Source of the DNA: Prochlorococcus sp. AG-402-P18
GTDB lineage: Bacteria; Cyanobacteriota; Cyanobacteriia; PCC-6307; Cyanobiaceae
DNA: 64,000 nucleotides
Direction: 5' to 3'
Assembly: GCA_003216275.1 (NCBI GenBank)
Contig: QCJC01000001.1
Coordinates: forward strand, 1 to 64,000
Shown here: piece after piece, positions 1 to 64,000 of the stretch
Position numbering within the stretch: position 1 is the stretch's first letter
Layout of the letters: each line of letters opens with the position of its first letter
Notes under the pieces: generated by a model
Database searches by the model: none
What the model was told of the DNA's origin: nothing
Seen by the model: the letters and a program-made list of their open reading frames with translations, nothing else
Position numbers and translations under genes: made by a program

Positions 1-536
1 GTTTTCTACCAATACCAGGCGATGCTTGTCTTTGGATGGAGGTTTCTCCTGGAATGGCAGTCCATAGGGTTACAGATATTGCTCTAAATGAAAGTAATGT
101 TCGATTAGGCCAAATGATAGTTGAAAGAGCTTTTGGATCACTTGCTCTTTATCACAGAGATCAAAGCACAGTTTTACATTCAGGCGATGTAGTTTTAGAT
201 GCTATAGGAAGCAAAATTGATAGACGAACCAACCCTGAAGTTACATGGACTGAAGTTATTCGATCTATTACTCCTGACCATGCTGTTTTAATCAATCGTC
301 AAAATAGACGAGGCTCAATGATTCAATCTGGAATGAGTATGTTCATACTTGAGACTGAACCTGCTGGATATGTATTGATGGCTGCAAACGAAGCAGAGAA
401 AGCATCAAATATTACAATCGTTGATGTTAAAGCGGTTGGTGCATTTGGAAGACTGACTTTAGCAGGGAAGGAGGGTGATGTTGAGGAGGCTGCTGCTGCT
501 GCAATTAGATCTATTGATTACATAAATAGAAATTAA
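1..536 (+). CDS. csoS1D: Carboxysome shell protein CsoS1D, 3' part (partial)
   Basis: The gene enters from the left edge. The reading frame is already open at base 3, so the ATG at 36 is internal. About 177 residues are visible out of roughly 250 expected for the family. CsoS1D is a tandem bacterial-microcompartment (BMC-T) protein. It forms trimers, and stacked trimers have a large central pore gated by a conserved Glu-Arg pair. An E-R pair is visible in the motif VERAFGS at about 123-128, where the gate is expected. The visible part covers the end of the first domain and the whole second BMC domain, ending in a glutamate/alanine-rich helix. Its stop overlaps the stop of the convergent rdgB by three bases. 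Position just upstream of the cso operon matches the arrangement known in Prochlorococcus. Confidence 0.9.
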
Positions 537-1123
537 TTCCGTTTAATTCCAATAGCTTTTAAAAGGAAAGGAGCTAATTCTCTGGCAGCTTTTCCCCTGC
601 TTCCATGTTTTGACAATTGTGCATTTGTTAATTCTCCATAAGTGCAATTAGTTTCACGAACCCAAAACAATGATTCAAATTCCCCATTTGGATAAGCAGG
701 CTTTTGTAAAATCTCTCCCCAGCAAATTCCAATTGTGTTTTTAATTAATTCTCCACGATTATTGCAAAGCACCATAACGCTGCAAACTTTTGCACTTCTA
801 TAAGGGCTTTCGCCAAGAGCAGTAAGAATTTTTTCTATTTTTTTCTCATTAGTTTCAGCAAGTCGCGCAGAAAATATACCTGGAGCATTTCCAAGAGAAT
901 CAATTTCAAGCCCTGAATCATCTGCAATAGTCCAAGTATTAGTTAAGGCTGCTGCTGCCTTTGCTTTTAGAATTGCGTTTTCCAGATATGTTTTTCCTGT
1001 CTCTTCAACTTCTAGAGAACTAGGTTGTCTTTTTACTTCAATGGGGAGAGACCCAAGCATTGCCTCTATTTCGGCAACCTTTTTAGGATTACCACTAGCA
1101 ATTGTTATGAGTGGTTTGTTCAA
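533..1123 (-). CDS. rdgB: dITP/XTP pyrophosphatase (RdgB/HAM1 family)
   Basis: House-cleaning nucleotide pyrophosphatase that hydrolyses non-canonical purine triphosphates (dITP, XTP) to monophosphates and PPi in the cytoplasm. The 196-residue length is normal. Family motifs are present: SGNPKK near the N terminus (residues 10-15, nucleotide/phosphate binding), DDSGLE at 68-73 followed by the APGIFSAR segment, and SKHGSRGKA near the C terminus. The first codon used here is TTG at 1121-1123. It gives the usual short leader ([12 protein letters not shown]) and no in-frame ATG is nearby. The gene lies antisense between csoS1D and csoS1, a position I recall as conserved in alpha-cyanobacteria, although no direct role in the carboxysome is established. 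Confidence 0.93.
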
Positions 1124-1280
1124 ATCTAAAAATAAAGATTATTTTATATAGTCTTACAGTTAGAAGAGTGAATTTGGTTAATCAGATTTTTTATAAATTT
1201 GAGACAGACTTGGGCGAACATTCCAACCCTGACATAGCCAGGAAACTGCCTCGTGAGCAAAAATAACTATATAGACATGT

Positions 1281-1436
1281 TTACGCAATGCAATATGAGT
1301 ATGTCCTGACCTTTGATCGAACAGTGTTACTCAACTGTCGTAGCAAGGGTGATAAGCTCAGCTTATATTGGAGCCTAGAAACGGTAATAAGCGCTTTTAG
1401 AAAATCCTCTTGACTAATTGCTCTTTGACGAGCCAT
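1281..1436 (-). CDS. Possible small divergent gene upstream of csoS1 (51 aa)
   Basis: Not recognised. The ATG at 1434-1436 (minus strand) is preceded by a strong Shine-Dalgarno sequence, AGGAGGG, at 1440-1446. This is one of the best in the window and points away from csoS1. The frame encodes a basic 51-residue peptide starting MARQRAISQEDF, with a helical, leucine-rich middle. A second open frame on the same strand (1178-1330) overlaps its last 50 bases and ends in the plausible protein tail SLSQIYKKSD. A single +1 shift would join the two into a product of about 85 residues. It could be a real small gene, a decayed gene with a frameshift, or an accident in a regulatory region. Confidence 0.35.
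   Translation of the reverse strand: MARQRAISQEDFLKALITVSRLQYKLSLSPLLRQLSNTVRSKVRTYSYCIA
1352..1366. promoter_or_regulatory. Palindrome upstream of csoS1, possible LysR-type (CbbR-like) operator
   Basis: Perfect inverted repeat ATAAGCT-C-AGCTTAT, equivalently ATAAG-N5-CTTAT, centred 118 bases upstream of the csoS1 ATG. LysR-type regulators of CO2-fixation genes bind dyads of the TNA-N7/8-TNA type, and the outer arms here (ATA...TAT) fit that loosely. The palindrome also lies inside the small divergent frame, so the two readings compete. The assignment to a regulator is inference. Confidence 0.35.
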
Positions 1437-1476
1437 TGTCCCTCCTGAACATTCCATCCCTTTACAGAAATAGGAC

Positions 1477-1788
1477 ATGGCTAGCGAAACAATGGGTATT
1501 GCTCTCGGCATGATCGAGACACGCGGATTAGTACCAGCTATTGAAGCTGCTGACGCAATGACCAAAGCAGCAGAAGTGCGCTTGATTGGTCGTGAGTTCG
1601 TTGGTGGTGGTTACGTAACAGTTTTAGTTCGCGGAGAAACTGGAGCTGTAAACGCAGCAGTTCGTGCAGGCGCAGACGCTTGTGAGCGTGTAGGTGACGG
1701 ACTCGTTGCAGCTCACATCATTGCTCGTCCTCATCGTGAAGTTGAGCCGGCTTTGGGTAACGGTAATTTCTTAGGTCAGAAGGACTGA
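1477..1788 (+). CDS. csoS1: Major alpha-carboxysome shell protein CsoS1
   Basis: Single-domain BMC-H protein whose hexamers tile the flat facets of the carboxysome shell. The 103-residue length and sequence are typical: GMIETRGLVPAIEAAD at the start of the fold, the pore loop FVGGGYVTV with glycines 43-45 lining the hexamer pore, and the ARPHREVEPAL C-terminal segment. The gene uses many C-ending codons (for example ATC, GGC, CGC), unlike its AT-rich neighbours, which fits very high expression. It is the first gene of the operon and is followed by a hairpin before cbbL. A near-identical BMC domain recurs in csoS1E (8343-8891). Confidence 0.97.
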   Translation: MASETMGIALGMIETRGLVPAIEAADAMTKAAEVRLIGREFVGGGYVTVLVRGETGAVNAAVRAGADACERVGDGLVAAHIIARPHREVEPALGNGNFLGQKD

Positions 1789-1796
1789 CTTTTGAC

Positions 1797-1820
1797 TAAG
1801 TCCTAAGAGGAGAGGACTTA
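1797..1820 (+). promoter_or_regulatory. Intercistronic RNA hairpin between csoS1 and cbbL
   Basis: Perfect 8-bp stem TAAGTCCT / AGGACTTA with loop AAGAGGAG. No T-run follows, so it does not look like a full terminator. It may stabilise the upstream message or mark a processing site. The loop itself contains an AGGAG motif. Confidence 0.6.
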
Positions 1821-1861
1821 TCAAATTTCAAACCTTCTAACTGAATTAATCGGAGCTATCA

Positions 1862-3274
1862 ATGGCTAAAAAGTATGATGCTGGAGTTAAGGAGTATAGA
1901 GATACTTACTTCACTCCTGATTATGTACCCCTAGATACCGATCTGCTTGCATGTTTTAAATGCACAGGTCAGGAAGGTGTACCTAAGGAAGAGGTTGCGG
2001 CAGCAGTTGCAGCTGAATCATCTACAGGTACATGGTCAACAGTTTGGTCAGAATTATTAGTAGATCTTGAATTCTACAAAGGCCGCTGTTACCGCATTGA
2101 AGATGTTCCTGGAGACAAGGATGCCTTCTATGCATTTATTGCCTATCCATTAGATCTTTTTGAAGAAGGATCTATAACTAACGTTTTAACATCACTTGTT
2201 GGAAACGTCTTTGGTTTTAAAGCCTTGCGTCATCTTCGTCTTGAAGATATTCGCTTCCCAATGGCATTTATCAAAACCTGTGGCGGACCTCCTAGTGGAA
2301 TCGTAGTTGAACGTGATCGTCTTAATAAGTATGGTCGCCCATTACTTGGTTGTACTATCAAGCCGAAACTAGGACTCTCAGGTAAAAACTACGGTCGCGT
2401 TGTATACGAATGTTTAAGAGGCGGTCTTGATCTAACTAAAGATGATGAGAATATTAATTCTCAGCCATTCCAGCGTTGGAGAGAGCGTTTTGAATTCGTG
2501 GCTGAAGCGGTAAAGCTAGCCCAACAGGAAACTGGTGAGGTTAAAGGTCATTACCTTAACTGTACAGCTACTACTCCTGAGGAGATGTATGAGCGTGCTG
2601 AGTTTGCTAAAGAACTCGATATGCCCATTATCATGCATGACTACATCACTGGTGGTTTTACAGCTAATACAGGTCTGGCTAACTGGTGCCGTAAGAACGG
2701 TATGCTTCTTCATATCCACCGTGCTATGCATGCGGTTATTGACCGTCATCCTCAGCATGGTATTCACTTCAGAGTTCTTGCAAAGTGTTTACGCCTATCA
2801 GGCGGAGACCAACTTCATACAGGAACAGTTGTTGGAAAACTAGAAGGAGATCGGCAAACAACTCTTGGCTATATAGATAACCTTCGTGAATCCTTTGTCC
2901 CTGAAGACCGTACCCGCGGTAACTTCTTCGATCAAGATTGGGGTTCTATGCCTGGTGTATTTGCTGTGGCATCTGGTGGTATCCATGTTTGGCATATGCC
3001 AGCATTGCTCGCAATCTTTGGAGATGATTCATGTCTTCAGTTTGGTGGTGGTACTCATGGTCACCCATGGGGATCGGCTGCTGGTGCGGCTGCGAACCGT
3101 GTAGCTCTAGAAGCATGTGTTAAAGCACGTAATGCAGGTAGAGAAATCGAAAAAGAAAGTCGCGATATCCTTCTTGAAGCTGCAAAGCATAGTCCTGAGC
3201 TTGCAATTGCTCTTGAGACATGGAAGGAGATTAAGTTCGAATTCGATACAGTCGATAAACTCGACGTTCAGTAA
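1862..3274 (+). CDS. cbbL: RuBisCO large subunit, form IA
   Basis: Catalyses carboxylation (and oxygenation) of ribulose-1,5-bisphosphate inside the carboxysome, as an L8S8 enzyme with CbbS. The 470 residues and the sequence match proteobacterial-type form IA. Catalytic landmarks are visible: TIKPKLGL with Lys167, the carbamylated lysine and Mg ligands in LTKDDEN (Lys193, Asp195, Glu196), HIHRAMHAV in the middle, and the loop-6 lysine in GKLEGDR. The start is supported by GGAG about 8 bases upstream of the ATG. It is flanked by hairpin-bearing spacers on both sides, as expected for a gene that needs high mRNA levels. Confidence 0.98.
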
Positions 3275-3281
3275 AAAGATA

Positions 3282-3309
3282 TAGAGGTGATATTTAAAAG
3301 TTACCTCTA
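3282..3309 (+). promoter_or_regulatory. Intercistronic RNA hairpin 1 between cbbL and cbbS
   Basis: Stem TAGAGGTGA / TTACCTCTA (9 bp with one G-T wobble), loop of 10 AT-rich bases, beginning 7 bases after the cbbL stop. A short pyrimidine-rich stretch follows but no proper T-run, so a stabilising or attenuating element is more likely than a terminator. Confidence 0.55.
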
Positions 3310-3326
3310 ACTTTCTTAAATTCACT

Positions 3327-3346
3327 AGTCGATGACTCAGTCGACT
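3327..3346 (+). promoter_or_regulatory. Intercistronic RNA hairpin 2 between cbbL and cbbS
   Basis: Perfect 6-bp stem AGTCGA / TCGACT with loop TGACTCAG, 28 bases before the cbbS start. It is shorter than the first hairpin in this spacer, so its significance is less certain. Confidence 0.4.
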
Positions 3347-3374
3347 TTCATTCATTAACTAACCTAAGTTCACC

Positions 3375-3716
3375 ATGCCTTTCCAGAGCACAGTAGGTGA
3401 CTATCAGACAGTCGCCACCCTGGAAACATTCGGCTTCTTACCGCCGATGACCCAGGACGAAATTTACGATCAAATCGCTTATATCATTGCTCAGGGTTGG
3501 AGCCCAGTTATTGAGCATGTTCATCCAAGTGGTTCAATGCAGACCTATTGGTCTTATTGGAAATTACCTTTCTTCGGTGAAAAGGATTTGAATCTTGTAG
3601 TAAGTGAGTTAGAAGCTTGTCATAGAGCATATCCTGACCACCATGTTCGTATCGTTGGATATGACGCATACACTCAAAGTCAAGGTACTTGCTTTGTGGT
3701 TTTCCAAGGCCGCTAG
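3375..3716 (+). CDS. cbbS: RuBisCO small subunit, form IA
   Basis: Small subunit that caps the L8 core and completes the L8S8 holoenzyme packed in the carboxysome. It has 113 residues, normal for form IA. Visible motifs are ETFGFLPPM near the N terminus, YWSYWKLPFFGE in the middle, and VRIVGYD in the C-terminal strand. The ATG gives the standard N terminus (MPFQSTVGDYQTV). It follows cbbL by 100 bp with two hairpins between, and precedes csoS2 by 99 bp with another hairpin. Confidence 0.98.
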   Translation: MPFQSTVGDYQTVATLETFGFLPPMTQDEIYDQIAYIIAQGWSPVIEHVHPSGSMQTYWSYWKLPFFGEKDLNLVVSELEACHRAYPDHHVRIVGYDAYTQSQGTCFVVFQGR

Positions 3717-3736
3717 ATTTTAGGCTTTGATAAATT

Positions 3737-3761
3737 TAGCCCTGAAAAGCTTTCGGGGCTA
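3737..3761 (+). promoter_or_regulatory. Intercistronic RNA hairpin between cbbS and csoS2
   Basis: Strong 11-bp stem TAGCCCTGAAA / TTTCGGGGCTA (one G-T wobble) closing a 3-base loop (AGC). It begins 20 bases after the cbbS stop. The bases that follow (ATAATTCCTT) are not a T-run, so it should act as a leaky terminator or an RNA-stability element. That would let RuBisCO mRNA exceed csoS2 mRNA. Confidence 0.7.
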
Positions 3762-3815
3762 ATAATTCCTTAGAGAATTAAAAATTATTTTTTACGATCT
3801 CTCCATTGGATTGAT

Positions 3816-6203
3816 ATGGCAAAACAAACAAGTAGACAATTAGTTCTTGATCGCCGACAGGCATTAAGTCAAGGTGGTAAAAATGCCTCTATTAAAGGTT
3901 CAACACCCAATAGAGTTCGTTCCTCAAGCGATGCGAGGGCGACTAGGACTGATGCGGCTTTTGTTAAGCCTCAAAAAACGTTGACTAGTTCAAATAATTC
4001 TACTTCTCAGTTAAGTACTAGTAGTTATCAATCAGGTGCTTCTGGAAGTTCAACAGGTTCAAGGTCATATAAAAGTTCAGTAGCTCATTCTAGTCGCCAA
4101 CTTGTTATTGCTAGACGAGAGGCATTATCTCGTAGAGGTAAATCTGCTGATCATACAAAAGATATAACTCGAGTTGATGTTGAGAGAAAAAAGGTTCAAA
4201 ACGCTCCTTCTTATGACGCAAAAAAGGCTGAACATTGTTGTCCAGAATGTGAGCAAAAAGCTTTAGAGGAGACTAGTAATACAATTTCAAAGCCTGAAAT
4301 TAGTTTGACATTAAATAAAAGAAAGACTGACCATAGGTCTACTGTTAAAAGAAAAGCAATAACTAATTCAAGTAGAGCTTTTGTGCTGGCTAGAAGAGAA
4401 GCATTATCAAAACACGGTAAATCTGCGGGGAAGCAGCCAACTACAGCTGCTTCAGTAGCTCGGCAAGGCAATCCAGATTTAACCACTAAAGAAATAGCTC
4501 AAAGAGTAAGAGAGCTAAAAAGTAAAACAGGAGCTACTGGAAAAACTCGTACATCAGTAACACGTCCTTGTGGTCCAAATAAAAATGGTGCCAAGCAAAA
4601 TGCTAGTTCACCTGATGCTCATTGGAAAGTGGGAATGAGTGAGACCTCTACTGGCCAACTTGTGACCGGAACTCAAGCAAATAGATCTCTAAAAACCACA
4701 GGGAATGAAGCAAGTACATGTCGTTCAATAACAGGTACTCAATACTTGGGTTCAGAAGTTATTGATTCTTTCTGTAATGGTTCAAATACTTCTATAAGTC
4801 AGCCAGCAAAAGTAGGCGTTACAACTACTACTCATGGAAATTTAGTTACTGGTAACGAGGTAGGTAGATCAGAGAAAGTTACTGGTGATGAGCCTGGAAC
4901 CTGCAAAAACCTTACTGGCACAGAATATATATCTGCTAATCAATCTAATAATTATTGCGGAGGAGTTAACCCTTCACCTTCAAAAATTGGCTATAGCCAA
5001 ACTATTGATGGTCAAAAAGTCAGTGGAACTATGACAGGAAGGTCAGAGTTGGTTACGGGAAATGAAGCGGGATCAAATAAAGGTTTAACTGGTGATCAGT
5101 ATTTAGGCGCTGACCCATTACCTTCTGGTAGGCCAGCAGAAAAGGTTGGCTCACTAACAACAATTCGCGGGAATGGTGTAACTGGTACTGATGTCTCTAG
5201 AAGAGAGAATGTTACTGGTAATGAGGCTGGTAGTTGCAAGAACGTGACAGGAGATGAGTATGTGGGTGCTGGACAGTTTCATGCTTTTTGTGGAAGCAAG
5301 CCCGCTCCTGATCCAGCAAAAGTTGGATTGAGTATTACTAATAAAACTCAATCCGTTAGTGGAACTATGACAGGTAGATCACCACTCGTAACAGGAGATG
5401 AACCTGGCACTTGTAAAGCCGTAACAGGTACACCTTATGCAGGATTAGATCAAGCAAATCAATGGTGTGATACTCCTGCATCATCTGAGATAGAGGCTAG
5501 AACCCCTAGGAAAGTTGGTACTCCTGCTGCAAGATTGACTGGTCAGCAACCTGGCATAGGTGGAAAGATGACAGGTGCTCATAAGGGTGCTTGTGAGCCT
5601 TTAACTGGAACTCCTTATGTTGGAGGAGATCAATTAAGAGATAATTGTGGCGTTTCAAATATTCCTGAAGGTTATGCACATCAAGAAAAACCTGAGAAAG
5701 CAGCTGCATGGACAAGTTTCAGCGTGAAATCTCCAGCTAGACATGCTCATATTCAAAATGAAATTAATTCAGGTGTCACAGGTACGAGCTACGAAGACAG
5801 TTCAAGAATTACTGGTCCATTTGATATGGCTGCAAATAAAGTGACAGGAACTGAACAATTTCGCTTTGATAGAAAACCATCAAATTCTCAGAGAAACAAA
5901 GTTGACGAAATAGTCAATGAAGAAGCTAAGCAACGGCCCACCTCACAAATAACAGGAGAAGGACAATCCGCAGGATTGAATATAACTGGGGATGATTGGG
6001 CCAGAGGAGAGCATGTCACTGGGACAGAAGGGGCTTCTGCTAAGCGCAGAAATCCTTCACGCCCAGGAGCAATGAGTGCTATGAAAGCATCTGAATTAAA
6101 GAGAAACCAAGAGGTTCCTGAACCAGATTTCCTAATCACTGGTTCTAGTGGTAATACAAGGGATGGCCAACTGGTTACTTTCTCTGGTGGAGCTAGAGGT
6201 TAA
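3816..6203 (+). CDS. csoS2: Carboxysome assembly scaffold CsoS2
   Basis: Intrinsically disordered scaffold that binds RuBisCO through its N-terminal repeats and the shell through its middle and C-terminal regions. It has 795 residues. N-repeats containing R-x-A-L-S-x-x-G-K are at about 6-23, 93-110 and 186-203, with a degenerate fourth at about 219-238. Six middle repeats built on VTGT/VTGN/ITGT lie between about 278 and 611. Most carry a cysteine before a K-x-L/V-T-G element and another at the end. The third (about 394-435) has neither cysteine. The C-terminal region (about 620-795) ends in the usual DGQLVTFSGGARG-type shell-binding peptide. An extra cluster CCPEC sits at 141-145. I see one continuous frame and did not identify the programmed frameshift known in some proteobacterial homologues. 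Confidence 0.96.
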   Translation: MAKQTSRQLVLDRRQALSQGGKNASIKGSTPNRVRSSSDARATRTDAAFVKPQKTLTSSNNSTSQLSTSSYQSGASGSSTGSRSYKSSVAHSSRQLVIARREALSRRGKSADHTKDITRVDVERKKVQNAPSYDAKKAEHCCPECEQKALEETSNTISKPEISLTLNKRKTDHRSTVKRKAITNSSRAFVLARREALSKHGKSAGKQPTTAASVARQGNPDLTTKEIAQRVRELKSKTGATGKTRTSVTRPCGPNKNGAKQNASSPDAHWKVGMSETSTGQLVTGTQANRSLKTTGNEASTCRSITGTQYLGSEVIDSFCNGSNTSISQPAKVGVTTTTHGNLVTGNEVGRSEKVTGDEPGTCKNLTGTEYISANQSNNYCGGVNPSPSKIGYSQTIDGQKVSGTMTGRSELVTGNEAGSNKGLTGDQYLGADPLPSGRPAEKVGSLTTIRGNGVTGTDVSRRENVTGNEAGSCKNVTGDEYVGAGQFHAFCGSKPAPDPAKVGLSITNKTQSVSGTMTGRSPLVTGDEPGTCKAVTGTPYAGLDQANQWCDTPASSEIEARTPRKVGTPAARLTGQQPGIGGKMTGAHKGACEPLTGTPYVGGDQLRDNCGVSNIPEGYAHQEKPEKAAAWTSFSVKSPARHAHIQNEINSGVTGTSYEDSSRITGPFDMAANKVTGTEQFRFDRKPSNSQRNKVDEIVNEEAKQRPTSQITGEGQSAGLNITGDDWARGEHVTGTEGASAKRRNPSRPGAMSAMKASELKRNQEVPEPDFLITGSSGNTRDGQLVTFSGGARG

Positions 6204-6210
6204 ATAGTCG

Positions 6211-7770
6211 ATGGCCTATCGTAATTTGGCCAAGAAATCTCTTCGTGGGCCTACAGCTCCTATGAAGAGATTTGTCGACCTAGAAACAAAGAATACGAAT
6301 TCTGAAGTTATTAAAACTACTAATTCTTTCTCTGATGAAATAAAAAATATTAGCTCTTTCTCCACTGATCATCCCTTAACCAATTCTCAGGAAAATCAGA
6401 ATTTAAATCAATATGAAAATAAGGTTAAAGGTAGATTTGATAATATTGTTCCTCTTTTAAAAAGAGTATCTAGTCTTCAAAATGATTTGAATTTTGTAGA
6501 AAGAGCTCAAAATTTATGTCGCTCAGAATTAGGTTATCAATTACCACTTCACATACTTGAAAAGGCTTGGGTTGGTAGTGTTGACATAAGTGCCCTGTTT
6601 GCATGGTGTGTTTTTCAATCACACCAATTGACGAGCAATGAATTTTTTAATTCAGATCCACTAGAGGGATCTGAAAATAGTCAAAATGCTAAATCTTTTC
6701 AGTCTTTCCTGTATAAATGTGGCTTTCATCTTTTAGACATAACTCCTTGTGCCGATGGTAGATTAGCTCATGCTATTTCTTATGCATTACGTATACCTTT
6801 TAGTTCTGTTAGGAGGCGTTCTCATGCAGGTGCACTTTTTGATATTGAAAAAACAGTTAATCGTTGGATTAAGACTGAACACAGCAGATATAGAGAGTCA
6901 ACTCCGAATTCTGCAACTGAGCCAACAAGATATTTAAAATCAGTAATCTATCACTTTAGTTCTGTTGATCCAGCACACCAAGGATGTGCTGCTCATGGTA
7001 GTAATGATGAGTTGGCAGCATCAGAAGGCTTGCAGCGATTATTAGATTTTAGGGAAGCAGTGGAAAATAGTTTTTGCTGTGGTGCATCGGTTGATTTGCT
7101 TTTAATTGGTATTGACACCGATACTGACGCGATAAGAGTACATACGCCTTCTAGAACTAATGAAGTTGATTTGAAATCATGGGTTTGTGCAAATGAAATA
7201 TACAAAGAAACTCAATTCCTAAATGCTGAGGAGGCTCTTAAAAAAATTCAAGAAAATATCAAAAGTGTTTGTCCTGGAGAAGCAGATGCAAATATGGTCA
7301 CATTTATTACAAAGCTTATTTCAAATAATATTTCTCAAATTGACTATGTGAAGAATTTTCATTCCGGGAGCTATCAAGATGCAGGCCATGCTGAGAGATT
7401 TATTGGTGTAGGTATTGGTTTTAAAGAAGTTCATTTAAGGAATCTTACTTATTTTGCTCATTTGGAGACAGTTGAACAAGGGGCTCCTGATCTCGATGTC
7501 GGAGTGAAAATTTTTACAGGTCTAAATATATCAAGGAGTTTACCAATCCCCATTGTCATTCGTTTTGATTACTCAGGTAGTGTCCCTCATGCAAGAAATA
7601 GAGCATTATCTGATTGTCATAGGATTAACGAGGCTATTAAGTCTCGTTATCGAGATTTAATAGATAATGGTTCACTTCACACATTTCTTACTATTCGAGA
7701 TCGAGATAAAAAGGCTCCTGCCGAAGTTGTAGGTTCTTCCCTCGATCCAGTCACTCAGGAGGCTCACTAA
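6211..7770 (+). CDS. csoSCA: Carboxysomal beta-class carbonic anhydrase CsoSCA
   Basis: Converts bicarbonate to CO2 inside the carboxysome for RuBisCO. It has 519 residues, a normal length. The expected zinc site of this divergent beta-type enzyme is visible: Cys180 in DITPCADGR (with the Asp182/Arg184 pair), His248 in VIYHFSS, and Cys259 in HQGCAAHGSND. The spacing is close to that of the characterised Halothiobacillus enzyme. The first 100 residues are variable and contain the basic segment LAKKSLRGPTAP, which may bind CsoS2 or RuBisCO. The start is 7 bases after csoS2, and the stop abuts the csoS4A ATG. Confidence 0.96.
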   Translation: MAYRNLAKKSLRGPTAPMKRFVDLETKNTNSEVIKTTNSFSDEIKNISSFSTDHPLTNSQENQNLNQYENKVKGRFDNIVPLLKRVSSLQNDLNFVERAQNLCRSELGYQLPLHILEKAWVGSVDISALFAWCVFQSHQLTSNEFFNSDPLEGSENSQNAKSFQSFLYKCGFHLLDITPCADGRLAHAISYALRIPFSSVRRRSHAGALFDIEKTVNRWIKTEHSRYRESTPNSATEPTRYLKSVIYHFSSVDPAHQGCAAHGSNDELAASEGLQRLLDFREAVENSFCCGASVDLLLIGIDTDTDAIRVHTPSRTNEVDLKSWVCANEIYKETQFLNAEEALKKIQENIKSVCPGEADANMVTFITKLISNNISQIDYVKNFHSGSYQDAGHAERFIGVGIGFKEVHLRNLTYFAHLETVEQGAPDLDVGVKIFTGLNISRSLPIPIVIRFDYSGSVPHARNRALSDCHRINEAIKSRYRDLIDNGSLHTFLTIRDRDKKAPAEVVGSSLDPVTQEAH

Positions 7771-8046
7771 ATGCTCATTTGTAAAGTTCTCAAACCACTT
7801 GTCTCAACCAATCGTATCCCAGGCTTTGAACATAAGCATTTACAGGTTGTATTAGATGGTAGCTCAAAAAAAGTTGCTGTTGATGCTGTTGGATGTAAAC
7901 CAGATGATTGGGTTATATGTGTAGGAAGTTCTGCTGCTCGAGAAGCTGCTGGAAGTAAGTCTTATCCGAGTGATTTAACTATTGTTGGAATTATTGATCA
8001 TTGGGATCCAGAGACACAACAACAGCTTTCCGGAGGAGCAAAATAA
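7771..8046 (+). CDS. csoS4A: Carboxysome vertex protein CsoS4A
   Basis: BMV/EutN-CcmL family protein. Its pentamers cap the vertices of the icosahedral shell. It has 91 residues, the usual size. The fold's hallmarks are visible: N-terminal strand MLICKVLKPLVST, the substrate-like loop VAVDAVGCKPDDWV, GSSAAREA, and the C-terminal TIVGIIDHWD. The ATG immediately follows the csoSCA stop, and its own stop overlaps the csoS4B start in a TAATG junction. This implies translational coupling of the two minor vertex proteins. Confidence 0.96.
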   Translation: MLICKVLKPLVSTNRIPGFEHKHLQVVLDGSSKKVAVDAVGCKPDDWVICVGSSAAREAAGSKSYPSDLTIVGIIDHWDPETQQQLSGGAK

Positions 8047-8297
8047 TGGAGATCATGAAAGTTATGGGGCGCTTGGTTTGTACACAGAGAGTGGAAGGGT
8101 TGGGACATATGCATTTAAGAATATTGTGTAATAGCAAAGGTAAAAGACTTGTTGCTGTTGATCCTGTCGGTGCGAGAGAAGGGAATTGGGTATTTACAGC
8201 AACAGGAACTGCAGCGAGGTGGGCCTGTCCAGACCCCAATGTTCAAACGGATTTAACTATTGGAGGGATTATTGATAATTGGTTGCCTGATGATTAG
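8046..8297 (+). CDS. csoS4B: Carboxysome vertex protein CsoS4B
   Basis: Second pentameric vertex protein, paralogous to CsoS4A. I chose the ATG at 8046-8048, which overlaps the csoS4A stop and gives 83 residues starting MEIMKVMGRLV. The open frame extends 45 bases further upstream to 8001, but that part lies inside csoS4A and does not resemble the family. Family elements are VAVDPVGAREGNWV, TGTAARWA and the C-terminal TIGGIIDNW. The spacing to csoS1E is 45 bases. Confidence 0.95.
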   Translation: MEIMKVMGRLVCTQRVEGLGHMHLRILCNSKGKRLVAVDPVGAREGNWVFTATGTAARWACPDPNVQTDLTIGGIIDNWLPDD

Positions 8298-8342
8298 TTT
8301 GACAACTGTTCAATAAATCTAATTGTATAAGATACTAAATCC

Positions 8343-8891
8343 ATGCCTACACCTTCAAAACGTCAATCTAAAACTAGTAGTAAAAATGCTAATCCTCAAA
8401 ATCAGGTAGTTGATGTTACTCCTCTTACTTCAGGAGATAAACCAAAGACTTCTGCAAAGATAGAGCCTTCATCCGCTGATAATTTGTCTAATACTAAAAG
8501 AACAATGGTTGATAAAGCTATTCCCAATAGATATGGGGGGGATGGATCATTTAAACCTCCAATAGGAAAAAATGAAGGTATTCAAATTAATTCAAATTCT
8601 GGTAATGCCTTAGGAATGATTGAAACACGTGGTCTGGTACCAGCAATAGAAGCGGCCGATGCAATGACAAAAGCAGCTGAGGTCAATTTGATTGTCAAGG
8701 AACTTGTTGGAGGTGGATATGTAACTGTAATGGTTAGAGGTGAAACTGGAGCAGTGAATGCTTCTGTTCGGGCTGGTGCTGATGCTTGCGAACGTGTGGG
8801 TGATGGGTTGGTTGCTGCGCATATTATTGCCCGTCCACATATTGAAGTTGAGCCAGCTTTAATAGGAAGTGGTGTTACAAGGAGAAGCTAA
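8343..8891 (+). CDS. csoS1E: Shell protein CsoS1E: CsoS1-like BMC domain with a long disordered N-terminal tail
   Basis: The C-terminal half (from about residue 88) is a BMC-H domain almost identical to CsoS1. I count 7 differences over 85 aligned residues (CsoS1 9-93), and the pore loop VGGGYVTV is conserved. The first 87 residues are a Ser/Lys/Asn-rich, low-complexity tail with a basic start (PSKRQSKTSSK) and a glycine-rich RYGGDGSFKPPIG segment just before the domain. This matches CsoS1E, a minor shell paralogue described in low-light Prochlorococcus and marine Synechococcus. Codons differ from csoS1 at many synonymous sites and are AT-ending, which fits lower expression and an old duplication. 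What the tail binds is not known to me. Confidence 0.88.
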   Translation: MPTPSKRQSKTSSKNANPQNQVVDVTPLTSGDKPKTSAKIEPSSADNLSNTKRTMVDKAIPNRYGGDGSFKPPIGKNEGIQINSNSGNALGMIETRGLVPAIEAADAMTKAAEVNLIVKELVGGGYVTVMVRGETGAVNASVRAGADACERVGDGLVAAHIIARPHIEVEPALIGSGVTRRS

Positions 8892-8964
8892 TTCATTTTT
8901 GATTTATAAAGTATTTATTCAATGAATTCATAATGTAGTAGTTTTTAGAAAAGTATTTTTTTCT

Positions 8965-9219
8965 ATGGAAGGATGGAGGCATAAAAATAGACCCGAGTGC
9001 CTTGAAAAAAGGTTCGAGTTTGAATCTTACGAAAAAACTAGAGATTTTCTTGATGCTTTGGGAGATTTCTGTGAAAAAATAAATCGTTTCCCAGATATAA
9101 GTTTTGGAAAAACTTACGCAAACATTACAATTAGGCCTTTAGAAAATATGGAAAAAGAAGCAATATCAAAAATTGATCATGAATTTGCTGAAAAAATAGA
9201 TTTGCTAATCATTGAATGA
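8965..9219 (+). CDS. Alpha-carboxysome RuBisCO assembly factor acRAF (PCD-like)
   Basis: Small 84-residue protein of the pterin-4a-carbinolamine dehydratase-like fold (MEGWRHKNRPECLEKRFEF, then the SYEKTRDFLDALGDFCEK helix and a DISFGKTYANITI strand). The dehydratase catalytic His-His motif of true PCD enzymes is not evident. In alpha-carboxysome clusters this PCD-like protein is known as acRAF, a chaperone that helps assemble the RuBisCO L8 core. Position as the last plus-strand gene of the cso cluster supports this. It converges on the next gene with only 7 bases between. Confidence 0.85.
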   Translation: MEGWRHKNRPECLEKRFEFESYEKTRDFLDALGDFCEKINRFPDISFGKTYANITIRPLENMEKEAISKIDHEFAEKIDLLIIE

Positions 9220-9226
9220 GGCAGAA

Positions 9227-9457
9227 TTAATCTTCATCTTTGGGTTGTTCCAGATCTCTTTTGATTAGTGCCATTAAGTAAGAGGGAGTCTTGTATCTTC
9301 CTGGTAAACATCGATTGAGAGTTTCTAGGTGACTCCAGCACACAGTCCTTTGAATTTGATCAGCTGTTCGACCTTGTTGCAAGAGCCTTCTAAGGGCTTT
9401 GCAGTAAAGAGGGTATCCAGCCTCTAGTTCGCCAATAGTCAACTTGGCAGTGGCCAT
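9227..9457 (-). CDS. DUF3136 family small cyanobacterial protein
   Basis: 76-residue soluble protein beginning MATAKLTIGELEAGYPLYCKAL. It has a helical middle (LLQQGRTADQIQRTVCWSHL) and an arginine/lysine-rich end. I recognise it as the DUF3136 family, which is restricted to marine picocyanobacteria and often found next to the cso cluster. No function is known. The 'RTADQIQRTVCWSHLETLN' portion could be a helix-turn-helix, but this is only an impression. It is transcribed toward acRAF, and I see no terminator in the 7-base gap. Confidence 0.75.
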   Translation of the reverse strand: MATAKLTIGELEAGYPLYCKALRRLLQQGRTADQIQRTVCWSHLETLNRCLPGRYKTPSYLMALIKRDLEQPKDED

Positions 9458-9543
9458 TGTTTATCGCGAATCAATTATCAATTTAGACAATAATGGGGCC
9501 AATTAGCAAAGTGGTGGAATTCTATTTAGTCACAATTTTGTCT

Positions 9544-9951
9544 TTACTTCTTATTCCCTAGCCAAGCGATGCAGTCTATTTCGATTTTCCCTCCTTTTGG
9601 AAGATTGGATACTTCTATACAAGCTCTTGCTGGACTGCAATTATTACCAAAGGCTTCTGCATAAATTTCATTCACTGTTGCGAAATTATTCAGATCAGTT
9701 AAATAAATCGTTGTTTTTACTACATCTGAACTCTTGCCACCAGCGGCTTGAACTACGGCTAAGAGATTTTTTAAAACTTGTCTAGTTTCTTCTTCTATTT
9801 TGCCATTCCCAACCATTTCCCCATTAATTGGATCCAAAGCAATTTGTCCAGAACAGTACAACCAGTTTTCAACTAAAATAGCTTGGTTATACGGACCAAC
9901 TGGTTCAGGGGCTGATTTTGTTTCGATTGGCTCTAAATCTGAACTTTTCAT
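9544..9951 (-). CDS. ridA: RidA family 2-iminobutanoate/2-iminopropanoate deaminase
   Basis: RidA (YjgF/YER057c/UK114) enzymes hydrolyse reactive enamine/imine intermediates released by PLP enzymes such as threonine dehydratase, preventing damage. The 135-residue length is typical. Motifs seen are PVGPYNQA near residues 17-24, YCSGQIALDP at 32-41, and the substrate-binding arginine in SPARACIEV (Arg109), followed by GGKIEIDCIAW. A short acidic/lysine N-terminal extension precedes the core. The gene is 44 bases downstream of gloB on the same strand, so the two may be co-transcribed. Confidence 0.93.
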   Translation of the reverse strand: MKSSDLEPIETKSAPEPVGPYNQAILVENWLYCSGQIALDPINGEMVGNGKIEEETRQVLKNLLAVVQAAGGKSSDVVKTTIYLTDLNNFATVNEIYAEAFGNNCSPARACIEVSNLPKGGKIEIDCIAWLGNKK

Positions 9952-9995
9952 GAATGAGTATATTTCGGTTAAGAAATTTTATAGCAAACAAGAAT

Positions 9996-10751
9996 TTAAC
10001 ATTTCCAATTATCTTTATGTCTTCGGAGCTTTGAAAATTCCTCGATATTTTTTGCTCTTAAAAATAAATTAGTTTCTCTTTCTTCTGAGATTGTTGATGG
10101 AAGACTAGGTATTTTCTTCTTGCGTTTATGCTTGACAAGATTTAATCTTTCAATAATAGATATATTGTTAGACTCTAGCGACAATGCCCATTGTAAATTA
10201 TTTTCTGTATATTCATGAGCTGAATAAACTTTAGTATCACCAGGGAGAGCATTAAGTTTATTTAAACTTTCAAACATTTGAGCTGGTGTTCCTTCTAGTA
10301 AGCGACCACAACCCCCTCCAAATAAAGTGTCACCAGGGAATAATATATTATATTTTGAATTTTTTTTTGATATATAAAAGGCTATATGATTATTAGTGTG
10401 TCCATTCACCTCTATTACTTTGATTTTACTATCCATTAAATGAAAAGTATCATTATTTTTTACTGACAATGTTTGAAATGGAATTCTTTCAAAATCCTTT
10501 TTGGAAGCAATAATTTTTGCATCAGGCCATCTTTTTATTAAGTCTTTAGTTCCACCAATATGATCCTCATGATGGTGAGTTTGGAGAATGGCTTTTAGAG
10601 ATAGCCCTTTATTAAGGATCCATTCCTTTACGGGTTTTGAAATAGAAGGGTCTACCACTACTGCATTGCAATTGTGTACCCATACCCATACGATATTGTC
10701 CTCTAAGACAGTAATTGGGTGAATAATGAATTCGCTTTTTTTGTCTGACAT
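9996..10751 (-). CDS. gloB: Hydroxyacylglutathione hydrolase (glyoxalase II)
   Basis: Metallo-beta-lactamase-fold hydrolase that converts S-lactoylglutathione to lactate and glutathione in methylglyoxal detoxification. The metal site THHHEDHIGG (His59, His61, Asp63, His64) is intact. Further ligands lie in EVNGHTNNHIAF and in FPGDTLFGGGCGR, and the substrate-binding SAHEYTENNL is present. It has 251 residues, the normal bacterial length, and a basic C-terminal glutathione-binding region. Glutathione reductase and a GST-like gene lie further along the window (16.8-19.5 kb), consistent with a glutathione-based economy. Confidence 0.93.
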   Translation of the reverse strand: MSDKKSEFIIHPITVLEDNIVWVWVHNCNAVVVDPSISKPVKEWILNKGLSLKAILQTHHHEDHIGGTKDLIKRWPDAKIIASKKDFERIPFQTLSVKNNDTFHLMDSKIKVIEVNGHTNNHIAFYISKKNSKYNILFPGDTLFGGGCGRLLEGTPAQMFESLNKLNALPGDTKVYSAHEYTENNLQWALSLESNNISIIERLNLVKHKRKKKIPSLPSTISEERETNLFLRAKNIEEFSKLRRHKDNWKC

Positions 10752-10801
10752 TGCTTATTCAGTAACTGGAATAGGTAGATTCAACTTCAATAGTTTTTGA
10801 C

Positions 10802-11452
10802 ATGTTCACTGTTGCATTAGCTAAAGGAGCCTTATTGCATGAATCAGTCTCAACTTTTCAGAATGTTGGACTTGATTTCTCTGCTGTTTTAAAAGATAGC
10901 AATCGTCAATTGATGGTTCCTTCTGTTTGTGGACGTGCTAGGGCTCTTTTAGTGCGCAATAGCGATGTTCCTGTCTATGTGGCCTATGGACAGGCTCAAT
11001 TAGGGATAGTTGGATTTGATGTCTTGCAAGAGCAGAAATTGCAGGTAGCAAATTTGGTCGACCTTGGATTTGGAACTTGCCATATGTCGGTTGCTGTTAA
11101 ATCGAGCAGTGGTTATTTAAGCGCTTCCGAACTGCCCCCGAATTGTCGAGTGGCAAGTAAATTTACAAATTGTGCAAAGAAATTTTTTGATCAAATTGAT
11201 TTACCTGTACAACTAGTCCATTTAAGTGGATCGGTTGAATTAGGACCCATAACAGGCATGGCAGAAGCAATCGTCGATTTAGTCGCGACTGGTCGTACTC
11301 TTAGAGATAATGGATTAGTAGAAATTGAAGAATTATTTAAATCAACAGCGCGTCTTGTAGGCCATCCACTTTCTCTAAGATTAGATATGGGAACCCTTCA
11401 AGAAGTTATTGATTTAATTCAAAACCAATCTTTGACAAAAACAATTTCCTAA
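10802..11452 (+). CDS. hisG: ATP phosphoribosyltransferase, short form (HisG)
   Basis: First committed step of histidine synthesis: ATP + PRPP to phosphoribosyl-ATP. At 216 residues it is the short HisG(S) type, which lacks the C-terminal regulatory domain and works as a hetero-octamer with HisZ. HisZ is not in this window. Motifs seen are [32 protein letters not shown], and the PRPP-binding [20 protein letters not shown]. The stop overlaps the start of the ABC transporter (TAATG). hisIE, another step of the pathway, is at 26.7-27.3 kb on the other strand. Confidence 0.94.
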
Positions 11453-13248
11453 TGGCAAAAAATGATTTACGAAGAGTTAAAAAACTTGGGAGGTATTTGA
11501 AAAAGGAAAAAAGGCGTTTAATTTTGATACTTTTTATCTTAATACCAGTTGCTTTGGCGGGTGCAATTCAACCTCTTTTGGTTGGACAAGCTATTTCTGT
11601 ATTAAGAGGAGAAAATACACTTTCCTTCTTTGATAATCTTTCTAATGAAGTAGCGATAAAATTAATAGTTGGAATATTATTTATAACAGTAATACTTAGA
11701 CTTGGGCTGCAAGGATTTCAATCATACAATATTCAAGCTGTTGGGCAGAGACTTACAGCACGAATTAGGAATGATTTGTTTTCTCATTCTATGGCTTTAT
11801 CATTACGTTTCCATGACAAAATACCTGTTGGCAAATTACTTACAAGACTAACTAGTGATGTTGATGCTTTATCAGAGGTTTTCGGGAGTGGCGCTGTAGG
11901 AGTTTTAGCTGATTTCGTAAGTTTTATTGTTATATCAATTACTATGATCTTGATAGAATGGAGGTTGGGCTTTTTACTTTTAATAACACAAATACCAGTT
12001 ACTTTTTTTATACTTTGGTTACAAAAACGTTATCGTAAACAAAATTACAAAGTTAGAGAAGAATTGTCTCAATTAAATGCAAATTTTCAAGAAAATCTTC
12101 AAGGTTTAGAAGTTGTTCAAATGTTTAGAAGGCAACAAATAAATGGTCAAATTTTTTTTAAAACTGGGAGTAATTATAAAAATGCCGTAAACGGTACTAT
12201 TTTTTATGACAGCAGTATATCTGCTTTTATCGAGTGGGTTTCTTTGGCCGCAGTAGCTTTAGTTATTTCTTTAGGAGGATATATGGTGACAGCTGGATCT
12301 ATGGGATTAGGAACTCTCACAACATTTATATTATATTCACAAAGACTTTTTGAACCATTAAGGCAGCTAGCAGAGAGATTCACACAAATACAAGGAGGGT
12401 TGACAGCTGTTGAAAGAATAAGCGAGTTGTTTGAGGAGAAAATTGAAATTTATGATCAAATTTCTACATTGCCATTAACTAGCAATAAAATAAAAGCAAC
12501 ATATAATTTATTAGGTGAAGTTGTATTCGAGAACGTTAGTTTTTTTTATAGAGAAGACGAACCAATTATAAATGATTTAAGTTTTGATATTAAACCAGGC
12601 GAACATATTGCACTTGTTGGTCCAACTGGATCAGGTAAGACTACCTTGATTAGGCTTTTATGCAGATTATATGAGCCCCAAACTGGCAATATTTTCCTTG
12701 ATGGTCAAAATATAAAAAACATACCTATTCAAGCATTACGTAAACAATTAGGCGTTGTTCTTCAGGATACTTTCCTGTTTAGTGGGAATGTCTCTGATAA
12801 TCTTCGTTTAGATTCTTCAATAGATAGTCAGCGGTTGAAAAATATATGTAGTGACTTAGGACTTGACAGTTTATTAAAAAAATTACCTAATGGATTGGAA
12901 ACTTATATTAGAGAAAGAGGGGGTAATCTTTCATCTGGTGAGAGACAGCTTTTGTCTATTGCTAGAGTAGCGATAAGAGATCCAAAAGTATTAATTATGG
13001 ATGAGGCAACTGCCTTCATGGATCCTTCTACCGAAGCAACTTTGCAACGAGATCTAGATAGATTATTAGAGAAAAGGACAGCACTTGTGATTGCTCATAG
13101 ACTAGCAACAATAGAAAATTCTGATCGAATACTCGTTATGAGAAAAGGTCGGTTAATAGAACAAGGAACTCATAAAGAGTTAAGAAATTTAGGTGGACTT
13201 TATTCTCAACTTGCGGATTTGCAAGAAAGAGGTCTAACTACAATGTAA
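11452..13248 (+). CDS. ABC exporter, fused membrane and ATPase domains (MsbA/MdlB type)
   Basis: Half-transporter of 598 residues that should homodimerise in the inner membrane and export a lipid or drug-like substrate. The N-terminal ABC-transporter type 1 membrane domain (about 1-330) has six hydrophobic segments. The ATPase domain (about 355-598) has Walker A GPTGSGKTT, Q-loop VVLQDTFLF, signature NLSSGERQ, Walker B VLIMDEAT and the switch histidine in VIAHRLATI. All catalytic residues are present. It is translationally coupled to hisG by a 1-base overlap and followed closely by the acetyltransferase. The substrate cannot be read from sequence. Confidence 0.92.
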   Translation: MAKNDLRRVKKLGRYLKKEKRRLILILFILIPVALAGAIQPLLVGQAISVLRGENTLSFFDNLSNEVAIKLIVGILFITVILRLGLQGFQSYNIQAVGQRLTARIRNDLFSHSMALSLRFHDKIPVGKLLTRLTSDVDALSEVFGSGAVGVLADFVSFIVISITMILIEWRLGFLLLITQIPVTFFILWLQKRYRKQNYKVREELSQLNANFQENLQGLEVVQMFRRQQINGQIFFKTGSNYKNAVNGTIFYDSSISAFIEWVSLAAVALVISLGGYMVTAGSMGLGTLTTFILYSQRLFEPLRQLAERFTQIQGGLTAVERISELFEEKIEIYDQISTLPLTSNKIKATYNLLGEVVFENVSFFYREDEPIINDLSFDIKPGEHIALVGPTGSGKTTLIRLLCRLYEPQTGNIFLDGQNIKNIPIQALRKQLGVVLQDTFLFSGNVSDNLRLDSSIDSQRLKNICSDLGLDSLLKKLPNGLETYIRERGGNLSSGERQLLSIARVAIRDPKVLIMDEATAFMDPSTEATLQRDLDRLLEKRTALVIAHRLATIENSDRILVMRKGRLIEQGTHKELRNLGGLYSQLADLQERGLTTM

Positions 13249-13261
13249 TTGGTATTAATTT

Positions 13262-13807
13262 ATGCTTAATATAGGATCTAAAAAATCAAGGTGGTCTTCA
13301 GGATGGAAAAAGGAAAATACACTCTCAAATGAAATTTTAAAAAATATATATGGAGATCAAGCTATTCAATATTTTAACGAAGATAATCCCATCCCTTTTG
13401 TATTTAGCGATTCAAAATCTTTTGATTTAATTGAGCTTGAGCAACTTCTTCAAGCTGTTGGTTGGGGTAGAAGACCTCTTCGTAGAGTAAAGAGAGCAAT
13501 CGATAATAGTTTGCTTAAAGTTGGCTTGTGGCAACATGACACTAAATTCCCAAGGTTAATTGGTTTTGCTAGATGCACTGGTGATGGAGTGATTGATGCA
13601 ACAATTTGGGATGTGGCCATTAATCCTGTATACCAAGGCACTGGTCTAGGAAAAGAACTTATGTCTTACTTAATGAATAGATTGAAAAATTTAGGAATTA
13701 AAAGAGTAACTTTATTTGCTGATGCTGATGTGATTACTTTTTATAAAAGACAAGGTTGGATTTTAGAGCCAAGAGGTAGTAAATGTGCTTTTTGGTATTC
13801 AAACTGA
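13262..13807 (+). CDS. GNAT family N-acetyltransferase (Ycf52-like)
   Basis: 181-residue protein with an N-terminal 60 residues of low conservation. It then has ELEQLLQAVGWGRRPLRRV and a GNAT core containing the acetyl-CoA binding signature NPVYQGTGLGKEL and the terminal GWILEPRG strand. The WGRRPLRR stretch is characteristic of the cyanobacterial and plastid Ycf52/GNAT group. The substrate is unknown. It lies 13 bases downstream of the ABC exporter and probably belongs to the hisG operon. It faces the convergent glycosyltransferase gene 23 bases away, with a weak AT-rich dyad (TAAATA / TATTTA) between. Confidence 0.85.
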   Translation: MLNIGSKKSRWSSGWKKENTLSNEILKNIYGDQAIQYFNEDNPIPFVFSDSKSFDLIELEQLLQAVGWGRRPLRRVKRAIDNSLLKVGLWQHDTKFPRLIGFARCTGDGVIDATIWDVAINPVYQGTGLGKELMSYLMNRLKNLGIKRVTLFADADVITFYKRQGWILEPRGSKCAFWYSN

Positions 13808-13830
13808 TTGATTAAATAAGGACTATTTAA

Positions 13831-14535
13831 CTATGAATTGTATTCTTTTGATAATTTCTCAATGTCATAACCCTGTCTCCATTTTCTTCTTAATCTTGCA
13901 TTCTTTATAGCACGTTTGACTATGTTTTGATTAATCCATTTGACATTACTCGTAAATATATTTGCTTGTATACTTTTTATTTTGTTAGTTTTGCCTATTC
14001 TTATTATTAAATCGAGATCTTCCATTATATTTAATGGAGAGAATCCTCCTGAAATATAATAGAGATGTTTGTGTATTAACAAGCCTTGGTCACCATATGG
14101 CCTTTTTAAAAAATAACTCCTAAGTGCTACGGCCATTTCTAAAATTCTAAATTGAAGCTTTTTCTGTTTGATTTTAAAATCAAAGAACCATGCATAATGT
14201 TGTGATGATAATTTACTCATTATTTTTATTAGATTGATCACCCATCCTTTATCTAATCTACTATCTGCATGAATAAATAAAAGCCAATCTCCTTTAGCAT
14301 TGGAAGCTCCAATACTGAGTTGAGACCCTCTATTTGATTCAAGACTTTTTAGCACTTTAATACCTTCTATTTGTGCTATAGAAACAGTTAAATCTGTACT
14401 TCCTCCATCTACTATGTTTAAGTCAAGGTTGTAAGGCCAATCCCGTAAGTCAGCTAAAAGAAGAGGGAGGTTATTTGCCTCATTTAAAGTTGGTATGATG
14501 ACGCTGAGAGTTGGAAACTTTTGTAATTTATCCAT
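13831..14535 (-). CDS. Family 2 glycosyltransferase, TIGR04283 type (selenodomain/arsenosugar-associated)
   Basis: GT-A fold transferase of 234 residues. It starts LSVIIPTLNEANNLP, has the DGGSTDLT nucleotide-binding motif, IHADSRLDKGW with the metal-binding D-x-D-like aspartates, and PYGDQGLLI plus GGFSPLNIMEDLDL further on. This is the pattern of the TIGR04283 family ('transferase 2, rSAM/selenodomain-associated'). In some bacteria it accompanies arsenosugar or related small-molecule glycosylation. It overlaps the upstream gene by 52 bases, so the two are surely translated together. The acceptor is unknown. Confidence 0.85.
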   Translation of the reverse strand: MDKLQKFPTLSVIIPTLNEANNLPLLLADLRDWPYNLDLNIVDGGSTDLTVSIAQIEGIKVLKSLESNRGSQLSIGASNAKGDWLLFIHADSRLDKGWVINLIKIMSKLSSQHYAWFFDFKIKQKKLQFRILEMAVALRSYFLKRPYGDQGLLIHKHLYYISGGFSPLNIMEDLDLIIRIGKTNKIKSIQANIFTSNVKWINQNIVKRAIKNARLRRKWRQGYDIEKLSKEYNS

Positions 14536-15188
14536 GGTGATAAATCTATAAAGTTATCGAGATCATTTTGCTCTTGAAGTAGTTGATAATTTATTTGATT
14601 CAGCTCTGCCAACCGAATTGTTTCTTGAAAAACTTGATTGGTTCCCCATTTTATTCCAGAAAATGGCCATAAAAGTTGAGGATGTATGATTTCTTTTGAA
14701 AATCCGATTAGCCAATAGCCACCATCGGTTGATGGTCCTATAACCATTTCACTATGTTTAAGTATTTCTATTGCCTGAACTAGGTCTATCTGTGAGATTG
14801 TAGGCAAATCAGCTCCTATTAATACTATTGGGCTTGCTCTTTGGTCTGAAATAGTTCTTTCGGAGGAGGTCTTTAAAAACTGTCTTTTCATTTTAGTGCC
14901 TAGATTTCCTGAACCTTGAATTGCGACCTTTTCAATATTGTTCAAGCTTGCCCATCTTTTGGCTGCATTAATTCCAACTCCATCGATAGCAACTTTTATA
15001 TTTGCTAGACCCTTCTCTCGCAAATCTTTTACTACCGCAATCGTATGTAGTATTAGTTGTTCTTGGATCTTGGCTGCGTTTAGAGCTCCTATTTCTTTTG
15101 ACAAACGGCTTTTGCATCGATTTATGGCGGGCCACCTTGTCATTAAAACGATTGTTGGGTGATCAATTTGTACCATGCTCTGGCTCAT
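14484..15188 (-). CDS. TIGR04282/DUF2064 family nucleotidyl/glycosyltransferase-like protein
   Basis: 234-residue protein resembling DUF2064 (TIGR04282, 'transferase 1, rSAM/selenodomain-associated'), a nucleotidyltransferase/GT-A-like fold. Visible motifs are the N-terminal PTIVLMTRWPAINRCKSRL (a K-S-R-L element similar to CofC/MobA-type enzymes), LIGADLPTIS, and GPSTDGGYWLIGF. It is upstream of and overlaps the TIGR04283 gene by 52 bases, a pairing found in many bacteria. The start ATG at 15186-15188 is followed by two plausible internal starts (MSQSM), so the exact N terminus is uncertain by a few residues. Confidence 0.83.
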   Translation of the reverse strand: MSQSMVQIDHPTIVLMTRWPAINRCKSRLSKEIGALNAAKIQEQLILHTIAVVKDLREKGLANIKVAIDGVGINAAKRWASLNNIEKVAIQGSGNLGTKMKRQFLKTSSERTISDQRASPIVLIGADLPTISQIDLVQAIEILKHSEMVIGPSTDGGYWLIGFSKEIIHPQLLWPFSGIKWGTNQVFQETIRLAELNQINYQLLQEQNDLDNFIDLSPWINYKSFQLSASSYQL

Positions 15189-15365
15189 ATTCTGATTTGC
15201 ATTTCTCTTGTCCGAAGGACTTTAAGTTACTCTTGATTGAATCTAATTAATTTTTGTTCTGTAAAAAATAATTCTATCTTTTCTATCTTTTCGCTAATCC
15301 ATTGGCATGATTGTTTTTTTGGCTTTTGGGAAGTAATTTTCAGAATTTGATTCCCAAATTTAATA

Positions 15366-16814
15366 ATGACCAATCTGAGTTTTTTGCTTAGATTCATAAT
15401 CCATTATGTAAAGCCGGTGCCAACTCGGAATGAGCTATGGATGAAGGTTCAGGAATTACTTCAAAAGAATTTAAGTAAGCCTTCATATGAGACATGGATA
15501 AGACCAGCTGAATTCTTTGATTTCAAGGATGGAAGCTTGACTTTGCTCGCTCCAAATAGTTTTTCAAGTGATTGGTTAAGAAAAAACTATTCTCAAACAA
15601 TTGAAGAATTTGCAACAGAGATATATGGCCATCCAGTAAAGGTCTTAATTAAAGTTAAAGAAGAATTTCAGTCAAACAAAAGCATCAAGAAAAAAAGTAT
15701 TTCAAATTTAGATCAAGTTAATTCAGTTTCAGATAGAGATACGAATGATAGACAGTCTATTCAATCTCCAAAAAAAAAGTTTTTACCTGGTTTAAACCTT
15801 AGATATGTATTTAATAGATTTGTTGTAGGACCTAATAGTCGAATGGCTCATGCTGCAGCTATGGCAGTAGCTGAAGCGCCTGGTCGAGAATTTAATCCGT
15901 TATTTATTTGTGGGGGAGTTGGATTAGGAAAAACTCATTTAATGCAATCTATTGGTCATTACAGATTGGAAATTGACCCGGAAGCAAAAGTTGCATATGT
16001 CTCCACTGAGACTTTCACAAACGACTTAATAGTTGCAATCAGAAAAGATGGTATGCAAGCTTTTAGGAACAGGTATAGGGAGGCTGATTTGATATTAGTT
16101 GATGATATTCAGTTTATTGAAGGTAAAGAATATACACAAGAAGAATTCTTCCATACTTTTAATGCTTTGCATGAAGCAGGAAGGCAAATTGTACTTACTA
16201 GTGATAGACCCCCTAGTCAAATACCTCGTTTACAAGAACGATTAATTTCAAGATTCTCAATGGGATTGATTGCAGATATCCAAGCACCTGATTTAGAAAC
16301 GAGAATGGCTATTTTACAAAAAAAAGCTGAGCATGAAAGAATGCGTTTACCAAGAGACTTAATTCAATTTATTGCTGGAAGATTCACTTCTAATATTAGA
16401 GAGTTAGAAGGAGCGTTTACCCGAGCTGTTGCCTTTGCTTCAATTACTGGGCTGCCTATGACAGTTGAGTCTGTCGCTCCTATGCTTGACCCGACTGGAC
16501 AAGGAGTAGAAGTTAAGCCTAAACAGGTCATGGAGAAAGTCGCTGAGGTATTTGGTGTTACTGAAGAAGAAATGCGTAGCGCAAGTAGACGTAGACCCGT
16601 AAGCCAGGCAAGACAAGTTGGTATGTATCTAATGCGTCATGGTACAGATCTAAGCCTTCCTCGTATTGGAGAATCTTTTGGGGGTAAAGATCACACAACA
16701 GTCATGTATGCAATTGAACAAATAGAAAAAAAACTATCTACTGAGCCTCAACTGGCTAGTCAAGTTCAAAAAGTAAAGGATCTTCTGCAAATCGACTCGC
16801 GAAAACGTCGTTGA
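15366..16814 (+). CDS. dnaA: Chromosomal replication initiator DnaA
   Basis: AAA+ ATPase that binds DnaA boxes and opens the origin. It has N-terminal domain I ([23 protein letters not shown]), a variable linker, an AAA+ module with Walker [10 protein letters not shown] (about 183-191) and Walker [10 protein letters not shown], and C-terminal domain IV with the DnaA signature ending [10 protein letters not shown]. The ATG at 15366 adds a hydrophobic 17-residue leader unlike the family. A GTG at 15417 (residue 18) would start [10 protein letters not shown] and looks more natural, so the true product is probably 465 residues. No DnaA-box cluster is visible nearby, and dnaN is not adjacent in this window. 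Confidence 0.95.
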
Positions 16815-16849
16815 ATTCGAAATTTGGTAGTAGGAACAAATTTAAACAC

Positions 16850-18091
16850 TTATTGAAACTGTATAGGGTTTTGATCTAACCTATTTCTTGTAGGTATTTC
16901 AGATCCAATATCTCTACCATCAATACTTGCTGTTCGTTCAAGGGCTTGTCTAAATAATCTTGCAGATAATAAAGGCATATCTCTTGGAACTGAAATCCTA
17001 TCTCGGAGGTAGCGAAGTGCAGAGGCACTCCTCTTCTCTGGAGTGCATATATTTTTTGAAATCATAGAAGTTAAGGCAGCCCTAAGAGGTTGATCAAATA
17101 ATTGATTTTCCATTGGACTAACTGCAATGATTCTCTCTTTATGTTTAATAACTCTTGCTAAGGCAATTGATTCATATTGCTTTTTTGCTTGTTCATCTGA
17201 CTTCAACTCTGCTAATTCTAAACTTCCTAATCCTGTACCTATATCAATTTCTTGAGAAAATAATTTTTGGGTTGAATTTGAATAAGTAAAGCATCCTCCC
17301 ATTTGCGGAGGTAAATCATGAGCATGAGTATGAAAATCTCCTTGAGTACCTCTATATTCATCAAGTTGTTCAAGATTTTTAAGCCATATATTTATAGAAG
17401 GATGTTCCTCTCTTAATGAATATCCTTTGTAGTAAGCCAATGAGGCATTCATTCTCTCAATATATGAAATAAAAATAACATCTGCTGAACCAGGCTTTTC
17501 TCCATTTTCTGTTGAGATTGGTGTGAGCCATCCAGAAGTATTTTTTTGAAGTTCCTTTTCTAATTTGTTTGCAACATTTTTAAAATTATCTTTCTTTTTT
17601 TCTTCTTGGGCTTGGAAAAGAGAGTTGCGACATAACCAATTACACCATGATGAGAATAATTCTCTTTCAAGTCTCCTATTCTCTAAGACTTTCTGCTCAT
17701 TTAGTGATTGTCCCAAAGGACCATAGATTTCTTCTAATACAAATAGGATGTCATCGCTTTCTGTTATTACATGATTTTGAATTTCTATGGCAGGGAGCAT
17801 TCCTGTGGGAACTTTTTGTAGATACCACCTCTCTTTGTCTCCATAGCATCGCATAGTAATTTTTTTTATGCGGTAAGGAATTTTCTTAAGCTCTAACCAA
17901 AGCCAAACTTTTTGGCAATAAGGACACCAAGCATGGTTATCTCTGTAAAGAGTAACAACTGCATCGGACTCACTTTTATTAAATAGACGTAGTGAGGAAT
18001 ATGGATTGTTTAACCCGTTTATTTGATCAATAGGTTCAGCCGCATATATTGCTAATTCTTCCCAACTCATTGCATTTCTGGTTGGATTCAT
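16850..18091 (-). CDS. Glutathione S-transferase-like protein with CPYC motif
   Basis: 413-residue protein with a thioredoxin-fold GST N-terminal domain (about 44-125). VTLYRDNHAWCPYCQKVWLW contains a glutaredoxin-like CPYC pair (Cys56, Cys59), followed by VPTGMLPAIE (cis-proline) and the ITESDDI glutathione-binding segment. A helical GST C-terminal domain follows (about 130-260). The last ~130 residues are an extra arginine-rich helical region of unknown role, so it is about twice the size of an ordinary GST. It is divergently arranged with glutathione reductase, 32 bases apart, suggesting shared regulation. Thiol reductase or dehydroascorbate-reductase-like activity is possible. Confidence 0.8.
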   Translation of the reverse strand: MNPTRNAMSWEELAIYAAEPIDQINGLNNPYSSLRLFNKSESDAVVTLYRDNHAWCPYCQKVWLWLELKKIPYRIKKITMRCYGDKERWYLQKVPTGMLPAIEIQNHVITESDDILFVLEEIYGPLGQSLNEQKVLENRRLERELFSSWCNWLCRNSLFQAQEEKKKDNFKNVANKLEKELQKNTSGWLTPISTENGEKPGSADVIFISYIERMNASLAYYKGYSLREEHPSINIWLKNLEQLDEYRGTQGDFHTHAHDLPPQMGGCFTYSNSTQKLFSQEIDIGTGLGSLELAELKSDEQAKKQYESIALARVIKHKERIIAVSPMENQLFDQPLRAALTSMISKNICTPEKRSASALRYLRDRISVPRDMPLLSARLFRQALERTASIDGRDIGSEIPTRNRLDQNPIQFQ

Positions 18092-18123
18092 TTATTTCAA
18101 CGAGAATAAGGAAATAATACTAG

Positions 18124-19494
18124 GTGACAAAATTGACAAGGTCTTTTGATTTAATTGTTCTTGGTGCAGGATCAGGTGGATTGGCTGCTGCTAAGAAAGC
18201 TGCTAGTTATGGAGCATCTGTAGCGATCATAGAGGGTGATCTTGTTGGAGGAACATGTGTAATAAGAGGTTGTGTTCCTAAAAAATTATTAGTGTGTGGA
18301 TCTTCTTTGTTGGAAACTATCTCATGTGCTCCATCTTATGGTTTTGATTTTGATAATTTGAAGATTAAATCAGATGTTTTATTAGCGAATGTTCGGAAGG
18401 AAGTACAAAGACTGAATGAATTACATGAAACTTTTTTAAGCAAAGCTAATGTTGAGCTTGTGAAAGGTTGGGGTGAGTTCAAAAATCCAAATATTGTCGT
18501 AACAAAAAACCGAAAAAATGGAGAGATAACAAATGAACTTTATGGTGAGAAAATTCTTATCGCAGTGGGAGGAAGACCCAAAAAACCAAATATTCAAGGA
18601 GCATCTTTAGGTTGGACAAGTGATGATATGTTTCTTCTTAAAAACTTTCCGGATGAAATCACAATTGTTGGTGCCGGCTATATTGCCTGCGAGTTTGCAT
18701 GCATATTGCAGGGATTAGGAGTAAAAGTTACTCAATTAGTAAGAGGTGAACGTCTCTTAAGAGGATTTGATTTTCAACTTTCTTTGGCATTAGCTGAGGC
18801 AATGAAAAGTAAAGGTATCAACTTAAGATTTGGTGAGAATGTTTCTTCAATAGAGGGAATCATTGGATCGTTAATTATTAAGACAAGTAGAGGTACGGAG
18901 TTCAATTCAAATGGCTTGCTTTTTGCTACTGGTAGAGAGCCATATTTAGAGGGATTGAAGTTAGAGAAATCGGGCGTAAGCATTATTGATAATAAAATTA
19001 AAGTTGATAGTGAGAGTAAAACTAATATTTCTAATATTTTTGCCATTGGAGATGTAACTAATAGGATTAACTTAACTCCTGTAGCAATTGATGAGGGTAG
19101 AAGCTTTGCTGATAGAAATTATGGCGAATCGAATCGTAAGGTAAATTATGATTTGGTTCCCTATGCTGTATTTAGTCAACCTGAAATAGCTTCTGTAGGT
19201 ATGACAGAAGAAAAAGCTATCCAATCGATTGGGAAAGATAATATTAAGGTATATAAATCAATATTCAGACCTTTATCTAAATCAATCCCTAAGAAAGGCT
19301 CAAAATGTATTTTAAAGCTAATAGTAGATAAAAATAATAATAAAGTTTTGGGTTGTCATATGATTGGGGATAATGCCTCTGAAATTATTCAAATGGCATC
19401 AATCTCTCTAATGCTTGGGGCTACAAAGTTTGATTTTGATAATACAATGGCTTTGCATCCTACAATCGCTGAGGAATTTGTAACCATGAGATAG
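18124..19494 (+). CDS. gor: Glutathione reductase (NADPH)
   Basis: FAD-dependent disulfide reductase that regenerates GSH from GSSG. It has 456 residues. Seen are the N-terminal FAD dinucleotide motif LIVLGAGSGGLAAA, the redox-active disulfide in GGTCVIRGCVPKK (Cys45, Cys50), the second dinucleotide motif TIVGAGYIACEFA for NADPH, FAIGDVTNRINLTPVA, and the C-terminal catalytic ALHPTIAEEF. The start is GTG at 18124-18126. It is divergent from the GST-like gene and convergent with the antiporter, whose end is only 15 bases away. Confidence 0.94.
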   Translation: MTKLTRSFDLIVLGAGSGGLAAAKKAASYGASVAIIEGDLVGGTCVIRGCVPKKLLVCGSSLLETISCAPSYGFDFDNLKIKSDVLLANVRKEVQRLNELHETFLSKANVELVKGWGEFKNPNIVVTKNRKNGEITNELYGEKILIAVGGRPKKPNIQGASLGWTSDDMFLLKNFPDEITIVGAGYIACEFACILQGLGVKVTQLVRGERLLRGFDFQLSLALAEAMKSKGINLRFGENVSSIEGIIGSLIIKTSRGTEFNSNGLLFATGREPYLEGLKLEKSGVSIIDNKIKVDSESKTNISNIFAIGDVTNRINLTPVAIDEGRSFADRNYGESNRKVNYDLVPYAVFSQPEIASVGMTEEKAIQSIGKDNIKVYKSIFRPLSKSIPKKGSKCILKLIVDKNNNKVLGCHMIGDNASEIIQMASISLMLGATKFDFDNTMALHPTIAEEFVTMR

Positions 19495-19509
19495 TTTATT
19501 GGATTGTTA

Positions 19510-20604
19510 TTAGTTGTTAGAGCTTTTTCTTAGTCTTAGCCAATAAATAATTGTCTTATATATAATTATTAACGTGGATAATGTTATTAATAAAAAGACT
19601 ACTTCTTTGAATACTGAATGAAGGGAAGGAAGGGTTAAAGGAATTATCTTGTCTGCAAGATAAAGTAAATATAATCCTAACAGAACTCCACCTTCACCTC
19701 TACTTATTATTCCTTTAGTCCAGAAAATAGGCATACAAGCAAGCGTGGTGACTACCATAATAGGAATATCCTTTGTTATTAGTAAATTCTCAACAACTAA
19801 ACCATTACTCCCTGACAAGAGGGAACAACTACCTAAAACTAGTAACTGATTTAATAAACAACTTCCTATTACATTGCCTATTGCTAAATCAGTTTGACCA
19901 CGAATAGCTGCAACTAATGAAGTAATCAACTCAGGTAAGGAGGTTCCTAGCGAAACTATTGTTAACCCAATAATTGCTTCGCTTATTCCAAGTAATCCTG
20001 CAATTGAAGATGCGCCTTGGACTAATAGTTGTGAACCGAAAGTCAGTAAGAAAATACCACCGACTAATTTTATGCTTGCATTTAATAAGCTTGTTGAGTC
20101 TTTTTCTAGATTGATTGCAGGCTCTGCTTCTTGCGTCCTTTGAGGTTCCTCTCTAGCTGTACGTATCTCCCAAGTGGTATTAATAATCAATGCAACGATC
20201 AAAGCTAATCCAAATTGCCAAGTTATTAATCCTGAAGATGCCATTCCCCAAACAGCAGCTGATACGCCTAAGAGAAGGGGAATATCTCTTCTTACAAGAC
20301 GACTTTCGACTTTTAAAGGTTGCAATACAGCGCTAGCGCCAAGAACCACCATGACATTAAAAATATTACTACCGACAATATTGCTCAATGCAAGACTGTC
20401 TGACCCCGCAAGAGAGGAATTTATACTCACAAATAATTCAGGAGCACTTGTGCCAAGAGAAACTACTGTTAAGCCAATTACAAGTTGAGGGATACCAAGG
20501 ATTAGAGCTAGAGCAACAGAGCCTTGAATAAAGAACTCTCCACCACTAAAAAGTAAAAGTATTCCAACGATAAGCTGAATAACTGATAATAAAAACGAAG
20601 GCAT
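19510..20604 (-). CDS. Ca2+/Na+ antiporter family membrane protein (CaCA, YrbG-like)
   Basis: Inner-membrane cation/proton or sodium exchanger of 364 residues with about ten transmembrane helices. The two inverted alpha-repeats are clear: GLTVVSLGTSAPELFVS with NIVGSNIFNVMVVLG in the first half, and GLTIVSLGTSLPELITS with NVIGSCLLNQLLVLG in the second. The acidic ion-binding glutamates (SAPEL, SLPEL) are both present. The second GS-N motif is altered to GSCLLN, which may shift ion preference. The ion transported (Ca2+ or K+-dependent Na+) is not readable from sequence. Confidence 0.88.
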   Translation of the reverse strand: MPSFLLSVIQLIVGILLLFSGGEFFIQGSVALALILGIPQLVIGLTVVSLGTSAPELFVSINSSLAGSDSLALSNIVGSNIFNVMVVLGASAVLQPLKVESRLVRRDIPLLLGVSAAVWGMASSGLITWQFGLALIVALIINTTWEIRTAREEPQRTQEAEPAINLEKDSTSLLNASIKLVGGIFLLTFGSQLLVQGASSIAGLLGISEAIIGLTIVSLGTSLPELITSLVAAIRGQTDLAIGNVIGSCLLNQLLVLGSCSLLSGSNGLVVENLLITKDIPIMVVTTLACMPIFWTKGIISRGEGGVLLGLYLLYLADKIIPLTLPSLHSVFKEVVFLLITLSTLIIIYKTIIYWLRLRKSSNN

Positions 20605-20750
20605 AATTGACAGATTTATTGAGAGCTAAACAGTGAATTAATTTATAGTGTTTTATTTGTTATTATCTTGATATCTTAGTCCTTAGATAGATACTTAAAG
20701 ACTTATAGATTAATTCTGCTTAAGATAGTCATTGAAAGAACTTCCTTCCT

Positions 20751-21815
20751 GTGATTAGTGCTGTTAATCAAATTTCATTATTGAAGCCGGACGATTGGCA
20801 TTTGCATTTGAGAGATGGGAAGATCTTAAAGGGGGTTTTGAGTTATAGCACTGATGTATTCTCTAGAGCTATAATAATGCCTAATCTTGATCCACCAATA
20901 ACAACATTAAGCCGTGCGAAAGGATATAAAGAAAGAATTGTTCAGTCGATTCCAAAAGGTGTCTCTTTTACTCCATTGATGACAGCTTATTTGACAGACG
21001 AGATGTCTTCTGATGTTTTAGAAATAGGATTTAAAGAGGGCATATTCTATGGGGCAAAACTTTATCCAGTTAATGTGACTACTAACTCTTCGTATGGTGT
21101 TACTGATCTAAATAAAATTGACAACATATTCGAGACGATGGAAAGAATCGGTATGCCATTGCTGATCCATGGAGAAGTTAGTGATGCAAATGTTGATGTT
21201 TTTGATAGAGAGGCTGTGTTTATAGAGCGTCATCTAGACCCTTTGCTGCGAAGATTTCCTTCCCTAAAAGTTGTTTTAGAGCACATTACAACTATAGATG
21301 CAATTGATTTTGTAGAGAATAGTAAAGCCACTCTTGCAGCTACAATTACACCGCATCATTTACATATCAATCGAAATGCAATGTTCCTTGGTGGATTACG
21401 CAGTGATTTTTATTGTTTACCTACTGCAAAACGTGAGACACATCGAATTGCTTTAAGGAAAGCTGCTACTAGTGGGAAACCATGCTTTTTTCTTGGAACT
21501 GATTCAGCTCCACACACTCGCCAATTCAAGGAAAGCTCATGTGGATGTGCAGGTATCTTTAATGCTCCTTTTGCGTTAGAAAGTTACTTAAAAGTTTTTG
21601 AAGAAGAGAAGGCTTTAGATAGATTTGAAGCTTTTGCTAGCAAAAATGGACCAAACTTTTACGGGCTACCAATAAATGATGAGTATATTACTTTAGTTAA
21701 AAAAGACATTGAAGTACCACAAATCTTAGATGTTGGATTGGAAGGCGATCCTAGTGATTTTGTAAAGCCATTTCATTCAGGTGAAATTCTGGAGTGGTCG
21801 GTAGTGAGAGATTAG
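20751..21815 (+). CDS. pyrC: Dihydroorotase
   Basis: Third step of pyrimidine synthesis, cyclising carbamoyl-aspartate to dihydroorotate. It has 354 residues, class II (E. coli PyrC-like). The zinc site is evident: His17 and His19 in DDWHLHLRDG, the carbamylated lysine in YGAKLYPV (Lys103), LLIHGEV, VLEHITT, and the catalytic aspartate in GTDSAPHTR. The start is GTG at 20751-20753. Two substrate-binding loops (ATITPHHL and the SCGCAGIFNAP region) are present. The gene stands alone between the antiporter and tRNA-Leu. Confidence 0.95.
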   Translation: MISAVNQISLLKPDDWHLHLRDGKILKGVLSYSTDVFSRAIIMPNLDPPITTLSRAKGYKERIVQSIPKGVSFTPLMTAYLTDEMSSDVLEIGFKEGIFYGAKLYPVNVTTNSSYGVTDLNKIDNIFETMERIGMPLLIHGEVSDANVDVFDREAVFIERHLDPLLRRFPSLKVVLEHITTIDAIDFVENSKATLAATITPHHLHINRNAMFLGGLRSDFYCLPTAKRETHRIALRKAATSGKPCFFLGTDSAPHTRQFKESSCGCAGIFNAPFALESYLKVFEEEKALDRFEAFASKNGPNFYGLPINDEYITLVKKDIEVPQILDVGLEGDPSDFVKPFHSGEILEWSVVRD

Positions 21816-21957
21816 TTGGATTGGAAAAAAATTTTTGCAAGAATTATTTAACTCTCGATAATTTAAAGAGTACTGATTCAAGCACATACGTTTACGCTAC
21901 TATGTATATGGCCTAAGCTTTAATTTAATAGATAAAGAAAATTCACTGCTATCACAG

Positions 21958-22043
21958 GGGAGTGTGGCGGAATTGGTAGACGCACCAGACTTAAAATCTG
22001 TTGGCCGCTTTTGGCCGTGGGGGTTCAAGTCCCCCCATTCCCA
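21958..22043 (+). tRNA. tRNA-Leu(UAA)
   Basis: 86-base class II tRNA. The acceptor stem pairs GGGAGTG (21958-21964) with CATTCCC (22036-22042), with discriminator A at 22043. The anticodon loop CTTAAAA contains anticodon TAA. A long variable arm (TTGGCCGCTTTTGGCCGTG) and the T-arm GGGGGTTCAAGTCCCCC are present. The 3' CCA is not encoded. There is no group I intron in the anticodon loop, although this tRNA is the classical intron site in many other cyanobacteria. The 3' end touches the start of ndhL. Confidence 0.97.
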
Positions 22044-22045
22044 TG

Positions 22046-22315
22046 ATGTTTTGTTTTTCTAAAGTGTGGTTGCTTGCTTTAGGGCTGACAGCTTCTGTTA
22101 GTCCCTTAGTTACTCTTTCTGCCTTTTTGATTTTAGGAATTATTTATTTATTGATTGTTCCTTTGGCTCTCTTCTATTGGATGAATAATAGATGGAATAT
22201 TATGGGAAAGTTTGAAAGACTATTTATTTATGGACTTGTTTTTTTATTTTTTCCTGGACTTATTTTGTTTGCACCGTTTTTAAATTTAAGAATGAATGGG
22301 CAAAAGGAGTCTTAA
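22046..22315 (+). CDS. ndhL: NAD(P)H-quinone oxidoreductase subunit L (NdhL)
   Basis: Small membrane subunit of cyanobacterial NDH-1, needed for CO2 uptake and cyclic electron flow. I identify it from [20 protein letters not shown] and the following [19 protein letters not shown], which are typical of NdhL, plus two transmembrane helices. The start is unclear. Two ATGs (22043 and 22046) sit directly on the 3' end of tRNA-Leu, with no room for a ribosome binding site outside the tRNA. A GTG at 22064 would give 83 residues, nearer the family length. It precedes the DUF3007 gene and trpA, a conserved neighbourhood. Confidence 0.88.
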
Positions 22316-22318
22316 ATT

Positions 22319-22651
22319 TTGACAAGAGCAAAGGTTTTTCAAATAGGGCTAATAGTTTTTGCTTTAGGTGGGTTTGGATATGAATTATTTCAATTACTTG
22401 GATTTGAATCTGTTTCAGCGGGTATCGCAACTCAGTCAATTTTGATTTTAATTATTTTGGTTTGGACAGCCTCTTACTTATTCAGAGTCTTTACAGGGAA
22501 TATGACTTTTATGGAACAACGCAAACGATATAGAGAGGCTTATGAACGATTGACTGATAAAAAAATCTTGGAAAAGTTGGAGTCCATGACAGAAGAAGAA
22601 AAAATTGAATTAATCAAAGCAGTTGAGGAAGAGAGTGATCAACAGATTTAA
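22319..22651 (+). CDS. DUF3007 family membrane protein
   Basis: 110-residue protein with two predicted transmembrane helices (about residues 7-25 and 38-58) followed by a cytoplasmic, charged helical tail (FMEQRKRYREAYERLTDKKILEKLESM). I recognise the cyanobacterial DUF3007 family found between ndhL and trpA. Its function is unknown; the linkage to ndhL hints at NDH-1. The start is TTG at 22319-22321 with AGGAG about 10 bases upstream at the end of ndhL. The stop of ndhL is 3 bases away, so the genes are co-transcribed. Confidence 0.82.
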   Translation: MTRAKVFQIGLIVFALGGFGYELFQLLGFESVSAGIATQSILILIILVWTASYLFRVFTGNMTFMEQRKRYREAYERLTDKKILEKLESMTEEEKIELIKAVEEESDQQI

Positions 22652-22699
22652 GTTTTAAGTTACTAAGTTTCTACTTTTTTCTACCTTTAGGTATAAAAA

Positions 22700-23536
22700 A
22701 TGATAAAAAAGAGAGATACCCAGGATGAAGAACCTTTGAAAAGTACAAATATCGGTAAATCTTTTTCCAAAATTAAAAAGGATAAAAGAATTGCATTAAT
22801 GCCATTTGTGATGGCTGGTGATCCTGATTTGGAAACTACAGCGAAAATCTTGTTGCAACTTCAAGAAAATGGAGCAGATATGATAGAGCTTGGGATTCCT
22901 TACAGCGATCCTTTGGCTGATGGACCTATTATTCAGTTAGCTGCTTCGCGAGCTCTTTCATCGGGAACATCTCCAGAAAAGGTTTTTAAAATGTTGTCTG
23001 AATTAAGAAATGATTTATTTGTACCCATAATTTTATTTACTTATTGCAATCCTCTTCTTAATGCAGGATTAGAAGAGTTTTGTTTGGAAGCTTCTAAAGT
23101 AGGTGTGTCAGGTCTAGTTGTACCTGATCTTCCTTTGGAGGAAGCAGAAAAATTATCAAAAATTGCAGAATCAAAAGATATTGATTTGATCTTGTTAGTT
23201 GCACCTACTACGCCAATGGATCGCATGAGAAAAATTGCTGAAACTTCTAATGGGTTTACTTATCTAGTTAGTGTTACTGGAGTAACGGGTGAAAGGTCTT
23301 CACTAGAGGATAATGTTGAGAATCTGGTTAGACAACTAAAGTCTTCTTCCTCTAGTCCTGTCGCTGTAGGTTTTGGAATTTCCGATGCTAAACATATTCA
23401 AGAAGTACGAAGATGGGGCGCTGATGGAGCAATTGTTGGGAGTGCTTTAGTTAAAAGAATAGCTAATGCAACTTACAGCAAGAAAGTTGAAGAGGCCGCC
23501 TCTTTTTGTAGAGAACTACGCATTGCAACTGATTAG
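22700..23536 (+). CDS. trpA: Tryptophan synthase alpha subunit
   Basis: Cleaves indole-3-glycerol phosphate to indole and glyceraldehyde-3-phosphate, passing indole to TrpB. It has 278 residues with an N-terminal lysine-rich extension of about 20. The TIM barrel shows [10 protein letters not shown], the catalytic pair Glu63 ([10 protein letters not shown]) and Asp74 ([10 protein letters not shown]), and the phosphate-binding loops [20 protein letters not shown] and GAIVGSALV. trpB is not in this window. It appears to be the last gene of the ndhL-DUF3007-trpA run and is followed by a 385-base AT-rich spacer. Confidence 0.95.
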
Positions 23537-23921
23537 TATTTTCTGTTTTAATATTATACATTTACCTTAAATACTTTATAGCTTAATTTTAAGCATGCAA
23601 AAAATTCTATAGTTAATAGTTCTCTATAAAATCAACTTTTGATTTAGGAGAAGCTCTATAAACTATAAACTATTTATAGCACTTTTACTTCTAGATTGTC
23701 TATTAAAAACTTTAGAATTTAGTTCCCTTATCGATTTCTCTTGATTTGTCTTCTTTCTCAAGATTAATTGGCTTGCTGAAGAAGTTCTTTACCTTTGATA
23801 GGATATTATTGAAAATTGCTTAGGATATATAAAAATTAAACTTATTTAAAAAATTAGCAATTGTTATAGTGATTATACTATTATTAAAGTGGAAAATTTA
23901 TTGATAATTTAAATCGAAATT
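23537..23921. other. AT-rich intergenic region between trpA and the YciI-like gene
   Basis: No gene with a standard start was found. Short AT-rich repeats around 23620-23690 (CTATAAACTATAAACTATTTATAG) could form weak stems. On the minus strand, 23712-23819 is a 35-codon open frame without an ATG/GTG/TTG start and with strikingly protein-like codons (ends EIDKGTKF). It is treated separately as a finding. I see no rRNA, tRNA or terminator with a clear G/C stem. Confidence 0.6.
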
Positions 23922-24191
23922 ATGGAAAAATTTATCCTTTGGGGTTCTTATTGTGAAGATGTTCTTGAAAAGAGAACTCCTTTTCGCGAGGAGCATCTTA
24001 AAAGACTTTCTGAACTCAAAGCTAAAGGCATAATAGTAACTTTAGGCCCAACAAAATGTAATAAGTTTGTTTTTGGTATCTTTAATGGCGTCGATATTGA
24101 ATATATAAGATCTCTTGTTAAAGAAGATATCTATTGGAAGGAAAGAATATGGACTTCGTTTGAAGTTTACTCTTGGACCCAGGCTTTTTGA
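23922..24191 (+). CDS. YciI-like protein
   Basis: 89-residue protein of the YciI-like (dimeric alpha+beta ferredoxin-like) family. Features are MEKFILWGSYCEDVLEKRTPFREEHLKRL, with the R-x-x-H element on the first helix that typically holds the conserved histidine of the family, then IIVTLGPT and KEDIYWKERIWTSFEVYSW. The biochemical role of YciI proteins is mostly undefined, with enzymes acting on small ring compounds known in a few cases. Its 3' end overlaps the convergent cytochrome gene by 25 bases. Confidence 0.75.
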   Translation: MEKFILWGSYCEDVLEKRTPFREEHLKRLSELKAKGIIVTLGPTKCNKFVFGIFNGVDIEYIRSLVKEDIYWKERIWTSFEVYSWTQAF

Positions 24192-24511
24192 GATTGTTCC
24201 CAAATCCAATTCGCAACAATTTGATCCTCATTTTCTTTAAGTACTTCATCGTAACCATTCATAATTCCTATACCTTCCTTTGCTATTCTTGCGATTGCTT
24301 CTGGGGTTTCGATTCCATTACGCTTTAGAGATGAAATTTTCAGATTTTTTGATCTTCTGATTATATTACTTCCATTTATATGACATCCAGCACAGTGATT
24401 TTTAAAAATACTTTCTCCTGAATTTTTATCTAATGCATATAAATTTATAGGGAAGAGGGTAAAAGTAAATACTTGGATTGTTATTATAAAAATTTTTATT
24501 TGATTGAACAT
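24167..24511 (-). CDS. c-type cytochrome, cytochrome c6-like
   Basis: 114-residue exported haemoprotein. The N-terminal signal peptide (about 1-26, LINLYALD-type end) targets it to the lumen/periplasm. The haem-binding site is CAGCH (Cys40, Cys43, His44), and Met84 in GIGIMNGYDEVL is a likely axial ligand. The layout resembles cytochrome c6 (SIFKNHCAGCHINGSNII, then the NLKISSLKRNGIETPEAI segment). The region after the methionine is charged and differs from classical PetJ, so it may be a c6-related variant and not the plastocyanin substitute. It is last in the sigma-factor operon. Confidence 0.8.
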   Translation of the reverse strand: MFNQIKIFIITIQVFTFTLFPINLYALDKNSGESIFKNHCAGCHINGSNIIRRSKNLKISSLKRNGIETPEAIARIAKEGIGIMNGYDEVLKENEDQIVANWIWEQSQKAWVQE

Positions 24512-24535
24512 TAAAAAAATAATTGTTTTTTAATG

Positions 24536-24868
24536 TTAGCTTTGTTTATCAAAATTAAGCTTTGAAAGGTCATTGCAGATTTCATCAAGAAGATCAAGTT
24601 GCCCGGAAGAGTTTTCTTTATCAGGTTTTTGTGAGTTTAATCCTTGCCCTTCCTTCCACAATAATTCTATTTCGCAAAGTCGATTAGCAACTTGAGGAAT
24701 CCCACCAGAAATGAAATCTTTTTTTAAAAAAACAATCAATGCTGGCATTCTAGATGATGGCAAATTGAGAGTCTGGCAAAGATCAGATTGAGTTTTTCCT
24801 GTTTGTCTTAACCAGTCTTTTATAAGAATGATTAGTTCTTCTTCTATATCCTTAGACCAATTCCCCAT
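24536..24868 (-). CDS. Unknown small protein, possible helix-turn-helix
   Basis: Not recognised. I use the ATG at 24866-24868 (110 residues, MGNWSKDIEEELI), two bases after the upstream stop. An alternative start at 24901 would lie inside the upstream gene. The segment WLRQTGKTQSDLCQTLNLPSSR has the rhythm of an Xre-like helix-turn-helix. The C-terminal third is charged and acidic (QLDLLDEICNDLSKLNF). It lies between a DUF1232 gene and the cytochrome c gene in a compact operon led by a sigma factor. A regulatory role is only inference. Confidence 0.65.
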   Translation of the reverse strand: MGNWSKDIEEELIILIKDWLRQTGKTQSDLCQTLNLPSSRMPALIVFLKKDFISGGIPQVANRLCEIELLWKEGQGLNSQKPDKENSSGQLDLLDEICNDLSKLNFDKQS

Positions 24869-24870
24869 AG

Positions 24871-25236
24871 TTAGCCTGGGAACCATTTGTCTAATTTGCA
24901 TTTCGCTCTATATTTTATTTCTGGAGTCATATGATGCTGCCATAAACTGATTACAGCAGTAAGTGCAACAAGATCATCGCTAAATCCACCAGCAGGAATA
25001 AAATCAGGTATCAAATCAATAGGAACTATTAAGTAAGTAAGAGCTCCCAGCATAGATATCCGCACTTGAGGAGGAGTTGAGGTATCCATAATTAGTTCAA
25101 ATCCTTCTAGAGCAGGCTTCGCGACCAATCTTCCTGCCTTTAGTAGAACCTTTTTAAGCAAACTCTCATCAATAACAGAGCTGCCTAGTACTTCTGCTTC
25201 AAATACTTTGTCATTTGAATTACTTGAAGTATTCAT
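24871..25236 (-). CDS. DUF1232 (YkvA-like) membrane protein
   Basis: 121-residue protein. The DUF1232 signature, a hydrophobic helix with aspartates, is visible in YLIVPIDLIPDFIPAGGFSDDLVAL (about residues 69-93): PxDLIPD-x-IP-x-x-G-x-x-DD. A basic C terminus (AKCKLDKWFPG) follows. DUF1232 proteins are small membrane proteins of unknown function. It lies 2 bases after the sigma factor stop and ends 2 bases before the next start, so all these genes are co-transcribed. Confidence 0.85.
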   Translation of the reverse strand: MNTSSNSNDKVFEAEVLGSSVIDESLLKKVLLKAGRLVAKPALEGFELIMDTSTPPQVRISMLGALTYLIVPIDLIPDFIPAGGFSDDLVALTAVISLWQHHMTPEIKYRAKCKLDKWFPG

Positions 25237-25238
25237 AA

Positions 25239-26162
25239 TTAAATGCTCATTTCTAATAGACCATTCTGTATTCCAGTTTTCCTAAGTTTTCTTAATGCAC
25301 GTTGAACTACTTGTCTGCAATATTCCCTACTGCAATTCATTTGTCTTGCAACTTCGGCTAAAGTTCTCCATTCATTTGTGCCATCAAGACCAAACCGAAG
25401 AGTTAATATCGTTCTCTCCTTGGGAGTTAGATTTGATTTGTCTAACAGAGACCAAGCAGAGGCACTCCTTTCAGCTAATTCAGCAAGTTCCATTGGAGGT
25501 GCCTGTTCACTGGGTAGGATGTCAACTAATTCAGAAGGATCTGATTTTGATTTGACTACACCTTGCAGGCTCACTGTGATACTTCTAAGTTCGCAGGCAA
25601 GTAACTCTTCTACTTCTTCTAAAGGAATTTTCATTTTTTTCGCTATTTGAGTCGTTGAAGGTGGCACTCCAAGATCTTGCATTAGTCGAGATTTTGCTGC
25701 ACGAAGTTTTGTTAGTTTCTCATTTACATTTACTGGGATTCTTATAGTTCTACTTTGTGTTGAAAGAGCTCTATTTAATCCTTGCCTGATCCACCAGTAA
25801 GCATAAGTTGAGAAACGATGTCCTCTTGTTGGATCATATTTTTCTACAGCTCTAGTTAGACCTAGCGTACCTTCTTGTATTAAATCAAGTAATTCAAGTC
25901 CTTTACCTTGGTATCTTTTAGCCAAATTAACAACAAGCCGTAAATTAGCAGTAATCATTTGATTTTTAGCTCGCTCACCAGCCTTAAGTGTTTTCTTCTC
26001 TAAGCTTGTATACTCACACTCTGGACCATTACCTCCTGCAAGCTGACAACGTTGATTTAAAGAAACCATAGCTTGAACTTCTCTTCCCATTGTGAGTTCT
26101 TGCTCAGGGGTGAGCAATTGATGTTTACCTATCTCTCCCAGAAAGTCGCTTAAAGAACTCAC
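25239..26162 (-). CDS. Group 2 sigma-70 factor
   Basis: RNA polymerase sigma factor of 307 residues without region 1.1. Region 1.2 is [17 protein letters not shown]. Region 2 is [26 protein letters not shown] with the -10 recognition segment [17 protein letters not shown]. Region 3 is [11 protein letters not shown], and region 4 has [14 protein letters not shown] and the [19 protein letters not shown] helix-turn-helix for -35 recognition. A cysteine-containing insertion ([14 protein letters not shown]) sits between regions 1.2 and 2. The start is GTG at 26160-26162. It heads a tight operon with DUF1232, a small unknown protein and a c6-like cytochrome. The exact sigma type (B/C/D) is unclear. 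Confidence 0.9.
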
Positions 26163-26669
26163 GATTTTTCCTCTTTATATTATTAACCTAGAGAAAAAAT
26201 GTTTACTTTCAATAGGTGTAATAAAGTGTTCGGATTTATTCTTTATTTGTTTTTAATGTGATAGTTGGTTGAATTAAATAGCTAAAGTTTTAGATTTATT
26301 TTTTGTTTGCTTTTGAAAAATTTGATTATATATATTGTTTTCTAGTACCGAAATCTTAAAAACCATTGCTATCATTGAGACTCATTAAAGATTTTTTTTT
26401 CATGTAAACCTTTTAATAGGTGTAGAGTCTCTAGTATTTTTGTTGCCATAGATTGATTCCTAAAAATGAATATCGACGGTTTATCAAATATTAAAGCAAA
26501 TCGATTTTTTTTATTTTTTTTCTTTCAAGACAATTTTAAACTCTGTCTCGTTATATTTTTCTGTAAAAACCTTATTGAAATTGAATAAATTATTGGTTTA
26601 AGAATTCAATTGAGCCTATAAAATACCTTTATAAAACTTTTGATTAAAATAATTTAAAGGTAGATGAGC
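26163..26669. other. Long AT-rich intergenic region upstream of the sigma factor
   Basis: These 507 bases separate the sigma factor start from the end of hisIE and are by far the longest spacer after the csoS1 region. They contain long T- and A-runs and no G/C-rich stem. A minus-strand frame of 25 codons (26372-26449) with a plausible ribosome binding site is the only candidate gene. The rest is unexplained and may be the long 5' leader of the sigma operon or hold a small RNA that I cannot recognise. Confidence 0.6.
26372..26449 (-). CDS. Possible 25-residue peptide upstream of the sigma operon
   Basis: Not recognised. ATG at 26447-26449 is preceded by AGGA about 8 bases upstream (minus strand). 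It encodes an amphipathic peptide starting MATKILETLHLLKGL and ending FNESQ, stop TGA. It lies about 210 bases upstream of the sigma factor start on the same strand and could be a leader peptide or an independent small protein. Random occurrence of a 25-codon frame in AT-rich DNA is not excluded. Confidence 0.3.
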   Translation of the reverse strand: MATKILETLHLLKGLHEKKIFNESQ

Positions 26670-27314
26670 TTATTCATTCCTTCTTGGCGCTCCTCTTCTT
26701 TTAACTAAAACTTTTAGAACGTTTTCCCAGGAAACATTCTGATGGGCTAAAGAAACTTGCAGATGAAAAAGTAGATCGGCAGCCTCATTAGCAACTGAAA
26801 TCGGATTTTTATCTTTACAAGCCATAATAAATTCGGCTGTTTCTTCCCCTATCTTTTTTAGGATTTTATTATCGCCTTCCTTCAGAAGACTATTTGTATA
26901 GCTTCCTTCCTCAGGATTACTTTTACGACTCTCTATTATTTTGAATAATTCACTACAAGCATCAGATGGAGGGTAAAGAACGTCTTCATTTATTTCTAAA
27001 TCTTTAAAGAAACAACTTCTTTTCCCTGTATGGCATGCGATTGAACCAATTTGCTCAATTGTTAAAAGTATTGTATCTGAATCGCAATCAGTCCTAATTC
27101 CTTTCAATTTTTGAAAATGACCGCTCGTTTTACCTTTGTGCCAAAGTTCTTTCCTTGAGCGACTCCAATAGTGAACTTCACCAGATTCTAAAGTTTTCGT
27201 AATGGATTCTTTGTTCATCCATGCCATCATTAAAATTGAGCCATCGAGCCAATCTTGTGCTATGGCTGGGATTAAGCCATTTTGATCAAAATGTAGATTA
27301 TCTATAAAAAGCAT
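26670..27314 (-). CDS. hisIE: Bifunctional phosphoribosyl-AMP cyclohydrolase / phosphoribosyl-ATP pyrophosphatase
   Basis: Second and third steps of histidine synthesis in one 214-residue protein. The HisI cyclohydrolase domain (about 1-115) shows [32 protein letters not shown], the Mg/Zn site DCDSDTILL, and [11 protein letters not shown] with the metal-binding cysteines. The HisE pyrophosphatase domain (about 120-214) shows [21 protein letters not shown] and the [11 protein letters not shown] metal-binding helix. Both domains look complete. It is apparently a single-gene transcript between long spacers. Confidence 0.95.
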
Positions 27315-27391
27315 TTTTAATTAAGCCAATTAGGCTTTGCAACTCTAATTATTTAAATTTAATCCTCTATTGGTTTTTTATTCATCTTTTT

Positions 27392-27862
27392 ATGACGATT
27401 AAAGATATTCCATTTAATTGCTCAAAGCATTTTAAAGACTATCCATGTTCTCACCGTCAATGGAAACATCAAGGACACTGTCGCTTTGTTCATGGATACA
27501 GTCGAAGTTTTACCTTTTGCTTTGCTTCAAATGAGCTTGATGAAAATGGCTTTGTTGTCGATTTTTCAAGCCTGAGACCTTTGGAGGAGAAGTTAAGAGA
27601 ACATTTTGATCATACTTTTCTAGTCAATTTTGATGATCCTCTTCTTGAAACATGGAAAAAACTTCACTCTGAAAAAGTACTGGATCTTAGAGTCATGAAT
27701 AATGTTGGGATGGAATCAACTGCTGAATTAGTTTGGGAATGGGCTAATGATTTATTATTTTCAAGAGATAAAGGTAGATCTTGTTGTTGGAAAGCAATAG
27801 CACATGAAAATGATATTAATTCTGCTAGTTATACCTTCTTCCCTGAGTGGTTTAACCCTTGA
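27392..27862 (+). CDS. 6-pyruvoyl-tetrahydropterin synthase / QueD-like protein
   Basis: 156-residue protein of the T-fold PTPS/6-carboxytetrahydropterin synthase family. It shows a catalytic-type DHTFLV and MESTAELVWEW (the conserved glutamate that holds the pterin), and VVDFSSLRPLEE. The zinc region is unusual: CRFVHGYSRSF replaces the C-x-x-x-HGH of QueD, so the second histidine is Tyr36. A PCSHRQWKHQGHC stretch just before supplies extra histidines. This variant layout is, to my memory, shared by a cyanobacterial/alphaproteobacterial subgroup. A queuosine or other pterin role is inference. Confidence 0.78.
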   Translation: MTIKDIPFNCSKHFKDYPCSHRQWKHQGHCRFVHGYSRSFTFCFASNELDENGFVVDFSSLRPLEEKLREHFDHTFLVNFDDPLLETWKKLHSEKVLDLRVMNNVGMESTAELVWEWANDLLFSRDKGRSCCWKAIAHENDINSASYTFFPEWFNP

Positions 27863-27915
27863 TTTTTTAGAATCTTTTAGTTGATATGCAGTTGGTTTCT
27901 TCAGCTTTCATTTTT

Positions 27916-30507
27916 TTAGTTAAAAATTAATTTTGATTCTTTCTTCTCTATTTTAATGGTGCTTCCTTCCTTATATTTGCCTTTAAGAATATATTTTGCT
28001 ATTTCACTTTCTAATTCTTTTTGAATGACTCTTTTTAAAGGTCTCGCCCCATAGGTTGGATTATATCCAATTTCAGTAATTAAAGATAGAACATCATTAT
28101 TTATCTGAAGCTCGATTCCTTTCTCTTCTAATCTTTCTCTTAAACGATTTAATTGTAAATCAACTACTTTAAGTAGAGTTTCTTTTTTAAGTGGTTCGAA
28201 ATTAATTATTTCATCAAGTCTGTTTAGGAACTCAGGTCTGAAATTTGATTTTAGTTCTTGATTAATAAGTTCATCAATATTTGTCAATATATTATTTGCT
28301 ATATCCTGATCAGTTATTAATTCACTTCCTAAATTACTGGTGAGAATAATAATAGTATTCTTGAAGTTTGTTGTTCTTCCTTGTCCATCAGTTACTCGGC
28401 CTTCGTCAAGTACCTGAAGTAATACATTGAAAACATCTTTATGTGCTTTTTCAATTTCATCAAAGAGTAAAACGCAATAAGGTTTTCTTCTGATTGCTTC
28501 TGTTAATTGTCCACCAGCTTCGTAACCGACGTAACCAGGAGGTGCGCCAATTAAGCGACTTATAGAATGTTTTTCCATATATTCAGACATGTCTATTCTA
28601 ATTAGGGCATTTTCGCTATCAAAAAGTTGAGAAGCCAAAGCCTTGGATAATTCTGTTTTACCGACGCCTGTAGGTCCTAAAAATAAAAAACTTGCGATAG
28701 GTCTGTTTGGATCACTAAGTCCTGTTCTTGATCTTTGTATTGCAGAAGATATGGATTGAACGGCTTTATTTTGACCAATAACTTTTTTATGAAGCTCAGA
28801 TTCAAGATTGAGCAATTTTTCAATTTCAGTTTGAGCAAGTCTCTTAACAGGAATAGATGTCCATTTCGCAATTATTTCTGCCACATCATCAGCAATAACC
28901 TCTTCTCTCAAAAGTGATTTCTCATCGTTTTGATAGGAATTTTTTAAATTAATCTCTTTAGATTTTAGATGTTGTTGATAATTTGCCAGGGTTCCATATT
29001 CAAGTTCAGCAGCCTTGTTGAGGTCATAATTCCTTTTTGCTTTTTCTATTTCTAGTTGCACTTTCTCAATTTCTTCTTTAAGTGTTGAAATTTCCTCGAT
29101 GGATTCTTTTTCTGCTTCCCATTTCTTGTTCACTTCAAGTTGACTTTTTATTAATAAGTCCAGCTCTTTACTAATTAATTCGAGTCTCTCCTTACTTGAA
29201 CTATCTGACTCATCTTCCAACGATAATTTCTCCATTTCAAGTTGGATGATCTTTCTATCTATCTCATCAATTTCTTCTGGCTTTGATGTTATTTCCATCT
29301 TTAAACGTGAGGCTGATTCATCTATTAGATCAATGGCTTTATCTGGTAAAAATCTCTCAGGGATATACCTATCACTCAATATCGCCGCAGCTATAAGCGC
29401 GTTATCAGAAATACGGACGCCATGATGGACTTCATATCTTTCTTTTAGTCCACGTAAGATCGAAATTGTATCTTGGACTGAGGGTTGTTTTACTAGTATT
29501 TGCTGAAATCTTCTTTCTAGAGCAGGGTCTTTCTCAAAATATTCTCTGTGTTCATTTATCGTTGTTGCTCCAATACATCTCAGCTCACCCCTTGCAAGCA
29601 TTGGTTTTAAGAGATTACTAGCGTCCATTGCACCTCCACTCGCTCCTGCTCCAACGACAGTGTGAATTTCATCGATGAACAAAATTATTTTTCCTTCTGA
29701 ATCAGTAACATTTTTAAGAACTGACTTAAGTCTCTCTTCAAATTCACCACGGAATTTCGCACCTGCTATTAGTGCACCCATGTCTAGGGAAATTAGTTGA
29801 CGGTTTTCGAGGGCTGTAGGAACATCTCCGTTGATAATTCTTTGTGCTAAACCTTCAATAATTGCTGTTTTACCTACTCCAGCTTCACCAATTAATACTG
29901 GGTTGTTTTTAGTTCTACGGCTAAGTATTTGAATCGTTCTTCGAATTTCCTCGTCTCTTCCAATTACAGGGTCTAACCTCCCATCTCTAGCCGCAGCAGT
30001 TAGGTCTTGACCGTAAGTCTGAAGAGATTCATAACAGCTTTCAGCATTTTTTTCTGTCACTTTTTTGTCACCTCTAATAGCGTTAATAGCCTTTATAAGA
30101 CTATCTTTGGTAAATTCATTTTGTATAAACAATCTATGGCAAACTCTTTCATCATCAAATAGGGAAATCACTAAATGTTCACTTGAAATAAAACTATCTT
30201 TGAAAGATTGTTGTAAAATTCTTGCTTTAGAAATTGCTAAAGATATATTTTTCCCAAAAAAAATAGATTCTTGGGTTTTTTGCATTTTTGGTTGTTTTTT
30301 TATAAATTCTTCTGTCTCTAATAATAGATTTTTAACTGATCCGCCTGATCTTTCTATCGCTTTTATTGCGATTTTATTCTTTTTAATAAGAGAATAAAGA
30401 AGATGCTCTGTTTCTAATGTCTGATGTTTTTCACTTAATGCTATATCCTTTGCGTCAATGATCCCTTGCCAAGCACTCTTAGTGAAATCTTCAGGATTTA
30501 TTGTCAT
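27916..30507 (-). CDS. clpB: ATP-dependent disaggregase ClpB
   Basis: Hsp100 chaperone that rescues aggregated proteins with DnaK. It has 863 residues. The N-terminal repeat domain (about 1-150) is followed by AAA module 1 with Walker [10 protein letters not shown] and [10 protein letters not shown] long coiled-coil middle domain (about 410-540, highly charged) diagnoses ClpB over ClpA/C. AAA module 2 has Walker [21 protein letters not shown] and the C-terminal [13 protein letters not shown] sensor-2. The N domain is divergent ([14 protein letters not shown]). I see no CIRCE element upstream. Confidence 0.96.
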
Positions 30508-30638
30508 CCTTATAACTGATCAACTTATTTATCATATATTCAAACTTTTATTATATAAATATATGAAAACCGACCTTGAATAAGTTAAAAAAAGAAATTT
30601 GTAGGATTAATTTGATTATGCTTAAAGAATTTCTTTAC

Positions 30639-30851
30639 TTATTTTAAAGGATTTATCCTACTTTCTTTAAACCAAAATTCAAATTTACTAGCAGTTTTAT
30701 CGTAATGTAAATCTTCTATTGTAATTGAGTATCCATAACTTTTTGCGAGCAAGATTATATCTTTTGATGTTTTACATTTTAATAGCTTCTCTTTTATAAG
30801 GATATTATGCTCAACGGTGTTGACGAAATTTCTAAATTGTTCTCTGCTCAT
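30639..30851 (-). CDS. Nif11-domain small protein
   Basis: 70-residue protein whose N-terminal two-thirds fit the Nif11 domain: MSREQFRNFVNTVEHNILIKEKLLKCKT, then DIILLAKSYGYSITIEDL. In other Prochlorococcus and Synechococcus such domains serve as leader peptides for lanthipeptides (prochlorosins). Here the Nif11 part ends in a short FEFWFKESRINPLK tail with no double-glycine cleavage site and no Cys/Ser/Thr-rich core. It is therefore more likely a stand-alone Nif11 protein of unknown function. No modifying enzyme is nearby. Confidence 0.72.
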   Translation of the reverse strand: MSREQFRNFVNTVEHNILIKEKLLKCKTSKDIILLAKSYGYSITIEDLHYDKTASKFEFWFKESRINPLK

Positions 30852-30903
30852 CCTTATGAATAATTAACAAAATTAATTTTATTTCTGGATCTAGTTTTTT
30901 CAA

Positions 30904-30934
30904 TAAAAAAAGGATGGGGCATCACCCCATCCTT
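30904..30934 (-). terminator. Rho-independent terminator of petE
   Basis: Perfect 10-bp stem AAGGATGGGG / CCCCATCCTT (30910-30934) with loop CATCA. On the minus strand it is followed by the T-run complementary to the A-tract at 30904-30911. It starts 22 bases after the petE stop. This is the clearest terminator in the window. Confidence 0.93.
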
Positions 30935-30955
30935 ATAATAATCTTTGAATGAAGC

Positions 30956-31306
30956 TTAGTTAACTACGATTTTTCCAACCATTCCTGCACCTCTATGCGG
31001 CTCACAGTAGAAGTCGTATGTTCCAGCAGTACTAAATGTTCTCTCCCATGACTCTCCTGGAGCAAAAGCCAAGTCTGGATGACTAAGATCGTCGTTGCCG
31101 TCAAAAACAGCATTATGAGGAGCTAGTTTGTTGTTAACAAACTTAACCGTATCACCGGCACTTATATTTAAGGTGCTTGGTTCAAAAGCAAGCATTCCTG
31201 CATCAGTACCAAGCTTAACTTCAACAGTTGAAGCATTTACGTTTGATACACCTATTACTAGGAAAGCAAAGAAAGCAAAAAATACTGAAGTAATAGAACG
31301 AATCAT
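30956..31306 (-). CDS. petE: Plastocyanin
   Basis: Copper protein that carries electrons from cytochrome b6f to photosystem I in the thylakoid lumen. It has 116 residues with a signal peptide of about 25 ([17 protein letters not shown]). All four copper ligands are present: His64 in [11 protein letters not shown], Cys101 and His104 in [12 protein letters not shown], and Met109. The fold sequence [20 protein letters not shown] is standard. It is a single-gene unit with its own strong terminator and a short upstream gap of 54 bases to the neighbouring gene. Confidence 0.97.
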
Positions 31307-31360
31307 GAAATTAATTCTTTTTCTTTTTGAATTTTACTATGTTAGCTTCCTCTAGTCATT

Positions 31361-32347
31361 TTAGTGCTTATTTAGTCCAGAATTATGTAAAACTTGATTT
31401 AGATTTTTTGCATAGCTTATGCCTCCAAATGTTTCAGGAGAGGTTATGGGCTCATGTATAAAGTGTCTTTGTCTTAGGCTAAAGCGATCCCAATTTGTAA
31501 TTTGAATAGGGAGTAAAGTAGTCAAAATTTCAATTAGCCAAGTCCAAAGAGGGATTTGAGGAACTTTTCTCATTCCTTTCCATTTTAGAAGTGTCTGTAT
31601 CGCAATATCAATACTGATATGGGGTTGACCTAGAACGAGCTTTTTAACTTTACTTTTCGCAAAGGGTTCTTCAGTCTCGAAATTGGTTGTAGCTAGATGC
31701 CCGCAAATGAAGGCAATATCTGCTGCGTGAATAAAATGAAACTTTGAGAATATTTTTATCCATCTTGCTAGCCAGATCCATTTCAATGCATCCCTAAGTC
31801 CTTCGGTAAGGTAACTTGTTGGAAATTTGCTTTTCCCGTCCAATCGACCCCCAAAAACGAGTGTTGGGAAAACAGCTATGATTTTTCTTGATAGTTGATG
31901 AGCTTCAAGCTCTGCTAGGCACTGAGCTTTAGTTTGTATGTATTCTGTTCCATATGTAAAAGCTTCTGGTAATAAATTTAAGTTTCTATCAAGAACACTT
32001 GCAGTTGAAAAATAAATGATTTGTTTAATATTTGAGGGATTTAGTAAATTGAGTAAATTCTTTACTGCATCAATATTTACCTCTTTTGCTCTTTTAGGAT
32101 CACCCCAAGCAGTTGCTGTATGTATAACTCTGTTTACTTCTGAAATTTCTTTCTTGAACTTATTTGATTGTCGCAAATCACCAACTAAAACTTTAACCCT
32201 TGGATGATCTAGATTTATTGAAGTTATTTTTTTTGGATTTCTAACCCATAAGTATAATTCTGAAGTTGAGTTTTCGATTAACCAATTTGCTGTGTATTGT
32301 CCAACACATCCACTTGCTCCAGTTATAAGGATAATTTCGTTTTTCAA
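31361..32347 (-). CDS. NAD(P)-dependent epimerase/dehydratase family protein
   Basis: Extended short-chain dehydrogenase of 328 residues. The Rossmann motif is [16 protein letters not shown], followed by [11 protein letters not shown] and the RVIHTATAW segment. A catalytic serine lies in [10 protein letters not shown], and the tyrosine/lysine pair Y-x-x-x-K is YIQTKAQCL. The exact substrate is unknown; some relatives act on sugars, flavonoids or sterols. It overlaps the hemE stop by 4 bases, and this pairing with hemE is, as I remember, common in marine picocyanobacteria. Confidence 0.85.
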
Positions 32348-33402
32348 GATAAAACTTTTATAAGTTCATTTACATTCTTACCAGCCTCGAAAAATACCTT
32401 TGCATTTTCTTCCGGTGTCCCTGGAAGTATTCCATGACCAAGATTAAGAATATGTTTTCTGCCTTTTGCTTTTTTGACTACATCAATAATTCTTGATCTG
32501 ATCGCATCAGGTGTACCAAATAAAAGTCCTGGATCAACATTCCCTTGGACTCCAACTGATTGAGGCAGTCTTCTTAACCCATCTGCCATATCAACAGTCC
32601 AATCCAAAGAGACTATGTCTACTCCTGTTTGTCCCATCCTTTCAAGAACACCAGCACTACCAGATATATATAAAATCATCGGTGTATCTGGATGTTTTTC
32701 TTTCACTAAATTGACTACTTTTTGTTGATATGGTGCAGCAAATACGTCGTAATCTTGAGGACTTAATTGCCCTGCCCATGAATCAAACATTTGAACAACT
32801 TGAGCACCTGATTCAATTTGGTAAGACAGATAATTCGCAATTGATTCTGCAAAATGATTTAAAAGCTGATGCAGTAATTCTGGCTCTTGGAATGCCATCG
32901 CCTTGATAATTGCATAATTTTTGCTACTTTTACCCTCTACAACATATGCAGCAAGAGTCCAAGGAGCACCAACGAAACCCAGAACGGTAGCATTATTTCC
33001 AACACTTTCCCTTAGCCTTCCTAAAACTTCACCAACAAAAGACATACTTTCTTCTGGTTGAAGGGGGCTTAGGTCTTTAACTTGCTTGAGGCTTCTTATA
33101 GGATCATTTATCAAGGGTCCTTTGCTTTCAACGATGTCGAAGTTGATTCCCATTCCAGGAAGAGGAGTCAAGATATCTGAAAAAAGAATTACTCCATCGG
33201 GTTGAAAAGCCTTAAAAGGTTGCATTGAAATTTCATAAGAGAGATCAGGGTTCTCTGATCTCTCCCTGAAACTTGGATGGTTATCACGCAGGTCACGATA
33301 TACCTTCATGTAACGTCCCGCTTGGCGCATCATCCAAACTGGTGGCCTTTCAACATTTTCTCCGCGTGCTGCACGAAGAAGTAGAGGAGTAGTCTCGTTC
33401 AT
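32344..33402 (-). CDS. hemE: Uroporphyrinogen decarboxylase
   Basis: Decarboxylates uroporphyrinogen III to coproporphyrinogen III, on the shared path to haem, chlorophyll and bilins. It has 352 residues. The N-terminal signature [18 protein letters not shown] contains the active-site arginines, and [11 protein letters not shown] follows, with the catalytic aspartate. [19 protein letters not shown] is the second signature. The C terminus has [10 protein letters not shown] and [16 protein letters not shown]. The start is backed by AAGGACT about 6 bases upstream. It overlaps the downstream reductase gene. Confidence 0.97.
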
Positions 33403-33563
33403 TATTTAGTCCTTTTAAGCGAAAAAACTACACTAAGCAGTACCTGAAAAATCATGAAATACGTTCTTGGCTAAAGTTCGTTATACCTTTTGAATTTTTA
33501 CATCCAGACGCCAGTTGAAATTAGGTTATGAGTCAAGGTTGAAACATTTCTATTCGCAGAGGC

Positions 33564-35831
33564 TTAATTATCTTTAGATTTATGCTTCAAAACCAAAACG
33601 CTAAGAGGAGGAAGGCATAGGTCTATAGAATTTTCATAGCCATGTATGTTGAATAAATCTGTTGATTTTCCTCCCATATTGCCTAAATTTGAGCCTCCGT
33701 ATTGACTTGCATCTGAATTGAAGATTTCTTCATAAAAACCAGCAATAGGCACACCTATTCTGTAATTAGAGTGATTCTGAGGGGTGAAATTTGCCACTAT
33801 TACTAACCATTCTCCATCAGCTTTTTCTCTTCTCATAAAACTTATTACTGAATTTTTATTGTCATCGCAATCAATCCACTGAAATCCATATTCGTCAAAA
33901 TCATTCCTCCATAAGGCTGGTTCTGTCCTGTAGAGCGAATTCAAATCATCTACTAATTTCTGTATACCTTTGTGGGGGTCATAATTAAGAAGATCCCATT
34001 GCAAATCATCCCAAACATTCCATTCTTGGCGTTGGCCAAATTCCATTCCCATAAATATTGTTTTTTTACCTGGGTGAGTCCACATATACGCAAGTAAGGC
34101 TCGTGTATTTGCATACTTTTGCCAGTCATCGCCTGGCATTTTATGTAGGAGATGACTTTTACCATGAACAACTTCATCATGGCTTAAAGCAAGCATAAAG
34201 TTTTCGGTAAAGTTATAACAAATTGAGAAAGTAATGTTGTTTTGATTGAATTGTCTAAACCATGGGTCAATTTCAAAGTAATCGAGCATATCGTGCATCC
34301 AACCCATGTTCCACTTTAGATTGAAACCGAGTCCATCCATGTCAGTTGGTTTAGTGACTCCACTCCACGTTGTTGATTCTTCTGCAATAGAGAGCGCACC
34401 AGGAAAATGTTGAAAAAGAACGTGATTAGCCTGTTGTAAGAATCTGACTGCTTCAAAATTTTGATTCCCTCCATCTTCATTAGGTATCCATTCACCCTCC
34501 GGGCGGAGATAATCTTTGTAAAGCATTGATGCGACTGCATCAACACGTATACCGTCGATATGAAATTGATCAAACCAGAAAATTAGATTTGCAACTAGAA
34601 AATTACGAACTTCATTTCGACTGTAATTGAAAATTAATGTTCCCCATTCTTTATGCTCTCCAATTCTGGGATCTGAATGTTCATACAGATGACTGCCGTC
34701 AAAATAAGAAAGACCATGTTGATCTTTTGGGAAGTGACCTGGAACCCAATCAAGGATTATACCTATGCCTTCTTTATGGCATGAATCAACAAAGGCACGA
34801 AACTCATCGGGAGATCCATATCGACTTGTTGGGGCATACCAACCAGTTACTTGATACCCCCATGACCCATCAAAAGGGTGTTCTGAAATTGGCATAAGCT
34901 CGACATGAGTGAAGCCTCTTTCTTTGACATAGGGAATGACTTTATTAGCTAATTCTTTATATGTAAGCAATCTTGAGCCCGGTTTCATATCTGCCGCTGG
35001 GACGGGGGCTCTATGTTCTCCGTTTGAGTTGATAAAAGGATCTTCAGTGGAGGCATGCATCCAACTGCCTAAATGCATCTCATAAACGGATATCGGTTGA
35101 TCTAAAGGATCTTTCTTATCACGCTTTGACATCCAAGTTTGATCATTCCATTGAAACGAATCGATTTTTGAGATGACTGAGCTTTTCGCTGGTCTTACTT
35201 CATGATGAAAACCATAAGGATCAGCTTTCTCGTAGCAATGTCCTTGTTCAGTTCTAATTTCATATTTGTACAAGTCACCTTCATTTAGACCTGGTATGAA
35301 TAGCTCCCATATCCCTCCCAGACGTTTTTGCATAGGGTGATGTCGTCCATCCCATGAATTGAGATCACCAATAACAGAAATACTTTTTGCATGAGGAGCC
35401 CATAAGCAAAACATAACACCTTGCTTTTTATCTATTTCTGTGAGGTGAGCACCCATCTTTCTCCATATGTGGTGGTGATTCCCCTCCGCGAAAAGATGTC
35501 TATCAATTTCACCCATCCACTCTTGTCTAAAGCTCCAGGGATCATGTTGAACATGTTCAACCCCTCCTCGATTTACTTTTATTTGATAATTAGTACCAGG
35601 ATCTTTTTCTAAAACTCCTTCAAATATCCATTCATGGTTAGGATTTTGGAGCTTGAGCCTTGTTCCTTTTATTTGTAGTTCAACTTCATTTGCCTCTGGC
35701 ATCCATATTCGAATTATCCATTTGTCTTTAAATGGTTGAGGACCAAGTATTGAAAAGGGACTTTCGTGTTTGCATTCAGATAGTCTTTGACCTTCTTCCT
35801 TTAAAGAATCTAGAAGAATAGAAACGGTCAT
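33564..35831 (-). CDS. glgB: 1,4-alpha-glucan branching enzyme
   Basis: Adds alpha-1,6 branches to glycogen. It has 755 residues: an N-terminal carbohydrate-binding domain (about 20-110), a second early-set domain (about 130-220), the GH13 catalytic barrel and a C-terminal beta domain. Catalytic aspartate and glutamate are visible in [14 protein letters not shown] and SIAEESTTW, and the third acid in [11 protein letters not shown]. With glgA starting at 63712 it shows glycogen storage, although the two are far apart. The gene stands alone, with hemE downstream across a 161-base gap. Confidence 0.96.
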
Positions 35832-35887
35832 GACTTATGGCTTAAATAGCTAGTTAGCTTAATCCTATGCAAGTAAATATTGAACCC

Positions 35888-37465
35888 CTAAGAGGAAATA
35901 AGTGATTCAATTTCAAGTTTTGAATTTGAAAGCAATATTGAAATTGTAGTCACTAGACAGTGAGGGCTTGGTCCTTCGCATGGATATTCGCTCTGTCCAG
36001 GATTGATACCAATTGCTGGCCATCCTGATCCTGAGATTGAAATTCTTAAACAATCACCTTCTTTAAATGTGGCAAGTATGGGTTGAAGTCTTATTTTTCT
36101 CGTGCTCTTATTATCTTGATCACATTTTGCAATTCTGAGCACGCCAGTCGAAATTTGAGTGACAATATTTTCAAGCTCATTGGGGATTATTGATAAGGCA
36201 ACGAAAATATCAAAGCTTTCTCTATCACATCTTGTTTCTAAAGTAAGAATTGGGATTCCCTCCAGTCTCAGGTCTTTAGAAATGGGAGTTGATGTAAATA
36301 CAGCGACATCAGGTCGAATATCGAGGTTGAATCTGTTTGCTTCTCCTGGCGTATCACTGAGATGTCCTCCAATTGCTGGTACGGGTCTCCATGGGTCATG
36401 AACTAAATTAACTTCACTATTTACTTTCAAATCAGAAGAAGGGATTAGGGATCCCTCTATATGACTTATTGAGGCTAAACCTTCGCTATGAAGAGTCCAT
36501 GTTGGCGTATCTTTTCTTTCTGAAAATTCCCAACTCTTAGTAGTTAGATTCCAAAGATTAATTTGAGGGAAAAGATACTTTTTGCTGTTTTGTTTTAGAT
36601 GAACGTTGAAAAATTCCAATTGGGTACGTTGTGCATTTTCCCACCATTGAAGATGAGTAGCTGGACCAATCAGTAATTTTGGATTACCTCCAGCATTTTT
36701 TGACTTCTCAAAAATATCTAAAATCCCTTTCAAATGAGGATCCCACCATCCACCCATTAAAAGTAAAGGTTTTTTTAACCAGCTATCTAATGGGGCAAAA
36801 CTTACCCAATGCAGAGACTTGTTTTGAGAAAGGGTTAGCCATTTATAGGCCATTCCTCCTGGATCATTACTTTTAAGTAATTTATGACCATTCAGTAAAT
36901 ATTTTTTTGATTCAAGACTTTCACGGATTTCATACCATGCAGCCCAATTCTTTTCTCTTTGCGCTTTTTGAGCTGCCAACTGTAACCCCCATCCAATCCC
37001 TAAATGCCACCAATATGCGCCACCTTCACAACACCAGTGTTCATTCTCTGAAAGGCCAGTCATCGCAGGGATCATGCAATCAGGAGGAGGAGTCCCTTCC
37101 TCTGCAATGAGCTGGGTAAAGCCTTGATATGAAAATCCAAATGTACCTACTAATCCATTACATTCTGGTAAGGATCGAACCCACTTGTGCGTTTGACTTG
37201 TATCTGAAGCTTCTTGCCTAAAACCTGAAAACTCACCTTCAGATCCACCTTGCCCTCGTACATCTTGTATTACTACTAGGTATCCATTGCTAGCCCACCA
37301 AGAGGGATGTGCATATGTAACTGTCGAAGCAATTTCCCTTCTATATGGCTGGCGCATTAGCAGTACAGGCCATGGCCCTTCCCCATGAGGCATCCAGATC
37401 CTAGATTTTAGTAATGTTCCGTCTCTAAGTCTTAAGTCTTCGTCTCTATATCTTATATAATCCAT
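35888..37465 (-). CDS. CocE/NonD family hydrolase (X-Pro dipeptidyl-peptidase-like)
   Basis: 525-residue alpha/beta hydrolase of the S15/CocE type. The N-terminal part has VQDVRGQGGSEGEF (oxyanion region) and the nucleophile serine in GTFGFSYQG (Ser112). The acid is expected in GGWWDPHLKG and the histidine in LIGPATHLQWW. A C-terminal jelly-roll domain (about 300-520) completes the family layout. Natural substrates may be esters or N-acyl compounds, but I cannot tell which. Its start lies only 7 bases after the stop of the small secreted protein gene, so they are probably co-transcribed. Confidence 0.85.
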   Translation of the reverse strand: MDYIRYRDEDLRLRDGTLLKSRIWMPHGEGPWPVLLMRQPYRREIASTVTYAHPSWWASNGYLVVIQDVRGQGGSEGEFSGFRQEASDTSQTHKWVRSLPECNGLVGTFGFSYQGFTQLIAEEGTPPPDCMIPAMTGLSENEHWCCEGGAYWWHLGIGWGLQLAAQKAQREKNWAAWYEIRESLESKKYLLNGHKLLKSNDPGGMAYKWLTLSQNKSLHWVSFAPLDSWLKKPLLLMGGWWDPHLKGILDIFEKSKNAGGNPKLLIGPATHLQWWENAQRTQLEFFNVHLKQNSKKYLFPQINLWNLTTKSWEFSERKDTPTWTLHSEGLASISHIEGSLIPSSDLKVNSEVNLVHDPWRPVPAIGGHLSDTPGEANRFNLDIRPDVAVFTSTPISKDLRLEGIPILTLETRCDRESFDIFVALSIIPNELENIVTQISTGVLRIAKCDQDNKSTRKIRLQPILATFKEGDCLRISISGSGWPAIGINPGQSEYPCEGPSPHCLVTTISILLSNSKLEIESLISS

Positions 37466-37472
37466 TTTTTCT

Positions 37473-37742
37473 TTAAAAAGTATCCGGGCAATAAAGCCCT
37501 CTTACGTACATCGAGAGGATCTCCGCATCAACTTCGCTTATATTTTTTTGAGTTGAGATTTTTTGTATAGATTTGGGAGAACCAGCAGAAATATTTTCTT
37601 TATTAAGTTCCCTAAAACTTTGACAAATTGATTTTGCTTCTTCAGAATTTCTCTTTACGCCCTCGAGCAGTCTTGATTGAGCCATTGCTTCTTGATTGAT
37701 AGCAATGGATGTAAATATCACTGTAATTAGTAAACCATTCAT
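37473..37742 (-). CDS. Small secreted protein, unknown function
   Basis: Not recognised. 89 residues with an N-terminal signal-like stretch (MNGLLITVIFTSIAINQEAMA) and then a soluble, polar part with two cysteines (AKSICQSF and LYCPDTF) that could form a disulfide. It resembles short periplasmic proteins common in picocyanobacteria. It sits 7 bases upstream of the CocE hydrolase gene. Confidence 0.65.
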   Translation of the reverse strand: MNGLLITVIFTSIAINQEAMAQSRLLEGVKRNSEEAKSICQSFRELNKENISAGSPKSIQKISTQKNISEVDAEILSMYVRGLYCPDTF

Positions 37743-37807
37743 TTCTTTTAGCTTAAACTTATTTTTTATGGTTATTTTATTCTATTATCTAATTGTTCTT
37801 GGGTAAA

Positions 37808-38206
37808 TTAAATAATGCTTTTTTTAGCTTTTTCTATTAAAAAATGAGCTTTGTTTAAATCTATTAATGGAATTCGCCCTGTTTCTAGAAATCTTTCAAA
37901 GCGTCCGGTCTTTTGAACTAGCTCCTGAGGACTAAGTCTTGAAATTGCCTTATTAGAGATCAATCCTGAGTGCATTAATAAAGCAGCTTCATTCAGCTCA
38001 ATCTCTAAAGTACATATAAAATATGCTATGCATTTAAGTCTTTTTAGGTTACGCACGCTTCCCAGGCTCCCATTGATTAGTTTGTGAATTTCTTTTTCAC
38101 TTATAGATAGTAAGGAATCCCATGTATTTATATTATTAGAAAGTAGTATTCTCTCTTCATGATAAAAGCTTTTAGGAAGATTTTTTAAGAATAATCTATT
38201 ATTCAT
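37808..38206 (-). CDS. DUF4332-like protein
   Basis: 132-residue protein from the ATG at 38204-38206 (MNNRLFLKNLPKSFYHEE). The frame is open upstream to 38257, but that part overlaps the neighbouring gene more deeply and looks non-coding. Helix-hairpin-helix-like repeats (LLSISEKEIHKLINGSLGSVRNLKRL and LSPQELVQKTGRFERFL) fit the DUF4332 family, whose function is not established and which may bind DNA. It overlaps the stop of the Ycf51-like gene by 8 bases, indicating translational coupling. Confidence 0.7.
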   Translation of the reverse strand: MNNRLFLKNLPKSFYHEERILLSNNINTWDSLLSISEKEIHKLINGSLGSVRNLKRLKCIAYFICTLEIELNEAALLMHSGLISNKAISRLSPQELVQKTGRFERFLETGRIPLIDLNKAHFLIEKAKKSII

Positions 38207-38738
38207 AAGTCTCAAATGAATAGTCCTCATCATTATCAGCCATATCTGATAAGTCATTATTTGGAAGATAGTTTCTTTTTGTTAATTCTATTATTTTTGA
38301 TTCTTTTAAATCATTTATTACCTCACCAAGAATAATTGGTTTGCTAATTCCGTCTCCTGCTGGTTCAATCTTTCTGAGCCTAACTTTTACTTGAGCACCA
38401 TTTCTATTCCCTCCTTTTAAGTTACTAGCTATTTGAAGCAATGTTGGGTGGATAGCTTCTTCAGGAAAATCATCTGAAGCTTGTGCAACAACTAAATCAA
38501 ATCCATTGTCATAAACTATAGGGGCATATTTGTATCCTTCTACATTGTAAGGAGGAGTATAACTTTGCTCGAAGGCCCAGCAACTAGCAGATAATAAAAG
38601 AGTAAAAATTGTTATACCAGTTAGTCGAAATTTAATTCCCCACCTAAATAAATAAGCCAAAATAGTCAAGATACCAAGTCCTGAACCTCCCCAGGCTAGC
38701 CATTTCGTTACTTGCTGGATAACTTCACTCATAGACAT
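38199..38738 (-). CDS. Ycf51-like (DUF2518) membrane protein
   Basis: 179-residue protein with two N-terminal hydrophobic helices (WGGSGLGILTILAYLF and TGITIFTLLLSASCWAF), then a soluble domain. The sequence SYTPPYNVEGYKYAPIVYDNG is typical of DUF2518/Ycf51, a family of cyanobacteria and some algal plastids with no assigned function. The C terminus is acidic (MADNDEDYSFETYE). It is transcribed divergently from the TamB-like gene, 67 bases away. Confidence 0.78.
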   Translation of the reverse strand: MSMSEVIQQVTKWLAWGGSGLGILTILAYLFRWGIKFRLTGITIFTLLLSASCWAFEQSYTPPYNVEGYKYAPIVYDNGFDLVVAQASDDFPEEAIHPTLLQIASNLKGGNRNGAQVKVRLRKIEPAGDGISKPIILGEVINDLKESKIIELTKRNYLPNNDLSDMADNDEDYSFETYE

Positions 38739-38805
38739 AGGCTGGTTTCTCCTGAATTGATTCTTTATAGTTTGTTAGCTCCCCCAAGTTTGAGAATAAT
38801 GTTTC

Positions 38806-41800
38806 ATGGGAGATGAGAGGAGTTCTAAAAGATTAAAGCAGTGGGGACTGGCTGGGACCTTTGTGGTGCTTGGTGGTGTTTTGATTTGGAGTGGCTCGGA
38901 TCTCTTAGTCGCTAGAACTATAAGCCGCTTTTCTCCCCAAATAGAAAAAACATTATCTAATTCATTAGGACATCCTTTGAAATTAGGTTCTTACAAGGGG
39001 CTTAGACCATGGGGGGTTGAGTTGGGGGCAACGAAGTTACTTCCAGGTATAAAAGATTCTTCTTCTGTAAATATTGCAACTTTAACAGTTAAATTTGCAC
39101 CTTTTGCAAGTTTATTTAATTGGCAACCAGTGGCAATATTTAATCCAAAGGGAACCGAAATAATACTAAGCAAAAATGAAACCGGTTCTTTTTGGGTTGT
39201 TCCTCCATCTGATAAGTCTAAAAAAGTTAATCTTCAACTAAAGTTTAATCTAAAAGAACCAACCAAAGTTGTATTTAGACCTGGAGAAACGACATTACTT
39301 GCAAGGGGAAATATTGGTCTTGATCTTGCTAAAAAAAAGATTTTTGGCTCAATTAATGTTTATTCAAAAAATCAAGGAAGTCTCTTTCTTTCTGGAAAGG
39401 GGTTTTGGAATGGATTAGAGTTTCAAACTCAAGCAAGAATTAATAAACTTAGACTTGATGTATTGCAGAGTATTTTAGGTAATGATTCATCTGTTATTAC
39501 ACAAGGCGATATTAATGGTAATTGGAATTTAGGGATAAAAAAAGGTTTAATTAGATGTAGCGGAGATCTATCTGTAAATAATCTAACTTTAAGAGGAGGT
39601 ATTTTAAGTGATACTTTATCTACTGATAAATCAAAAATAATATGTGATAATAATAAGTTTAAGATAATAGATACAAACTGGAAATATGGTTATTGGAATA
39701 TATTTAATTCATTTGAAATACCTATCAATAAAAAGAATAAAACTTATATAAAATCTGATATGAATATTAAGATAAAAGATTTCGAACACAAGCCTCTTTC
39801 TTTTAAATTGAATTTACCTATTTCTATAGTAGATAGACGCTTTATCCTTGGAAATCTAAATGGTAATTTTAATTTAGAATCTTTCCCCTTAGGAGCTTTA
39901 AGTCCAATAATAAATGCTTCATTATCAGGCAATTTGAATGCAAATGGCTATTTTAAAGGCCCCTTATCTTCATTAAACTCTAAGATTAATCTTTCTTTAG
40001 ATAATCCTCAAGTTAATGGTATTCGTTTAAGAGAAAAATGGAATGGTACTTTTACACGAATTCCAGATAAAAAGAGATGGGGGAGTTTAAAAATGCTATC
40101 TGAAGGTTCCTCAGTACCTGGTAATCTTCAACTTAACCTAAATAAGGATGGCAATCTTAATGATTTAGTTTTAAATAGACTGGGTGGAGAAATAATTTTA
40201 AAACCTAATTTAAATTCTTTTCAATGGAATGCTAATAAATTTAGATTAGACCGTGTTGAGGTTGCTTTTCCTCCTGAAAAAAGCTTTAAGCGAATATTTG
40301 GAGAAGTTTCTGGTGATGGAAATTTCTCACTCGATCCTCTATTTGTTAATGGTGAGTTGAATTTAAATTATTTTAGACTATTAGGCTTCAAATTGAGAAA
40401 GGCAAGTATTAAAGGTCAAATTAACAATTCAGCAACTAATTTAACAGGTGAATTAATTCCATCTGAAAATGGAAAGATTCAATTTGATATCAATAAAGAA
40501 TCTGAATTTTCTTTATCAGCTAATGTTAACGATGTTAGCTCGAGTTGGCTTGCTGCTACAGCATTAGAGTTTCCTAAATTAGGCTTGAAGTACTCAGAGG
40601 CAATAGGTAAAGTTGAAGATTTAGGAGTGCTTGTAATAGGTTCTCCTGATAGTTCGATAGATAATCAGTTAGAAGCTTTAACTAAATCTCAGGATTCATA
40701 TAGAGAAGAGATTTCTAAGGTAAATAGTAAGAGTTTTATTAATCCTTATAATCTTAATGGCAATGTTAATGCAGATATTACATTAACTGGCCCAAATTTA
40801 TCTGATTTAACGTTAAAGGCAAAGGCATTTGGTAAGGTTTGGACTGATCAAATAATGGTAATAAGTAAAAATGAAATAAAGCCTTTTAAGGTCACTTTCA
40901 ATGGGAATTTAGGTTCTGGAGATGGTAGCTTTTCCTTGCTTCATTTTAATTATTCATTATTATCTTTGCTTGTACCGATACCTTCCTCTATTAAGGGTTA
41001 TTTTGGCTTAGATGGTAAATATAGTTTAGGTAATAATTCTCCAAAAGTTACTGCAGACTTTATTATTGATGATACTAAAATTTATAATAGAGATATTATT
41101 TTAGATAATGGAAATATTTTATTTAAAGATAATTATATTGACTTCGATATTGCTCTAAGGGATAAATCTTCGAAAAATCCTATTGAATTAAGTGGAATTT
41201 ATCCATTGTCTAGTTCTTTACCTATTGATCTAAAAGTCGAATCTCATGGAGATGGATTAGCTTTCTTAACAGGACTAACAAAAGGTAGTGTGTCTTGGAC
41301 TTCTGGGTCGGCTGACCTGAGTTTATTGATAAGTGGAACACCTGCAAGACCTGTCGCTAATGGTTTTTTGGTTTTAAAAAATACTAATCTTATTTTTCAA
41401 AATAAAGAAATTAGTAGCTTAGATAGCGCAATGGTGTTTGATTTCAACAGAGTTGAAGTCCGAGAACTCAGAGCCAATATTGGCTCTAATGGCGTAATTG
41501 ATGGTCAAGGGGGAATCTCATTATTTGATTCTCAATTAATTGAAAGTGAGCCATTGGCTTTTTCTATTGAGAATACGCGTATTAAAACGGCATATACTGA
41601 TATCAGCGTTTCATCAAAGATTATTGTTAAAGGATCTATTTTGAAGCCTCAATTAGCCGGCGAAGTATTTATTTCAGAGGGATCTATTTTTGCTAAAAGA
41701 GCTAATAATTCAGAAAAGACTACCTCTGATAAAGCTCAGTCTAATAAAGATTCTAAGCCTAGAAAATCTCGTAGGTTTCCTGAGCAAGACTGGAACCTAA

Positions 41801-42765
41801 GCGAACCCCTCGTTTTATTTATTCAAAATGAGGATGCTCCTACAAGTCGAATAGTGAGCGATGGGTGGCCTAAAGGATTTGAATCCTTAATATTTGATAA
41901 TTTAAAGCTGGTACTTGGACCTTCTTTGCGATTGGTTTCTCAACCTTTGACGAGCTTTGAAACGAATGGATTTCTATTTTTGAATGGTGCCTTTGATGAG
42001 ACTCTTGATATCAGTGGAGTTATTAAACTTGTGAGTGGCTACGTTAATCTTTTTACGACTACTTTTAATTTAGATCAAAGTGAACCTAATGTAGCCGTAT
42101 TTGTACCTTCTATGGGCTTAGTTCCATATGTTGACGTGACTTTGAAAAGTCGCGTTCCAGATAACGTTAGAGACTCAAGTAACTTTTCCTCTAATGGTAT
42201 GGCATCATTTGGTATTGGAGGATCTCGTTTCGTAAATGTAGAAGTGACTGCTTCTGGACCTGCGGATCGAATTAGTGAAAACTTTCAATTAAGAAGTACA
42301 CCAACTATGGGAAGAAGTGAGTTGTTAGGACTGATTGGGGGTAATTCTCTTACAAATTTATTAACTAGTGGGGGGGATAGTGCTGTTATCACTAGCTTTT
42401 TGAATAGATCTTTTGCTTCGTATCTGCAAGGCAATATAAATGGATTTTTGAGTGATAGGCTTCAACTATCTTTGTATCCTACTTATTTAAGTGGATCAGA
42501 TTTGGATGATGATGCCAGTGATAGTAGTCCGACAAGTACAGACCAAGAGGATACGACTCTTCTAGGCAAACAGGCATGGGTTACTGAAATAGGAGTTGAC
42601 CTTACGGATAAAATTAATTTTTCAGTTCAGGCTGCTCCCAACCGACAAGATATTCCACCTAAAGGAAATATTACTTTTCAAATGAATCCAAATATAGGTT
42701 TACTTGGTTCTTTTGATAAAAATGGGAATTGGCAAAGTCAGGTACAACTTTTCTTTAGGTATTAG
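38806..42765 (+). CDS. TamB-type translocation/lipid-transport protein
   Basis: Very long protein of 1319 residues with a single N-terminal membrane anchor (about 14-34, GLAGTFVVLGGVLIWSGSDLL). The body is repetitive beta-rich (recurrent N/S/G, I/L alternation), the pattern of AsmA/TamB-like bridge proteins. The C-terminal 350 residues resemble the TamB domain (DUF490): FETNGFLFLNGAFDETLDISG and FQLRSTPTMGRSELLGLIGG with an amphipathic end NWQSQVQLFFRY. TamB-family proteins span the periplasm and move lipids or help outer-membrane proteins; cyanobacterial and plastid (TIC236) relatives are known. I infer the same role here. Confidence 0.88.
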   Translation: MGDERSSKRLKQWGLAGTFVVLGGVLIWSGSDLLVARTISRFSPQIEKTLSNSLGHPLKLGSYKGLRPWGVELGATKLLPGIKDSSSVNIATLTVKFAPFASLFNWQPVAIFNPKGTEIILSKNETGSFWVVPPSDKSKKVNLQLKFNLKEPTKVVFRPGETTLLARGNIGLDLAKKKIFGSINVYSKNQGSLFLSGKGFWNGLEFQTQARINKLRLDVLQSILGNDSSVITQGDINGNWNLGIKKGLIRCSGDLSVNNLTLRGGILSDTLSTDKSKIICDNNKFKIIDTNWKYGYWNIFNSFEIPINKKNKTYIKSDMNIKIKDFEHKPLSFKLNLPISIVDRRFILGNLNGNFNLESFPLGALSPIINASLSGNLNANGYFKGPLSSLNSKINLSLDNPQVNGIRLREKWNGTFTRIPDKKRWGSLKMLSEGSSVPGNLQLNLNKDGNLNDLVLNRLGGEIILKPNLNSFQWNANKFRLDRVEVAFPPEKSFKRIFGEVSGDGNFSLDPLFVNGELNLNYFRLLGFKLRKASIKGQINNSATNLTGELIPSENGKIQFDINKESEFSLSANVNDVSSSWLAATALEFPKLGLKYSEAIGKVEDLGVLVIGSPDSSIDNQLEALTKSQDSYREEISKVNSKSFINPYNLNGNVNADITLTGPNLSDLTLKAKAFGKVWTDQIMVISKNEIKPFKVTFNGNLGSGDGSFSLLHFNYSLLSLLVPIPSSIKGYFGLDGKYSLGNNSPKVTADFIIDDTKIYNRDIILDNGNILFKDNYIDFDIALRDKSSKNPIELSGIYPLSSSLPIDLKVESHGDGLAFLTGLTKGSVSWTSGSADLSLLISGTPARPVANGFLVLKNTNLIFQNKEISSLDSAMVFDFNRVEVRELRANIGSNGVIDGQGGISLFDSQLIESEPLAFSIENTRIKTAYTDISVSSKIIVKGSILKPQLAGEVFISEGSIFAKRANNSEKTTSDKAQSNKDSKPRKSRRFPEQDWNLSEPLVLFIQNEDAPTSRIVSDGWPKGFESLIFDNLKLVLGPSLRLVSQPLTSFETNGFLFLNGAFDETLDISGVIKLVSGYVNLFTTTFNLDQSEPNVAVFVPSMGLVPYVDVTLKSRVPDNVRDSSNFSSNGMASFGIGGSRFVNVEVTASGPADRISENFQLRSTPTMGRSELLGLIGGNSLTNLLTSGGDSAVITSFLNRSFASYLQGNINGFLSDRLQLSLYPTYLSGSDLDDDASDSSPTSTDQEDTTLLGKQAWVTEIGVDLTDKINFSVQAAPNRQDIPPKGNITFQMNPNIGLLGSFDKNGNWQSQVQLFFRY

Positions 42766-42808
42766 ATCAAAGAATACTTGATTAAAACTATCTAATTGAA
42801 GATGACCT

Positions 42809-42830
42809 AGCTCGATTGAGTTTTATCTTT
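42809..42830 (+). terminator. Possible weak terminator after the TamB-like gene
   Basis: Short stem AGCTC / GAGTT (42809-42822, one wobble) with loop GATT, followed by TTATCTTTTTTTATT. The stem is only 5 bp, so termination is uncertain, but the T-rich tail and position 44 bases after the stop fit. Confidence 0.35.
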
Positions 42831-42912
42831 TTTTATTGCTTGATTAGGCATCGAAGGAATATTTTAAAGCTAAGTAAAAAATCATCTTTGAACAAAGGTA
42901 GATCTAAAACTT

Positions 42913-44229
42913 ATGAGTACAAAATTATCAGTTCCTGATCCTTCTCCCAAGCTAATTAAAATAGCTGAGAGTGCAAAAGAAGCTTCTATTTCTCTAGGTC
43001 AAGCCACTAATAAACAAAGGTGCGAGATTTTGAGAGAAATGGCAAATGCTTTGAATAAAAATGCTGATGAAATTTTAAAAGCAAATTTAATAGATCTTGA
43101 AAGATCAGAAAAAGAAGGGTTGAATAAATCACTTTTATCAAGACTTCAGTTAACAAAAAACAAACTCAAAGGATGTATTGATGGTGTTCTAAAAGTTGCA
43201 AATCTTGCAGATCCAATTGGTAAAAGACAGCTTCATCGAAAGTTAGATGAAAACCTTATTCTGGAGAGAGTGACAGTCCCATTGGGTGTGTTAGGAGTGA
43301 TTTTTGAATCCAGACCAGATGCCTTAATTCAAATAGCTTCTCTTGCTGTTCGGTCTGGTAATGGAGCTTTATTGAAAGGAGGAAGTGAAGCAAGAGCTAC
43401 TAATCAAGCGATTATGGACTCTCTTGATATGGGATTAATCAAATCAGATGTGGGTGCAGGAGCGTTGTCTTTGCTTACTACACGTCAAGAAAGTCTAGGC
43501 TTATTACGTTTAGATAGATTTATAAATTTGATAATACCAAGAGGAAGTAATGAATTAGTTCAATTTATTCAAGACAATACAAGTATTCCTGTTTTGGGTC
43601 ATGCTGATGGAATTTGTCATCTTTATGTAGATGATTCTGTAGATATAGATAAAGCTATAAGCATAGCTTTGGATAGTAAGATACAATATCCCGCTGCTTG
43701 TAATGCAATTGAGACATTATTAATTCATGAAAATATTGCTGATGTGTTTTTGAAAAAAGGTTTGCCAATTTTCTCCAATGCAGGAGTTACGTTAAAGGGC
43801 GATGCTAAGAGTCAATCGTTAGGGGTAACAAAACCAGCTACAGATTTAGACTGGTCTACAGAATATCTGGACTTAATTCTTTCGATAAAAATTGTTCGTA
43901 ATGTAGATGAGGCTATTGAACATATTCGGAAATATAGTTCTCGTCATACTGAAGCAATAGCTACAAATAAAAAAGAAGTTGCCGAAAAATTTCTTCATTC
44001 AGTTGATAGCGCAGGTGTTTACCATAATTGCTCCACTCGTTTTGCTGATGGTTTTCGATACGGGTTTGGAGCTGAAGTTGGGATCAGTACTCAAACTCTA
44101 CCTCCAAGAGGTCCAGTCGGTTTGGAGGGCTTGGTTACTTATCGCTACTTTCTTAGAGGTGATGGAGATCTTGTTAAGGATTTTGCTTCTGGAGATAGAA
44201 GTTTTTCTCATACGGACTTGCCATTATGA
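42913..44229 (+). CDS. proA: Gamma-glutamyl phosphate reductase
   Basis: NADPH-dependent reduction of gamma-glutamyl phosphate to glutamate semialdehyde in proline synthesis. It has 438 residues. Motifs are [16 protein letters not shown] near the N terminus of the cofactor domain, GGSEARATN, the catalytic cysteine in [15 protein letters not shown], and the terminal [27 protein letters not shown]. The start (ATG) gives the usual N-terminal helix. It overlaps folB by 4 bases (ATGA), and both continue into the lipase-like gene in a tight three-gene run. Confidence 0.96.
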
Positions 44230-44615
44230 ATCAATTTGATAATTCAAGTGCTATTCATATAAAAGATATAAATCTTTGGGCTCATGTTGGTGTTTTAGAA
44301 AGTGAACGTACACATGGTCAAAGCTTTGTTCTTGATATCATCTTTTGGTTGAATTTGGATGAGTCCTCAAAGCTTGATAAATTGGAGAAATCTATAGATT
44401 ATAGCGAAGCAGTTAAGGCCGTTCAAAAACTTTCATTTGAAATTAAATGTTTAACGATTGAATATTTTAGTGAGCAAATTTTGAATCTTCTTGAATCTTT
44501 ATATGGTCAAGTTCCTATGAATATAATGCTGAGGAAATGCTCTCCACCAATACCTGGATTTACTGGAAGTGTTTTGATTGAAAAACAAAGGAATTTCTCA
44601 TCTCTAATTAATTGA
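44226..44615 (+). CDS. folB: Dihydroneopterin aldolase
   Basis: Splits 7,8-dihydroneopterin to 6-hydroxymethyl-dihydropterin and glycolaldehyde in folate synthesis. It has 129 residues, T-fold. Seen are [20 protein letters not shown] with the conserved glutamate, DYSEAVKAV, and the catalytic lysine region at the end ([20 protein letters not shown]). The ATG overlaps the proA stop, and the stop overlaps the TTG start of the next gene (TTGA). All three are coupled in translation. Confidence 0.92.
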
Positions 44616-45214
44616 AAAGAAACAAAAGACCAATTTTTCTTGTGCATGGTTTGTGGAATAATCCTAAATTATTCGACAAACTAATAAAAAAAATAAATAA
44701 AGATGATTATCAATTGTATAGGCCACATTTGCCGCATGAATTTGGGAAGATTTCTCTGAGGTGGTTGGCTAGCGATCTTGATGCAAAGATTGAGCAATTG
44801 GTGGGTTCTCAAATAGATATAGATATCGTTGGTTTCTCAATGGGAGGTTTAATTAGCAGGATTTGGTTGCAAAATCATAATGGCTTTTTAAGAACAAAAC
44901 GTTTTTTTAGTATTGGCTCTCCTCATCTTGGTACTTACACAGCTCAAATAATCCCTTCCTTTTTTATGCCTGGAATTGCAGAGATGAAAAGAGGAAGTAG
45001 CTTATTAAACCAATTGAATAATGACTTAACTTCCCTTGAGAAGGTTGAATGCGTTAGCTTCTTTACTAAATGGGACTTGATGTCATTCCCAGGTTGGCAA
45101 GCAAAACTTTCGATAGGCGATTCCTATCACTTACCTGTATTGACACATAAAGAATTGATAACCAACAATAAGTCCTTGGATATTTTAGCCAAAAAGATAT
45201 TTAAAAATTCCTAG
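44612..45214 (+). CDS. Alpha/beta hydrolase, lipase/PGAP1-like
   Basis: 200-residue alpha/beta hydrolase. The oxyanion region is RPIFLVHGLWNNP. The nucleophile is the serine in VGFSMGGLISR, and SIGSPHLGTY follows. An acid is expected near the TKWDLMSFPG segment and the histidine near the VLTHKEL end. The family includes triacylglycerol lipases and esterases, but the substrate is unknown. The TTG start at 44612 overlaps the folB stop by 4 bases. It overlaps the convergent oligopeptidase gene by 4 bases. Confidence 0.85.
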   Translation: MKRNKRPIFLVHGLWNNPKLFDKLIKKINKDDYQLYRPHLPHEFGKISLRWLASDLDAKIEQLVGSQIDIDIVGFSMGGLISRIWLQNHNGFLRTKRFFSIGSPHLGTYTAQIIPSFFMPGIAEMKRGSSLLNQLNNDLTSLEKVECVSFFTKWDLMSFPGWQAKLSIGDSYHLPVLTHKELITNNKSLDILAKKIFKNS

Positions 45215-47322
45215 TTAAGACCACTATGTCGAATTAGAGCTTTGGTAGAAGGGAGTCTTCCTCTGAATTGTTTGAAAACTTGATTAGGTGAACGGCTGCC
45301 ACCAAGGCTCAGTATCGAATCACGATAATTTTTACCAATTTTACGAACTTCACTTTTGTTAGACAGACCAGCTTCTTCAAATGCGGCAAAGGCATCGGCG
45401 CTGAGTACTTCAGCCCATTTGTAAGAGTAGTATCCAGCAGCATACCCACCAGCAAAGATATGACTGAAGGCACACAGAAATTGATCTTCTGGAATAGGAT
45501 CAAGTACCGTTGTGTTCTTTGCGATTTGTCGTCGTAACTCATCTGGTGAAATTCCTGAATCTTCATTCCATTGACTATGTAGCTTTAGATCAGTAAGAGC
45601 AAAATGTATTTGTCTCAGAGTCGCGAGCCCAGAATTAAATGTTCTGCTAAGCCTTAATTTATTGATTTCAGATTCTGCTAATGGTTCTTTAGTTTCCCAA
45701 TGAACTGCAATCTCAGAAATTGTTTGATCCTCTAAACACCAATTTTCCATAAATTGACTTGCTAACTCGACCGCATCCCATTCAACATTATTAATACCAG
45801 CCGCTTGGGGGTAATTTACAGTTGTCAGCATATGTTGTAGTCCATGCCCAAATTCGTGGAAGAGTGTTTCTACTTCTTCGAAACTCATTAGACTAGGTTT
45901 GTTTGCTATAGGAGGTGTTTGATTGCAGACTAAATAGGCTACTGGAAGAACTATGTTATCTTTCTCTTTTTGATTTCTGCATAAACATTCATCCATCCAC
46001 GCGCCCCCTCTTTTTGTCGCAGGACGACTAAAAGGATCAAGATAAAAAGATGCAATTTTCTTTCCATCCGAATTATTGACATTGAAGAAACGGACATCTT
46101 CATGCCATAAAGGTGCTTTGTCGCTTGCTTCCTCAATTTCTATTTCAAATAATCTTTTGCACAAATTGAATAGACCATTAAGAACTTGATCCAAAGGGAA
46201 CCATGGCCTAAGTTTTTCTTGATCAAGATCGTATTTCTCTTTTCGTAGAACCTCTGCCCAAAAACTTACATCCCATGGAGATAGCTCAAAATCGTCGCTT
46301 TCTCCGTTCCTTTTGGCACATTCATGTAGTTGAGTAAGTTCTTTTTCAGCATGAGGCATTGCAGCTAATCGTAATTCTTCTAGTAACTTTTCAACTGCTT
46401 CTTCATTATTTGCCATTTTTGTTGATAAACTAATCTCACACCAATTTTTGTATCCCAATTGTTTTGCCTGTTTATTTCTAAGTTCTAAAATTTCTTCAAT
46501 TATTTTTTTGTTATTAAGCTCTCCGTCACTAGCCCTACTCACAAAGGCTCTATAAACTTTCTCTCTGACAGACCTATCCTTTGCGTAAGTTTGAAAGGGA
46601 ATATACCTAGGTAAATCTAAACCAACTCTCCAAGGGCCATTGGAAGCTGAGGGATCATTGTCTCCCTCAGCTTTGTCACCAGCTTCCTTCGCGGCAAGAG
46701 CTAATGTCTCAAGAGCTCTTGCAGGAAGGCCCTCAACTTCGGAGCGGTTCTTTAATAAAAGACTCCAATTCTTAGTCGCATCTAATACGTTGTTGCTAAA
46801 AGTAGTTGATAATTCAGCCAATCTTTCACTGCGCGAATTGAATAGTGTCTTTTCATCAACCTCTAGACCAATCCCTTTGTTTTTCATAGTTATTAGTTCC
46901 GTCTCAATTATTCTTAGTTGAGTTTCATCTTTTATATTTCCATGTTCTTTTAAATTGGATAACGCTTTGAAAATTACTTCGTTTTGAGCAAGCTGATTAC
47001 TAAATCTAACGATTTGAGGTTGTTGATTTGAATGAACTGCACGTAACTTTGAGGAATTGCATACAGCATTCAGATGACTTACAACTCCCCAACTCCATCT
47101 AAGCTTTTCACCTATTTCATAAAGTTGAGGCATCACATCTTCCCAACTTAGATAACTTTTAGTTAATAATTTTTGATCGAGTTGCTTTTCTAAGGCTTTT
47201 AATTTTTTATTTAGATCAATTATGAGTTTGGGAATATTTTCAGTGATCTCGTTAGGAGTGATTTTATCGTAATCAGGAAGACCCTCGCCTTTTAAGAGTG
47301 CTGCTGGCTTAATTGAATTCAT
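45211..47322 (-). CDS. prlC: Oligopeptidase A (M3 family metallopeptidase)
   Basis: Cytoplasmic zinc endopeptidase that degrades short peptides, including cleaved signal peptides. It has 703 residues. The zinc-binding motif HEFGHGLQH (H-E-x-x-H) is near residue 485, preceded by the conserved SFEEVETLF. The distal glutamate lies in NVEWDAVELASQFMENW. The C-terminal tail YAAGYYSYKWAEVLSADAF is typical of the M3A family. The N-terminal half is helical. It is the last gene of the minus-strand run that starts at 54.4 kb. Confidence 0.94.
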   Translation of the reverse strand: MNSIKPAALLKGEGLPDYDKITPNEITENIPKLIIDLNKKLKALEKQLDQKLLTKSYLSWEDVMPQLYEIGEKLRWSWGVVSHLNAVCNSSKLRAVHSNQQPQIVRFSNQLAQNEVIFKALSNLKEHGNIKDETQLRIIETELITMKNKGIGLEVDEKTLFNSRSERLAELSTTFSNNVLDATKNWSLLLKNRSEVEGLPARALETLALAAKEAGDKAEGDNDPSASNGPWRVGLDLPRYIPFQTYAKDRSVREKVYRAFVSRASDGELNNKKIIEEILELRNKQAKQLGYKNWCEISLSTKMANNEEAVEKLLEELRLAAMPHAEKELTQLHECAKRNGESDDFELSPWDVSFWAEVLRKEKYDLDQEKLRPWFPLDQVLNGLFNLCKRLFEIEIEEASDKAPLWHEDVRFFNVNNSDGKKIASFYLDPFSRPATKRGGAWMDECLCRNQKEKDNIVLPVAYLVCNQTPPIANKPSLMSFEEVETLFHEFGHGLQHMLTTVNYPQAAGINNVEWDAVELASQFMENWCLEDQTISEIAVHWETKEPLAESEINKLRLSRTFNSGLATLRQIHFALTDLKLHSQWNEDSGISPDELRRQIAKNTTVLDPIPEDQFLCAFSHIFAGGYAAGYYSYKWAEVLSADAFAAFEEAGLSNKSEVRKIGKNYRDSILSLGGSRSPNQVFKQFRGRLPSTKALIRHSGLN

Positions 47323-47338
47323 TTTTTAGATTCAAAAA

Positions 47339-48913
47339 TCAACTTATTCGTACAAGGTTATTGGTAATTAATGATTGTGCGAGAGCATTCGTTGATACCT
47401 CATATAAATCAATTGCTATTCTTGGCCAAAAACCTATCACTAATGTAGGAATTAAGAGGCTTAAACCTATTGAAAGCTCTCTAGCATCCATCTCTTTGAC
47501 GATGGATAAGGCTGGTATCCTTGGGCCAAAGAATACTCTCCTGCACATTGAAAGAAGGTATATGGGAGTTAAGACCAGTCCAATAGCCGCTAAAAGTATT
47601 GTTATCGCTCTAAATAAAGAAGTGAATCCTTCTTGACTCGTTATACCTAGAAAAACGGTGATTTCGCTAATAAATCCACTCATCCCTGGTAATGCAAGAG
47701 ATGCTAGAGAACTTGTCAGGAAGAATGCAAAAGTAATTGGTAAAGCTTTTGCTAATCCGCCCATATTTGGTATTGAAAGTGTATTCGTTCTTTCATAAAA
47801 ACTTCCGGTAACAAAAAACATTGCTGCAGCAATTAGTCCATGGCTAATCATTTGGAGCATCGCTCCACTTATTCCTAGTGCATTAACTGCACCAATTCCA
47901 ACAAGAACAAAACCCATATGACTTACAGAACTGCATGCTATGCGTCTTTTTACATTATCTTGAGCAAACGCATTTAGGGCTCCATAAATAATATTTACTA
48001 TTCCAATAATGATTAGAGCTGGAGCAAGTATTAAATGAGTATCCGGTAAAATTTGTACATTGAATCTTATGAGAGCATAACCTCCCATTTTTAATAAAAC
48101 ACCTGCTAAGAGCATTGAAACCGGTGCATTTGCCTCACCATGAGCGTCCGGAAGCCATGTATGAAGTGGGAAGATAGGAAGCTTTACTCCAAAACCAATT
48201 AAAAAACCTAAATAACAAAATATTCCAAAATTACCAGTGAATGACTTTGATGCTAATTCACTTAAATTCAAGGTGAATTGATCTCCGTATAAAGCCAAAG
48301 CAAGCCCACTGATTAATATCAAAAGTGAGGCAAGTGCTGTATATAGAATGAATTTTGTTGCTGCATAAAGTCTTCTATTCCCTCCCCAGATAGCAATTAA
48401 TAGATATACTGGAACAAGCTCAAGCTCCCAAGCTAAAAAGAATAATAAGAAATCCTGTGATAGAAAAACCAAAGCTTGGGCAGAAGCTTGAATTAGTAAT
48501 AAAGCAAAATAAAGCCTTGTTTTTTGTCTTACTTTCCAACTTGCCGCTGCAGATAGAAGTGTGATTAGTCCACTTAGGACAACAAGCGGGGCAGATATAC
48601 CATCAACTCCTAATGACCATTCAAGTCCAATAGAAGGAAGCCATTGAAGTCTTTCAATCAATTGAAGACTTTCGCTACTTGGGTCAAATAAATTTGCGAA
48701 AGCCCCTACAATTATAAAAAAGTCAACTAATAAAATAATTAAAGCAATATTTCTTGGGAGACTAGAATTTTTATCCTCTTGCGTTGGAAGTAATGGCATA
48801 ATTAATGCTCCAACAGCTGGAAGGAGCACTATTAGTGATAGCCATGGGAACACTGTCTGAGAATTTATACTCATAGGCACATTGGCATCCAATATTTGGT
48901 GCAAGTCAGACAT
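47339..48913 (-). CDS. ndhD: NAD(P)H-quinone oxidoreductase chain 4 (NdhD)
   Basis: Proton-pumping antiporter-like membrane subunit of NDH-1. It has 524 residues and about 14 transmembrane helices. Landmarks are [17 protein letters not shown] with the key glutamate on helix 5, [30 protein letters not shown] with conserved lysine and histidine, and [14 protein letters not shown]. The sequence is closest in style to the respiratory/cyclic NdhD1-type. It is 36 bases downstream of thrB on the minus strand. ndhL is elsewhere in the window at 22.0 kb. Confidence 0.95.
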
Positions 48914-48949
48914 AAAGATATCAGTTTTTGTTCGTTTCCATGAGTAGAA

Positions 48950-49897
48950 CTACCCAATAGTGTTTGAGATGCATTCGCTCCCCCTAAGTTGCAGGCTCAT
49001 CAAAGGAGCACGACTTGCAACACCAGCAGACTCCCAGGCTTTGACCATTGCGACACTGACCTCACGGCCTTTAGATGCTTTGCATAAAGCAAGGATGCTT
49101 GGACCAGCTCCGCTTATTGCACATCCTAAGGCTCCGGCAGCCTTTGCTGCTTCTCTAACCTCTAATCCACCTTTAATTAAGCCCCATCTATAAGGTTCAT
49201 GAAGTTTGTCATGCATACCATCTGCAATTAGATCCTCATTTCCCGTCCTTAGTCCTTGAAGAAGAAGAGTAAGTGCCCCTAAATTTATCACTGCATCATT
49301 AACAGGAATATTCTCTGGCATTACGCGCCTCGCTTCGCTTGTGCTAAGGCGAATCGAGGGGATTGCTACCACTGCTTTTATTGATTGATCCCAATCACAC
49401 CGAACTACTCGCCATCTATCATCGGCGGTTTTAGCTGTTACGCAAAGACCACCTATTAATGATGGGACAACATTATCTGGATGACCTTCTATATCTATTG
49501 CCAGCTCCAATAATTTTTCCTTAGGCAAAGGATATCCAGCTAGTGCATTTGCTCCAACCAGACCCGCCACGATTGCTGTAGCACTACTTCCAAGTCCCCT
49601 TGCAGGTGGAACAGCTAGCTTTACTCTTGCCTCAAGCGCAACAGGTTCTATTCCTGCCGTTCTCCATACTCTTTGAGCAGCTCGATAAAAAAGGTTCTCA
49701 GGTCCACCTCTCAGATGATTTCCTTCAGTACTTTCCATTATAAGCTCAAATCTTTCTCCATTACCCTCAATCCTTTTGATAGTGAAGTGATTGGAAAGAT
49801 CTAATGCTGCTCCAAGGCAGTCGAACCCTGGACCAATATTGGCTGTAGTAGAAGGTACTTCTACTACGACAGTTTGTCCTATTCTAGGCGGCCCCAT
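48950..49897 (-). CDS. thrB: Homoserine kinase
   Basis: GHMP-family kinase that phosphorylates homoserine in threonine synthesis. It has 315 residues. Motifs are VEVPSTTANIGPGFDCLG near the N terminus, the ATP-binding PPARGLGSSATAIVAG glycine loop, and the third GHMP motif GALGCAISGAGPSILAL. G+C is higher than in the neighbours (more C- and G-ending codons), but I see no other sign of transfer. It lies between glk and ndhD on the same strand, 12 bases after glk's start-side neighbour ends. Confidence 0.95.
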   Translation of the reverse strand: MGPPRIGQTVVVEVPSTTANIGPGFDCLGAALDLSNHFTIKRIEGNGERFELIMESTEGNHLRGGPENLFYRAAQRVWRTAGIEPVALEARVKLAVPPARGLGSSATAIVAGLVGANALAGYPLPKEKLLELAIDIEGHPDNVVPSLIGGLCVTAKTADDRWRVVRCDWDQSIKAVVAIPSIRLSTSEARRVMPENIPVNDAVINLGALTLLLQGLRTGNEDLIADGMHDKLHEPYRWGLIKGGLEVREAAKAAGALGCAISGAGPSILALCKASKGREVSVAMVKAWESAGVASRAPLMSLQLRGSECISNTIG

Positions 49898-49909
49898 GTT
49901 TTTTATCCT

Positions 49910-50953
49910 TTAAATAAGTTTCCCATTTGACTCGGCATTTAAGTGAGCTCTGCAGGCTGCACTGAATAATGTCGCTTCTGGATCTTTGAGAACAATCAAT
50001 GGAATTTCCTTTAAATAAGATTGAAAACGACCTTTATTACTGAATGCATCAAGGAAGTTCAAAGAGTTTATTCCATTGAGGTTTTTTATTGCTGTTCCGC
50101 CTGCGATCCATAATCCAGAAGAGCAAAGCTCTTGAAGAGCGAGGTCTCCAGCTGCAGATCCATAAGCATTCAACCAAAGTTGTAAAGCTTCAGACATTAA
50201 TTCGTCTTTATTGTTAGCTCTCTCCCAGACGAGTGCAGGTAAGTCGATATTTCCTGAATCATTAGCATCTATTTTTTTTATAATTTTTTGAAGTGGATGG
50301 TTTAATTCATTTGGATCATCTAATTTCCATCTTGCAATTGTTCCAAGTCCAGTTCCACTGACTATTCTTTCAATAGATATCCTTTGAAGATTAAATTTCT
50401 TTTTTAGCCATTTAATTAAATTCCACTCGTCTTCGGTTCTTGGGGAAAATTCTCTATGACCACCTTCGCTTGGAAAAACAGTAATTTTATTATCATTTAT
50501 TACCCCCCTCGATATTCCAAGACCAGTTCCAGCTCCAATAATTGCAATTAACTCTTGATTATTTAAGGACTCAGAATTTAATCTTCCTTGGATTATCTCG
50601 TATTGGTCTCTTTTAAAAAATGGAATTCCATAGATTAAAACTGAGAAATCATTTATTAATTCAAGATTATTTATTTTTGAAAGTAAAGATAATTTCTTTG
50701 CTTCGATATCCCAGCCAAGATTTGTAATATTAACTTTCTGGCCTTTTACTGGGCCTGCTACTCCAATACAACCATATTCAGGGAGTGATATATGATCTGG
50801 TAAATGTTTAATAAAATCTTCAAATATTGAGTCAAAAGATTTCCATTCTGAGGAAATATAGTACTTATTAAATAATTTTTTTGAATGGTTCTCTTTTGAA
50901 TAAATAGCTAATATTGTTTTAGTCCCTCCAAGGTCTCCAGCAAGTAAATTCAT
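49910..50953 (-). CDS. glk: Glucokinase
   Basis: ATP-dependent phosphorylation of glucose, glucokinase (Glk, not ROK) family. It has 347 residues. The phosphate-binding loop is LAGDLGGTKTILAIYS, the sugar-binding part includes FINDFSVLIYG-type residues (ELINDFSVL), and the second phosphate loop is IAIIGAGTGLG. A glutamate in SEGGHREFSPR contacts glucose. The C-terminal SSGLWIAGGTAIKN is adenosine-binding. It suggests glucose or glycogen-derived sugar use. The gene lies between thrS and thrB in the same direction. Confidence 0.93.
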   Translation of the reverse strand: MNLLAGDLGGTKTILAIYSKENHSKKLFNKYYISSEWKSFDSIFEDFIKHLPDHISLPEYGCIGVAGPVKGQKVNITNLGWDIEAKKLSLLSKINNLELINDFSVLIYGIPFFKRDQYEIIQGRLNSESLNNQELIAIIGAGTGLGISRGVINDNKITVFPSEGGHREFSPRTEDEWNLIKWLKKKFNLQRISIERIVSGTGLGTIARWKLDDPNELNHPLQKIIKKIDANDSGNIDLPALVWERANNKDELMSEALQLWLNAYGSAAGDLALQELCSSGLWIAGGTAIKNLNGINSLNFLDAFSNKGRFQSYLKEIPLIVLKDPEATLFSAACRAHLNAESNGKLI

Positions 50954-50977
50954 TAGTGATAAAATTCTTTTATTTAT

Positions 50978-52903
50978 TTAGGATTGATTAATTTGCATAC
51001 CTTTTTTTCTAATTGATTCGTCTAGTAGTAATTTAAACTTGTCTATAGTCATATTTCCAAGATCTTTACCCTCACGTGTTCTTACTGAGATTTCATTATT
51101 CTCTTCTTCCTTATCTCCAATAATTATCAAGAAAGGTATTCTTTGCATAGTATGTTCTCGTATTTTAAAACCCACTTTCTCATTTCTGATATCAATCTCG
51201 GCTCTGAACCCAAAGTCAACTAATTTATCTTTAGCACTAAAGCATGCATCATTATTCCTGTCAGTTATGCCCATAATCATTATTTGGATAGGTGATAACC
51301 ATGTAGGGAAATTTCCTGAATAATTCTCAATTAAAATCCCAATAAATCTTTCAAAAGAACCTAAAATAGCTCTGTGAAGCATTACTGGTGTTTGTTTCCT
51401 CCCTGTAACATCTATATAACTTGCATTTAGCCTTTGAGGCATGGAAAAATCTACTTGAATTGTTCCGCATTGCCATACTCTGTTGAGACAATCTTTTAAA
51501 GAGAATTCTATTTTTGGACCATAGAAGGCACCTTCTCCAGGGAGTAGAGACCAATCTAATTCTTTGGAATCAAGTGCCTCAGATAAGGCTTTTTCAGATT
51601 TGTCCCAGATATCATCACTGCCAACCCGTTTCTCTGGCCTTGTTGAGAGCTTAATCAGAATTGAATCAAAGCCAAAGGTTTTATAAACCTCAAATACCAA
51701 ATCAATAAAATTTTGTACTTCTTCTTGGATTTGTTCATCGGTACAAAATATGTGTGCATCATCTTGAACAAAATTTCTTACCCTCATTAAGCCATGAAGT
51801 GCACCAGAAGGCTCATTGCGATGACAAGAGCCAAATTCGGAAAGTCTAATAGGAAGATCGCGATAGCTTTTTAAACCTTGATTGAATATTTGTATGTGGC
51901 ATGGACAATTCATAGGCTTTATTGCATATTCCCTGTTCTCTGAAGTTGTAGTAAACATATCTTCTTTAAATTTCTCCCAATGACCTGATTTCTCCCAAAG
52001 ACTCCTGTCAACTACTTGCGGAGATTTAACTTCTTGATAATCATATTTTGTAATGGTTTCCCGAATAAAATCTTCTAAAATTCTATAAATAGTCCACCCT
52101 TTAGGGTGCCAAAAAACCATACCTGGTGCTTCTTCTTGTGCGTGGAAAAGTGAATACTTTTTCCCTAACTTTCTATGATCTCTTTTCTCAGCTTCTTCAA
52201 GTCTAGAGATATATACTTTTAATTCTTTAGAGCTTTTCCAAGCTGTTCCATATATTCTTTGGAGCATTTCATTGTTAGAGTCGCCGCGCCAATAAGCACC
52301 AGAAACTTTCATCAACTTAAATACTCTTAAATGCCTTGTATTTGGGACATGTGGACCTCTGCACATATCAATATATTCTTGATGTTTGTATAACTTTATG
52401 ATTTCATTTTCAGGGATATTTTTAACTATGTCTAGCTTGAAGATTTCACCTCTATCAGTAAAAACTTCCGTTGCTTTCTCTGGACTAACTATTTCAACAT
52501 CTACATTATAATCTCTATTGACTAAATCTTTCATTCTTTTCTCAATTTTGAGAAGATCATCAGGAGTGAAGGTATCTTTATAAGAAATATCATAATAAAA
52601 ACCATCTTCAATTACTGGCCCTATTGCCATTTTTGCTTCGGGGTATAATTGCTTTACAGCATGTCCAAGAAGATGAGCGAATGAATGTCTAATGATTTCG
52701 AGTCCTTCATCATCTTTAGATGTAATAATTTGTATATGAGAATTTTGAGTTATAGGAATACAAGTATCGATTAATTCCCCATTCACTCTCCCCGCTAGGG
52801 CTGCTTTTGCTAATCCAGGACCAATTTCTGATGCTATTTGATCAATTGTGACAGCGGAATCATATTTTTTTTCAGTTCCATCAGGTAATGTAATTATTGG
52901 CAT
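50978..52903 (-). CDS. thrS: Threonyl-tRNA synthetase
   Basis: Class II aminoacyl-tRNA synthetase of 641 residues. It has an N-terminal TGS domain (about 1-61), an editing domain with [11 protein letters not shown] (about 72-82), the catalytic core with the zinc-binding [10 protein letters not shown] cysteine, motif 2 [15 protein letters not shown], and motif 3 near [13 protein letters not shown]. The C-terminal anticodon-binding domain is about 540-641. The full length is intact, and editing residues appear present. It is followed by glk after 24 bases and preceded by trpS, 6 bases away. Confidence 0.97.
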
Positions 52904-52909
52904 AATTTT

Positions 52910-53923
52910 CTACAAATTTGAATAAAATCCTAGAGCTTCTTTAACTCTATTTAATGTTAACTTAGAAACCTCCTCGGCAGTAAGTTTGCCTTTATTTAGT
53001 ATTCTTTTTAACTCTTCAGGATCATTCATTAGTTCTTTATATTTTTCTTGAATAGGTTTGATAACGTTAATCATTGCCTCTGTAAATTCTGGTTTGAATT
53101 TACCCCAGCCCATTTCTGCGCAATACTCAGCTGCTTTTTCTCTGCCTAGGCCGGAGATTATAGAATAAATTGTTAAAAGATTATCCGCTTCAGGTCTTGA
53201 AGGATTTCCGAATTCTAATCCTAATTCTGAGTCGGTTTTTGCACGTTTTATTTTTTTAGTAATTACATCTGGACTGTCTAATAAAGCAATCCTACTATTC
53301 TCATTTGGGTCGCTTTTACTCATTTTCTTTGTTCCGTCTGTCAGACTCATGACTTTGGAACACTCTTTCAAAATTAAGGGATTGGGAACTTTAAGTATTG
53401 GATTCTCTTTTGTTCCGAATTTTGAATTAACACGTTGAGAAGCAATATCTCTCGCAAGCTCTAGATGCTGCTTTTGATCTTCTCCCACAGGAACCAAATC
53501 AGCGTCATAGAGAAGAATATCCGCTGCCATAAGGACTGGATAATCTAATAAGCCAATAGATACGTTGTCGCCTTGTTTGATTGACTTTTCCTTGAACTGA
53601 ATCATTCTCTCCATCCAGTTTAAAGGAGTTAAGCAATTTAATATCCAGCAAAGCTCGCTATGGGCGCTTATCTGACTTTGAATGAATATTGAGCATTTAT
53701 CAGGATTCATCCCACAAGCGATGTACAAAGCGGCTGTAGATAAAGAATTTTGATGAAGAGATTTAGGCTCATGCGGAGTTGTTATTGCATGAAGATCAAC
53801 AACGCAAACAAAAGTTTCGTAATTTTCTTGTAATTCAACCCAATTTCTTATTGCTCCAAGCCAGTTACCAATATGAACATCTCCTGTGGGTTGAACACCA
53901 GATAAGACTCGCTTCTGATTCAC
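52910..53923 (-). CDS. trpS: Tryptophanyl-tRNA synthetase
   Basis: Class I aminoacyl-tRNA synthetase of 337 residues. The HIGH-type motif is QPTGDVHIGNWLGA near the N terminus, and KMSKS is in GTKKMSKSDPN. The tryptophan-binding region includes LDYPVLMAADILLYDADLVPVG. The C-terminal helical anticodon-binding part (about 200-337) is present. Its ATG directly follows the stop of the glycine/arginine-rich protein gene with no gap. Confidence 0.97.
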   Translation of the reverse strand: MNQKRVLSGVQPTGDVHIGNWLGAIRNWVELQENYETFVCVVDLHAITTPHEPKSLHQNSLSTAALYIACGMNPDKCSIFIQSQISAHSELCWILNCLTPLNWMERMIQFKEKSIKQGDNVSIGLLDYPVLMAADILLYDADLVPVGEDQKQHLELARDIASQRVNSKFGTKENPILKVPNPLILKECSKVMSLTDGTKKMSKSDPNENSRIALLDSPDVITKKIKRAKTDSELGLEFGNPSRPEADNLLTIYSIISGLGREKAAEYCAEMGWGKFKPEFTEAMINVIKPIQEKYKELMNDPEELKRILNKGKLTAEEVSKLTLNRVKEALGFYSNL

Positions 53924-54448
53924 TTATCCTTGCTCGCTTGTATTTGTGGAATCATCTTCATTTGAACTTGCTTCTGTTGGTTGAACATTATCTTTTTCTT
54001 CAGGATCTTGAGCAACATTGTTTTCCTGATCAGCCTCAGCGACCTCTTGTTCTTTAACTGGTTTTTCTGGTCTTGCAAAAGGGTTGGGCTTTGTGTTGAT
54101 TGAGTTGCTATCTTCAACGTTGTAGTTCCCCCTGTTACCCCTGCCTCTTCTTTGGTCATTGGCGGGCGCTTGTGACCTGTATTCATTTACTAAATTTTCA
54201 AGACTTCCATCTTCAAGCATTTGCGCAAGAGTTCTTACTGAGAAACCCAGCACTGCAACAGTAGAACGAAGATTGAAGGCTTCTTGTAATGATCTGGCTG
54301 CTCGCATTTCATTATCACTTAAGCGAATGCGAAAGCCTCCCTCTCTATTGTTATGCCCTCGGCCACCTCTGAAATCATTACGACCGTTTTGTCTTTGGTT
54401 TTGGAAATCGCCACCACCTGACTGATTATTGGTGTAAGAGTCACTCAT
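53924..54448 (-). CDS. Glycine/arginine-rich cyanobacterial protein, unknown function
   Basis: Not recognised as a named family. From the ATG at 54446-54448 it has 174 residues (MSDSYTNNQSGGGDF). The N-terminal 40 residues are rich in Gly, Asn, Arg and Asp with RGG-like spacing (NDFRGGRGHNNREGG). A conserved-looking helical core follows (RIRLSDNEMRAARSLQEAF, then VLGFSVRTLAQMLEDGSLE). The C-terminal half is acidic and disordered (Glu/Asn/Asp-rich). The layout, RGG-like tail plus a small helical domain, suggests an RNA- or nucleic-acid-associated protein, but this is inference. An upstream TTG at 54470-54472 is a weaker start. Confidence 0.7.
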   Translation of the reverse strand: MSDSYTNNQSGGGDFQNQRQNGRNDFRGGRGHNNREGGFRIRLSDNEMRAARSLQEAFNLRSTVAVLGFSVRTLAQMLEDGSLENLVNEYRSQAPANDQRRGRGNRGNYNVEDSNSINTKPNPFARPEKPVKEQEVAEADQENNVAQDPEEKDNVQPTEASSNEDDSTNTSEQG

Positions 54449-54684
54449 GAACATATTTGCCAATAGGGCCAAGTGTGACGCATAGCCGGTACTTTTGCGA
54501 CAAATTTGAATATCTTGATTAGCACTTTCACATCTAATAAAATTGATTCCACTGGAATAACTCGATTTTCTTTAGGTATAAATTTCTCTTTTTAAAAACG
54601 TAAAACCTTCTTTCTTTGTGGTTATTAAGGGAAAGTTTGCTTTAAAATGAAAGTTAGCTAAGAAGAAACTGTAATTATTGAAAT

Positions 54685-56040
54685 ATGGAAAATCATTCAC
54701 TAACAAAATCTCCTCTCTCCTTGCCTTCTATTTCTATTCCGAAAATTAGTCTTTTTATTGGGCTAACAATTATCGGTCAATGGGTTTTGAGTGATGTGGC
54801 TCATATTCCTGGGGGTGGATTGGGATTGCTATTAGGGCTTGGTTTGATTTTTTATTTTTTAAAACCAGGAAAGGTTTCATTTGATGCTCCCTCCACTGTT
54901 CAGGGATGGGTAAGAAGATGTCATGACGTTTTAGAGAATTTTGAGTACTTACTTGAAGATGGGGAGCAAAGTGAATTAAAAAAAGAAAGAATAAATTCCT
55001 TGCAAAAAATCATTGATAGAAGCGAAGATCAGAACATTGGTTTCTTGAAAACAAAAGGTGTAAAACTCCCAGATAAAAAGGAATTAGAGAAAGTTTTAGG
55101 AATCAAAAATCAAATAAAAGTTTCTTTTCCACCAGCTCTTCCTGTAAGAGATCAAAATTGGACTTTGCCGGATTTAATCCAAGAACAAGATTTTATTGTG
55201 TATTCTTTGGCACTACCAATGAGCGCAGCTGATCTTTTGTGGATTAAAAACATCTCTACAGATCAGCCTGCCTGGCTAATGGTTGCAAGCAATGACTCTT
55301 CTGACTGGTCGGATGAACAAAAAGCATTAGAGGCTCAATTACCAGATAGATGGACTAACAGAGTATTGAAATGGAATGGATCTCAAACAGAAATCACAAC
55401 GGTTCTCTCTCCAATTCAGAAACTTCTTGAAAATCCAAAGAAAAATACAGACCTAACTAAGCAAAGACTTTTGTCTCGATTGCATACTTCTTGGCAAAAA
55501 GATTTAGAGAAATTAAGAAGGGAAAAATTCAAAGTTATTCAAACAAGATCTCAGTGGATAGTTGCTGGAATCGTTTTCGCCTCCCCAGTCGCCTCTACTG
55601 ATTTGCTTGCAGTTGCAGTTGTTAATGGTTTGATGATCAAAGAAATGTCAAAAATATGGTCTTGCAAAATGAAGCCAGAATTACTTGAGGCAGTTTCACG
55701 ACAGTTGGCAATGGCTGCAATTGGTCAAGGAGTGGTTGAGTGGAGTGGACAGTCCTTGTTGAGCTTGGCGAAGCTTGATGGTTCCTCCTGGGTCGCAGCT
55801 GGGACAATTCAGGCTTTGAGTGCGGCATACTTAACAAGAGTTGTTGGGAGATCGATAGCCGATTGGATGGCTCTCAACAATGGAGTTACTCAGCCTGATT
55901 TAGAACTTATCAAGCAACAAGCTCCTCAACTAGTATCAAAAGCAGCTGAGCTAGAAAGAGTTGATTGGGTGGCTTTTTTAAAGCAATCAAAAGAGTGGAT
56001 TAAATCTCAATCTAATAATTACAAAGTTAAATCAGTTTGA
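54685..56040 (+). CDS. DUF697-type (YcjF-like) membrane protein without a visible P-loop
   Basis: 451-residue protein with an N-terminal membrane hairpin (about 21-60, with a GGGLGLLLGLGLIFYFL helix). The middle looks like a degenerate GTPase/NTPase-like soluble domain (LMVASNDSSDW), but I find no GxxxxGK[ST] Walker A. The C-terminal hydrophobic region (VAGIVFASPVASTDLLAVAVVNGLMI, then MAAIGQGVVEW) resembles the DUF697 domain found in E. coli YcjF and in GTPase-DUF697 fusions of cyanobacteria. It may be a GTPase homologue that lost its nucleotide site. It is divergent from the RGG-like gene. Confidence 0.72.
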   Translation: MENHSLTKSPLSLPSISIPKISLFIGLTIIGQWVLSDVAHIPGGGLGLLLGLGLIFYFLKPGKVSFDAPSTVQGWVRRCHDVLENFEYLLEDGEQSELKKERINSLQKIIDRSEDQNIGFLKTKGVKLPDKKELEKVLGIKNQIKVSFPPALPVRDQNWTLPDLIQEQDFIVYSLALPMSAADLLWIKNISTDQPAWLMVASNDSSDWSDEQKALEAQLPDRWTNRVLKWNGSQTEITTVLSPIQKLLENPKKNTDLTKQRLLSRLHTSWQKDLEKLRREKFKVIQTRSQWIVAGIVFASPVASTDLLAVAVVNGLMIKEMSKIWSCKMKPELLEAVSRQLAMAAIGQGVVEWSGQSLLSLAKLDGSSWVAAGTIQALSAAYLTRVVGRSIADWMALNNGVTQPDLELIKQQAPQLVSKAAELERVDWVAFLKQSKEWIKSQSNNYKVKSV

Positions 56041-56114
56041 TTTTAAAACTTTCTTTCTACTATATTTTTGAATTATATTTAGGAAAAATATAAATATTTT
56101 CTAATTTAAAATAT

Positions 56115-57080
56115 ATGTTTAATAAAAAGACTTTTTCTGATTTTATTCATAAGAAAAATAAGTTATTTACTATAGCTGTTTTTATTGTTTTCAATATTTT
56201 ATTCTTGACAGCATGTGTAAATAAAAACACTTATAGAACTAACAAAGAAAAAGCTTTCGTATTAACTACTTTTACAATTTTGGCAGATCTTGCTAGAAAT
56301 GTTGCTGGGGATAGACTTCTCGTTGAATCAATAACTAAACCAGGAGCAGAAATCCATAGTTATCAATTTACACCGAGTGATATTGTAAAAACTAAAGGAG
56401 CAAAACTGATTATTGAAAATGGTTTAGGTCTTGAAGCTTGGTTTTCGAAATTTATCACTAGTACGGGAGATATTCCCAATGTGAAATTAACCGAGGGGAT
56501 TAAGCCATTATTGATAGATGGCGATGCTTATGCAGGGAAGCCAAATCCTCATGCCTGGATGTCGCCCAAAAGAGCTATGAATTATGTAGATAAAATTGTC
56601 GATGCTTTTATCAAAATCGATCCTGAAGGAGCTCTTGAATACTCTTCTAACGCTTCAACCTATAAAGCTAAACTTGAATCGCTTGATAAAGAGCTTAGAG
56701 ATTCTTTATCCTCTATTCCTAAAGAAAGAAGATTTTTGGTGACATGTGAGGGAGCTTTTACTTATCTGGCCCGTGATTACGGAATGAAAGAGGCATATTT
56801 GTGGCCAGTTAATGCTGAAAGTCAAGTAACCCCTAGGAGAATGGTCAATCTAATAAAAAAAATACAAGAGAATGAAGTCCCAACAATTTTTTGTGAAAGC
56901 ACTGTGAGTGCAGAAGCACAAATGGAAGTTGCAAAATCAAGTGGAGCTGCTTTTGGCGGCACCTTCTACGTTGACTCTTTATCAGATCTAAACGGTCCTG
57001 CTCCTACATATATAGAGTTACTAAGGCATAATGTTCGATTGATTACCGAGGGGCTATCCGTTTCAGCAGAGAAAAAATAA
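56115..57080 (+). CDS. mntC: Manganese ABC transporter, substrate-binding lipoprotein MntC
   Basis: 321-residue periplasmic cluster A-I solute-binding lipoprotein with lipobox LTAC (Cys34). The four metal ligands match MntC spacing exactly: His81 (EIHSYQF), His146 (NPHAWMS), Glu212 (TCEGAF) and Asp287 (YVDSLSD). Two cysteines, Cys211 and Cys260, sit at the positions of the redox-active disulfide described for Synechocystis MntC. This argues for manganese over zinc. No His-rich loop typical of ZnuA is present. It is translationally coupled to mntA by a TAATG junction. Confidence 0.92.
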   Translation: MFNKKTFSDFIHKKNKLFTIAVFIVFNILFLTACVNKNTYRTNKEKAFVLTTFTILADLARNVAGDRLLVESITKPGAEIHSYQFTPSDIVKTKGAKLIIENGLGLEAWFSKFITSTGDIPNVKLTEGIKPLLIDGDAYAGKPNPHAWMSPKRAMNYVDKIVDAFIKIDPEGALEYSSNASTYKAKLESLDKELRDSLSSIPKERRFLVTCEGAFTYLARDYGMKEAYLWPVNAESQVTPRRMVNLIKKIQENEVPTIFCESTVSAEAQMEVAKSSGAAFGGTFYVDSLSDLNGPAPTYIELLRHNVRLITEGLSVSAEKK

Positions 57081-57877
57081 TGAATCCAATTTTTAAAAGT
57101 CACGAGAAAGATTTTATGCGTATTGAGGCAGACCAAGTTTGTGTTGACTACAACGGTACAGTTGCTCTCTATGACGCAAGTTTAAATTTAAAAGCGGGAT
57201 CTATCTGTGGCCTTGTGGGGATGAATGGAGCAGGAAAATCAACTTTTTTCAAAGCTCTAATGGGCTTCGTTAGACCATCACGGGGGAAGATAAGGATAAA
57301 TGGTATAAAGGTTAATCAAGCCCAGAGGGAGCAATCGGTTGCATATGTTCCACAAAACGAAGGAATAGATTATTCATTTCCCGTAAGTGTTTGGGATGTT
57401 GTGATGATGGGGAGGTATGGCTCTATGAATATTTTCCGAATACCAAGAGAATCAGATAGAAGAGCAGTTGTTCATGCCCTTGAAAGAGTTGATCTTTTGG
57501 ATCTCAGAGGAAGACCAATAGGATCTTTATCTGGAGGACAACGCAAAAGAGCTTTTCTTGCAAGAGCAATTGCTCAACGAGCATCAGTACTTCTTTTAGA
57601 CGAGCCTTTTTCAGGAGTTGATGTACCCACTGAAAAGCTTATGGCTGAGCTATTTCTTCAGTTTCGACAAGAAGGGCACACTATTTTGATCTCTACTCAT
57701 GATTTGAATCATGTGCGAGATTTTTGTGACTTTGTTGTCCTTATCAATAAAACTGTTCTTGCATATGGTGAAACCTCGGAAGTTTTTACTTCGGAAAATC
57801 TAAATAAAACATTTGGAGGAATTCCACCAAATCCTTTATCAGGACCAACGTCAAGTAAAGATTTTTTAAATGAGTGA
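57080..57877 (+). CDS. mntA: Manganese ABC transporter, ATP-binding protein MntA
   Basis: 265-residue ATPase of the metal-uptake ABC family. It has Walker A GMNGAGKSTF, Q-loop VAYVPQNEGIDY, signature GSLSGGQRKRAFLARA, Walker B VLLLDEPFSGVD and H-loop ISTHDLNHV. All residues needed for ATP hydrolysis are present. The ATG overlaps the mntC stop. An alternative start at 57116 (MRIEADQV) would remove a 12-residue leader. Its end overlaps mntB by 8 bases. Confidence 0.93.
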   Translation: MNPIFKSHEKDFMRIEADQVCVDYNGTVALYDASLNLKAGSICGLVGMNGAGKSTFFKALMGFVRPSRGKIRINGIKVNQAQREQSVAYVPQNEGIDYSFPVSVWDVVMMGRYGSMNIFRIPRESDRRAVVHALERVDLLDLRGRPIGSLSGGQRKRAFLARAIAQRASVLLLDEPFSGVDVPTEKLMAELFLQFRQEGHTILISTHDLNHVRDFCDFVVLINKTVLAYGETSEVFTSENLNKTFGGIPPNPLSGPTSSKDFLNE

Positions 57878-58742
57878 GTTTCTAATTTCCATTACGCCAA
57901 TTGATTGGCTCTTGGATCCATTAACTCATGATTTCATGAGAAGAGCTTTAATGGTTAGCGCATTGGTGGGAGGCGTTTGTGGACTTTTATCTTGTTATAT
58001 GACTTTAAAAGGTTGGGCATTAATGGGCGACGCGGTTTCTCATGCGGTTATGCCAGGAGTAGTTGTTGCTTATGCCTTAGGGCTCCCTTTTTCCTTAGGT
58101 GCTTTCGTTTTTGGAGTTGGTTCAGTTGCTTTGATTGGATTTGTTAAACAGAAATCTAGAATCAAAGAAGATACAGTAATAGGCCTTGTTTTTACTGGCT
58201 TTTTTGCATTAGGCCTTGTATTGGTTTCAAAAATCAAAAGTAATATTGATCTAATGCAAATACTTTTTGGAAGCCCGTTAGGCATTTCTCGTTCAGATGT
58301 TAACCAGACTTTAATAATTTCGTTTATTGTTATATCTATTTTACTTATATTTAGAAAAGATTTAATGCTTTATTGTTTTGATGCGAAGCATGCTAGGTCT
58401 ATAGGAATAAATACAGGTATGCTTCATTATTTATTATTAACTTTATTATCTCTTTCCGCAGTAGTTGGTTTGCAAACAGTTGGTATTATTCTAGTGGTAG
58501 CAATGCTAATTACTCCTGGTGCTACAGCATACTTGCTGACTGATCGTTTTGATAAAATGACTTTATTAGCAGTTATTAGCAGCTCATTCTCAAGTATTCT
58601 AGGTGTCTATATAAGTTATTGGTCAGATATTGAAACAGGTGGATCTATCGTTTTAGTTCAAACATTAATTTTTCTAATAGCATTTTTATTTGCCCCGAGA
58701 TATGGAATATTTAAAAATCAAACTTTTATAAATAATAATTGA
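57870..58742 (+). CDS. mntB: Manganese ABC transporter, permease MntB
   Basis: Integral membrane subunit of 290 residues with about eight to nine helices, ABC-3 family. Typical features are LSCYMTLKGWALMGDAVSHAVMPG near the N terminus (the EAA-like loop preceding the conserved histidine) and LLTLLSLSAVVGLQTVGIILVVAMLITPGATAYLL. With mntC and mntA it completes the importer. Manganese is in demand for the photosystem II oxygen-evolving cluster. Confidence 0.93.
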   Translation: MSEFLISITPIDWLLDPLTHDFMRRALMVSALVGGVCGLLSCYMTLKGWALMGDAVSHAVMPGVVVAYALGLPFSLGAFVFGVGSVALIGFVKQKSRIKEDTVIGLVFTGFFALGLVLVSKIKSNIDLMQILFGSPLGISRSDVNQTLIISFIVISILLIFRKDLMLYCFDAKHARSIGINTGMLHYLLLTLLSLSAVVGLQTVGIILVVAMLITPGATAYLLTDRFDKMTLLAVISSSFSSILGVYISYWSDIETGGSIVLVQTLIFLIAFLFAPRYGIFKNQTFINNN

Positions 58743-58754
58743 ATTAAGCGAACG

Positions 58755-59933
58755 ATGAGTAATCTTTCTTCTGAACAAAAATGGAGTTGGTGGCCACTTT
58801 TACCGCTCTATCCTTATGGGAGAAAAAGAACAATATTCAGTGAATTAGTTCCTAATCAGATTTGGAGTTTTGAACAACTTCAGGGGATTTATTATGTTGC
58901 TGTCCCAGTGAGACTATTAGTTGTAAGAGTAAAGAATGGATTGATGATAATCAACCCTCTTCCTCCGACGGAAGAATTATTAAGTGACATAAATGTACTT
59001 GTAAAAAAAATAGGTCCTGTAAAAACTATCGTTTTACCAACGGCCTCTGGTTTGGAACATAAAATTGCTCTTCCTGCTTTGGCTAGAGCTTTTCCTGATT
59101 CAAAAATATGGGTTTGCCCAGGACAATGGAGTTTCCCATTTAAATTGCCTTTTGATTGGTTGGGCATTCCGTCTAAAAGAACAAATATTTTATTAGCTGA
59201 TGGATTCCCTCATAGTGAGTATTTTGATTGGATTCCATTGGGACCAATTGATATTGGTTTAGGACGTTTTCAAGAAATATCTTGTTTTCATAAACCATCA
59301 AAATCTTTGTTGGTTACTGATGCACTTGTTGGTATTGAAGAGACTCCTCCAGAGCTTTTTGATTTAGACCCTACCCCTTTATTGTTTCATTCAAGAGAGA
59401 AGGGTTCTGAAGAGCTTATTGATACCCCAATTGCGAGAAGAAAAGGATGGCTTCGTTTGGTTCTTTTTGCTTCATACTTAAGACCTGAAAAGTTGGTCAT
59501 ACCAAAAATAAAAGAAATTTTTGGAAACTCTTTTAAACCAAATTTAAGAAATAAAAGAGCACATTTTGGGATATACCCTTTTTCTTGGCAGAAAGGTTGG
59601 GAGTTGTCTGCTAAAGAACTTGTTGGAAAAAACACTCCTCTCATACAAATTGCTCCTGTAATAGAAAGACTTGTTTTCCCTAGAGGAAAACAAGCTTTAA
59701 TAACTTGGTTAAATAAAGTTGAATCCTTACAAGGTATTTCATGGCTAATTTCTGCTCATTACAGTGGGAAAGTTAGATTTTCAAAACATGAAATAAAAGC
59801 CTTAAAAAATAAAATTAATAAACCAGGTTGGCCTAACAGCAAAGGCGATTTTGGATTTTTAAGTTGGTTAGATCAAAAATTATTGAAAATTGGTGTAGTA
59901 CCTAAAGACCCTCTTGAAAAGTTTAGTAATTAA
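58755..59933 (+). CDS. DUF4336 family protein
   Basis: 392-residue protein recognised as the DUF4336 family. Its fold is thought to be metallo-beta-lactamase-like but its activity is unknown. The N terminus WSWWPLLPLYPYGRKRTIFSE is typical. RLLVVRVKNGLMIINPLPP and TIVLPTASGLEHKIALPALARAFPDSKIWVCPGQW follow. Histidines and acids of a metal site are not arranged as the classical HxHxDH. It starts 12 bases after mntB, so it may be part of the manganese operon. It overlaps the convergent DUF760 gene by 4 bases. Confidence 0.8.
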   Translation: MSNLSSEQKWSWWPLLPLYPYGRKRTIFSELVPNQIWSFEQLQGIYYVAVPVRLLVVRVKNGLMIINPLPPTEELLSDINVLVKKIGPVKTIVLPTASGLEHKIALPALARAFPDSKIWVCPGQWSFPFKLPFDWLGIPSKRTNILLADGFPHSEYFDWIPLGPIDIGLGRFQEISCFHKPSKSLLVTDALVGIEETPPELFDLDPTPLLFHSREKGSEELIDTPIARRKGWLRLVLFASYLRPEKLVIPKIKEIFGNSFKPNLRNKRAHFGIYPFSWQKGWELSAKELVGKNTPLIQIAPVIERLVFPRGKQALITWLNKVESLQGISWLISAHYSGKVRFSKHEIKALKNKINKPGWPNSKGDFGFLSWLDQKLLKIGVVPKDPLEKFSN

Positions 59934-60274
59934 ATCTTATCTGGGTCAACTGACATTTCTTGATCAGATAATAGTGTTTCTTCTAACTGTTTTCTTTGCT
60001 CCATTTGTCTTAGGAAATAGCCTGTCATCATTGCAGAGGCTAATAAACTGGCCAAATTATCCTTACTAGAAGTCACTTTCACCTCGAATTGCTCACCTGG
60101 AAGCATACCAAGCAAACCTTGAACGTTGTGCTTGATTATTTCTTGGATTTCCGGACTGGCAGATTTTGCAACTCTTTGTAGAACATCTGCTGGTTGATCT
60201 TGCAAGTATTGAATAAGTGCATTTGCCTCATGTCCTTCATTATTGTCTGTAGCTAAAAATTCAGGGTTAAACAT
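59930..60274 (-). CDS. DUF760 family protein
   Basis: 114-residue soluble protein. NALIQYLQDQPADVLQRVAKSASPEIQEIIKHNVQGLLG is the hallmark of DUF760, and ASAMMTGYFLRQMEQRKQLEETL follows. The family occurs in cyanobacteria and plastids and is of uncertain function, with recent links to regulation of plastid proteins in plants. It is convergent with the DUF4336 gene and 63 bases downstream of lepB. Confidence 0.85.
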   Translation of the reverse strand: MFNPEFLATDNNEGHEANALIQYLQDQPADVLQRVAKSASPEIQEIIKHNVQGLLGMLPGEQFEVKVTSSKDNLASLLASAMMTGYFLRQMEQRKQLEETLLSDQEMSVDPDKI

Positions 60275-60337
60275 CTAGCTTATCTATTTGTATTTACACA
60301 TTATCGCAAAATGTACTCTAATAAAATTTAATTAAGG

Positions 60338-60898
60338 TTATGGGAACCGAATAGATCCAATTTTTTTTAGAGGCCAGTATCTCACAAGTGCTGTACCGAT
60401 GAGATTTTTCTCTGGAAGAGGTCCCCATAAATGAGAATCTAAACTGTTATTTCTATTATCTCCCAAAACCCATAGTGAATTCTGAGGTACATTTATTGGT
60501 TTCATTTCATAATTAATTGGTTCTTTTATCCAAGGTTCATTTGTTTCTTCATCATTCCTATAAAGCTTTCCATTCGAAATTTCTATTGTGTCACCTGGCA
60601 ATCCAACAACTCTTTTAATAAGTGCTGAACCATCACTGTAGCCTGCTTGAGTAAGACTTTTAGGAGGCTTGAAAATTACAATCGAATTCCTTTGGGAATG
60701 TTTATGAAGCTTTTTATTGAGTCTAGGAGTTATTTTCTCTATTAATATGCGGTCTTGAATTTCAAGAGTGGGAATCATTGATCCTGATGGTATCCATCTA
60801 GGTTCAACAACTTGCCATCTCAATAAAAGCGCAATTATTATCCAAATAAACAATCCTATCCAGTCTTTTTTATTTTTTTTAGATCCTGTTGATGTCAT
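60338..60898 (-). CDS. lepB: Signal peptidase I
   Basis: Membrane serine protease that cleaves signal peptides. It has 186 residues with one N-terminal transmembrane helix (about 12-28) and no second helix. The catalytic Ser40 is in IPSGSMIPTL and the general-base Lys95 in ALIKRVVGLPGD. The substrate box NSLWVLGDNRNNSLDSHLWG is present near the C terminus. It is divergent from menD, 61 bases apart. Confidence 0.95.
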   Translation of the reverse strand: MTSTGSKKNKKDWIGLFIWIIIALLLRWQVVEPRWIPSGSMIPTLEIQDRILIEKITPRLNKKLHKHSQRNSIVIFKPPKSLTQAGYSDGSALIKRVVGLPGDTIEISNGKLYRNDEETNEPWIKEPINYEMKPINVPQNSLWVLGDNRNNSLDSHLWGPLPEKNLIGTALVRYWPLKKIGSIRFP

Positions 60899-60959
60899 GA
60901 AAGTTTTTAGTTTAGTGTCTAATTAGGAAGTTTCTTCAAAAATCGAATTAGTTGTTCTT

Positions 60960-62759
60960 TTGGCACTCTCTCTAGCACGTTACAATTTTTTTATAAGCCT
61001 TGAACTTCTCAAAGCTTTTGTGGCAAAGGGAATGAAATATATCGTCCTTTGCCCTGGTAGTAGATCTGGCCCCCTTGCCTTGGCAGCGGCAAGTCTTTCT
61101 AAAAGGAAAGAATTAACATTAATAACATCAATTGATGAAAGATCAGCTGCATTTCTAGCGTTAGGAATAAGCGCAGCAAGTAGCAAACTTACTGGGGTTA
61201 TTACTACTTCAGGTACTGCTGTCGCAAATCTTTTACCTGCAGCTGTAGAGGCAGATCGCTCATGTCATCCTCTTTTATTTTTAACGGCAGACAGACCTTT
61301 GCGTTTGAAAGACTGTGGTGCTAATCAATCAGTTAATCAAAAGGATTTCTTAAAGTGTGTATGTAGATATTTTGATGAATCACCAAGGGAGGGAATTCAT
61401 TTGATTTCCAGCGAGAGACTTAATTATTTGGTGGAAAAAACATTTAAAATGGCAACTGAACTTCCTGGTCCAGTTCATATAAACCTTGCTTATGAAGAAC
61501 CTTTGCATCCTTGCTCATTTGACCAGAAAAAAGTACTTAATGGGTGGGAGGTTGAAGAATTTTCAAGGCACATAATTAGCTCGCAAAAAGACGAATCTTT
61601 TCAAAATAGCCCTTATTTTGAGCTGCCAAAATTAGATCCATTTTCTTTAGGAATAATCATTGTTGGTCCTTGGAGAGGGAAAGTTCAACACCTTGATTCT
61701 TTTAGAGGCGCATTAAAAAAATGGCAGTCTTTTACTGGATGGCCTATTTTTGCTGACCCACTTTCTGGAGTTAAAAGCGATCAAATAGGCTTGATAAATC
61801 ACTGGGATCTTCTTCTGACAACAAAATCACTTGAAACGATTAATGAGATTCAAGTTTTACGTTTAGGTCCACTCCCTTCAAGTCGAGGATTACAATGTTG
61901 GCTTGAGGAACCTGGGAAAATTCAATTAATAATTTCTGAGGGAGATAATCGAAGTCTTGATCCTATTGGGGGTGCAAATCAATTTAGTTTTGGCTTCTCT
62001 GCTTGGGTAAAGGAAAATCTAGAGATTATGTCAAGAAAGACTTCATTTAATAAAAAAATCACTAACGAAATTTTGACCTCTAAGCTAATTAAATATGATG
62101 AGTTTATTAATAATTGGCTTGATAGAAAGTTATTTATAAATCGTTCAATAACTGAACCTAATCTTGCAAGATTGATTCCTCGTTTGTTACCGGATTCTAT
62201 TTCTGTCATGCTTGCTTCAAGTAGTCCAATAAGAGATTGGTTAACTTATTCCTGTCATGGGGCTTTATCAAGAAGCTGCTTTGGATTTAGAGGTGCTTCA
62301 GGTATTGATGGGACACTTTCAATGGGAATGGGAATTTCAATAATTAAGGGTAGGATGTTATTGATCACTGGAGATTTAGCATTACTTCACGATACTAATG
62401 GGTGGTTATTTTCAAAGGATAGAAATATTAGTTTGATTGTCTTACTTATAGATAATGGCGGAGGCGGTATTTTTAATCAATTAAATATAGATCGTCTTGA
62501 AGAAGGAGACTTTGAAGAAATTTTTGTTATGCCTCAGAAAGTTTGTCAATTGACTCTTGCTAGAGCTTATGATGTCAAATATAAACAAGTTGCATGCTTA
62601 GATGATTTAGAGCAAGCAATTGAATGGAGTTTTTCTTTATCAACAAATGTATTAATAAGAGTTTGTACTAACTCTTATGAAGATCAAAAATTAAGAGTAA
62701 GTTTGCGAGATGATTTGAAAAAAGCATTATCTGAGCATTCATTAAATTGTGATTTATGA
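60960..62759 (+). CDS. menD: 2-succinyl-5-enolpyruvyl-6-hydroxy-3-cyclohexene-1-carboxylate synthase
   Basis: Thiamine-diphosphate enzyme of the menaquinone/phylloquinone pathway, condensing isochorismate with 2-oxoglutarate. It has 599 residues. Landmarks are VLCPGSRSGPLALAA near the N terminus, SIDERSAAFLALGIS with the cofactor-activating glutamate, TSGTAVANLLPAAVEADRS, and the C-terminal ThDP motif GDLALLHDTNGW followed by LIDNGGGGIFNQL. The start is TTG at 60960-60962; no ATG is suitably placed. In cyanobacteria the product leads to phylloquinone of photosystem I. It is followed by menB 10 bases later. Confidence 0.94.
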   Translation: MALSLARYNFFISLELLKAFVAKGMKYIVLCPGSRSGPLALAAASLSKRKELTLITSIDERSAAFLALGISAASSKLTGVITTSGTAVANLLPAAVEADRSCHPLLFLTADRPLRLKDCGANQSVNQKDFLKCVCRYFDESPREGIHLISSERLNYLVEKTFKMATELPGPVHINLAYEEPLHPCSFDQKKVLNGWEVEEFSRHIISSQKDESFQNSPYFELPKLDPFSLGIIIVGPWRGKVQHLDSFRGALKKWQSFTGWPIFADPLSGVKSDQIGLINHWDLLLTTKSLETINEIQVLRLGPLPSSRGLQCWLEEPGKIQLIISEGDNRSLDPIGGANQFSFGFSAWVKENLEIMSRKTSFNKKITNEILTSKLIKYDEFINNWLDRKLFINRSITEPNLARLIPRLLPDSISVMLASSSPIRDWLTYSCHGALSRSCFGFRGASGIDGTLSMGMGISIIKGRMLLITGDLALLHDTNGWLFSKDRNISLIVLLIDNGGGGIFNQLNIDRLEEGDFEEIFVMPQKVCQLTLARAYDVKYKQVACLDDLEQAIEWSFSLSTNVLIRVCTNSYEDQKLRVSLRDDLKKALSEHSLNCDL

Positions 62760-62769
62760 AAATTAAACA

Positions 62770-63663
62770 ATGCCTCTAAATCCTATGAATCCTAAGAATA
62801 TCTCCAGACAAGTTTTGCCAGGGGAAATTATTACCTCATGGATACCTATTGGTGAATACAAAGATATTTTCCTTGATTTTAGTAATGAGGGAATTGCTCG
62901 AGTCGCAATTAACAGACCTGAAAAGAGAAATGCTTTTAGACCTCAAACTATTTCAGAACTTTGTGATGCGTTCATCAGAATTAGAGAAGATCCTGCTATT
63001 GGGGTTGTCTTATTAACTGGGGTAGGACCTTCAAAAGATGGAAAGTTTGCTTTCTGCTCTGGGGGCGATCAGACTATTCGTGGGAGTGGAGGATACCTTG
63101 GTGATGATGGTATTCCACGTTTAAATGTCCTTGATTTACAGCGTATAATTCGAAGTCTTCCAAAAGTAGTTATTGCTTTAGTACCTGGTTACGCAATTGG
63201 AGGAGGACAAGTTCTACATTTGGTTTGTGATTTGAGCCTGGCTGCTGATAATGCGGTATTTGGTCAAACAGGCCCTAAAGTCGGTAGCTTTGACGCTGGC
63301 TTTGGTTCTAGTTATCTAGCAAGGGTTGTAGGACAAAAAAAGGCTAGAGAAATTTGGTTCTTGTGTAGGAAATATGGAGCAAAGGAAGCGTTAGAAATGG
63401 GACTAATAAATGCTATTTCACCACTAAACTTGCTCGAGTCAGAGGGGGTTAAATGGGCTCGAGAAATCCTTCAAAACAGTCCAACAGCAATAAAATGTTT
63501 GAAATTTTCTTTTAATGCTGATACTGATGGATTAGCTGGTATTCAAGAGCTTGCTGGTCAGGCAACACATCTTTTTTATACGACGGATGAGTCAAAGGAG
63601 GGAAGAAATGCTTTCATGGAGAAAAGGGATCCAGATTTTTCTGAATCAAAATGGCTTCCATGA
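62770..63663 (+). CDS. menB: 1,4-dihydroxy-2-naphthoyl-CoA synthase
   Basis: Crotonase-fold enzyme that closes the naphthoquinone ring in phylloquinone synthesis. It has 297 residues. Typical elements are [14 protein letters not shown], the oxyanion-hole region [58 protein letters not shown] (residues of the active site), and the C-terminal [22 protein letters not shown]. It is co-transcribed with menD and has a clean hairpin just after its stop. Confidence 0.96.
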
Positions 63664-63671
63664 CTTTATTT

Positions 63672-63692
63672 GGTTTATCTAAAAGATAAACC
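63672..63692 (+). terminator. Hairpin terminator after menB
   Basis: Perfect 9-bp inverted repeat GGTTTATCT / AGATAAACC with loop AAA, 8 bases after the menB stop, followed by TTACTTTTTTAT. The T-rich tail supports rho-independent termination before glgA. Confidence 0.75.
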
Positions 63693-63711
63693 TTACTTTT
63701 TTATGAATTAA

Positions 63712-64000
63712 ATGCGAATACTTTTTGCTGCTGCTGAATGTGCCCCAATGATAAAAGTTGGAGGTATGGGTGATGTTGTTGGTTCATTACCTCCCGCGCT
63801 TAAGAAGCTTGGACATGACGTTCGATTAATAATTCCCGGTTATGGAAAGTTGTGGACCTTGTTGGATATTTCCCCCGAGCCTATTTTTCGTGCAAATACA
63901 ATGGGCGTGGATTTTTCAGTTTTTGAAACAAAGCATCCTTCTAATGGTTTGCCAATTTATTTGGTTGGACATCCTTGCTTTGATCCAGAGCGTATTTACG
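63712..64000 (+). CDS. glgA: Glycogen synthase (GlgA), 5' part (partial)
   Basis: Runs off the right edge after about 96 codons. It begins [30 protein letters not shown], the GT5 glycogen/starch synthase N terminus, where the K-V-G-G-M-G-D-V loop (usually KTGGLGDV) binds ADP-glucose. [13 protein letters not shown] and [13 protein letters not shown] follow. It uses ADP-glucose to extend glycogen; the branching enzyme glgB is in this window at 33.6-35.8 kb. The ATG is at 63712-63714, with the menB terminator just upstream. Confidence 0.95.

Follow-up and report, generated by a model that had tools for sequence, protein, structure and literature searches.

The tRNA-Leu(UAA) gene of Prochlorococcus sp. 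AG-402-P18 runs directly into the reading frame of ndhL, and the same junction is found in 30 of the 34 genomes of the genus in which ndhL was matched. The arrangement is probably a conserved, tight tRNA-mRNA unit with a mis-assigned start codon, in which RNase Z would make the 5' end of the ndhL mRNA and leave a 20-nt leader ahead of a GTG start codon. We give this proposal, taken as a whole, a probability of about 0.55.

The junction between tRNA-Leu(UAA) and ndhL

The stretch analysed, called the window here, comprises 64,000 nt (contig QCJC01000001.1, positions 1-64,000, of assembly GCA_003216275.1), and belongs to a draft genome of 1.85 Mb in 35 contigs. Near relatives of its ndhL that bear a name come from Prochlorococcus single-cell genomes, and we take the organism to belong to the group labelled 'LLI, NATL-like'. 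The features of the locus are as follows.

21888-21957, +, partly conserved stretch before the tRNA, likely promoter-bearing (alignment of 30 genomes)
21958-22043, +, tRNA-Leu(UAA) (ARAGORN; Rfam RF00005, 58.7 bits)
21992-21997, +, TAAAAT in the tRNA anticodon loop, a -10-like hexamer (5/6) and candidate internal promoter
22043-22045, +, first ATG, overlapping the discriminator, in 28/30 junction genomes, probably not the start
22046-22048, +, second ATG, absent in 11/30 junction genomes, probably not the start
22044-22063, +, predicted ndhL leader of 20 nt, as left by a putative RNase Z cut (20 nt in 30/30 junction genomes; codons 2-7 unconstrained)
22064-22066, +, GTG, likely ndhL start codon (conservation in the genus and in outgroup loci)
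22064-22315, +, ndhL coding region as revised, 83 aa (PF10716)
22319-22651, +, DUF3007 gene with a TTG start, 3 nt past the ndhL stop (PF11460)
22700-23536, +, trpA (PF00290)

ARAGORN and Rfam place the tRNA end at 22043, which bears out the sequence-only reading that the discriminator base, an A, is also the first base of an in-frame ndhL ATG. The next base is T, and CCA is not encoded. The second in-frame ATG had been placed 2 bases further on; it exists, but it starts 3 bases after the first, and a cut behind the discriminator would leave 2 nt ahead of it. The frame opened at 22043 ends at the stop 22313-22315 and encodes 90 residues, with the NdhL family matching residues 21-87 (PF10716, E 4.9e-28). 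The order ndhL-DUF3007-trpA, also given in that reading, agrees with three Pfam families in a row (PF10716, PF11460, PF00290). An in-frame TTG at 22001, which would open a 104-aa ORF, was rejected as a start, because it lies inside the tRNA and the frame there is open by happenstance.

The tRNA and ndhL lie on one strand with a 0-nt gap between tRNA and frame, leaving room for neither a terminator nor a promoter. A consensus scan of 21800-22400 found no terminator-like sites; its promoter matches were at chance level (2 found, 1.8 expected) and none lay within the tRNA. Leu(UAA) is represented once ('taa') among the 36 distinct tRNAs found in the draft genome, and an Rfam scan of 21500-24000 reported no group I intron in it. 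In many of the 30 genomes, inspection by eye shows a TTTACGCTA-TAT-TAAAT-like inverted repeat some 50-70 nt ahead of the tRNA (21888-21910 in the window), possibly a regulator site.

Forty-one genomes of the genus were searched, and the seven without an ndhL match are drafts at 51-90% completeness. Conservation of the zero-length junction in related strains had been proposed as a check, and the junction holds exactly as in the window in the 30 genomes counted above. Both ATGs are present in 17 of these, including the window's own genome, the first only in 11 and the second only in 2; at least one of the two is retained in all 30. Where the second ATG is missing it is replaced by ATC (7 genomes), ATA (2), ACT (1) or ACG (1). 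The distance from the tRNA end to the column of the GTG is exactly 20 nt in 30/30 genomes. The other four genomes with ndhL comprise three with a decayed tRNA before the gene and one, G011, with the tRNA 127 nt from the GTG. G011 (L115, contig C3) is labelled as the same genus, yet in a quick tree from few columns its ndhL groups with the outgroups on a long branch, for which it was left out of the rate tests; it is a possible misplacement or mixture.

The orientation of the tRNA differs among relatives. It lies on the strand opposite to ndhL at 30 loci, from Synechococcus/Cyanobium and most low-light Prochlorococcus types, and on the ndhL strand, 71-88 nt from the ATG, at 32 HL/HNLC-type loci; this spacing was computed with the ATG placed 9 codons before codon 23, a position at which L077, one of the 32, has no in-frame ATG.

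The three genomes with a decayed tRNA (G002, G010 and G030; loci L031, L022 and L025) carry recognisable remains of tRNA-Leu before an intact ndhL that has kept its GTG. They form a single clade (SH-aLRT 100) nested among the abutting genomes in a quick tree, which implies a single loss of the abutting state there. All three also carry, about 200 nt upstream and on the opposite strand, a tRNA-Leu(UAA) of very different sequence (1205-1292, minus strand, in L031). In G002, which is a single contig, 38 distinct tRNAs were read and the foreign tRNA is the only Leu(UAA). It matches the tRNA of the genus in 60 of 90 columns and that of a viral contig (L211) in 86 of 88. In the stretch 4602-5696 of L211 a phage-type integrase has the tRNA-Leu(UAA) directly behind it, probably an attachment site. 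An exact pattern retrieved 15 viral contigs, seven of which match the foreign tRNA in 85 or 86 of 88 columns, and Pelagibacter phages match it at 91-95% over 36-44 nt. Since these three genomes lost the native tRNA and still kept ndhL, tRNA-coupled expression is not essential, and any coupling is dispensable.

A further viral contig, L221, contains the exact junction string. No ndhL frame follows it and the tRNA-Leu is the contig's own, and we regard the match as a chance extension. This tRNA-Leu(UAA) of a phage-like contig (10696-10782) resembles the genus tRNA in 77 of 89 columns.

The start codon and leader of ndhL

The GTG at 22064-22066 is codon 8 of the ATG-started frame. It is GTG in 29 of the 30 junction genomes and in all three genomes with a decayed tRNA; the sole exception among the junction genomes (L019) has CTG there, with a TTG two codons before it. 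The three positions of this column changed 1, 0 and 0 times on a tree of 33 rows, the fewest of codons 1-34. The remaining valine codons of ndhL in these 33 rows are GTG in 45 of 246 cases.

The column was also followed into 31 outgroup loci, consisting of the 30 with the tRNA on the opposite strand and G011. Nine duplicate loci, L114 and L050 were removed ahead of this count, which excludes loci with the tRNA on the ndhL strand (HL/HNLC type, L109), G011 excepted. The column holds GTG in 20 of the 31 loci and ATG in one, and has no start codon in 10. Among the 21 with a start codon there, 13 have no ATG, GTG or TTG back to the upstream in-frame stop, 7 also have a start upstream, and L120 has a stop after the GTG. 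At the HL/HNLC-type loci the start is an ATG six codons downstream of the GTG column. These loci, the outgroup loci with no start in the column, L120 and the CTG of L019 speak against the GTG reading.

Codons 2-7 of the ATG-started frame show no sign of protein constraint. Their omega is 1.27 in 33 rows and 1.18 in the 30 rows without the decayed-tRNA genomes; omega is 0.78-0.80 for codons 9-22 and 0.27 for codons 23-88. Codons 2-7 differ clearly from codons 23-88 (Fisher p 2.5e-7 with and 1.5e-6 without the decayed-tRNA rows), and the contrast with codons 9-22 is weak (p 0.042, or 0.061 without those rows). Codons 2-7 have accumulated about 48 substitutions, from which about 1.0 in-frame stops would be expected, yet no row contains a stop or an indel there. 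An ATG start would also fit this lack of stops and indels together with the retention of at least one ATG.

Weighing these results, we have good confidence that translation begins at the GTG. The two ATGs are probably by-products of the tRNA end and not starts, and annotations that begin ndhL at the junction ATG are likely to be wrong in this genus. The sequence-only reading had placed a leaderless mRNA at the second ATG. That candidate was rejected, because 11 of the 30 genomes lack the ATG, omega ahead of the GTG is about 1.2-1.3, and the outgroups share the GTG column. In those 11 genomes the only ATG overlaps the discriminator and would be destroyed by an RNase Z cut, which excludes leaderless translation from the second ATG as the general mechanism.

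A leaderless mRNA starts at, or within a few nucleotides of, its start codon, and 20 nt separate the tRNA end from the conserved GTG. The ndhL mRNA is therefore most likely not leaderless, as judged from these positions, and would carry a 20-nt leader free of a Shine-Dalgarno motif. As had been claimed, no ribosome binding site fits before the ATGs, and the stretch 22044-22063 is U-rich and has no Shine-Dalgarno motif either. Such 4-mers are found ahead of 4 of 35 long ATG ORFs in the window, where shuffling gives an expectation of 2.4; with the motif so scarce, its absence at ndhL is ordinary. According to the available text of PMC5607370, Prochlorococcus may initiate translation with the help of S1 or in a leaderless manner, the latter being considered likely in MED4. 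Folding of the predicted processed fragment from 4 genomes gave no consistent structure over the starts.

A -10-like TAGATT starts 24-33 nt ahead of the GTG column in 18 of the 31 outgroup loci. With the usual spacing its position predicts a leader of roughly 12-21 nt, about the length that RNase Z would leave here. Should TAGATT be the ndhL -10 element, the leader would have been of similar length in the ancestor; alternatively, the hexamer may belong to the divergent tRNA.

Proposed cleavage behind the tRNA and its alternatives

Since the junction has no room for a promoter or a terminator, the tRNA and ndhL probably share a transcript. We infer a single transcription unit with tRNA-Leu(UAA) first, followed by ndhL, DUF3007 and perhaps trpA. 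RNase Z usually cuts after the discriminator, and the genome encodes this enzyme (TIGR02651, 368 bits, above cut-off). Given this enzyme and a tRNA gene without CCA, cleavage behind 22043 would make two ends at once: it would finish the 3' end of the tRNA, to which CCA would then be added, and form the 5' end of the ndhL mRNA at 22044. The 20-nt U-rich leader would remain, and translation would proceed from the GTG at 22064.

The main competing explanation is a promoter within the tRNA. In this case the TAAAAT at 21992-21997 would drive ndhL from about 22004, the two genes would have independent transcripts and the leader would be about 60 nt. The hexamer matches TATAAT at five of six positions, and it occupies the same place in 29 of the 30 junction genomes and is one base nearer in the other; its conservation is uninformative, as it is fixed by the sequence of the tRNA itself. 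The hexamer is gone from all three decayed tRNA copies, whose genomes retain ndhL, and the promoter scan described above has no site inside the tRNA. A precedent comes from pshcp, which lies behind tRNA-Trp in related picocyanobacteria. According to the available text of PMC4215834, some co-transcription with the tRNA was measured for this gene, a tRNA-internal promoter was favoured, and 74.9% (MIT9313) and 81.1% (WH8102) of its transcripts were assigned to the predicted promoter within tRNA-Trp. We infer that the RT-qPCR described there does not distinguish transcripts begun inside the tRNA from those cut by RNase Z at its end. The same text refers to previous work reporting that gltX and tRNA-Asp do not share a transcript. 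These two results in relatives count against the shared-transcript proposal. We consider an internal promoter at ndhL unlikely.

We also think it rather improbable that translation starts at the ATG 22046, or at the ATG 22043 on uncut RNA, giving NdhL an N-terminal extension of 7-8 residues; with the latter start, each RNA molecule could serve either as tRNA or as mRNA, depending on the cut. The retained ATGs, the intact stretch between them and the GTG, and the leaderless translation considered likely in MED4 speak for such a start. The second ATG is missing in 11 and the first in 2 of the 30 genomes, however, the omega of about 1.2-1.3 argues against a translated extension, and so do the 13 outgroup loci in which the GTG column holds the first possible start of the frame. 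Plain genome compaction, finally, would give the junction no function, with most of the ndhL mRNA stemming from upstream read-through and being inactivated or cut elsewhere (e.g. by RNase E). The genome is small and has further tight tRNA-ORF junctions, and ndhL outlived the loss of the tRNA in three genomes. A spacing of exactly 20 nt in every junction genome, against 71-88 nt from tRNA to ATG at the HL/HNLC-type loci, makes this explanation very unlikely.

Other tRNA-led genes and related systems

The ndhL arrangement is not unique; it is one of several tRNA-led genes in this lineage. In the genome of the window organism 36 distinct tRNAs were read (37 family matches), and behind six of these an ORF of at least 70 aa starts on the same strand within 30 nt. 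The distances below, and those in other genomes, are measured from the ARAGORN tRNA end and are possibly off by a base.

tRNA-Leu(CAA)-argD: 7 nt
tRNA-Met-CNNM gene: 13 nt
tRNA-Val-115-aa gene (protein without a family match): 17 nt
tRNA-Asp-gltX: 20 nt
tRNA-Leu(UAA)-ndhL: 20 nt (to the GTG)
tRNA-Leu(AAG)-unnamed gene (protein without a family match): 26 nt

These distances vary little within the genus. At 30 loci each, the gap is 20 nt for gltX (TTG start) in 28 loci, with 19 and 16 nt in the rest, 7 nt for argD in 29 and 6 nt in one, 12-14 nt for the CNNM gene and 15-22 nt for the 115-aa gene. Among 30 genomes of other genera, all have tRNA-Asp ahead of gltX on one strand, at 16-67 nt and in 19 of them at no more than 26 nt. 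The argD locus was found in 29 of the 30; tRNA-Leu(CAA) lies within 13 nt in 15 of the 29 (exactly 7 nt in 11), at 41-176 nt in 10 and on the other strand in 3, and was not found in one. At 7 nt, argD is a better candidate than ndhL for a near-leaderless tRNA-led mRNA.

More tentatively, RNase Z may act as a routine substitute for a promoter in picocyanobacteria, at ndhL, gltX, argD, the CNNM-domain gene and the conserved 115-aa gene, with leaders of 7-22 nt that are constant for each gene. At ndhL this exchange could be dated: relatives have the promoter-like TAGATT and an oppositely oriented tRNA, and in this genus the tRNA occupies the place of the hexamer. The processing site would thus have replaced a transcription start with the leader length about unchanged, and in the sub-clade with decayed tRNAs the foreign tRNA would have freed the old one, so that ndhL had to regain a promoter. 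We hold this wider picture to be possible but on balance doubtful.

Some features of the locus have counterparts elsewhere. Escherichia coli makes tRNA-mRNA co-transcripts from thrU-tyrU-glyT-thrT-tufB and metY-nusA, in which, as at ndhL, the tRNA leads a protein gene on one strand with no terminator between. The spacers of these units are longer, and RNase E and exonucleases act on them. At ndhL the tRNA is 0 nt from the frame and 20 nt from the likely start, and one cut behind it would by itself produce the 5' end of the mRNA. In the tRNA punctuation of animal mitochondria, RNase P and RNase Z cut out the tRNAs and so set the mRNA ends, and tRNA excision would likewise define the mRNA end here; in contrast to mitochondria, one or few bacterial loci are concerned, a short leader is kept and a single cut would suffice.

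In archaeal tRNA-C/D box RNA precursors and plant tRNA-snoRNA precursors, RNase Z releases the RNA behind the tRNA (cited in the available text of PMC4247193). The same enzyme finishes the tRNA 3' end and makes the downstream 5' end, but the product is non-coding, unlike ndhL. The pairs of tRNA-Trp with pshcp and tRNA-Asp with gltX (PMC4215834) are protein genes directly behind tRNAs in the same organisms as the ndhL unit, and ndhL is not among the genes treated in the available part of that paper. No tRNA-ndhL unit is named in the literature searched, in which subscription papers were largely beyond reach.

The three genomes in which the tRNA was naturally replaced offer a ready set of strains for testing whether coupling matters. 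If the processed end is real, one cleavage would link the supply of a tRNA to that of an NDH-1 subunit, and in the most abundant marine phototrophs several housekeeping mRNAs would owe their 5' ends to RNase Z and not to promoters.
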